Shown: piece after piece, positions 1 to 64,000 of the stretch
Numbering within the stretch: position 1 is the stretch's first letter
Layout: each line of letters starts with the position of its first letter
Source: Apus apus
Lineage: Eukaryota; Chordata; Aves; Apodiformes; Apodidae
NCBI RefSeq assembly: GCF_020740795.1
Contig: NC_067290.1
Coordinates: 16,598,001 to 16,662,000, forward strand
Reading direction: 5' to 3'
DNA: 64,000 nt
Made by a program: the position numbers and the translations under genes
The notes under the pieces: generated by a model
Told to the model about the DNA's origin: nothing
Databases searched by the model: none
Seen by the model: the letters and a program-made list of their open reading frames with translations, nothing else

Positions 1-750
1 ACTTACCTCTCTCCTCTTCTGAAGTCAGAGGTGACAAAGGGCTAACTCAGCTATCCAGTTTAGGACTTGTACTGATATCTTTGCATTAGCACATCTGTAT
101 TTCTTTCTGTTTTCAAGCCTAGCACAGAGATATTGCTTTGAAGACCCAGTCTGGTATCTCTTTATGAAGGCAGCCCAGCTTGTTCTGAGCTATTTCTGTC
201 ATTTATAACAAGATACTACTTTGTGCACCTACCTAAATGCAGTATCTGTCTGTTTGCCTCACTATACAGCTCAGGAAAACAAGGAAGATACCACAAGCTG
301 AACTAAACCCCAGTTCAGTATTTGTGCTACTCAGTGAAAGAGCTGGGTAACGTCAGTCTGAGGGCTTTGATCTGTTGCCCACCAAAGCCAATGATACCAT
401 TGTAAAGTCTCTTGATAACAGCTGGATTAAGAGGGAGAAAATAAAGATACATTTCAGAATATCACAGGATAAGGATAGAGCAAAAGGACACACACAAATC
501 CCAAATTCCTAGGAGTCATGCAGCCACTCCAAAAACCGATGAGCCTCTGTACATAAAAACTACTAGAGGAAATCCATGAAAATTCATAGTTCATTTTGTT
601 GTTGTTGTTTTTATATTTTTAACCCATTGCACTGATTATAACATGCTGTCAACAGGCTCATCAGTTATCCGTTGCTAAAAAGTGGGCTCTGAAATTCTGG
701 AGTGGCATTAATTGGTCTCAGTAGCATATAATGAGTTTAAAAGCTCCTAC
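1..750. other. TAFA4 intron, no further exon seen
   Basis: This lies downstream of the signal-peptide exon in the sense of TAFA4. No stretch encodes the expected cysteine-rich continuation (around GTCEVVAVHRCC in mammals), so that exon is outside the window. No repeat or RNA gene is seen. Confidence 0.7.
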
Positions 751-865
751 CTGGGTGCCCCCGGGGATGGTGGCTAGAGGCAGACAACAATTTACAGCAG
801 ACCATTAACACATAGACCAGAAAGAGCCGGTCAGATAGAAGCATTGATTTGGCACAGAATCTCAT
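751..865 (-). CDS. TAFA4: TAFA4 (FAM19A4) signal-peptide exon, partial gene
   Basis: This exon encodes the N terminus of TAFA4, a small secreted chemokine-like protein made mainly by neurons. Read on the minus strand it gives 38 codons starting MRFCAKSMLLSDR, then a hydrophobic core LFLVYVLMVCC, then KLLSASSHHPRGHP, with one base left for the next codon. From memory this aligns closely with the mammalian start MRVCAKSVLLSHW / LFLAYVLMVCCKLMSASS. The exon is bounded by a pyrimidine-rich acceptor ending CTCCAG just above 866 and a donor CAG|GTAGGA at 750/751. Base 866 (G) completes a codon from the preceding exon. The ATG has A at -3 after splicing. The cysteine-rich secreted domain is not in the window; it should lie in exons to the left of position 1. 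The recognisable signal peptide is the main reason for the call; TAFA paralogues are the only realistic alternative. Confidence 0.9.
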
Positions 866-866
866 C

Positions 867-3754
867 CTGGAGGCAGAAAAGGAAGCAGTTGAGTGAAAGA
901 ATAATGTTAGTAGCGAGTAACATAAAAATGATGTGCGGAAGGAAAAGCTGAAAAGATGCTGAAGAAGAATTAGTATGGCTTGCTACAAGGCAACGCTGAC
1001 AAAGTCATGTTCGTGCCTTGGCTGGGATTAATTCTTTGTTAAGTGTGTTCCATAATTAGAAGCAAGGCAATGCCTATCACACATCATACTACCCACAAAC
1101 ACATATTAACACGTTCTAAGTGCAATACAGTTCTATGAATGTGCAAGAAGGTGCTGGTTTGGGTTTTTTTAATTAAGATCCATCCACACTCAAATTTAAA
1201 TATTTATAAGTTGTGCTACTATTTTGAAACTGGAGTTGCCTCAAAAATCATGGAAACATCACTGAAAAATGTCCTTTTTTTAATTTAATACTTCACAGGA
1301 CATATTTGCTAAAGCTCTCAGCTCCATGTAGCCATGCACGTGAATGGACCTCCCAAGCACACAACATCTGTTAGCTTTCCTGGAGATCAGCGTTTGCTGA
1401 GGGTTAAATACTTGTGAAACCAGCACCTTAGTCAAACATGCTCTGCCAGGGTGTTAGAAGCTGCATTTCAGAAAACATTTGTTCTAAAGAAAGTGGATGT
1501 TGTTAGTGTTATTCATGTTAGTGTTTGAACTAAGAACACAAATCCTCAGTAATTTTGCTGTAAATATCCACAATTAAATCCCTCAATAGCTTATGTTATG
1601 CTATTCATCATATAGAAAGGTAATCTAATCATTTTCTTCAACTCAGTTATGATGATTTATTACTTGTGCAATACATAATTGGGCATTATGCAGTTGAACT
1701 CTTAGATACAAGGCTCCACAGTTTCAGCAAATGCTGTAAGCAGGAATACATCAAATTAATTAAAGGCAATTTATAGATTTGCATAAATTGAACTAAATAC
1801 TGCTTTCATAGCAGTGACGTTAGCGTGCAGTTAATCAGCATGGTGGGATTTGAGCAAACCTATCTAAGCATGTTTATTTGCACCAAAAAGTCCTTTGGGA
1901 ACTTCCTTCCCCTGCAGATTCCAGTTCTGATTATTTCAAGTATTTTCTAAACAATTTGTTTATCTATATGTGATCAGAATATCTGAGACTATTCAGCTAA
2001 TCCAATATTTACAGCTCTACTGTGACAGCCAGGTGAAGCACTTCAGTCCTCTTCTAAAACTGATAACCATCTACAAATGAAACCAAAACAGATCCCATGT
2101 TTTCTCATTTAAAAGTACTTGCTTAGTTTTCCCTTTCGCACATCACAAAACAATTTTGGTCCCTCACTGTGTATGAAGGGGAACGTTGATAAAGCCCAAA
2201 CAAATCACAAATGCACTTCTTAATATCAAAAGTTAAGAGACTAAAGGCTGTTGCATGTAAATGTGCTTTAGCAAAAAAAAAATAGAATAGTTACACTTGA
2301 GAAAATACTACATTGGTGAACCAGCCAGCACCTCCAGCTGTCCTTCTAGACTTTACTCCAGCCTACAAAACTGTTTTAAAGAGCTACACAAATATTGCTA
2401 AAAAATAACTCACCATGTCTACAGATTTAAGAAAAAAAAAAAAAAAATCACATGTGAAGAAGCCACATTTTAAGGACTGATTTTTGAAAAAAGGTACTTT
2501 TCCTCTGCTTTGAGCCCAGTGTGTTACCAAATGTAAATGAACCTTTACAGGAAGAAACATACTGAGGCTCTTTCACAGCAGTATATAGGAGTCTTCTGCA
2601 AGCATGAATCAAGCCCAGAAGATAAAGATGTCACTGGTCCTTGCACACCCTCCAAGTATCCTCATATGGATCACTTCCAGGTTAATTCAGGGCAGCTACA
2701 CTTCAGCTAATAAGCCAGGACCTAATTCACCTCTTGCACCCAGCTGAACCACATAATGCTACTGCAGCTAATGGGATTGAGTCACTGTGAAACCAGCAGA
2801 AATGTTATTATTGCTGTTGATCCAATATCAGTCTAAGGAAGCTGCCAAGTAGGCTTTGAAATCAAGCTACCATTTCAGATCTTAATCACTCAAAACTTCT
2901 TCTCATTTTGCAATACCATCCATCTGCTGCTCTCAATGCAACCACAGGAATCTGATCCCAGTACTAGTGAAGACCCCAGCTCTGGAGTCACTCTGGAGTA
3001 TCATAATAAAGACAGGGGCCTTACTTTGAGTTTCCTGAGGTGTGTCTGAAAGCAGCATTTAATCTCTGGAATTAAATATCACAGATCAGACATTTTGAGC
3101 GTGCCCTTTCTGGTGTAAGTGGATGGAAAGGACAGGTATGGAGTCCCAAATCATGCACCATGTGGTCAACAGCTGCTATTTCAGCATGTAAGTGAAGCCA
3201 GGTGTTCCACCATTCCCAGTGCAGGAGCAAAGCTGGTGTCAGTGGAAATGCTTGTGTGCTGACCTTATTTCAAAACCTTCCCCAGATTATGAGTTTGATT
3301 CTTTTGAAGCCATGTTCCTGAAGTTAGGGGATGTGAACCCAAGTTTCATCAGGTTAACAGGGTAACCCTACCCCTTTGTAAGTATATTCAAGTCCAGGAA
3401 CAAGTGTTTGACTACAAAGCATCAACTGAGCTACAGCCAAACTAAAGGCTGCTAAAACCATCCAGCGCCAATAAAATGATACAACATTTGCAGACTTTGG
3501 TCTGCCTTGCAGGTAGACAGGACACAAATCATCAGCTCACTAACATAAAGAAATAGAAAGGGATCTTAAAAAAGGCCAAGGGGAAACAAAATTTGGCAGT
3601 CAGATGCAGCAAGGGGTGCTGAGCCCTTCAACATCAGTGGGCTGCAGCTTTCAGAAATGTCAAGCCTTCATTCTCTGTTGGATTCAAGTAGTTATTGTTG
3701 CGAACCAGCACAGCAAATCTTCAGTGTAATTTGAAAAATAAAAAGTGCTCTTAC
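867..3754. other. TAFA4 intron between candidate exon and signal-peptide exon
   Basis: AT-rich unique sequence without recognisable exons or transposons. An A16 tract lies at 2432-2447. Confidence 0.55.
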
Positions 3755-3890
3755 CTTGGGGACTTTGCAAGAATTTTGTTCCAGTCAAACACAATTATTT
3801 CAGTGTGGTTTTCATAGTTATTCCAGATTCCCATTTGCGGCAGCAAATAAGCCTTTCTGCATTTCAGAATTTTTCCTTCTCTTTGGGGAC
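3755..3890 (-). other. TAFA4: Candidate TAFA4 exon preceding the signal-peptide exon
   Basis: A strong minus-strand donor, CCCCAAG|GTAAGAG, lies at 3754/3755. The last bases before it read K-S-P-R when joined to the 751-866 exon. Mammalian TAFA4 begins MRSPRMR, so this looks like the orthologous exon in which the upstream start codon (ATG AGG) is replaced by GCA AAG. The 3' boundary is therefore well supported by homology and by the donor. The 5' boundary is not: an acceptor-like TTTCTAG at 3891-3897 would start the exon at 3890, but TTGCAG or TTTCACAG further up are also possible. The exon is open in frame with the TAFA4 start across its whole length. It may be 5' UTR or may encode an N-terminal extension. 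Confidence 0.6.
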
Positions 3891-3976
3891 CTAGAAAGCA
3901 AGCCATATTACACTGCAATTAACATCTGGAATGGTGCTGTGAAATAGATCTTTGTCACCAAAATCATTGTTTCACA

Positions 3977-3990
3977 GTGCCATCTACAGT
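3977..3990 (-). promoter_or_regulatory. Single CTCF-like motif near candidate TAFA4 exon
   Basis: The minus strand reads ACTGTAGATGGCAC, a 13 of 14 match to the CTCF core, about 90 bp upstream of the candidate TAFA4 exon and in the same orientation as the array at 6.75 kb. A chance match is possible. Confidence 0.3.
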
Positions 3991-6740
3991 GCAATCCGAG
4001 GAAAAAGGCAGCAGTCGTATCGCTCCTTTCACTTGTGTCCAAGATCCCAGAGAAACTGTGATAAGGCACCTCTGAAATGTCACTCCATTAACTAAAGGCA
4101 GGGTTCTACTAGAAATGACAGTGTGTGCAGCTCACTGTGTCCTTATAACCACCTGCCCTCTCGCCATCAAAGTGCTGTGCAAACTCCAAGATCTAAGACA
4201 CCACCACAGTGCAAATGGATTTGCACAGGATTACTTGAAACCTTCAACAGCTTGAACCAGAGATTATGAAAGACAGGTGGAAAAATGTTTCAATGTCTTC
4301 CAAAAGATTTGGCCAAAGCCCTTGGAGTCTGACTGCCTCAGGAGCAGAGGGTCTGTAGGGTCACACCCCAAGGATCCTCTGTGTGATCAGTGCATTATAG
4401 CACCCTCTGACACTTTTGTCTCGACTTGCTTCCGGCATCACATCTCACACCTATACCCAGAAGCTACACTTTGAAATTACTGTGTGGAGACACTTTTGTA
4501 GCAGTACTGACACACGTTCCCCAGAATAATGAGCTCAAACACTCCATTTCATACACAATCAAGTCTCTTCACTTTTATTGTTTATATTTGTTCTCTCAGT
4601 TCTATCCCCGGGCTCAAGTTGACCTTCTGCTATTGAAAACACGACTCAGTGCAATTTGTGAGAGCAATAATAATGTGGTCTTCACCTACAGAGTGAGCAC
4701 AATAACCTTTTCTCATCTTCTTCCACCACTCTTTTCATTTCACTTTTCCTTTGATCAATTAGAAATTTGCTTTTAAGAAACACACAATTACACTATCACA
4801 TTGGAGGGCAAAGAGTCTCAAGGGTCAAAGAAACACAGAGGCAGAAACCTTTCAGAAGCTTAGGGCAGGAAAGCCCCTGGCTCGATACACTCAGTTCCTT
4901 TCTGTTCACAACACCATGAGAAAATAGAGTAATTGCTGGAATTAAAGAGGTACCAGGCCAGCAATCTATAATTAATCACATTTTACTCTGTCTTCACTTT
5001 CCAATGTGGAGGAGTTTCAGAGTGAGCCAAATTCATATGGCAGCAGTTCTAATCAAAACAAAATGTGGGCAAAGAGATGTCTCAAGACAAAGCGTTACCA
5101 GCCTGTATTAATCCTTTCTTCCACAAATACACATAAAAGAAAAAAAATAAATCAGTGTGTCTCAAAAGGCCTATTGAGGGAAAGCAAACAAACAGGCTTT
5201 TCAATGTAATATTGAATAACTCAAATGGTTGTGTGGCACATTTTTACCCATTTCATAACAGGACAGTTAGATAAATATATTCTTACAGTGCTCTTGTAAA
5301 AATCAATATTGCAATATACTAACTTGGGTTTTAGTGCTTATCTGTTCCATAATTTTATTAGACGGGGGGGAAAAAACAGTATAGATGGATCTACAGGTAA
5401 ACACTAACTCCAGTGTAATCTGTTCTGTAAACACGTTCAACAACTGGTCAAAGACAAGGAAGTATTGATTATTCTAACTCATTCCAATTAAATGGATACT
5501 GCAAAAGCAGTGGATGATGTAGCCACCAGCATATCTTGGGGGTTTCTGATGCCTCCCAGGCAGTGATAGTTCTCGATAAAATAGGGTTGTGTGAGGGGGG
5601 CATAAGGCAAACTCCTACACTGCAATCTTAAGACTGAGATTCAGCTGTTTTATATCAATATAGGAGATGGATCAGATCAGAAGCAAGAGGCTCACCCAGT
5701 TAATAACAGTAAAAGGAGTTTCAGGCTTCTCATGATGAAATCATGCTTTGTGTGTGTTCTCTGATCAGTGGGTCTGCTGCTAGTCCCTGCCTCTGCTCTC
5801 CAGTTAAATGAGTCTAAATAGCATTTCCCTATGCCGGAGAAGCATTTCAAGAACAGAAACAATAAAGGTCAGAAGTTATTTGAAAACTGTATGGGCACTG
5901 CATAATGCTTTTGACAGATGGAATAAGATAGCATTTGAAATTAGGTACTTTTCCTACGAATATTTACATGTTGTAAAATACTTCTTATGGCTCCTTTCTG
6001 TAGAGAATAGATTACTAAACCATTTAATGCCATCTTTTATAATAAGCTATTAAATAATTTATAAAATCTCCATCCATTAAATATTTAAAAGACCTTAATT
6101 TCTCTATTCTTACTAAGTCCTCACTAAAATAAAGACAGTGCATCCCTTAAAAGACTCCTCTTCTGTAAAGCAACTGGTCGGAAGGAAGCCAAGTGGGGAC
6201 AACTTGACTTCCCAGGGCAATTTGCCAGTCTGAGAGTTTAACCCCACGCTCAGCCCCTTTAACAGCTTCTGTCCTACTGAATAAAGAACGAGAGAAAAAG
6301 AGAGCAGCATCTGAAATCTCTTAGAAGCAGGGAAAAAAAAAAAAGACAAAATAAAAATACACACACACACAAAAAAAAAAAAAACACCACCACAAAATCT
6401 ATCCTGGTCACTACAGGTATGTGAAAAGTGCTGCTATCTGAGAGGCATCCAGACTGAAACGAAGACAAGAGGGGACACCCGCGTGGCCAGTGCTACCTGG
6501 TACACACCAGCCACCGCGTGCGGGGCGCCCGTCTCGGGGCTCGAGGACAACACACACCTCCACAGGCCCCTTCACCCCGCAGAACCGCGTTCCCCCGGGG
6601 GACGGCCGCCACCTGAAAGGTGACGCTGCTGGCAGCCCAAGGAAGCTTTAGTGCCGCGAGCGGGGAAACGGCTTCCTCCGCCTGCAGCGGCCCCGCTGCG
6701 CTGCGGCCGCTCAGCCCGCCCGAGGGGCGACCCAGCGGCG

Positions 6741-6900
6741 GCCTCGCCTGCCCCCTGGCGGCCTCGCCTGCCCCCTGGCGGCCTCGCCTGCCCCCTGGCG
6801 GCCTCGCCTGCCCCCTGGCGGCCTCGCCTGCCCCCTGGCGGCCTCGCCTGCCCCCTGGCGGCCTCGCCTGCCCCCTGGCGGCGCTCGCCTGCCCCCTGCC
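6741..6900. repeat. 20-bp GC-rich minisatellite (7 perfect copies + 1 degenerate)
   Basis: The unit GCCTCGCCTGCCCCCTGGCG is repeated seven times without a mismatch from 6741 to 6880. A degenerate eighth copy (6881-6900) carries a 2-bp GC shift and a GGCG to GCCC change. Perfect identity implies recent expansion or homogenisation, so copy number is likely polymorphic. Because 20 is not a multiple of 3, every frame reads the same 20-residue cyclic peptide, which explains the long spurious open frames. Each unit junction forms CCGCCAGGGGGCAG on the minus strand, an exact fit to the degenerate CTCF core CCDSYAGRKGGCRS. Confidence 0.97.
6748..6881 (-). promoter_or_regulatory. Array of seven CTCF-like core motifs
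   Basis: On the minus strand CCGCCAGGGGGCAG occurs at 6748-6761 and then every 20 bp to 6868-6881, seven times. Each copy satisfies all 14 positions of the CTCF core consensus as I know it. The sites share one orientation. Because a CTCF footprint exceeds 20 bp, neighbours could not all be bound at once. Binding is inferred; only the motif match is seen. Confidence 0.6.
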
Positions 6901-9900
6901 CGCCCTCCCGCCGCGAAGCCTCTGTTGTGCCGGTGCCCCTGCGTGCGGGAAGGAGCTGTCCGTGCAAATTAAGGCTTGTCATTATCAATCCCATTAACGT
7001 GTCGCTGTCACAGGGTTCCTCTGCCCACCCTCCTCGGCGCTCCCTGCACCGTCTCGCAGGCCCTGCCCTGTCTCCTCAAGGCGCCTTGTGAACCGACAGA
7101 AATGGGCCAGCAGAGGGAAATAATGCGATTTAGATTCTGAATTTATCCCCTCGACCCTCGCCCAGAAATCTCTGCATCAGGTCAGGTAACTTCAGCTTGA
7201 TCTGAAGACTTGGAGTGGCAGTAAATTCACCACAGCTAAGCTACCCCAACAGTTAATTAACCTCACTTTAGACACTGCACCCAATTTCTAAGCTGAATTT
7301 GTCCAGCTTCTGCTTCTAGGCATCTGATCTCGTCAGGGCTCTTGCTGGCAGCTGAAAGGGCCCTCTGCTCTCCAGCGCGGCTGCCCGCACTGGCTGCTCA
7401 CAGCCCAGCACCACCGGCCCAGCTCTCACAACTGTGAGGTGGAGGAAACCTCTCCTTGGAGGGCTTTGCAATATTAAATCCAGAACGCAGCTCTTCTCTG
7501 CATTGCTCACCATTTCTCAGTGTCAGGTATTTTGAAGTGGACCTCAGAAGACAAAGTAACCAGAGGAGATCTTTATCCATACCACAAGCAGAGGTAACAA
7601 GCCTTCCAGCTGGTACCTCATCTTCCCTCCTGATAGATCCTGCCTGCCTACCCAGCTGTCACAGCACACAGGAACACGTTAGGGGCTTTAAGGTCTCAGT
7701 TCTGCCCGTCATTACTCACACCAAGTAACAGTTACACCAGGCAGGAGGGGACTATGCAAACTGAAGGACACAAAGTTACGTGTACAGTAATTAATGTAAG
7801 ACTGCTCTCACAGTGCAAGAAAGGAAAACTATTGAGCCCAATTCCTCTCCCAGAGTCAACATGAACTTTTCCACTGCATTTACTCTCCCACAGAGATCAC
7901 CGAGAGGCCCAATCACATCAAGCTCCACAACATAAGGCAAACAGAAGTGAGAAGGCTCTTCAGACAGAAAGAAAGTTAGGCAAAGGAGGTAGTACCAAAC
8001 TGCAAGGGTGCTGCCTCACTGTTAAGCCAGGCAGGTAGCCAAAAAAACACAGGGAGGCTGCAGCCATTCCCAGCACTCTTCACCTGCAATTTTTAAGTGT
8101 TTTTTTTGATTACATCACTTTCCATTTATGACATCAGTCTCTGCTGGCAGCCTCTTAGTCTGTCACCCTTTCCACAGGAGTTTTTCAAAATCTCACTTAG
8201 AAGCAACTGGGGGAGGTGGAGAAGGAAAGAAAACAATGCAAATAAGATCTTAAGGAAATAAAACCCACAGCCTCCTAAGAGTGGAGTACTGAACTGCTAC
8301 GACATCCACATAACACGAAATAGCAACCACACCAGCAGCCAGACCATCCACACATCCTATCTGCCATGTGCTTTGGGGGAAATGTGTCTGTCTTCACCAG
8401 CACTTGGAGTTCTCTAGGATAGATCTGTCTGCACTGTTTCCTTTAGAGATGAGCACAAACCTTCCATCCGTTGTGGGCATGTTAAGAGAATGTGCTGAGA
8501 GGACTGCAAAAATATGCCTAAACCACCCTAATTCTCTGTCCCAACCAATGTAGCCTTTCTCAATTAATTCTGCCAGAGCTGCCAGAGTGAGAATAGTGGG
8601 TTGGATGGATCCTCTGGTGGAAAGTCTTTTTCAGCTGAACTTTTTCAGTTTAAGAGAGAGCTTGTGACCCCCAAATGTAATCCAGTGAAGCTTGGGTCAC
8701 ACAGCAGTGGCAACAGCAGCGCACAGAATCAGAAAACAAATTCAAGCAAGGTCTGAAGGTGAGAGCTAAAGGACTGCCAGAAGATCTCAAATTCACACGG
8801 TGTAAGGAGGAGTTTGAAATCAAAGCTGTTGCCTCCTCTGCTGAGGCAGAACAAGTCAGATGTCTACTCAGAACCTGATGCAATGCAAACAAGGGCTGTT
8901 TCAGGTCCCCTCCAGGCAAGGGAACAGGAGCTTCTTCGTATACACTGACTTCAGTGTATCTTCTGGGGACCTGTGGTCACCATGACTCACAGCTTTCATA
9001 CATATTTACATGGCAAGAAGCAGACTTGCAAATGAAGCATATGAGTGATGCTGGCACAAATAACTGATCACTTGCAGTTCAAAATTATGATCTCTGCATA
9101 TCAGAGGATCACCTAAATTAAACAGAATCTCATGTAGAAAATTAACTATCAGGAAAATGTTTTAGACCCTGATCTCTCAAGTCAAAATGAGTCCACATTT
9201 TCCCTCCAGAAAAAATCCTCCCAGACCAACAGGACTGCTCAGAGAATGAATTCTATTCTAGTGGTAGAGTCAGAATAGCCCCTTTTCTCCATAAAGCACT
9301 TTTTATTATTCATCACTATCCTACAAAGAACTCTTCTGCCAAAGTAAACTCCTGAAGAGGTAAGTATTGCTATAAAGGTTTCATTTTTAAGTTTGCACAG
9401 ACTTCCCAGCTCAAACAGCCAACACAGCATATCTCCTCATTACAGCCCAGCTTTTCAACACTTTCAACTATATTTATCAGAGAGAATTTTTCATTGTGAT
9501 GATCCAGGTTCTCAGCCCCTTGCTACAGCTCAAAATCTTCCCCACCCCCTGGTGTATGGCCTACTTAGGAGATGGGCAGACTTGCAGGCACCGTGTTCAA
9601 GGAAGCACAGGAATTGCTCCAACCCTGTTCAAAGAGGAGGCAGAGCAGAGACAGTGCCCCAGTCCACTCCCAACAGACTTCTTAGAAGCAGAGCAGTACT
9701 CACATTCAGCCAGCAGCACACCAAAAAAATGTGGAGAGAAACATCTTTGAAGAAACTCTCTTTAGCAGGATGTTTCAGACAAGGCAAATACACATTTTCC
9801 CCTGCTGCAAATTTTGCCTGCCAGGTAGCAAAGCAGTAAAGTTGTTGCACAAATTATCCTGAGCAATAAGACATTGTTTTCTGTACCCTGAATTGATGGA

Positions 9901-10762
9901 GAAATTTAATTTTACTCATGGAAGGACAAGATCACTAACCCAATAGCTTTAAGAGCAGGTCATTCACTTTTCTTCCCCCTCACCAGGGAGCCAGGTGAGC
10001 TGGTAGGTTACTTTGCAGAGACCACTTGGGGAAGGGAGGAAAAGGGTGGAAGAGGGGGCCTCATGTCCATTTGTGCCTCTGGATAATGGACTGGGAGGTC
10101 CCAGACCTGGGTAGCCAGCCCAAGGCTCACACACAAGAAGTAGATGATCACTGTCTGTGTGACCATTGAAATTATAAACACGAGGCAATCCCAAGGAAAT
10201 GACATTAAAATTGAGAGACTCAGCAAGTGTGAGCAGTAAAGAAATGCTGAAGTAGCTGTGTTTGTTTAGTCCAGAGTTCATTGTCTCCTTCTAGAGGCTG
10301 TTTCCTTCAAGAGGTTTGCTTTAAAGAAGGATGTGATTTGAAGAAGTGGTTCTTTCTGCAAATAGCAGAAAAATAAATTAAGCATCCTGCAAAGATAATT
10401 TGCTGGGTGCATGAGGAGAAGCTTTCTGTATCTAAGTATGATAAACTAGTGGTACAGGTTGCTCAATAAACCCCTGGAACCTTTGATGGAGGTTATTTTT
10501 TTTAAATGGGTGAACACTTGTGGGGCAGTCAAGGTGCCTTTCTCCATCTATAGGGGCTGGTCACCTGTTTGCTCAGGGTCTGTAACAGAACTGTATCTGC
10601 TGCATGCCTTGGAGCAATGAAAGCACTAGAATATAAATGCAAAGTGAGTAGTCACTGTTCAGTGTCCTCCTCAGTACCCTGACCACAGAGAGTCATCAAG
10701 TCAGAGGTTAGTGGAGGAAAATTGTTGTAGAAAGAAACTGAAAATACCTCCTAAACATACTG

Positions 10763-10785
10763 ATTATTTATTTATTTATTTATTT
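10763..10785. repeat. (ATTT)n microsatellite
   Basis: Short tandem tetranucleotide ATTT/TTTA, about five and a half units, in the long TAFA4 intron. Confidence 0.95.
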
Positions 10786-11892
10786 CATGCAGATAAGGTC
10801 AGCTTGTGTTCTATTTAGCTATCTTTCTGGTGGACTGAGGGTTCTTATGCAGCCAAATTTGGTTCCTTGTGATTCTACTGCATCACAATACTATGCTCTC
10901 TTGTTATTCCCCCAAACACCTCATTCACAGTACGTAGTTACAACGTGCCTGCTCATGCTTCCCTAAGCTGTGTGAGGCCCTGACTGCAATGGGGTCTGTC
11001 CATTTCTGTGTCACCAACACAGAAATGTTTGTTTTGTTTCAATTCAGGAAACACTCCAAGGGGGAAGCACAGAATAGGTAGTTTTGCTTTTAGAACATGA
11101 ATATGCTTTATGAGCAGTGGATGCACACTGGCTGATGAAGAATCCCAACTGTCTGAGTATATGGGATAATTGTTCCACTTGGGACTCATTAGCTAATTGT
11201 TAAAGGATTCCAAGGAAAAGCATTTCATAAATATAGCACTAAATTTCCAGAGGTGTAATTATGGGTTGAATGCACATTTTTAGCACCTGTGTTATCAACA
11301 CCACAAGATACTTTGCTATTGGCTTACCTGTTACCTCTCTCAGTGTCTGGGTAGTACACAGGGTAACTACCAACAAATTGAAAAGTAACATTTTTTTACA
11401 TTCCCATTTCTGCACAAAGATAACACAGTCAGTTTGGGACTGGTTGAAAATTCTGCCCCTAGCATATAGAATCTCTTGTGGCAAAAGGACAAAACTTGCA
11501 CAGCAGGAGGGAGGCACAGACCAAAGAGCTGTAACCCAGCTTCTTGATCTTGTTTTGTCACTTGACTTTCATGCTAGGGGACAAGTTTTTTACTCAGTGT
11601 TAAGAACCATTGTTAGTTTATAAGAGGCTTCTTCTCAAGTTATATTAAAAAAATCCTTGCTCTACTGAATAGTAGATTCCAGAATGGGGTTCATGACCCA
11701 TCAGTTCAGGAACTGTTACTAAAAAAATGTAATATCATTCCTCATTTTATGTAATTGAAGGACAGAGGCAAAGTACTGCTAATAAGCTAGCAAGGCATTT
11801 GTGTGACATGAGGACTTTGAGCTGGATCAATGAACAATTGCCCTTTAAAGGAGAATCCAGTCTTGTTCAATCTTGATCCTAGTTAAATGGGG

Positions 11893-11914
11893 AAAAAAAA
11901 AAAAAAAAAAAAAA
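11893..11914. repeat. Poly-A tract (22 A)
   Basis: Uninterrupted run of 22 A followed by AG-rich sequence. No retrotransposon body is recognised next to it. Confidence 0.95.
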
Positions 11915-14900
11915 GAAAAAACCACCACCACATATTCAGAACAAATCTCAGAGTTGTATTTGCTTTTCTACGGTTTGGCAACATCCTGCTTGGCTGGAAG
12001 AACCTTCACAGAGAGGGCACCTGCACTGTGCAGGGCACTGTCTGAGCTGGGGGGAACTGAATTCCTGTTCCAGCACTGACAGGAAAGCTTCTGAATCCTG
12101 AACTCTGGGCTCTGCTCAGCATTGTACCATGAGGAAGTATCTGCCCATCTGGAGCCAAGAGGAGAACCACAAGCACAGTACGGATATGGCAGAGTTGGGT
12201 TTAGCTCTCTTTGAGGTTGAGAGACCTGACTGAGGCTGCAGCTGTACACTTTGTGTTGTGCTCTTCAGATACCAGAAGTCATATAAAGTTTTCCAGTTCC
12301 TGACAGCAGCCTACTACTGAGTCAAGAAGAAAAATGAGCAGGTAGATATATCTGTTAATTATCTCCTGAGCCATTTGTCCTGTGGCCCTGGAATCAATAT
12401 AACATTGACAGAAGAAAAAGCAAATTTAAGAAGTGGACAGAGCTCAAAAAGATACATCATTTGTGATGTGCAATCAGCATGCCCCAGCTGGTTTAGTTGC
12501 CCTGGCAGACAACTGACGTGTACATGAAGTGACTCTCCTTCCCTCCTGCAGGCCTTTGTCTTTCTCCTAATAACAAGAAAAAATCCAAATTCCAATATGA
12601 ATACATAAGGTAACATGCTCACTCAGGTATTTTCATTCCCAGCAGTACCAGTGACTGCATGCCCTGATGCAAGAGAGTTTCACAAGTCCCATAAATTACA
12701 TTTTGCCACCTCACCTCCAGAAAGAGCTTCCTTCATCCTTTCCATTTCTTCAGGCCTCTCCTTCAGCTCTGTTTTGTGTTTGAAGAAACAAGAGGCACCT
12801 CTTCCTGCCTCCTCTGGGAAGCTGACCTTGGCAGCAGCATGTGTGTGAGCATCAAGAGAGTGGCTGGCAGGCAGGGAGAGACCCCTCCTGAGTTATGCAG
12901 TGATCAACTGTGAGGAAAGGTCTCCCTGTTTAAAGCAGGGTAATCATCTGCTGGCTGCTGTTTTCATCCCTTCACAGATTGAGCTCTGGCTTCTGTTGCA
13001 ATGTAAAAAGAACAAACCTCAAAAGATGCTGAGGGATTGAGAAGGAGAACAGAGCTAGACACCTTACTGTCACCGTTCTACCAAAGCAGGACAGCAGCAA
13101 CCACAACAAGCTGGTACTGCTCCTGGGAGAAGATGTGAGCATGGTATTTCCCCCTCAAACACCTGAGCTGTCAGAGGATTCTCCTTCCAGTCACTCTCAC
13201 AGCTCAAGTAACTATGTTTCCATAAAGGAGACTCAATTGGTTGCTCTGATTGTGCTTCAGCCAAACTTTGAGTGAGTAACAGCATGTCCTCTTCATGGCT
13301 AAAGCTAGAAACTTTCTTATCTGGTTAAAAACAAACAAAAAATATTTTTCATAAAGCTCAGAAAAAAACGACTTTCAGTTCCTAATCGACCTAGGATGGA
13401 TTTTTATTTTTCTATTGCACCTTCCCTCATGCACGAGCCACTTCATGATCACATAACCATGTGCATGATTGATGGGAGGAGTTGGAGGAGGGCAAGTGGC
13501 ATAATCTTAATTATGCTTTGAAATGTTTAGGGTTGGAAATGAAGTATGAGATCACTCCACTTCCCCTACCTCACTTTAAGGCAATTATGGTTGTTGAAAA
13601 TACTAGTTTGCTGATTGTTTATTTTCAGGGTAAACAACATTCAGCTTTTAATCAGCTTTTCATCATCACTAGCAAGCTATTAACTCTCTTAAAAATAATT
13701 AGAAAACAGAGAAGAAAAATCTCCTCCACTTAGTTTCATCCTGGAAACTGGGATTTTATGAAAAAAATCCTCAAGATTCACAGAAATAATAATAAAAAAA
13801 GAGTTAACTTAGTGGCACATTTAGTTCAGTCTTTTAATAATGAGACACCATTTGCCAGAGAAGTGGGGAAACAAAACATGAAAAACTCAGACATACTGAA
13901 TATTTTTCCACGAAGCCTGGCACAGATATTCACCCACCTTGTCACACCAGCTTTGCCCTGTTCTCCTCCTTTCAAATCCCCCTCTGAATGGTGTCTCCTC
14001 CACTTCACGTCTTCTGGAGCCCTGTCCCTTTACCGCAGCCTCCAGTTTTAGTGCCATACTGGCATTGCTTCCCCTCACCTCCCCCAAACACCATTTGCCT
14101 GCAGTCACGCTCACAATGGCAGAGCCCAAGAAAATAATCACCATTTCTCTTTCTCTGGATTGTGCTTTTTGAGCTTGTATGATATTATGGATATTGGCAT
14201 CTGAATAAGAACCAGTATTTTCAGCCAACTTGGGTGGACACGCGGTTATAGATGCTGAATATGTTTATGTTTTTTAAGAAAATGGATTGCAGGAGGCTTC
14301 CATTTCTGGGATCTCTGACTGTTCACAGAATCTTGTCTCTCAGAGCCCTGCAGTACATATTTTTTCCATTTTTGAGTGAATGGACTGTGAACACTGTCCT
14401 GAGGGAAACAGTACTCAAACATAACTACAATAAAACAAGCAGCCTCAAAAATTCAATCATATTAGAATTAGCAGCAGATATGAAATGCCTCAACAGATAC
14501 TACCCTTCTGTGGTTTCAGGTAGACAAGATAACTAAAGAGTCCTTCCATCTCACATACAGCTTTCCAGTAGCTTTTCCCACTGAAAACACACCCTCCACA
14601 CGCCTCATTTGCTTCCACCCCGCTGCCACATACACCTTCACCAGTAGGCTGGTTGTAACTCACAGGCAGTCATCCTTACAGGAAAACAAGAACAATCATG
14701 AGCACTTTGTTAGATACTGAGCCAGTTGCTGTTGTCCTGGTGTTGCTCAACAGATAATGTCCCTTTCAGGGTCGTAACCAGATGATGTCCTGTGTGTGCT
14801 CCTAAGATGCAGCTAAGTAGCCTTTGGTAAGAGACTGGGGGACAGACATGCTTTGTTGCTGTCACATGGCAGAGAACATGTCCTCAAAGCCAAGAAGGGA

Positions 14901-16685
14901 TGCCCATCTTGATGGCAGGCATTAGTCAAACACAAGTTCTCAGATCCTGTAAGAGCTAACTGAACAAAAACTTAATGAACTGTGAAAACCAGGTCAGGCT
15001 GGGTGATGCATTCTAAGGGATAACTAACTGAAGAGTGTGTGAGGGGCTAAGCTAATTAAGCACTCCCCCACCAGGATCCCAGTAGTGGTGTTTTGGGGGT
15101 TTTATTTTTTCAGTTGCCCATAGGAGATGAGTTGAGATTCACTTTTAAAAAGGGGTTCTTCTCGTAAATCGATCAGTTTTAGACCCATTTGACCTAGTAG
15201 TGTCTCTTTAAAGATTAATGAACTGGAAAACAAAAGTGAAACTCTCGCACTTTAACGGTTCCCATCTGAGTTTCCTGCACTGTGAGGTACATTTATAAAG
15301 AGGTCTGTGGAGTGGTTGTATCATTGATTCAAATTCTAGGGTTATTGCATGAACATTTCCATAGCCTGGCAATAGGGAAGACAGCCACACAAACTGAAAG
15401 GCTGCCCTTAGCAAAGACAGGCACAGGACTCTTTGAGATTAAAAACTGCTGGTATTAAAAATGCACTGCCTCTCAGGGACCATCACAGGAATTTGTTAGA
15501 CCTTCTACTTTAATACTTGCCACTAATGAAATGCAAAACAACAACACTAATTAAAAAAAAAAACAACACAAAACCAAAAAAACACCTAACTTATATGGAA
15601 AATCAGTTATTGGATTTTTATTTTCTCCTAAGTGAAACCACTTCCTTCCAAACACCATACATTTTGGCCAAGATTAGCAAGAGGCTGCAGATAACTGAAC
15701 CTTCAGTCACCACAGAATACCACTGTATCAAAAAAAATGATACAAGCTTTTAATTTTGAGCTGTACCTTGCACTGTTTCAGACAACCCCCACTTGTTTTC
15801 ACATAGCTATTTTTTTGCCAATTTAATCTAACACTTGTTTTCAAACCAGGGATTAAGTCCTATCCACCTCTATCCTCTAAAATTCACAGTGTTTCAGACA
15901 AAATTCCTTTTTCTCCTCACAGGTCCTGTTTGGTGAGCACTCAAAGGACGTTTTTTAAAGAGGGCAACCACCCATATTTTACCCTCAGTCCTTTTTATTA
16001 GCTGATGGCTTTGAGCAAATAAAATAAATACTTGGGTATTTATCTGTTCAATTTGTTCAGACTGTACAATTTCGAGGAGGCATTTGTGAGTATGAAGTGG
16101 TTTATTATATCTGCATGGTAGAAAGATGACATAACTTGCTTGGTATATTCACACTACTGCATAAAACAGAATAAATGGTCTGTGGAGGGTGTGGTTTATA
16201 ATTTTAAATATTTTCTTTTACACTCCAGCCAAAGACAGTTGGTTTCTTAAACCATTATTTTGTCCTTTTTAATTTGACTGCTCAACTGTACAAGAATTCC
16301 TAATTATTTCTCTGCTTGCAATAACACCATCCAACTTATTACCTGAGAGTAACAGTATTGCATAAATAATCCATTGCCTCTTTAACCTGAAGGTCTGAAC
16401 ATCTGGTCTTCAAGAATATGAAACATTTCTAATTTAATAATGGATTATTCCTATCATAGTCACCCTAACAGGAATGTATTCCTTTCTGAAGCTTCCTGTT
16501 CTCCTCTCAGGAGGATTTAGGGTCAAATAGATCATTCAGCAACAGTGGTCATCTTCCAGCAGAGACCCAGAAGTGCTGGCAGTGATCCAGAGCAGGCTCA
16601 TGAAGAGCCAAGAGCCACGTGCTGGGTGTCAGCCCTCAGGCCAGCAGCCTGAGTGTTGCAGGGAGGGATCAACAGGCTGGGTTTT

Positions 16686-16925
16686 AGAATCAGAGAATGG
16701 TTTGGGTTAGAAGGGACCTAAGAGATCATCTCGTTCCAAGCCCCGACATGGGCAGGAACAGTTCCCACTAGATCAAGTTGCTCAGAGCTCCATCTAACCT
16801 GCCCTTTAACACTTCCAGGAATGGGGCTTCCACAACATCCCTGATCCAGTGTCTTACCACCCTCACACTAAAGAATTTCTTCCTAATGTTTAGCATTGTC
16901 ATCTTTGCTTTGCTCCTGGATCTAT
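16686..16925 (-). mobile_element. CR1 LINE 3' fragment (minus orientation)
   Basis: The segment begins AATCAGAGAATGGTTTGGGT and continues through AGAAGGGACCTAAGAGATCA to CTAATGTTTAGC. This is the reverse complement of the conserved avian CR1 3' end, which normally runs through 'ggtcccttccaacccaaaccattctatga'. It is 5'-truncated, as is usual for CR1, carries no intact open frame, and lies within the long TAFA4 intron. Confidence 0.92.
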
Positions 16926-19900
16926 GCTAAGTTAACAGAGCTTTCTGAATATGATGCTTAAGCCTGGTTTAAGCTCCAGTACAACAGTATAAGCAGTGCT
17001 GTAGGTTATCCGGGACCTCTTGGAACTCTAATCCACCAGAGACATCTGGCCAACCTGTCTCCTGAGACACAGAGCCACAGCCAAATCCAGTGTGTTGTAC
17101 AATGTTGAGCAAAAATGTTTTGGAGTGAAAGCAAAAATCCAGAGGTTGCTCCACTAGCACAGAAGACCAATCAGTACCAGTATCTCTGCTGTGACTGGGT
17201 AAGCTTCAGCTGAATTTGCTCAAGGAGCAGAATTAGTTTTCCTGAACACCTCTAAGAAAGATCTGCTAAGCAGCATGTAATGATAATAAGGACAGACCAG
17301 AGTTGACAAGTTTGCAATTAATTTTCCTTGCCTCTTATTTATGTCTTTGAGTCTGGCAGTCTTCCTCTTCTGAATGGGAAAGACTGGCTGCATTTGTTAC
17401 TCCTAACACAGGAAAATTCATAACGTGGCAGGTGTTGGCTACTCATTTCATTGACACAAGTATTAAGTGTAACCAAAAGCTGGAGCAAGGCAAAATGAAC
17501 AAAACAGGATCAAAGGAAGCCCAAAGCACCAGCCTGCCCTCCGTGCTTCACGGTTTAGCAGTCTCAGCTCTGGGTGCAATCTCAAAGAGTATCATTTGCC
17601 TGCCCAAAGCACACACTGTACTGTCAAACCAGCCCATGGAAGCTCTACAGGGACATCCTAACAGACTTCTCAGCTCCTGTCCTATCTACCGATGAATAGT
17701 TTACCCAGACACATTACAGTCTCTCTGCAACCCCTTCCCATTAACAGTATAGTCTGCTTACAACACACCATCCCTCTTTCCATCACCCAACTGAATTACT
17801 TCAAACAGGGCAGCCATGAGTTTAGCATTAGGAGAAGGCAAAGTACAAAAACTTTTGTGAACCAGCTGTGTAGTCCTACCCTAGAAAGCTAACAGAGATG
17901 TCTAGAAAAAGTAGGAAGAACTAACCTTCAAAACAGCCGTTGGACAATGTGCTTGCAGCAGAAAGGCAGTGACCCAAGGACCTGAAGCAGAAGCTCAGCC
18001 ATGCTTGTCAAATGATGTATTTGCAGCAGCAGTGAGATTTGGGAAAACATATTCTGAAAAAAAAACAACAAACAGGATCTTGAAGCTTGAAAACAGCATC
18101 ACTTGGGAGTCACTTAGAATTTAAACATGAGAATTGTGAAAGCTTTATTCAAGGCACAGTACTATCCACATAATTATTTCCACCAGGGAATCCGCTGGTG
18201 GAACTTGCTCTGCTACCTGAGACCAAACAAATAAAAACCAGAAGAGTTTGTGACACAGAGCAGCCCTTCCAACAGAAGGCTGTTTATCTCCTCCTTTAAT
18301 AAAACCAACCCCCACATCTTAACAGAGTATCTCCTCCTAACAGTCCCTCCCTATATTGTGTATCCTGATGAGAGCTACACGATCTCAAAAGACACACTGG
18401 ATGAAAGAAGGAGGCCCTGAGATGTTCCTTTTTCATCATGTATAATTTGCAAAGCTAGTAAAAAAAACAAACAAACAAAAAAAAAACCAACAAACCAGCA
18501 AGCAGTTGAGCCTGGAATTCTGCCAGCTGTGATATTCCTAGCACATGTGATCAAAGAGCAGAATTTGCCAGTCAGTGGAAGAACAATCAAGCTCGTAACC
18601 TGACTCCCACCAGCAAAGGCAAAGCCTGCAAACATCACTGGTGATCAGAGGAGAACTATTTCCATCAGGCTGTGTTGCAATAGGCATGAAACATCTGCAG
18701 AGCCAAGGCCTACTTAAGCTGAAGTTGGGGCAAATAGTTCCAAGAATTTGACATTCCTGATTCACCAGCATTTGCCAAAAGAACAAGAACTGAAGACACC
18801 ATGAAATCACACTGAGAATTAAAGAAAAGGTCATAATGAATGGATTTTATGTAATACTCCAGGTTATGTTACAGCATATTGACACGTACAACAAATTAAA
18901 GCAGCTAATTCATCTTACTACCTTCCAGTGATAATTTTTAATTAAGTCACTTATCTTTATCTACATATTTAAGAATGTAGATCTTTCATTATTCATTTCT
19001 TAAAGAAAATCAATGTTGTCCTGATTTGCTACAGCTCAAACAAGTGAGCAGTGTTAGCTAAGATAAAGCAGCCTAATAGAAAAATAATTAATTAACTTTA
19101 TTAACAAGTCCTAAGAAAACGTAATTGAGCACTTTCTCATACTCCTGGAAGTCTGAATTATGAACCAAAAACTTAATGGCATTCAGTATGGCTAAAATAT
19201 GCATCCTGGATTTTTTTTTTAATAAAAATATTTATGAATAAAAAGGGAAAAAAGGGAGAAAACTATTAAAAGTATCCAATGAAATATTTTAGAAATTTCA
19301 TCCCCAATACTGAATTTTACTATAAAAACCACTATCAAAAAGCTTCACAGTCTGTAATGAATTAAGAGCCTGTAGCACTGGTTAGATGTGAGTGTGTAAA
19401 GGCCTCTCCACTGCACAGTTTGGAAATATTTGCACATCAAAACAGACTCTGGTTTTGCACTGGGGATTCTAAAGCTTTGTAAAAGGCCCCGTGAAAAGAG
19501 TCAACTTTGAATCTCAGTTTCTAGAGGAAGCAGACTTTTTCTAGTCATCTTAAGTGTCCTTTTCTTCTCAGGGTGACCTTAGCTTTCAGGTTTGTAAAAT
19601 GGTTTTCTCTTGTGTTCAATCCTACTGTGTAATAAATTTTAAAAATGACTATTTATCTTCTTTAATATGTTAGTCATCTGGAGCAGGAGAAGCCTCTGTG
19701 GGAATTTTTGCTATTGGAGTTTGTTGAAGCTGAAGTCAATGCTGATTTAGAAAATATAACTTACGCTTTAGTAGCAAACAATCATGAATATATTTCTTGG
19801 AATAACATCTTCCCATTCTCCTCCAGCAGCGTGTTCAGTAGCAGAGCTGTGCATCACTGTCTATTTGCAGTGACCAGGGCAATTTGAAAGTAATGCTTTT

Positions 19901-20681
19901 CTGCTGCCCATCGTATTGCTCTTACACAAGCCTCAATCACTGACTTTTGGAAAACAAACAGATCAGATGGTTCTGAACAATGTAAATGAGATGCAAACGA
20001 ACCGGGCAGGTATCCGTGATATTTATTTCGGGCAAGTGAGAATCGGTGCATTGCTCAGAAGTGCCTGTTGCAAAAGTTAGATTTAAGCAAGCTTAAATGT
20101 TTTTTTGATTTTGCCTTGCTAATCATGACCTCAGCTGCCTGCACCATGTAATGACAATAATGAATAAACATGCTGTGCTTATGAAGAACTAGAACCTAAC
20201 AAGCTGATCAATTGTTAATTCTATAAAGTGACTAAAACGTGTCTCTACTATCAATAAGGAAATCAGCTTCTATTTGTGGGACTAATGCACCTTGTACATA
20301 TCCTCCAGCTATCCTGCCCTTCTCTATAATAATGTAATTATCAGTTTGGTCGCATTTAAGTACAACCTGTATGAGATTTTATATTATTTTTGTCTTGAGG
20401 GTAGAAAAAGGAAAAATTAGCTGGATATTTAAAGAGACACAGTACATTTGTTTGGAGGACAAAGGTTTTCTATTTGCCCTCCAATTAGTTATACACAATT
20501 ATTCATTTGAAAACCAATTATTTTACAGTATTATTGTTAAATCTTGCAGGCTATTATCAGACAGACATTCCAGAGAAGAAGGACTTTTTATTACTAGAGC
20601 CATCTTGCTCTAAGTCTCTGTAACAAAGAACTTAAACAAAAGAAACAATGCTTATTAACTGTAACAGATGATGTTATTACT

Positions 20682-20697
20682 GGGGGGGGGGGGGGGG
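20682..20697. repeat. Poly-G run (16 G)
   Basis: Sixteen consecutive G. Runs of this length are uncommon and error-prone in assembly, and can form G-quadruplexes. Confidence 0.95.
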
Positions 20698-23434
20698 AAG
20701 GCATTTAAAACAAAGACCAGCTGGGCTTTGTTCAGTCCTTATTTTTCCTCTTAGATGAGGAAAACACAGAAGTTGTATCAAGTTTTCAGCCACAATAAGA
20801 ATTATGTATATTCCAAATACACTAATTACAAAGAGCTGCCACTGTCCACTCTATTTCCAAGCAAGATTTAACAGTAATAGCTTATTCATTGCTGAAGAGT
20901 CTGTTCAAGAAAGAGCTCTGCTGAAAATACCCAATTTCCTTCTCATTCCTACAAACTCCTATGACCACCTGCAAGGGGCAGCTACCTGACCATCCCCTCA
21001 ACACCACAGCTTGTCTCAGTCTGGGCTGCAAGCAGAGAGCAGAAACATCACCTGAAGTGTGTTCTAGGCAAAGATGCACCTTGGCAGAGTGAGTAACTGT
21101 ATTTAAAGTTTCTGCACCTTTTTCAGAGCTCTGAACACTAACCATTCTTAAATGTTTAGGGCTTCTATGTCAATTCAATTGTTAAACCTAAATACACAAG
21201 AATACATTAGAACCAGGAAGGAAATGTTCTGGAGGGAAATGCTATTAAGTATGTGGATAAGCTCAGCACCAATTAATTTCTAACACTTAATGAACCTATT
21301 CATTCCTCAGGTGGAAGGTTACACTAATTCTGCCAGAAATTGCTCTGCTTCACCTCAGAGCCATCCCACTGTGTCACGTTGGTGTAGAAAAGGAGTTTCT
21401 TTACCCAATAGTTTCTTAATCTAAGAGAATCAGTGCAGATGTTTAGTAACAGTTTCTAACACAATGTAGTTCTTTTAGTGGTCCCTGAACAGAAACAGAC
21501 CTATAATTAAACAAAAGCAGAATGAAGCATTTTAGCAGCAAATGAAATATACGGGGATAATCGAGTACTAAAATAATGGTTTTGCCTTTTGCCCCTTCAG
21601 CTCCAGTTAAGCCTATGCATCCTATAACTGGTAAATATTTCCCCAGTTCAACTGTTACTCCATTGGTTCCTTTCATCTAAACAAGCCAATGCCAAATACT
21701 CTCTTACATTCTTCCAAATAATGGCTTCAGACTCAAGGCTTCAGAGACACTGTTTAACTGAGTAGCATAACAGGAATGCACACAAATGACAATCTCTCTG
21801 TATTTCACAAAATTACTAACCCTTTTTTTCAGATTCAATGGCCTACTTCATGTGCAAGTCTGCTTCCTGCTGTGGATGTGTGTTGGGGAACATTTTATAG
21901 CACTTGACTCCTAACCATGGTTCTTCACAGTCATTAGACTAACAGTGCTCAGTACAGATAGTATCACGGCCACCACGAGCCCCTCAGGACCAGTCCTGCA
22001 CAGCTACCTGCATTCATGCTGGGCCAATTCCAGTGACATCCATAAAACACTCGTGGAGTGATGCGTGTACACAAAGAGGGAAGGGTTTAGCTTCAGAATT
22101 ACAACTCCAGCTGACCAACATGAACCTCACTGGCTCACTGCACCTCCTTCTCCTCAGGGAGGAGGCAGTGCTGAGGTCTCAGAATGGAGAAGCCACCACG
22201 GCCTCCTCCGTGCTCAGCTGTAGGAGCATGGGTGACAGTGCCCCCTTCCCTGCCTGCTCCATAGGGCACAACCCAGGAGCCTGCCTGGGCTGCACAGGGG
22301 CAGGAGCTGAGGTACATTGTGCACAGGTGGCAGTGGAAGAGCTGTGGGACATCAAGGGGATTTCCTTCACACTCTATCACATTCCCCAGGAACAGGGCAA
22401 CCAGATGCCCTGAATGCAGCTCTGGGATTGCCACAGGCCCTGGCAATGACTAGAAGAGGATACACCAACAAAGGGACCCCTCCTCCCTTCCTGGTCACCC
22501 CGTCTGCTGAGAACTTGCCAGGAAATTGGCAGTAGAACAGCAAGGAGTGTGGGCTGCCTGAATGTCCAGCAAAGGGACCATCACCACCAACTATAGCTTC
22601 TCTATTTCCTTTTCAGAATTACAAGGAGCAAGGAGTCCCAAAGACTAATTTAAATAGGGTATATTAACCCCACGGCTTGTGTCCAAATTCATACTTCCAC
22701 TAAAGACCTCAACAACATCTGTTTCCTAGATTAAAGAACACAAGAAGTTTCATTTAGGAGTCTAAGTTAAATGAATTTTGCTAGGAAATTATAATACAGA
22801 TGCATTATATTCATTTCTGAAGTAAGGCATTTCTCTTCTTGCCTCCGACATTATTAGCATCTAAGAGTGGCTTAAATTAAAAAAGAAACATTCATTATAT
22901 CAGCCTGATATCAGCTCACTGCAATATAACATTTTTGAAACAGGAAAATATCACAGCTTAACATCATAAATTCAATACTGCAACAAGATAAATCTTTCCT
23001 ATTAATGTAAACCTCAGTAGTTCACAATACATCTACATCTGAAATGCACTTCTGGTTGCTGATCAGACTACCATAAACACACATAATTCTCATTGAATAA
23101 TGGAAGCAGCAAAGAAATACAAGGGTAACTATGTTCTCTAGACTAAAACAGCCACAGACTGGTCCTTCAAACAGATTCACTCGTGCAGGGATGTTCCCAC
23201 TTGCATCTGACAACAAAATACTATCATCCCCATAACTGGAATCTAGCTAATAGCAAATGACATCAAAGTATAATCACTCCTTAATTACACCTGCACAGAA
23301 TAGATGCTGGAAGCTTTGTTAACTTGCAATACATATAAATCCCAGAGATATCCATATGAAGACTGGGTACCCTATCAATTAAGAATTTCCAAATTTCTCC
23401 CTGAATACCTGAGATGACACCTGAAATTACTCTG

Positions 23435-23522
23435 GGGGGGAAAAAATATATATATAAAAATTAAAAAAAAAAAAATAAATTAAAAAGAAGCTTCTTTAAT
23501 TTTGTTAACATGAAAAAAAAAC
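23435..23522. repeat. G7 then A/T-rich low-complexity tract
   Basis: A G7 run is followed by (AT)n and A-rich sequence with a long A tract. Simple low-complexity DNA. Confidence 0.9.
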
Positions 23523-23793
23523 AAAACACTAATCATTCAATGCTACCTACAACTAAATTTTCTCCTTTTCCCCTATACATTCAGATTAACAATCTGAAAC
23601 TTGTGCCAAATGGGAATTTCGGCACACAGTTTAGGAAATGCAAACACATGAGTTAATGAACTGAATTATGCAAATATGAACCTGGGATCTGCAATTTGTT
23701 CTAAAAAGCTGGAAAACGTGTATTAACTGTTTTATAGATGTCCAGGCATTACTCAAATGCTTCTGGTTTACTTAGCAGTGCCTTGCAGGCTAG

Positions 23794-23813
23794 AAAAAAA
23801 AAAAAAAAAAAAA
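23794..23813. repeat. Poly-A tract (20 A)
   Basis: Uninterrupted run of 20 A in the long TAFA4 intron, with no recognisable SINE or LINE upstream. Confidence 0.95.
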
Positions 23814-26800
23814 TGTCTGTGAATGCTTTAAGAGCTGAAGTATCAGTGCTCTCCTCTCTCCTTTGAAGTAGTTGCTTCCAGAACCAGCAAGTCCTGGCTG
23901 CCTTCAGCTACATTGTGTCCTTCAGAAGGATGTACGGCATGACTGGGTCCTGCTTTGCCAGTGGTTGGTGGAGAGGGGCAAGAGATCTACACCAAGGGCT
24001 GGGACCAATTTCTTTAACCTGACTTCTACCATCAAATAATACTGAGGCTGCCAGTGCTAGCCTCAAATATATTCATCCCTGCTTGCTATGGGGGTGCTAC
24101 CCCCTAATATAATTATCCCTGCTTGTTAAACCTCACAGCGCTCGTAAAACAACCTGAAGGAAGGAGGGAGAAAACTTGTATTGATGCTGTGCAGAGGGAA
24201 ATGTCCTCCAAGGAGAAAAGCCTGACCCCACCAGAGTTTTTATTCCACAGATGTTCCCTGTAAAGTGTAACTGAAATTGAAACACAACAGAAGGGGCAAC
24301 AAAAACAACAGGTCACCTTTTGAGTCACTGAGATACCTGATACTACTTTCCCTCATTTGAGCTTTACTCTGGCATAGTTGTACCAAGTCAGAGAAAATCA
24401 GCCTTTCAGTCCACAGCCTTTCCAAACGAAATTGCTGGGGAAAAAAAATAAAATGAAGCAAAATTTGTGAAATCTACAGTCCTTTGTTCCTTCTTATAAG
24501 CCTCTTCAGAATAGCAAAGAGGCTTCAGTGACACAGACCAATAGAGATCCCCACAGCTTGCAAGTATTCAGGATGCTTTGCCACTGCAAAGCAGCTCAGA
24601 TCACACTGCCTAACCTCAGGTGAAAGTGTGCTGTGATCTTCTGATCTGCAGGGTTGGCAGTGGCTTCAAAAAAACCTCTTGCATAATGGTTATCCAATTT
24701 TTCAAAGGGAAAAAGAGATGCTGAGGGAGTTCTGCTAGACCTTGAGAGGGGGCAAGGAGTCCCAGAGCCATAAACTATGAGAGTGAGACAAGGAAAATCC
24801 AATGCTTTGAGTGAGAAGTATTTCGATAGGACAGCTCTTTATTCTAAATATGCATCCAAAATCCAGGACAAAACAAGACTTTCCTCGGTGACCTGGAATT
24901 TAGCACTCCAAGGTATCGTGTTACTCCACATTTGTGTTACAAGTGGGTTAAAAAGAATAAAATATTTGTCTTAGAGTGTTATTAAAGATTGGTATTCCAA
25001 GCAAAACAACTTTTTGCGTCCACAAATTCAAGTTTAGTTCTAGATTAATTCTTTGTTGGCCAACAGAGCTTGGTGGCACTGCAAGAACACAGTAATTTCA
25101 GGATTTCATAAGAAACTTTATTTTACAAGAACCTGAGAACTAGCTGCTTTCCATCAAATATTTTATTGTCTACCCCTTAAATGTACTTTTTTTCCCTGAC
25201 ACTTAAGCAGTACTGGCCAGATTCTACCCTTCTCACTCAAAACCCAGTCCTTAACTGGGCAGCTTGCCTGAGGGAGGACAGCAGGTGCTGGCCTTAAATT
25301 AATAAAAGTTTGGCATGCACAGATCAGGAGCTGCTCCACACGAGTCCAACCCACTGGTTGCCAATTCGGGTCTAATCCAGAGCACTCACATCTGGAAGGC
25401 AATGCCAGGTAACACCTGCACACTGAGATATATGACCAGGAGGCTGGTGGATTTAATCTAGTTCTTAAGAATTTATATACATCTCAGTGAAGTCAATGGG
25501 AATATTTTTATGCATTTTAAGTCATACCCCAGAATTACTGGAGCTGGAGCAGCCTGCTAGGCAGCCAAGCAGAGGGTCCGTGGAATAAGTGGCACAGACC
25601 CAGACCATCTCTACACCCTGGCAAGGGAGAAAGCTCTTAAGTACTGGACTGAAATAAAACACCAAGCCTCTTGGACCATTTTTGCCTGTGTTTTTCTTCA
25701 GTAATTAGGAGCTTTTATTTATCAGAGTACAGCAAAACTGTACCTTCCATAAGCACTGAAGTCACTCAGAAAAATGATAGCAAATATCAATGTGAAACTA
25801 GAAGGAAAAAAAAAATCTGATACAGCATCATCTAAACAGAAGATGGTAAGTAATGACATTAAAAAAAAAAAAATCAATTTCACACAGATGAAAATCATTA
25901 CAGTTCTCTAGAGACCCTCTCTGTCTGTCTGCAGTCACCTGTGTCCTTTCCTAGCTAGTAAAAATGTGCCACAGGTTCTCAAAAGATGGTAACATTCTGC
26001 TAATTTTAATATTCCTCTAATCCAATAACAGCTTGTTTACTGCTTTCTAATTCAAAGGTAATTCATTAGATGTATCCTGTCACATCTTATTGCCATTGAA
26101 GGCGTAAGCATCACACACACCTCTGAGGCATGTCAGTGGTGCTGCTAATATTCAGTGTGCATGGCTATCAATGCAATGGTCCTCGTAAGGGAACGTGTGT
26201 GCACAGACACATAAATCACAAACAATACTACTCAGAGACCTCAGGGGTGAACTCTGGACCTAGAAATTTACCTTCAACACTACAAACTCCAGCAAACGAA
26301 ATGTTTGAGCTAATCCAAGTGATTAGTGTGCAAATACTTGTGAGAGTGACACAAAGGGTCTCACGCAGCCTGACTGACCTGCGGGGGACTTGAGTGGGTC
26401 TGCTGCAAAACGAGGAAGGCTGAGGAAGCACCAGAGAGCAGAGGCAGCCTGAAATCCTGCACATTTCAAGAGCCAGACCGTGCCCACCAACATCTGTTGC
26501 GGTTCTGCAAAAGCTACCCAAGACAGCTGAGATTTTGAGTAATCAGACAGCAATTTCACTGAGGCCAAGGGCTTCAAACCTGCTAGACCTTGGCAGCAGA
26601 GGCACCGAGGTGCTGGGGTGGAGGTGATTGCACAGCAGGAGCCACTGGCACCGCCGGGAACACGCGCTTTCCTGCCGGGAGGACTTTGGCAGCATCCACC
26701 TGGCTGCAGAGTTCCCCTCCTCACTCCCCTGACACGACGCCTGTGCCTACCTCCAGGTGAGCAGCTCTACCCCAAGTAAAAAGGTGGAGGAGGCAGCTTG

Positions 26801-27475
26801 TTCCAGGGGAATCCACACCATGTGCTCGAACACATCTTTCAGCCACCTCTCCTGCCACCAAGACTGAGAACTCTTGGGCTGTTTATACTCTGCCAGCAAC
26901 CAGCTTAGTCACATCATCTCTCTCTATACCAGGGAACTAATAACATTTCCAATCATCTCTTCCCGAGAAATGAAACCTTTGATCAACCAGACTAACCACA
27001 CACACGGCTGTTTAACAAGCCACCCCTATCCGGGAGGAGGGCACAGGACTGAGAACACAAGGAAACCATGCTAGGAAACCACCTCTTTTGCCCAAACTTG
27101 TGCTGTTCCCTAGGAGCACGGCAGGATCACCCCATCAGTTTGGAGGATAGTTTGGGTCAGTACGTGTCCAAACCCATCACCCCATTGGCTGTCGATGATG
27201 TCATGCCCATGCATTAATCCCCAGTGACTGCAGGTTTAACATCACACGTATCACATCATCTACATAATGACAATGACCGCGACTCAGAGGAAATTACAGG
27301 AGCAGAGAATAAAGCAACTTGTTGAAACAGGGAAAGTTGCATCTCTTAAGTCATTATTCCCAGCCTTTTTCGTCTGCCAAAGCGAAGTTGGTGGGGTCAG
27401 GAAATTACACGTCTCACTGAAAGGACTGGTTATCATTTCAGCTCGACTTTAAATAAATTTTCAAGATCTCCCTCT

Positions 27476-27544
27476 AAAAAAAAAAAAAAAGAAAAAAAAA
27501 AGAAAAAAAAAAAAGTAAAATAAAAAAAGTAAAATAAAAAAAGT
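27476..27544. repeat. A-rich tract with AGTAAAATAAAAA repeats
   Basis: Poly-A interrupted by G, ending in two tandem copies of an AGTAAAATAAAAA-like unit. It lies about 200 bp left of the large CpG island. Confidence 0.95.
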
Positions 27545-27641
27545 ACCAGTGGTGAAAAACCAGGGGATCCGGGAAAGAAAAGTATTTCAGGAGCTGTAAA
27601 ATCGGTAGCTGAAATTAAAGCCATTTTTGAAAGGGAAAAAG

Positions 27642-27665
27642 AAAAAAAAAAAAAAAAAAAAAAAA
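27642..27665. repeat. Poly-A tract (24 A) at the CpG island edge
   Basis: Uninterrupted run of 24 A within 60 bp of the left edge of the large CpG island. Confidence 0.95.
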
Positions 27666-27719
27666 GAGCGATGTCTACAAATCAAGCTTGTCCAACCCAA
27701 GTGGGGTTAGAGAAGCTAC

Positions 27720-28900
27720 GGCAGCACCCGAGTTACACACGCACTCACTAGTGCGTGGATATGTTTAAATATACCACGAATACCTGCAGGGTGGGAGCTG
27801 TCGCTCAGCCACGCTCGCAGCGCCAGAGCTTGCCCAGCCTGGGGGGTGCGACAGAGACGCGCTTCCAAGCTCATCCATCCCAGCCGCCGGCCGGGAAGCG
27901 GGATCTGCCTGGAGCTGCGCAAGGAGCCCGCAGCCCCCCGCGGGGGCAGCCGCCCAGCCCCGGGGGCGTACTTTGGGAACAGAAAAGTCACCATTCTTCA
28001 CCGCACCCCTGACCTGCGCTCCTCAAGGCGAGTTACCACGCAGGCTTAGACGTTTCTCCCGGCTCAGCTGCCTCCCACCCCCCAGCTGGGATCGCTCCTT
28101 CAGCCCTTCGGGACGCGCCGTCCCGAGCACCGGCCCGGGCAGCCCGCGGGGACCCCTGGAGGGCACCCCTGGAGGGGACTCCCGGCTGGGCAGCCCGACC
28201 CCCCACCTCCCGGCCCCAGCCCAGCCCCCCGGGCACCGCTTACCCTGCCGCCGGCTGGTCCGAGGAGCCGCTGGGCTGAAGCGCGGCAGGAGCCCGAGGG
28301 TCGCAGAGCGGGGGAAGCACCCCCGGGCGAGCGGGGAGCACGGCCCGCTCTGCAGCTGCCGGGAGGATGCTCCGCACAGCCTCCCGCACGGAGCGGCGCG
28401 GCGCCCGAAGTGCCTTTGGAGCTTCCCCTCCCACTCCTCCTCTTCAGAGCCAGGGGGAGGAAGCACCGTGTTACGGCTTTTCCTTGTCTCCCACCTCCGC
28501 GGGGCTCCCTGCCCCCTCCCTACACTTCTCCCTCAGTACGCGGCTCCACGTTAGGTGCAGAGCTGGAGCTGTCGGGGGGAACGTCCCCCTGTCCTCCCTC
28601 CGCCCCAGGGCCGCTGCTCTGCCTTCCGCGGGCAGAGCTGCACGGCAGCCCCGCTCAGCCCGGGCTCGTCCCCGCCTAACGCAGCCCTGACCTTATTTCG
28701 GCATCCGAGCGGTCGCTGCTCAGCCGAGGGAAGAGAAAGGAGACGCTGGTTCAGCTCCCAGCCGGGTCGGGGTTCGCAGCATCTTTTGGAGGCAGTAGCA
28801 GCAACTTGAGAAGGATGCGGAGGGTCAGGGCCAGCACCTGCCCCCTCTGCCCGCCCGTCTGCCCGCGCTGCCTCCCGCCCGCAGCCGCGGGGTTATCAAT
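27720..28900. promoter_or_regulatory. CpG island, probable TAFA4 promoter
   Basis: This is a 1.2-kb block of high GC content and dense CpG in otherwise CpG-depleted DNA, with sharp edges at an A-rich tract on the left and at AT-rich TTATCAATTAATTAA on the right. It contains GC boxes and a strong minus-strand splice donor at 28,243. Its place upstream of TAFA4 on the gene's strand makes it the best promoter candidate. A divergent plus-strand transcript cannot be excluded. Confidence 0.75.
28244..28480 (-). other. Candidate non-coding first exon of TAFA4 in CpG island
   Basis: Within the large CpG island a minus-strand donor GCAGG|GTAAGCGG occurs at 28243/28244, close to the vertebrate consensus. 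It is on the same strand as TAFA4 and lies upstream of it, with no other gene between. This suggests the 5' exon of the long TAFA4 transcript, spliced across about 24 kb to the exon at 3755. The 5' edge given (28,480) is only a guess, because no TATA box or clear initiator marks the transcription start. The open frames across this region come from GC richness and resemble no known protein. Confidence 0.4.
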
Positions 28901-30112
28901 TAATTAACGCCTTCAAAAATTCAGCGTTAATGGCAGAAGTGAAAGATGCTGTTTCCCCGGCTACAAAGCCGGGGTCACTTCGACAGGCTTGCCAGCAGGG
29001 ACACCGACTTTCTGTACAACCTCTATCAAACTCCCTTTTACACCCTCAGTTTCTCCTGAAGATCTGGTGCTGGCTTAAACGGGGATGTCTAAATATGTGC
29101 GTAAGTGGGAGGCAGGCATTTAAATATCTGTAGGTATTAGTCTCCTTTCTGTGAGAGAGGGCAGTGTCTCACCAGAAGTGACCCTAGAGCTCAGGGAAAC
29201 AGCAGCCTGATCTTGGCTGCCTTCCCTAAACACTGTTGGGATACAAATCACCATCATCATCCTGGACAAACATTCCTTAAATTCGAAGAACCACTGAAAA
29301 TCTGCCTAGTGGAACAGGGCAGGCTACTTTTATCACAGGAAATCACTCATCAGCTACTGATGTGGAATGGCATATTGCTTTCCAAGCTGCCCGTGTGCAA
29401 CTTTTTTAGTGCAGATGTCAGAACCCAGTAAAAATCTCAGTAGTTTTCACACCACGGTTCACTGTAAATTAATAATACAGCAGCAAAATCTCACAGCTTA
29501 GATAAATTCATTTAGCCTGAAAGAAAAGGTTTAAGCCCCAAGCCTTAGCTCTCCCCCATCTTGTGTTAGCATAATTCTGTGATAACTCAGCTGGGTGTTT
29601 TAATCAAGGAGAGCTACAATACAGCCCAAACAGGAGTGAACAAGCCCACAGCATCAGATCATGTTTCTCTATCTCGTTCCCTACATGGGGAGCTACTACC
29701 TTCTTTCTTACTGCTCCCTGACACTTAACACCCTTCCAGTCCTCCAGACCTTCACAAAGCCCAGAAAAAGAAACAGAGAAAAGGCAGATAAGTGAAGGAG
29801 CTCCAAGCTTTGTGAGAAGTAGATCTGGAGAAAAGGGAGAGAACTGAACGGACTGGTGGGAAAGGAAAGATTTAGAGGACAGGAGACAAATCAGCAGGAA
29901 AAGGGTCTGATCTTGCTGCCTGGGGAACATTTTGTTGAAAGCAGGCTGGCCAAGACATCAGACAGGGATTACATGGGTTCAACATCCTTCGTACGTGTGG
30001 ACAGAGCAGCTCATCTGCTGTGGGTGCTCTTACAACCAGGCTGCTGAGCCAAGGGAGTCAGAAGTTCACTGTTCTCCCTGACCTGGTGCTATCCTGCACT
30101 CACATTCCCACA

Positions 30113-30123
30113 CCCCCCCCCCC
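30113..30123. repeat. Poly-C run (11 C)
   Basis: Eleven consecutive C followed by GCCCC. Simple low-complexity DNA in the intergenic region. Confidence 0.95.
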
Positions 30124-33100
30124 GCCCCAGCCACCTCTGTCTCGGGCCCATCTCTTCGACTGGCTGTTCCCACCCAGACAATGCAGACAGTCACATTTCT
30201 GGTGCAGGGCTGCTGTCAAAATGAATTAAGTGATGTCCAAAGAGTACTTTGAAATGCAGATGTTATGCTCGCTAGTTTTAATGCCTCCAAAGCGGTCTCC
30301 AGATATCTCTAAATCCTCAAGATATCCCTGATCAATTCCTGTTTTACAGATGAGGGAGCCAAGCAGAGGGAAGGATACTTAAGTCCATCTCTTTTATGTT
30401 GGGCTCTCCAGGTCCCCCTGACCTTGCTACGGCTCAGGCTCCCATCTGTTGACCCACAGTGACCCAGTCCCATCCAAAGACACATTTTGTTGGTGACAGA
30501 GGAGCACCACACATGCACTGTTCCACACCTGATTACTGCCCTTCCATGAAGATTTTCCTTTGACAAATTCATGCCTAAATTTGAGCTCCTAACCCCTCCC
30601 ACAACCTGGTGTTACCCCCATATTGCCGGCAACCCCTGTGTCTTGCAGGACCCCTCCAGAAATTGTGGGCGCTGGGGGAGAGCTGGACTAAATCTCTCTC
30701 TCTTTTCCTTGCCTTTGTAGGTGTGCTGGGAAGAAGCAAGACACAGGAGCTTCCAGTCCCCAGACCTGTGATCAAATTATCTCTCCCTCTGTCACACATC
30801 CTAATCATCACAGCTGGCGGTCATGCCAACAATATTAACGCTGCTGAGTAGCTTTCAGTTTTGCAATTAGTAAGGTTTTCTGCTTCCCTCAAATAAAAAA
30901 ATAGGCTTGTACTGCTTAACGCTGCATAAATGATCCAGATACATTCAGGGCCCACGTTACTGTCTTGAGATGAACCAACTTCCTAAGTGCTGTAGATATT
31001 TTAAATCTTTTGAAGATGACAACGGTTACAAAGCTCATTATTTCTAAACGTGTTTATCCTTCCACTCCTTTTTGTTTGCAAAATTAGGCAATGAACAGCT
31101 TAAATAAACAACTATTGTACTACTAAACATTGATTAAAGAAAAGGGTTCTATTTAAATTATTAAGTGGTAAGATAAAAAGCATCCCTCTCTTTTGTATGC
31201 TACTTTATTCAGAAGTCAAACTTCTGTAGTCTCCCTGAATGCTAATGAACAGCATAATAATGCACAAGGGCAAGAGGGGGCTGAGTAATTAAAAAGAGAG
31301 GCCAGAAATCAAAGGGCTTGAAATATACTTACCAAAATAATTCAATTATACATTAGAAACCTGGAATAATCGAGACACATCCCACAGTTTCATTCATCAT
31401 TATCCCCTCAATTTAATATCTAGGCTGGTTTGCTGTACACAGGAAGCAGCAATTGGGACTCTCACGTGTGATGCCTTGGCTGAGGAGACAAAGGCAACGT
31501 GCACTTGGGTCCCCTTCTCATCATGCTGCACCTTGAAAATGGCTTCACTTGACTGAGTGTATTCTCAGTTAAACTGATTTGGGGAACTATTTTTAGCCAC
31601 AAGCTATTTCTGTATTGGTTGTATATTCCTTTTCTCAGTAGCTTTGCAATTAATTAATATACAAGTCTCCACACCCACCATTTTAGCTTCCCTAGAAATT
31701 CTTCTCCCACCTCTCTCCTTGGCTTCACCTCTTCTTGTGGCTTCAGGCATTCCTGGTTATCCACAAAAACCTGTGCCAAGCAAAGCAGCAGGTAGGTTCA
31801 TTCAGCATTCATTTAGCTGTGAAATGGTGTAATGAGCCTCTGAGGTTTCCATGCAACAAAAGCTGGGTCAAAAAGTCCTGATGTAGCTTTGCAATGCCAC
31901 CACTTTTATGGGCTAAGGAGTCCCAGCACAGCTTCTAGTCTCCAAGATGGCAAAGTGGGGGATGGGGATACCACAACTGTGCATTTCAAGAAAATTCCAG
32001 TGTCACATTAAAAAGCAGGGGGAAAAAGAGCCACTCTCACCTTGTTCTGTGGTTTTGAAGAACAGCAGATGATTTAAGTGACTTTGCCCTGTGCAGTCTT
32101 GATGCAATAAGACATGATCAAATCTAGTCCCTCTGACACTGGTAGCAGCTTCATGGAGCAAAGAAACTCCAAGTGATGCATCCTCAGGAACCATGGACAA
32201 AGAAGAAAAAGTGAACAGAAATTTCCAGCCAACAAAGGAAAAGTTTGTTGTTTGAAAATTTTGCAGATGCACAAGTTGTTCCCTCCCTTCTCCCACATAA
32301 TTAAGGGAACAACAGGTGAAAACTATTGGAAACAGCCAACTTCGAAAAAAAAAATTAAAAAAATCAGGAATTTCAGCAAAGCCAAGACTTGGTTACATAT
32401 CAGCTTTCTGAGAAACCAGAGTCCAGTTGCCTTATTAGAATTTTGTAAAGGTTCAAGCACAGAGCCTACTAGTTGTCTCTAATGAGCAAAGAGGTGAAAC
32501 AAAATACTGCTGTGCTTCACAGGCCCAGAGGAGCCTGGAGGCCAGCACGGGTCACAACATTAAATGGTAAAAAAAAGAGTAACAAGGATCTCAGGTCAAG
32601 TTTTCCAAAACTAGAGGTCTTAATTAAAATGAAGGGTGGAACTTCAGCAGACGGGTGCTGTTCAGTACAGTCCCAGCTACCACCGAAATCTGCTGCATCT
32701 TCAATTTAGAAGAAAGTAAAACACTGCATAAGAAGGAGAAAGCTTTAGCCAGGTTATGACAGTAGCAAATGTGAATGTCTCAGGCTTTTCCCAGCCCTCT
32801 CAGCTCCATTTGCTTCCATCAGAAATAAAGCTCCTTTTGAGATGATTCAGCTTCCCCAAAATATGAGGTACGGTTTCTTGTTAAAAAGGAGGTCATTGAG
32901 ACAAACACCAGCACATCATGTGAACCAGAGCACTGTTTGCCACAGGGGGAGAGGGGAATGTACTATTTAAGACAGATACAATTTCAACATACAGTGATGC
33001 AGAGAGCAAAATTCCAGTCCTCCCCATCCCCCTCCCATTTCTCTAATGAGACATTCATTTTTAGAGAAGAAGAGACTAATATATGCATTGCTTAACTTTT

Positions 33101-36100
33101 CAGAGGGTTTGGCTGAAAGTGGGGACCTATGTCTACAGGCAGAGCCTGAGTTACTCAGGAGCCCCACTGCTCAATATTAGTTTCCCAAGTTTGGTGATAA
33201 AAGACTCCAATAGGTATTTTAGTGACATTTTTTCTGAGAAACTGTCTGGGGCAGGAATTCTAACAGGACAAGGCAGCTGTAATGAATCTCTTTCCTTGGT
33301 GCAGATGGGGTCTCACTTTACTCACATTCTTGGCTTCTTCCACTTCCTAAGACAACATGGAGACAAGAGCAAGTAGCTCTGGCCTCTTACCTGCCTTAAA
33401 CAGTACAGTGGCAATCAATAAATGAACTTCATTTTTAAAAAAATATGCAATCACATGAAATAGATGACAGAAGTGACAAAACCCAGCACAATGCCACAAA
33501 CACAGAGCTGGGCTCTGATTTCTATCAGTATGAGATCAAAGTACAGTAGTTGCTCATTTACAGCTCAAAGCTGCATTCTTTTCCCTAACTGAGACTGTCT
33601 TGCTAGTCAACTGAGCTCTGTAAAGCAGAAATATCAAGCCATCTTGGTATTCCTTCCACAGTAAGTAATGATTTACAAAGGAGGGGGAAATCTCCCTTCC
33701 CCTCCCTCTTTCAATTCATTAAGTTCAACTGTGATAACCAGTGAGGCATACAGGAAAGGGTTAGGTATCTCTGCCTCTGAATATTTAATTCAGGACTAAA
33801 TGTAATGCACAGCATCCTTATACCCTTGGGAGTTTAGCAGCCAATATGCCAATGAATATATCCTGACAATAGTGATATTTTCTGCACTTTGGAGGCATGA
33901 GTGACATTTGCTCACCACATATGTTACATCGGATGCTGAGGTCTACACTTGTGAGAAATTAATCAGAATCCATCTGTTTCCTTCTCATCCTGGACAATTT
34001 CATTACAACTTAACCAAAGATTATAGGATTCTCATGTCTGTGTCCTCAGCCCCCAGCCCAGTCTTGGTGTTCCCATACCGAACGATTAAAGCTGCTTAGT
34101 TTAAGTAGAGGTCAGAAACAATCCTCATTCCTGCAGAAAAAAGCATAATGCTCATGAGCAGGGTCCAAAATCTACATCTAGGTAAATCCAGAATATCCCC
34201 ACTCAACAAAAAGGGGCGTTAGATTTATCATTGAGCAGGATCTGGACCTTGATCCTTCGATACATGTTTCTGGTGGCTGATTTTGATTGGCATCAGGCTC
34301 GAGATGCACCAAGTCAGTCCCTCTGTGGGTCCTTCTGTTAGATTTTCACCTGTCCACGTGGTGAGCAAAGGGTTGGCTCAGCCTTCCTGCAGGGCTAGGA
34401 GATGTTGTGCTGTTGTTGGGAGAGGAAAGTGCTCAGTTTTAAAATACTCCCTGTACTTACCTAGGCACCTTAGCAGATTCTTTGCTCATTTATTATTTGC
34501 TAGGACCTCTTTAATTCAATGTAATACCAAGGGAGGACTGGACAGAAAGATTGCTTGCACTCCACTGATTCATCATGTAAATATTGCACAATGATTGCAC
34601 ATTTGCTTAGAAGTGTGGTTTTCTAGTTCTTTAGAGGAGGCACAAACGTCACCAGAAAAACCCCAAACAACCCCAAAGCATAAATATTAGTGGGAATCTG
34701 GTACCTGATTGTAAAGCAACAGTTGCAGCCAAGCCCGCCAGGATGAGGTTTGCTGAGTGACAAGAGAAGCCAAAATAAATGAGGCTTCCATTACAAAAAC
34801 TCTCAGAGAGACACAGAGTGGGAGGCCTGGGAAAGCCCAGTGAGGAGGGAAACAAGCTCCTGCTGAGAAGCAGCTGGAGCACCTGGGCTCTTCATGTTGG
34901 GAAGGCAAAACCTGGGATGCAAATGGGTGGAGACTGCAGGCTGGCTGCTGCTGCACACAGGGATGGCTGCACTGCCAACCCAGAGCAGGAGATGGCAGGT
35001 CCCAGCCCCCCTGGCAGGGCCCTTTTTAGGGGACCAGCATCTCCTGTACCTGCTACCAACACAAAGCCTTTCTGCCACTTACACGTGAGTGCTTTTCATG
35101 CTTGCCCTGAGGCAAGGAGGACACTTAGAGATGTGAGGCTTTCCTCCAGCTTGGGCAGGATTGCTCACATCCAGTTGTGGCTGGAAATGAAGCACAGGGA
35201 GACTCGAGGACCAGATGTTGGCCTGTGAGATGGCAGAAAGCAGGGCTGATCCCACTGAGCATCAAGCTGCTGTACAGGAGCAGCAGGACCCCAATAGGAG
35301 TCAATGTGTCCTAACCTAGGTGAGCATCCCCCCACATTGCAGCTTCACAGGGACCAGCCCCAACACCAGAGGATGCTGGCAGGGAAAGAGGAAGGAGGCA
35401 AGCAAGCTAAGCCATGCAGGACCAGCTGGATAGAGCAGCTAAAAGCAGTAGCTTGTGGCAATGAGATTTGTCTACAAGCAAAGAAATTCATCCAGCAGTG
35501 GGGAGGTGGAAGCTGAAGGCAGACAAGATCTGCAAAGCAAAATGCCACTCAGCCAGCCTGGGATGTGAAATGGCACAGAGCTCCCTGCCCCCGCTGGGAG
35601 CCGTGCTGCCTTCCCCTCTTCCCACAGCTATTATTCCAGCTGACTTGCAGATACCCATTAGTTATTTTTTAAATGAAGGTGCATTCAGATCAGGCTGTCA
35701 CAGCCTGTCTTTTCAATCATGAGTTACTTGATCAGATGCTTTTTTGCTGTAACATAATCATACGATACTAGGGCTTTAAACAGGACCTATAGTCTAGCTC
35801 CAGTGCTGGATGCTTCCTTGCCAGAAAGATATTGACACATTGGGAGATAGCTATAAAATAAAAGAAAGATCTTGCATAAATTATTTTGCACTATTTATAG
35901 ACATGGAGAGCAGTCTGTCCATGGGACCATCTGCTAATCTATGTCCCATGGCAACTGAAGTCAAGATTTCACCACATCTTCTCCATCAAGAGCGGAGATT
36001 ATGCACTGTACTCTTTTTTTCATGTAACACCAACTTATATCCATGCTGTTTAGTGTTTCTTTTCAAGTTTCCATAACACTGCCCATCTCCAGGCTCTGAG

Positions 36101-38214
36101 TGCCTGCTGCAAGAAAGGGAAAACTCAAACTGTTCTTTTTTTATTACTGTGAGGTCAAGGAGCCAGCAGGTGACAAAGGCTCTATTTATTTCATTGATTC
36201 TCAATAACTTATCTGTTTTAATAAAAAAGAAAACAGATGTTACACCCTAAATTAATTACTTTACAGATTAGATACAGATTAGGCTTCATACAATTAAACC
36301 TTCCCAGTGCTTCTTGTTACAAACATCCTACACACATTTTCAGAAGCAACTTAGGATTTTGGACCCAATGTTTTTGGTTCAACCCAACCCAAGATGCTTT
36401 TTAAAATTAATGGGAAAAAAAAAAAACACACAATAAACAAAACAAAACACTACGAGCAGACTTCTGACTATCTCTCTTTTTTTTTCAAGGAAAGCTGGAA
36501 GCCTAGAAAGCCTGGCATCCAAATGTTTTATTGTAGAAAACATGTGAAGACAAAAACCTACTGTAGTGAATGTATAGCTTGTCCATGTTACAGATACTAG
36601 AGGATTTTCTGAAGTAACTTAAAAGCTCAAGTCCTACTGCCTTGCTCTGCCCCTTTTTATACACAACACATCTTTATTACTTGATGTAATTTTAATAATT
36701 TACACTGGCACCATCATTTTAGCAACTGCATTCACTACATTTAGCAACCAGGATGACTTTAAAAGCAAGGAAGACAATGCAGAAGATTTGATTAGCAGGG
36801 AGATCTGCCAGAAAGGCAGCCTTATAGCAGGACTGAAGTACTCTTGCTCAGGTGAAAGATATTATTTTACAGAAATGGAACTCAGGGATACATGTTTCAT
36901 GGACAGTAATGCATTTGGTTAATTAAAAAAACCCCTGGCTTTCTTAGCTAGTATGTCAATCAGTCCCATGAACAACATCTCTAGCAGTGCTCCACCTCTG
37001 TCACTGCTGGTATTACAAAAAGCTCCATTTTTCTAAACATGGGGGGATGTGTGTGTGAGGGAGAGAAAGAAATGGAGGTGCTAAGCAGTGACAAAACCAA
37101 GTATTATCCATTTTAGTCTAAAACTTATTGCAGTCACAAGACATTTTGAAAGTAGGTGAGAACAGAGCTCTGCAAAATTTATGCTGCCTGAGCCACTCTG
37201 TATAGGAAAAATCTTCTTCCACGTCTCCCTTGACCTTCCAGCCTCCCCAAAAACTTTCCTCTCTGGTTTCCAAAACAAGACACCAAAACTCTGAGAATGA
37301 GGATGCTGAGCAGGAGCTTCACAACCATGTCTGTCTTGCCAAAGGTCTAAACTCTCTACTCAAAACCTAAAGGTTATTATGAAAAATCCTAGAGGAGAAA
37401 AACTGGTCTGATACCTTCCCTCAGCATCCAGAACAGACCAGAACAGCATCAAACAGACCATCACTGACTGGGGATATAACATATAAAGTATGTCAGGGCA
37501 TAGATGTAAGTATTTGTGGAGAGGTTTTAAAGCCATTGTTGTCCATTTTTGCACATTAAAACCCACAAAGAGATTTATTTAGAGCACTAAATCATTTCAT
37601 TTCTCTCTGGCTAGATTTTTAACTATTAAAATATTCATGGCGCTCTCCAAGAATCTCGATGCCAAGTATTTATTCTCATTTTTATAACCTTTTAAGTGGC
37701 TTCTTTAAAATACCTTCAGGTGTACATATTGCTCTTTAAAAAAATGAAAATAAAGAAAAAAACAACAACACAAAAAAAAATCAGAAAACACAAACAAAAA
37801 AAAACACCAAAGAAACCCCTCAACCAAATCAAACCACCACTGAAAATAAGAGCTTATTCTAAAACACCAGAGAGAAATGAGACATCAGGCACTACAGAGA
37901 TCTGCCTCTGACCACTGCACAATAAAGTGGTGGATTCCACAAGTTTCAGTGCTCAGGGTAAACAGAAAGGGCATTTTTTCAAAGCTGAAAAATTTCACAG
38001 TGAAAGTTCTCGGGGCTTCCCATAAGTAGATGTAACTTTGGACTGCCAAGAAGGCTGGAAAAAAGAAGGGGAAAAAAAAACACAATCTTCTGTAAAGAAG
38101 ATGTTTGTATCAAAACCTTCCATTTCGATTTCTCTTCAGATAGACAATGCTTTTTGTAAGATGGCACTGAGAATAATCATTGTTCAAGTGTTTGAAACTC
38201 TTCCCCTTCATCTC

Positions 38215-38480
38215 GTCGTCCTCTTTTTCTGCTCCGCAGCAGCCAGCCCTCTGGGCTTGCGGGCAGGGTGTCCCCCCACCCCACACCCCCCAAAACAAAC
38301 CCGTGCCTCTGCCTTTCTCCAGCTGGAGCAAGCAGGGAGCTGCACGGATCTGCTCCTCCAAGTGGCCTGACGCAGCTGGCACCGATCAGCCCAGGCTGCT
38401 TTGTCAGAGACAATTAGAGAGCTGCCTCCTCCGAGGTGAGCATCATATGGCCGTGCAGAAGGTGCTGGCCCCGCGGCCGC
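38215..38480. promoter_or_regulatory. GC-rich, CpG-containing patch
   Basis: A short stretch with clustered CpGs (CTCGTCGTCC, CCCCGCGGCCGCCCGGCCTCG) inside AT-rich intergenic DNA. A plus-strand donor-like CGAG|GTGAGC occurs near 38,435. It could be a minor promoter, an enhancer, or only a local composition effect. No coding signature is recognised. Confidence 0.3.
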
Positions 38481-41400
38481 CCGGCCTCGTGCAGCAGGCA
38501 CGGGGGCAGGAGGGGCCAGCAGAGGGGATCTGTTTCCCAGGGAGTGAGGGGATGGAAGGCACAGACACCACGGTCCTTGTGTGAGCAGTAGTAGCTGGGT
38601 CTGCAGCTCACCAGCTCATCCCAGCACTGGTTTCCTGACCCAAAGGTCAGCAGCAACACAGAGGGTCAGCACACCTCATCCCAGAGATTTCAGCTTGGTG
38701 GCAGATCTAACATCTTCTGCCTGGAAAGACACTTTGGATGGAGCCTCTGACAGAGACCGAGGCCAGGGCTGGCTCAGATGCCTTCACACCCCAGTGAAGT
38801 GGCTGCTCCTCACCCTGCAGCCTCCTGAGCTGGAGATGCCGAATGTGATCAAATACAACTTGGCAGCCGTAAAGCTCGGTTACAAACTGCCTGGGAGGAG
38901 AGTACCTTTGGTTTCAAGAACATTTCTTCTAATCTGAAGAGAAGCAGAGACCTCCCCTCTCCTCCCCGTGAAGCCTCTGCTTTACGCAAGGAGCCAACCT
39001 CATTCTTGAATACCAGAATCTGAACCATGAAGTTCCTCACTATATTCCTTCATGTGACTTAACTTCTAACACGTGGAAAACAGTTATTTTAATGGCCCTT
39101 CTGTTTGTCCTCAAAGACAGGAGTCACAGAGTGAGGCACAAGCCTGAAAAATCACACCAAACTTTTACCAGCTGCTTCGGCATCTCCTCCAAGAGCTCTC
39201 TGGCCACCATGGCCCCTTGGAGGACAATGATAGGCAGCATCTTCAGGTGACTTCATATAGAATTTGTGCCACTGCTTCTCTGTTCCAAGGGGTTTCAATC
39301 TGCATCTATGTAAGTGTAGAAAGCAGAAGAGGCTGTTTATCATTTATAGTCTCCAAGGAGTAAGGGATGTGCTCGTACATAGTTAATTCACCAAACAGAG
39401 ACTGAGATTAATGAAAAAAGGCAAGTTAGGCTGCATTTGTAGACACTGACTGCATCAATACTGAACACAGAACTTAGCACAGAACGTCTGGGTCACTTAA
39501 AAGGTGACATGAATTCGTGAGGAAATGCATTTCCTTTATTTATGGAGAACAGAAACACACTGGGTTCACTATATCATAGGCTTCCCCAAGCAAAGTGTTG
39601 CGGTCAAGGCAGGGCAAGCAAAGACATCTTGCAGCTGAGGAGGGAGCCTGCTCTTTTTCAACACATTGCTGCTCATGCAGCACTTTAGGTATCATTAATG
39701 GACTAAACTTCTACTGAAACACGACCTGCTATTTCCACAAACAACTCTCTTACCTTTACCACATTTATTTCCTACCAACTCTGATTTTCACTTAATGTCT
39801 ATCTGAAAGGCTAAAGACACTCCACTCAGTTCCATTGACATTATCTTTTAATTAGCAGAGGCCAGTTAATGCTTTTAGTACAATCAACAGTTGCTTTCCT
39901 TCCATGATCAACTGCAAGAGCATCACAGTTGATGCAGACTGATTAAAACTTAAAAATCCTTTAGCATAAAAGTATCTCAGGACAAATATAATCAAGCCAT
40001 TGCATGTAGATCATTTTCCTTGACAGCTTTGATTGCCACTCCATTAGTGTCTTACTGATTATCACTGTGCAATATCATTTCATAGAACACATCCTAATTT
40101 GTACAGCACCATCAGGTCACAGGAAGATCAGTTCAGGGTCTGTGGGTTAATGCCCCCTCTTGTCCTCTGGGTCTCACCAGAGGACTGAAAAACCTGTGGG
40201 TGAAATTAATCTCCAGGGCAGTCTCCAGCTGTATGTTTGACATCCTTTAAAGTGCTTCCCAAACCTTGCCTCAGAAGAAGGAAAACTAAAATTAGGGTTC
40301 ACATGTGATTGGTAAGTGATAAATAAAGGTGACACTGGAGGGACACACACGACTCGCGGTGCGGCGGCTGAACGCACAGATAAAAAACCTGACCGACCGT
40401 GTAACATCATACCAGTGTAAACCAGTTCCTTCTACACAGATGAAGCTGGGATCCTTGCCTGATTTCAGGGGAGAAGGACCCACTGGGTGTGTGGTGGTTA
40501 AAGATTTGCTGAAGTAAACAAGTTTTTTGGGAGTAGGGACCATGTTCGATCCAAGCAAGTGGCAAGTCTTCTCACTCCAGAGTCACCTGCCCTTTTAAGA
40601 GGCAGAATTGAAAAGCTGAAGGCAAACAGGCAGGGCTACTATCCCCAGTTCCTAATAGTTTGTTAATCCTTACCCTACACACAAATTAAATTATTCCAGG
40701 CAACCAACGGCAAGAACTCCTTCATAATCCCTGCATTATACCTGCCACTAAGTGCAAAATCAGTAAAACAAGAAGAGCTCTTACTGTGCCTGTTACAAAT
40801 TAATAAAGGCTTCTTAGTCTTGGTAGCTTTTCATTCCTAGACAAGGAGCACACATCAGAAAACATATGGCAAACAACAAAACCAGGATGGACCAGACCAA
40901 AACAAATAGAGCAAGCATTTCTATTTAAAAAACAATTACATAAAGCTGTCTTGGAATGGCCATACACATCCACGAACCAGCCGTTTTCATCTCCTGTGTT
41001 GCATCTAGGTTATGAAAGGATTTAGTTTCTCAAGAAAAGAATTGGAGACACAAGGAATGCAGGACAATTTTAAATTACACAGCATGACTATTTGCAATAG
41101 ATTGAGTGCCCTAAACACAGTACTGGAGATAGAAGTCGTCTTATCTATGGTTTGGTAAATAATTTCTCCTACCTCAAGGGTCATTACATCTTCAGCTCCT
41201 TCTGTCATTTGTGATTCCACTGAGGGGCTGAAGAATAAAGTCTCTACAGGTGCTTATGGCACAAGTGAGCAGCTATAAATAACATCCTCTTGTTTGGCTG
41301 TGCAGGACAAGAAACCTCGTTCACATCCTGATATTCCTTTCTTAGACAACAACTTCCAGCCCCACAGATCTCAGCATCTCCTGACATTGAAGCTGGCAGG

Positions 41401-42045
41401 CAGCCACTGATCACCAGCAGGAGCCATGAGGGGAAAGGCTTTCTGCTTTCCTACCTCCCAAAAGCTCCATAAGCCCCTCCTGAGGGAAACAGGGAGCTGG
41501 GGTGGGGAGGAATCCCACCAAGTGCCATGTTCCTAAACTGAACAATCAGCAGAAAGATCTTTCTCTCCAGTTCTTGAACTCTTTAGGTGGGGGGCAACAC
41601 CAGCTCCCCATTGCAGGGTAACACCCCCCAACCTTCCCCTGCTGCTGCTGGGTTTGCTCCAGCAAAGGGAGCATGAGACTCTCTAACTGCCCAGCCAGGA
41701 GCTGTTTGCAGTTCACTGCCCAGGGAGCAGCTCTGGGGCCCTATTGCAGACTGATGTGTGTTCAAATAAACCTGGAAATCTGTGTCTGGAGACTCCTTCT
41801 GTTCCTGGGGAAATGGTTTCACAAGGGGGCTGGTATGGCACTGTTCTCCATGCTGGTCTGGGGATGCATGTGGGCTCCAAACTGCCTGCACAAGATCCCA
41901 GCACAACGAGGAGCTCAAGTGTGAGACAACCTTACTGTATGGGTGCTGGTTTTTTAACAGTGCCAAAAATAAGATGTTCCCCTCAGCTGATAGGAAGACA
42001 GGGGAAAAAACCCAGCAAGATGTAGTGTACAAAGGTATTAAAACT

Positions 42046-42061
42046 AAAAAAAAAAAAAAAA
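42046..42061. repeat. Poly-A tract (16 A)
   Basis: Uninterrupted run of 16 A. It is not clearly the tail of a retrotransposed copy, since no recognisable gene sequence precedes it. Confidence 0.95.
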
Positions 42062-42921
42062 GAGCTGAGGAGAAGGCAAAGGGGCACTTAGCTCAGGCAG
42101 GCAGAGCTAGACATGTGAGCGATGCACAGAGATCTCATGGGACAAGGTTAGGACAGAAGTGACAGCTGGTCTGAAGAAATAGCATTTTAAGATCCAAAAC
42201 CCTGTCAGGAAAACCCAACCGTGCGGCCAATAGAAAGGTTCAATAAAAATGGGCAGGCAGGGAAAGGACACGAGGTACATAAATAGATGCTTATTCAATA
42301 AAGCAAGAAATGGAATGGCAAAATTGAGCAAACAAGGCTGCCCGGTGATGGGAGACAGCCTGATTTATTTGCCTTGCTGAAACACAGTAGCGTGGCAAAC
42401 ACAGCAGGGAAACTGTGTTGTCTCTGGTAGGAATTATGCAGCAGAGGAGGGTTAGGTCATGGCTAGAGCACCAGAAAGAGCCTCTGGAAGCCAAGTTTCC
42501 AAAGGAAGAAAAATCACACAGATGATGCATAATTGATGCAGATGTAGCAGGAGGGTTGGCTCAGGGGACAGAGAGGGAGATTCTTTTTTTTAATCAACAA
42601 ACAGTTAATAATAAAGCAGTAGTGACTTCTAATTACCTGCATACAACTGATTACAGCCCATGCCACAGTGACAAGCTGTTCCTTAGCAACTCAGAGTCAG
42701 CTTTTAGAAGGGCTCGTTCCAGGGAGAGAAATTCCCAGCTCTTGGGGACCAAAGTTTAGCAAGAAACTCTACCAGCACCACTAGGTTTTAGGGGCTGCCC
42801 TACACTGCAGAGATGTAATTTACCTCCCAGAGGTAAAAAAGAAAATATATTTGGGAATGTGGAGAGGAACCAAGCAGTCCTGCAAGTGAGGATATTCAAA
42901 TTGTGGATTTGGCATGGGGGA

Positions 42922-43280
42922 TGCCCAGGCTCTGGGGAAACCTTATAGCACCTTCCAGTACCTGAAGGGGCTACAGGAAAGATGGGGAGGGGCTTTTCAC
43001 CAGACAGGGCAGTGATAGAACAAGAGGTGATGGTTTAAAACTGAAAGAGGGGAGATTTAGGTTAGATATCAGGAAGAAATTCTTCACCTTGAGGGTAGGA
43101 AGGTGCTGGAATAGATTGCCCAGGCAGGTCGTGGAAGCCCCATCCCTGGAGATGATCAAGGCCAGGTTGGATGAGGCCTGTGCAGCCTGGTGTGATGTGT
43201 CCCTGCTCATGGCAGGGGGGTTGGAACCTGATGTTCTTTAAGGTCCCTTCCAATCTTAACCATTCTATGGCTCTATGAGT
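42922..43280 (+). mobile_element. CR1 LINE 3' fragment (plus orientation)
   Basis: The segment contains the hallmark CR1 tail: CCTTCCAGTACCTGAAGGGG, then ATCAGGAAGAAATTCTTCACC, then a terminal AAGGTCCCTTCCAATCTTAA and CATTCTATGGCTCTATGAG. It is a 5'-truncated, inactive copy of about 360 bp in the TAFA4-EOGT intergenic region. It is less diverged from the CR1 consensus as I recall it than the copy at 16.7 kb, suggesting a younger insertion. Confidence 0.96.
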
Positions 43281-46200
43281 TTCTGGCAGAAGAAGGGTGC
43301 AGCATCACCCGAGCTGGCAGCAGAGAGGAGAGTGAAACCCAGCAGGCTATCAGGGCCAGATGGCTTCGCCCAAAAGCTCTGCAAGGAGAGAGAATTGAGC
43401 TGCTAATGCAGACATCCCTTCTCATTAACATCAGGTGTTCCCCTTTTTTAAGAAATGCTCAGGATAAATGCATTTTCTTGCCATGATTTTTTTTTCTTGC
43501 ACAAGTAAGTTGATTATTTTGAGAGGTCATTGGAAGTTACACCCACCTAAGTGAGCAATGTAATTCTGCAGAGGAAAATTGCACCTTTCCACCAGTTAAT
43601 TTGCAAAATAAAGGAAACTCACATATAAATCTTCTGATCTTTGAAAAGATCTTGGGCAAAGATACTAGCAAGGGTCTGTTGATGAGCTGAAGTATCCAGG
43701 AGAGTCAGAGTATTGCCACGGCTCCAGAGCTGGTTAATTTTTAAGAGGATCTAAGACCTGCATCATTGTTGATATGTAATAAATTCATGAGCTAGAAAAG
43801 CGCATAAAGAATAAATGTCAAATACTAGAGAGAAGCTGGAAAAACCTCAGGGGCTTAGGAAGTCTGCATCAACAGACATACAGATAAAGAAACACACAGC
43901 CCTGCTCCTCTGCAGACACGAGTCTCTTCATTCATTGGAAACTGCTTCCAAGAACAGTAGTGAAAAAGAACAACAAGAATCAGAGCTGCCTGCAACAGCC
44001 CTGCCAAAACTTTTCACTGTGAAGTGCTGGCTGGGAGAGTGGCTGCCAGGAGAAGTGTCACCATGTAAAATGACATCAGCCCCCACCTCTGATGCAATCT
44101 TAGTGCTGCTGAAGTCCCAGGAGGGGCAAGTTGTGGAGCTCAGAGTGGGCAGTGCCAGCCCCACCCTACAGCTTGGATCAATGGCAAAAAAACACAGTGT
44201 AGCCAAAAATAAAATATAAAACCCCACACCAAAGAGCAGCAGTCCAGGTCTGGTTAACTCCAAGAGGAGATAAGCAACAGAATATACAGGGGTAAATTGA
44301 CACCTACCCCCAGAGAGATAAACTTGGGCTTCACTTCTTAGTGAAGAGAGGGGGAAAAAAAAAAAGAAAAAAACACTTAAAAAGAAGAAAAAAGAACAAC
44401 TTGGGTGAAAGGAATTTAAAAAGATATCGTGGGGAAAACAAAACTGCAAGGAACGTGCTGTACTTACTTCACAAGATGTCGCTGTCCAGCAGGATTTCAC
44501 CCACAGTGGGATTTGCACAAGGATCTGCACAGGATCCGCAGTCACGTTCCTTTTTATCCTTCTTCATGTAAATGCCCCCAGCACAAAATCTGATCAGCAA
44601 CATTCAGGAGAAATCTTTCCTGTAGAGCAGTGCTCTGATGCAGCATGGCAAGGCCTGTACCCTCGTAAAAGATGCTTTAACAAACTGCTCTGTTAAAAAT
44701 AATCTGCCAACAGAAGAGCACTGACTGCCTAAATGTGATACCAGAGAGCTGTTAGAAGCTAAATATGAGAACAAGAAAACTCTGTTCTATCAGGAGGGGA
44801 CAAAACCCAGAAAGCCTTAGAAATAAGGAAAACTGTTTAACATCTTGAAAACATAAGCAAAAAGTTTTTAGCTGAGTTCTGAGACAGTGGGATCTGGGAT
44901 TCCTCACACAAGTCACTTCTGAGAACAACCTTCTGCCAGGCAGAGGGTTTGTCCTTTCCACTACTGTCTCCAGAGTGACAGCAGCAACCCCAGTTGATGT
45001 CATTGCATGAAGCTAATATTAAATGCTTTCAAATCTGATCAATAAAATGCAATTTACATTAAATGACCAGAAAGCTGTCAGTTTTGGTTTTTAATCCTAG
45101 ACTTTCTTGTGAGTTCCTGATTCGAAAGGAAAACATTATGGTTATTAAGTAATGATTGATTTATTACATACCATTTGCAAATGTTTTCTTTGAAGCATGC
45201 ATTACAAGGTAAAATATTCTCAAGTTTTTCTTTGGGTGAAAGGTTAAAAACATTGAATAGATGATGCCCAGGGCAGTTCTTCCTCCAGGGGCATCAGAAG
45301 GAGGGTTGGAGTATCTGCGTTGTTCTTAATTTACCAAGGTTTTGGGTGGGTTTTTTAATTAATTGTTTTAATATTCTGCATCGAACTAACCACATGGTTT
45401 TTTGTTAGGGAAAAGTCATGCTACAAACAACATAACACCTTCTGGATTCCCAGACCCTGGATGCAGACCTGCCCTGCAGCCATTACACAAGGAAAGTGGG
45501 GAGGGAAATGGCACATTTGGCAGCAATCCAAACAGCAAACCAGGGGAGCAAATGGATTGCTTGTGAGAATTCAAAGCATCACTCAGACTTCAAAATCTAC
45601 AGACACTATTTACAGCTGCAAGCTGTGGACAGTTCTCCAACTAATGACAAGGCAGGGAATACTCTGTGCTCCAAGTGCAGCTCCAGCAAAGGCCTCCCCT
45701 GCACTTCGCCAACACAGCCGCTGCTGCAGGATGGGATGTGCCAGGACTCCTGATCCCACAAGGAGCAGGTTTTCCACCTGGCTGGCCACTGAGAGCCAGG
45801 GTGCCCTGTTCTCCCTACCCTAAAGTGCCACCGGGCCACTTTCCCACTCAGAAGAGCTCCCAGGCTTCAAAGCAACACACTTTCAAGCATCATTTCAGTG
45901 CTTTGCTGCTGGAGCTGTGGCCCTCGAGCTCTGGCTGCCCAGCTCCTTCCCTGCAAACCTCTCTGCTGCTAGCCAAGTGGGAGAGGAGGTGAGGGCTGAG
46001 GGACCAGAGCATCCCACCCTGCCCCTTCTCTGCTGGAAAGCTGCTGACATGGATACACAACTAACATTAAGCTATCGGGGAGGAGGGAGTTTTGTAAAGC
46101 AGAAGGCAGGGTGCTTAAATAATGAATTAAGAGGCATCAAAGAATTCATATGTAAAAGGACAGAGAAGGAAGGTCTGATATTTTAGACTATGCTAGGCCA

Positions 46201-48183
46201 CAATAAATAAGTTATAAGAAAGGCTGCATACTTCACTAAGGATAAAGATGTTTAGCAAAAGAAAAGTTCCTCCACTTCTGGTCCCCCACTGGGTGTCAAA
46301 TGAAGCCAGAGCTGAGGGCTCAGCCAGTCCATGAGGTTCTTTGCTGTGCACATTTTCATCTGGACTGAGGCATCTTTATTTAACAGCATCCATTCTGCCT
46401 TCGAGCCTTTTACACCAGAGAATAGCTTGCTTATTTTTCCCAGCACTGATGAAGTCCTCCCAGTCACAACAAACTCAGAATACCCAGTCAGTTTGAGAAA
46501 GATGAAGTGATGGGGGGAGGCACATTTCATTACGCTATCAAGGCTGTGGCCTGGTAATTGGTGAAGAAACAATTCGGGGCTGTCAGCTCGATACACACCT
46601 CTTTTCACTGACTGATCTGCTGGGTCCTTGCTGGGTAATGAATGATGTCCAAGGGTGGTCACCACCCACTAACATCCTTTTGCCAACATTCTCACAAAGC
46701 CCTGAGCAGCCCTGATCCCTCCCCATCATGGACACGGACCCTCAGCCACCTCCTGCACACCCCAGGGGCCTGGGCAGGTTCCCTCAACCTACATGACAGC
46801 AACAAGGATTTTAATCATCTGCGAAGTGCAAAAGATCAAAACCCAAAGGGGGACAACAACCCCTGCTGCAGGCTCCACCAGAGCTGCACACAGGTACCTG
46901 GCATGCTCAGGATCTGCCCGTGTTCCTCACCTGACACAGACCTGCAGATGCCAACTTGTAGCAGTCAGTTATTGACCTTCCCCACCCGTGGCAGCCTTCC
47001 TCCCCCTCGGAGTCTGTCTCAGCCCTGCACCACTGAAAGGAGGACAGTTTGCAGGTTACATGGTGTGTGCTGACAGAGGGACTCCAAAGAGCCCTAACTC
47101 AAACACCAAAGTCAACGATGGACACACTGCTCTTGTGCCACAGAGAGGGAAATGAATGAAGCAATGTGTACCTTAGTGTCCTTTTATTTTTAAAATAATT
47201 ACTTATTTATTAGAAAAATGGAAAAAGAAAATAGGTATTTTGCTCTCTGCTTCACTGTATGTTGAAATTATATCTTACATCTGCTTTCCAACTTTCTTAC
47301 ACAGTAAATCCAACAATTACTACCCTGTACTAACTTTAAAGCTGGTTTTCATTTTGCTCAGCTGTTGAAAGCTGTTGGGCAGACAGCAGGCAGAGAAACC
47401 AACACCAGCTTAAACCAACAAGAAGGTGCAATGCAGGCCACTGCATCCCACCCTGGGGCAGCTCAAAGGGTTTCAAAGCTGCAAAGGAAAGTTAATCAAT
47501 TTCATTTTTAATGACCAACCGTGGGATCAGTTTGGAAAAGGGGCAACCTGCAAAGCACAAATATTTTCCTTTAAAAACAAACATCCTTGTGGTAATTGAT
47601 TGGGTTCTTTTAAATAAGAACTTCACGGTTTTCCAATATTTTCTTGCTATTTTCTGCTTGTCAGTGGTCTACATTTTCAAGGACACCAGAAGCTCATGCA
47701 CCCTCCCACACACCCCGGTGAACTACACTTTGTGGACAATTCAGTGGTGGAAGGTGCATGATATGATCCAGTTGCACAACTGGATCACGTGTTGCATAAG
47801 GGAAAAATCAAGACTTTGCAGCCTAACAGGAACTGCACTAACTGCTAAAAAGTGGCAGTTTGGCACAAAATAGTTCTACAAGAAAATGAGAAACAGGATT
47901 TTGCTACAGAGAATTGACTGAAAATTATTTTCCAACACCGACTAAGCTGCTTAAAGAGAAAGTAAGGAAAAATATTCTGGTATTATAGCATCTGAACAAT
48001 TTTAAGCTCAATACTAACATCTCCCTGGATGACTTTTTTCCAGGCTTTTCCTTCCACAAACAAGAAGAAGGGAAAACAAAATAATAATCTATAGGAGCAG
48101 TTGCTTTATTGTACTCCTCTGTGAGCTGATTTCGCATTTGAAACGAGATTCCCTTTGACAAGGGAACATTGGAAAGGGCTCTA

Positions 48184-48197
48184 GTGCCACCTACTGC
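48184..48197 (-). promoter_or_regulatory. Single CTCF-like motif
   Basis: The minus strand reads GCAGTAGGTGGCAC, matching 13 of 14 positions of the CTCF core (first base differs). It lies between the two genes, about 2.4 kb beyond the EOGT 3' end. Only the motif is seen; occupancy is unknown. Confidence 0.35.
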
Positions 48198-49132
48198 TCT
48201 CTGCTAAACTAGGTAGTAAATACTGCTCAGCTTTACCTTTACTATTCCAAGGCAAGAGACTTTTCCAGCCGACAGAGACCAAGGGGATGGATAAGCAGCA
48301 GCCACCTTAGAGAATGCTCTTCTGAAAAGCTGAGGGGAACAACGAGACTCCAAGATTTACAGACCCCATGGAACAGATGATGTTCAGCAAGCAAGACAAT
48401 AAACCCAAATTCCAAGTGATGGGGTATCTGGGCATTAGGCCATTGATTTCTCACCCTCTACTCCAAGGTTTCACACATTTGATGTACTATGTTGTATCAA
48501 ATACTTTTCTAACAGCCAAAACCATGAATTGCTCGATTCCACCAACACAGAAGCTACTACAACTTCAGACCTGGGCTCACCAAGTCTGGCTCAGTCATTT
48601 TATTCCAGCTATACCTTTTTCTAGAAAGGTTACCCCAACCACAACCCAGACCTGCCTGCCTGCTTTGAGGTACTGCCACCCCAGATGAGAAGATCACACA
48701 GCCATCCCTCACACCACAGGCTTTGTGGAAAAACGAGTCTGTGGCAACCAGCTGGCACTGTGGGCTTTGCTAAGGCAGCTGACCTGGGCTGAAACAAGGT
48801 GGAGAGCCCTCAAGGAGTCCATAGACACAAGGAGCAGCTCCCATTGCAGCAGATCAGTAGCTTCAGGCTTAGCACCCTCACACCAAGCCTGTGAGGTGAG
48901 GAACTGAAATGCAAGAAGGACAATAAGAGTTCATGAACGAATGGTGAAGAGCCAGGCCACACTGGCCATGTCAGGGCCAAAGCCAGAAGAGTTCTGAGGT
49001 GCAGTTCTTCCACTTCAGAGAAGTGGAAGCCCCATCCATGAGAAACATGCATTCAGAGGAGTGGAAGCAAGAGCTCAACTCCAAGGCAAACACTGCAAAC
49101 TGAAACAACAGTTCACTGTTGAAATTAAATAA

Positions 49133-49160
49133 AATTATCCCCTCACAATTATCCCCTCAC
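49133..49160. repeat. Perfect 14-bp tandem duplication
   Basis: AATTATCCCCTCAC occurs twice back to back without a mismatch, a recent small duplication in intergenic DNA. Confidence 0.95.
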
Positions 49161-50555
49161 ATTTTACACTTCTGAGCAGCTAAAAAGCTCTCAAGGAGAA
49201 TGTTTCCTTCAGTTTCCCTCCTACTTAAAAAAAAATAAAATATTAAGAGACATTGTAAACCTGAGTTCTCACTAATGGTGCAATTGGCAAGATTAACAGC
49301 AAAGATTAAACCATTTCATTATTATTTAATTGCTTTTAAAAAGGTATAGCCTTAATATTTATAATTGCACTCTTCAGATTAATAGTCCTGATTTGCCACC
49401 CCCCCATCACAAACCATTTCTCACACTTACCCAGTTTCCACAGAACCTCATCAAGTAAAAACTGAAAATACCTCTTGAAGACTCCTGAAGTAAAAGGAAA
49501 AGACACTGTGTGCATCCATACATTCTTTATTTGAAATACAGCTTTTGGTTTACATTGTACATGAAACATAGGCAATCCTGTAAGGACTCAGGATTGGCAC
49601 TATTCATTAGATCCCAAAGCTAAATTCCTCAGACTGATGTCCAAGTGCCAGTTAAATACAGACTCTAAGCTTAAGTTAACTGAGGAGACAAAAAACCCCC
49701 ACAATAAGCCAGAAGTAGCAAAGAACAAGACTCCTATAGTCTGTCAGGAGAATATAAACCAGAGCTATACCCTGCCTGAGGAACAAGTGGCCCCAGAGTC
49801 TCATGGATTCCCTCAAATTCCAAGTTTGAGATGGCTCAGACCCTCCTTAAGAAAGTCACAAGCCAGATCTTTGCTGTTGTCCAAACTCTACCTCAGGACT
49901 ATTGGAAAAATCCCATTAATCCAACCAACCCCCTTTCTGCTGCCAAGATAATGTTGCGACTTTCTGTAAAGCAAACCAACCAAATCAATATTTTCACCCC
50001 AGTAATATTAAGTCATAAAGGCTGAAGAACATGTTGGCCATCAACTGCTGATGCTGCACTCAAATTTGTTGAAACTGCTGAAAGTTAGCAGGATATTTTG
50101 CCCTTGGATTAACTCCCCACAACCTCCCCTCTGTGCATCCAGCCATATGTTCAACCACTTGTTTTAGTGAGTGCTACCATGGCTTGAAAGAGAAGCTGCT
50201 CATTAGCTGCTTCTGTACAGACTCAAGCACAAAGCTGCAGTCACACACTGGCTTCAACAGCACCACCTGCACTGCAGGAACTTCAATATGCACAAAACTT
50301 TTCCACAAGCCAATCTTAAAATGCCTGACAACAAAGCCATCAGTGCCAGGTGAATGATCCCCAGGTAAATAAACCAGTCTGGACCTCAGTACAGCAGGCT
50401 GCTATGGCAGGAAAAAGCAGACCCATGACTCTACACAATTAATAGCATTTAAAACAGTTGCCTCTCAAACTTGGCAAACTATGATCAAAAATTTTACACT
50501 TCTTTTTTTTTAAATAAAAACTTTTTTAATTAAAAAAATTATCAAGTGCACAGTT

Positions 50556-52528
50556 CATAGTTAAACACTGTCTTTATTTTGAGTTGGTTTCATTTGATCT
50601 CAAACATTTTCCTAAGTTTTATTCATTTTTTTCTCTTTAAAAATCTCACAATGTAGAAAAAAAACACACACACAAATACAGGAAATACAGGGCTTTTTTT
50701 TTTTTTCATGCCAAGGAGTGCAATTTTGCTTCTATGGTTCTTTAAAGTGAAACAGTTTTATCCATCAGTAAAACAATACACTATGCTAAGAATTGCACCA
50801 GATACCTTAATATAGCTTGTGTATCAGCTAGATCTAGTTTTTCCTATGCACTGCTTAAGGTTGTGAGGGATCTATATGCAAATTATGCTTACAGTAACTC
50901 ATCTTTACCAGTATAGGCAGGTCAGTAAATGTATCTACACTCTCTGAAATTGCCTAGGACTGCTGGAGAACAGAAGCCAATAATATCTACAATTATACCA
51001 GTGAAATGTTTACATTTCCTGTAACTGTCTCTCTTTTGCATACAAATGTATGCTCTACTCCAAGCCACTGAGACTGTAGGATTAAACTGCAAGACTATCA
51101 CAGGAATACAGTCTCAAAAAAATCCAAAATTTAACACAGAACTCTTGTTTTTTATCTCACTGAACTTGATTCTTCCTCCTGGCCCCACTTAACAGAACTA
51201 CTCCCTTTCCCCCCTCATCACTAGCACCAACATGTCAGCTCCAGAAGAAATTTGATAGAGAACTTGGCTTTGGCTTAACATTTCCTTCACTGCTTTCAGT
51301 GAACTATGCTACTGCTTTGGAAGGATTTTCCAAAGTTTACTAGATTGACTCGTTGACATTTTGAAACACAAGAATATTAATAGATTAGCCTTTTAATGGC
51401 TCCTAGAACAAAGTTCCTCATGACTTTGTTTCCTCTCAGCTGCAGCTGAAAGACACCCTTCCCATCTTCTCATTTGTCATAAAAAAACTAGATGTCTGTT
51501 CCCTTTAGCATCCTTAAAAAGACTCAAGTTTTATTCCCATTTGCTCAGGTTTTCCATTGCAGAGTGCTGTTTTAAGTGAAAACATAGGAAACAGATTACC
51601 TGAAGTCTGAAGTATTCACTTAGGACAAGAATTCCCTGCTCTGAGATGGAAGACTGGCTAAACCTACTGAGCAGACCTGTTACATTTTAGCATTTAAAAC
51701 TACAGAGTGAAGTTCATATTCAAATGCAAAAACCTAAGACTCTGCTCTCTAACTCGAAATTGTTCCTAAATTTGAAATAGAAGTCTGAAGTGTCTGTTGA
51801 ATCAAACAACAGAAGTTAAAGCTTGCTTAACCACTTAGTTCTTAGAACAACTACTTCACAAAGGAAGATCTTCAAACTTAGAAACAAAACAGGAACAAGC
51901 ACAGCAATGACCTGGATGGTGACAGAAAGGAACTAAACAGCCATTCTGAAACCACCACGTCATGTAATTTGACTGCAAAGAACACACTGGGCAGTGTCTT
52001 ACAATAGGAAGGCAATTTCTATTCAGATTTTTACTTAAGAGGTACAGGACTATAGCATAAAAGCATCCTCTCACTTCTTAAAAAGAAGAACTGGGGAGCT
52101 CTGACAGGCCTTTTGCATTCCCAGAGAAACTACACTGAGAAACCAAGCTGTAACACACTCCATCCTCTAGCATTTCCTCAGATAAAAGTAGGCAGCAACT
52201 ACTACAAAATTAGTATCTACCCATGAACATCTTACATGAAATGCATGGACATATCTTTGTATCCAGACAAGTATTTCAGAATACAAAACCACAGTGCAAA
52301 ACCCAAAGAGAGTTCTGAAAAAATAGTTTTTAAGTAGTGAAAACCCTCAGAATTAAAGAGCAGGATTACAAAGACAAGGTATGGTGCCAAGAAGTGGGCT
52401 GACAAATTAATACCAGGTTATTTCCCTCCTAGAGGTTTACGTGTTTCACACTTAGCATTTTGCTTTATGATGTTACAATATTTTTATGGAGCATTATTTA
52501 AAAATTGTATTTCAGTCGGCAGTCTAGT
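50556..52528 (-). other. EOGT: EOGT 3' untranslated region (end estimated)
   Basis: This stretch follows the EOGT stop with no further coding potential and is AT-rich, like many vertebrate 3' UTRs. Three minus-strand AATAAA hexamers occur: 51530-51535, 50618-50623 and 50573-50578. The last two sit close together and are followed by T-rich sequence, so the distal end near 50,556 is preferred. A short UTR using the hexamer at 51530 is possible. The length of about 2 kb is inferred, not measured. Confidence 0.5.
50573..50578 (-). terminator. Candidate EOGT distal polyadenylation signal
   Basis: AATAAA on the minus strand, with a second AATAAA 45 bp upstream at 50618 and T-rich sequence about 40 bp downstream (50,515-50,545). 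This arrangement fits a distal cleavage site at about 50,550-50,560. Confidence 0.5.
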
Positions 52529-63106
<10,578 letters not shown>

Positions 63107-64000
63107 CTACCAAGATTCAATCACACAGCACATGCTTTGTCATTAACACACTTAAACAAATGTACTTCACACACCTAAGATTTAGTAACTGTTCCTCCAG
63201 TCCATTTGAATTAACAGGACTGCTGAAAACTGATAAGAGTCTGACAATTAAGATGACTTGAAATTGTAATGGAAGGTTCTTCAGGTTATGAGCTTCTGGA
63301 GGTTAAACACCACCTTTGATCTCAGGAGTGAACAGCATCTTTGATCTACAAATCAAGGCAGCAGAGAAATAACAAAGAGCCTCAGAGCCTACATCTGTGG
63401 GTCTGTCCAACTTGATCTGCATTGCCAAGGACACTTCAATAAGAACTTCATGCTTTGGTCAGAACAATGAATGTAGATGTGACATTTATTATTCCTAGAT
63501 CCAAACAAGGATGAACAGTTGAGACCACAATAGCAGGTAGAGAGGGCAAGCTTCTTCCTCCTCTGCAGCTATTCTTAACTCCAATTGACCATCAATGCAA
63601 AATGAGGGGAAAAAAATTAAAATATGAAAAAAGCATCAAAATTAATTCTCACATGGACCTTAGAGATTCCAATTTCTTCACGTTTCATCAATTAACTGGC
63701 AACGCAGCTTTGAAGTGCTAACATGCAACCTGTGACACTTAGCCAGCTACCACAAAGCACTCTCTGCACTTCCCACTCAGCCTGTAGCTTGTTTCCTGTG
63801 TCACATTCCCAGCACAGGCTCCCTGAGAACACCACATTAGCATCTATCCAGATCAGGCATTGCTTCAGCCCCAACACCACCAAGAATTGTGAGAGATAAG
63901 ACGTAAGTGCAAACTTCAAGGCATTTCAAACAGAACAATTGTCTCCTTCTATAGGCAGATCAGACACACAACCAGCACCTTGTCCAGAAAACAGCTGAGG
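63107..64000. other. EOGT intron (continues beyond window)
   Basis: No exon with the expected sequence N-terminal to residue 208 could be found, so the preceding EOGT exon lies beyond 64,000. No repeat is seen. Confidence 0.75.

Follow-up and report, generated by a model that had tools for sequence, protein, structure and literature searches.

Seven CTCF-like sites at the unit junctions of a 20-bp minisatellite 5' of the first TAFA4 coding exon in Apus apus

The window, by which we mean the whole 64,000-nt stretch of Apus apus DNA analysed here, contains a minisatellite of 20-bp units with seven CTCF-like sites that all point the same way, and in the present array sequence each of these sites spans the junction between two units. 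Each junction makes one site, so that copy number sets site number: n units carry n-1 sites. The array is real and regular and, judged from its letters, probably binds CTCF.

The repeat itself is very clean. TRF reports 8.1 copies of GGCGGCCTCGCCTGCCCCCT at positions 6737-6898, with a period of 20 and 99% matches, and in the unit listing units 1-7 (6737-6876) are identical while unit 8 has one inserted G. The minus-strand word CCGCCAGGGGGCAG, which reads CTGCCCCCTGGCGG on the plus strand, occurs exactly seven times, from 6748-6761 to 6868-6881, in 20-bp steps. When up to two mismatches are allowed the array word has eight matches against 0.23 expected, and eight matches were reached in none of 100 shuffles of the window. 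The TRF result and the seven exact minus-strand words bear out the description, given in an earlier note on this DNA, of a 20-bp tandem array with its sites all in one orientation. The same note had placed the sites in phase on the helix, and here only the looser form of the claim stands: because 20 bp corresponds to 1.90 turns (at 10.5 bp per turn), with a drift of about 34 degrees between successive sites, the phase is approximate and strict phasing has to be given up.

Some further features of the array region can be mentioned at this point. A hairpin was considered as the driver of expansion and set aside as weak, with z = -2.0 for the plus strand and -1.1 for the minus strand. Long open frames span the array on both strands (6493-7091), and in them the unit reads as a 20-residue repeat. 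As the 20-bp unit contains no stop, several reading frames stay open through the array on either strand, and these frames are likely not genes. Another open frame, from the window's ORF list, lies at 42966-43241 on the plus strand and resembles by eye what we take to be a CR1-type retroelement remnant. A search of the whole window against Rfam, at gathering score, returned no match. At its right end the array adjoins a predicted canonical G-quadruplex pattern, GGGAGGGCGGGCAGGGGG (6892-6909, minus strand), one of eight such patterns that the scan finds in the 64 kb, and G-quadruplexes have been reported to bind CTCF in vitro (PMC8269367).

Sites were scored with a reconstructed version of the JASPAR CTCF matrix MA0139.1. 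The scan gives seven 19-bp CTCF-like sites on the minus strand, in 20-bp steps across 6746-6884, of which six score 15.5 bits (15.51) and the rightmost (6866-6884) 13.8 bits. The chicken beta-globin FII oligonucleotide, with its sequence taken from PMC3014928, scores 15.42 bits with the same matrix, level with an array site. Scoring the units with a CTCF matrix had been proposed as a check, and with the reconstructed matrix the outcome, equality with a proven chicken site, speaks for the array. The accompanying claim of a fit to all 14 positions of the CTCF consensus was too strong. Three words given in PMC6746451, where the search rule allows two mismatches, serve for comparison: CCGCGNGGNGGCAG from the H19 control region, CCGCTAGGGGGCAG from chicken FII and CCASYAGRKGGCRS from the human genome-wide set. 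The array word agrees with each at 13 of 14 letters, and the fit is 13 rather than 14 because the unit differs from each of these words at one position. The chance of an array-site score at any one position is 2.6e-6 at even base composition and 1.9e-5 at 80% GC. When the unit is shuffled, 203 of 20,000 dinucleotide-preserving shuffles (about 1%) and 46 of 20,000 simple shuffles score at least as high as the array.

Two details of the match bear on how strong the sites would be. At core position 3 all seven sites have G where CTCF strongly prefers A, as in the NCANNAG consensus quoted in PMC8269367, at a cost of -1.8 bits. The FII and H19 words also have G there, however, and A at this position is therefore not required of bound sites. 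The second detail is the upstream CTCF motif (CAGCTGTTCC-like), which none of the seven units contains, the best candidate agreeing at 4 of 10 letters 4-13 bp upstream of the core. This motif is typical of the published insulators surveyed in PMC12885311, and its lack counts against a strong classic insulator. As regards spacing, seven motifs at 20-bp steps lie well inside the limit used for clustered sites (2xCTS), namely at least two motifs with <100 bp between them (PMC5973138), and by their letters the units, carrying a CTCF consensus, make the array a candidate staggered tandem repeat.

The location of the sites at the junctions has a simple consequence for copy number, which we followed by contracting and extending the array in silico, counting sites of at least 12 bits. 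Site number rises from one at two units to seven at eight and would be eleven at twelve; in a single unit the best score is 2.5 bits and there is no site. The end copy beside the unique flank (6887-6905, minus strand) likewise reaches 2.5 bits, with the CTCF-like site absent. Because one unit is without a site, a fully contracted allele would be without a CTCF-like site, whatever the history of the array. We infer that duplication created the sites, as opposed to multiplying one that was later lost from the flank. When arrays are contracted in silico by whole periods of their perfect tracts, all eight arrays found in the genome (below) retain at least one site, and the window array keeps one site at two units and none at one.

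The whole genome (1.10 Gb in 110 contigs) was searched for tandem CTCF words. Two words exactly 20 bp apart gave 14 matches, which fall in only three arrays, and the backwards control gave none. With free spacing (0 to 14 bases between the words) there were 38 matches at 17 places, again with none for the backwards control, and a permuted word of the same letters gave none in the tandem search and three for its own backwards control. As a single word, in 264 kb of host sequence with the array left out, the CTCF word is about as frequent as the permuted one, with 0 against 1 exact matches, 3 against 7 with up to one mismatch and 86 against 81 with up to two; at this last setting it outnumbers both backwards words, which have 33 and 57 matches.

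Eight of the 17 places are arrays with at least three sites, and the other nine are single pairs. The arrays lie at 19.67 and 44.48 Mb on contig C5, at 23.59 and 64.01 Mb on C6, at 15.44 and 16.60 Mb on C10 (the latter being the window array) and at 0.10 and 43.36 Mb on C36. Examined in pieces of 500-600 bases, with sites counted at 11 bits or more, they have periods of 19-27 bp, three to seven sites each, a GC content of 0.70-0.83 and a CpG observed/expected ratio (o/e) of 0.67-1.07; across all eight the sites score 12.3 to 22.0 bits with the reconstructed matrix. A 20-bp period as a special rule is rejected, given periods from 19 to 27 bp in the other arrays. Spacers are not the same from one array to the next, a point in favour of separate origins.

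The individual arrays vary in how regular they are. In L039 decayed units separate some of the sites, giving steps of 57 and 38 bp; each of L040 and L041 is interrupted by a single step of 42 or 51 bp. A 19-mer, GGGCCGGCAGGGGGCGCTG, is common to L029, L042 and L043, by shared origin or by convergence. L029 (C5:44481970-44482075) has five sites scoring between 18.4 and 18.7 bits, of which four follow one another at 20 bp and the fifth comes 27 bp later, and is followed within about 100 bp by a 56-bp GC-rich minisatellite. L032 (C10:15438328-15438446), which is 1.17 Mb from the window array on the same contig, has six sites spaced 20 bp apart, with scores between 13.3 and 13.9 bits, and is GC- and CpG-rich. 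In L042 (C36:95651-96150), with six sites, the spacers vary by a base or two and five of the six 19-mers are identical, a pattern that could possibly reflect selection on the site.

These counts bear directly on the alternative that survives best, namely that the array is a neutral GC-rich minisatellite produced by slippage or recombination in an open CpG island, which looks like the CTCF core by chance and where any binding would be without effect. We regard this as quite possible, if somewhat doubtful. Recent expansion alone would account for the identity among units 1-7, a shuffled unit equals the real one in score in about 1% of cases, and GC-richness is shared by the unit and its flanks, with a quadruplex pattern adjoining one side. 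It also fits this alternative that the genome contains GC-rich minisatellites of related composition without strong CTCF-like sites: in five C-rich minisatellites resembling the window array, from L002-L008 (seven of the 18 other matches), none of the five has a site of at least 12 bits inside, the nearest misses both being in L002, at 11.4 bits inside the array and 13.0 bits 17 bp outside it. The same result cuts the other way as well, since it implies that CTCF-like arrays are not simply what any C-rich minisatellite looks like. Composition alone, moreover, does not predict the excess of tandem pairs, 38 for the CTCF word versus 0, 0 and 3 for the controls. The single-word counts to set beside this excess come from a small sample (264 kb), and there the higher two-mismatch count of the CTCF word relative to the backwards words weighs against it. 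With at least eight such arrays in one genome, the results suggest that tandem duplication in CpG islands here repeatedly makes or multiplies CTCF sites.

The surroundings of the array were mapped with respect to both CpG content and genes. By a 500-bp sliding rule the array lies within a CpG island at 6211-7340 (GC 0.597, CpG o/e 0.71). The CpG o/e is 0.63 for the array alone, 0.90 for the left flank (6480-6740) and 0.19 for the whole window, and the CpG retention in the left flank suggests germline hypomethylation. A tblastn search with the human TAFA4 protein aligns the first coding exon (its aligned part) to 749-868 on the minus strand at 77.5% identity (E 8e-16), with an AG acceptor and a GT donor, and beyond the left edge of the window, at distances of 33 and 41 kb, the protein matches two further minus-strand stretches. 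Since the exon matches are on the minus strand and the further ones lie leftward, TAFA4 runs leftwards, and the array is 5.9 kb 5' of its first coding exon with the motifs on the strand of the gene. The island and the exon match thus agree with the earlier note, which had put the array in a CpG island in the 5' part of TAFA4. Another CpG island, larger than the first, spans 27551-29200 and is a candidate for a minus-strand promoter of TAFA4; two more quadruplex patterns, at 28199-28230 and 28841-28864, occur in it.

To the right of the array, 205 bp beyond it and in the opposite direction, there is a single CTCF-like site, GGGCCAGCAGAGGGAAATA (7104-7122, plus strand), which at 16.3 bits is the best in the window and faces away from the array. 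Seven minus-strand sites to the left of one plus-strand site make a divergent layout, read from sequence and noticed post hoc, and the chance of the best other site falling within 260 bp of the array, about 1%, was likewise computed after the site had been seen. A single site of equal strength is not rare: two others in the window outside the array reach at least 15.5 bits, and the whole 264 kb holds six sites of at least 13.5 bits once those of the array are set aside. At this threshold of 13.5 bits, the nearest plus-strand site to the left of the array is 87 kb left of the window, and on the minus strand there are sites at 48182 and, outside the window, 12 kb from its left edge. These positions yield two predicted loops, one from the distant left plus-strand site to the array and one from 7104 to 48182.

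The same setting would also suit a promoter-type cluster, in which CTCF on neighbouring units would form a transcription platform or an alternative TAFA4 start and not an insulator. In its favour, the array occupies a CpG island 5' of the exons that code for TAFA4 and its motifs share the strand of the gene, and clustered mammalian sites <100 bp apart bear promoter-like marks (PMC5973138, PMC4562119). The larger island at 27551-29200 is, however, an equally good promoter candidate, and we consider this explanation unlikely. More unlikely still is that the array belongs to a different factor, of zinc-finger or GC-box type, whose word overlaps the CTCF core, such as INSM1, AP-2 or a C2H2 protein specific to the lineage: the unit contains GCCAGGGGGCA, which agrees with the INSM1 word at 11 of 12 letters, yet the seven other arrays differ in letters and spacers and nevertheless hold CTCF-like sites (12.3 to 22.0 bits), an argument that is weak because the array search pattern itself asked for CTCF letters. 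The preferred words of INSM1 and AP-2 are presumably similar to the array unit.

The reading that we prefer, and to which we give about even weight, is that the array would likely have a few CTCF molecules bound at once and would act as a reverse-facing stop for loop-extruding cohesin. In its first step CTCF would bind the array, with site number and score read from the sequence and occupancy predicted. The contacts of CTCF would cover about 33 bp, made up of a 15-bp core (PMC6222495), a linker of about 8 bp and a 10-bp upstream part (PMC12885311). Because this exceeds the 20-bp step, about every second site could be filled, at most four of the seven, and additional copies would do more for the chance of occupancy than for the count of bound molecules. 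The array could serve as a boundary that is stronger or weaker according to its number of repeats. Binding may also depend on methylation. Methylation at core position 2 weakens CTCF binding (PMC6222495), and by our own mapping of the positions in that paper each core has a CpG at position 2 (the CCG at the core start) and none at position 12, so that binding to the array would be expected in the unmethylated state of the island. Together with the outward-facing site at 7104 the array would form a divergent layout, of the kind enriched at domain borders. In mouse cells, strong borders show an enrichment of motif clusters lying inside a binding region (PMC10497529), and in the duck CTCF motifs are abundant at borders (PMC7787181).

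A wider proposal, which we put forward tentatively and think rather improbable in its full form, is that CTCF boundaries in this genome are products of minisatellite expansion. In CpG islands free of methylation, short GC-rich units would go through duplication until sites appear at their junctions. The resulting boundaries, switchable by methylation and tuned by copy number, would form a recurrent class of which the arrays found here (at least eight) would be members; the TAFA4 boundary would then have arisen from sequence without a site, each added unit adding one.

If CTCF does bind the array, boundary strength could vary between individuals in a manner that can be counted by long reads, and an allele with one unit would amount to a naturally occurring loss of all seven sites. 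Finding eight arrays in a single genome lifts the case from an anecdote to a class, whose members can be tested together for binding, methylation and polymorphism. Minisatellite expansion would then be a route to new CTCF sites besides transposons.

The array can be compared with several known systems. The H19/Igf2 control region has several sites, spread over kilobases and imprinted, whereas the window holds one 20-bp array for which imprinting is not claimed. The two are alike in their CpG-bearing cores, which agree at 13 of 14 letters (PMC6746451). The core of chicken beta-globin HS4 FII is one letter off the array (C in place of T, both being tolerated there) with an equal matrix score; FII is a single site with proven CTCF binding (PMC3014928, PMC6746451), while the sites of the window array are predicted. 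The DXZ4 macrosatellite is, like the array, tandem and linked to CTCF, and is polymorphic, but it consists of 3-kb units on the X chromosome in contrast to the 20-bp units here. CTCF clusters at borders resemble the array locus in their clustered sites, in their divergent sites, which are enriched at borders, and in lying near gene starts (PMC6945661, PMC10497529, PMC10703910); they are described as older sites with newly gained neighbours, and the available parts of these papers do not mention 20-bp tandem duplication.

Closer in kind are the VNTRs of the serotonin transporter (LPR and Stin2; PMC2848977), with units of 16-17 and 22-23 bp at a neural gene, predicted CTCF sites and binding. The window array differs in having seven identical words in a CpG island; the likeness drawn here concerns unit length, the neural gene and the predicted CTCF sites. 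The closest are 171 human repeats, mostly simple tandem repeats, bound by CTCF and BORIS in ChIP in a cancer line, for which it was proposed that tandem units make staggered cluster sites (PMC5007689). As in the array, a short GC-rich CTCF consensus is repeated there into a cluster site; those repeats are ChIP-bound, whereas the window array is known from its sequence and loses the site at one unit. In the literature text searched, no mention was found of three unit words of the array. The idea of CTCF-bound tandem repeats is thus already in print for human, and the window array is a new and clean member; what is added here is a set of eight arrays in one genome and a single unit that has no site of its own.
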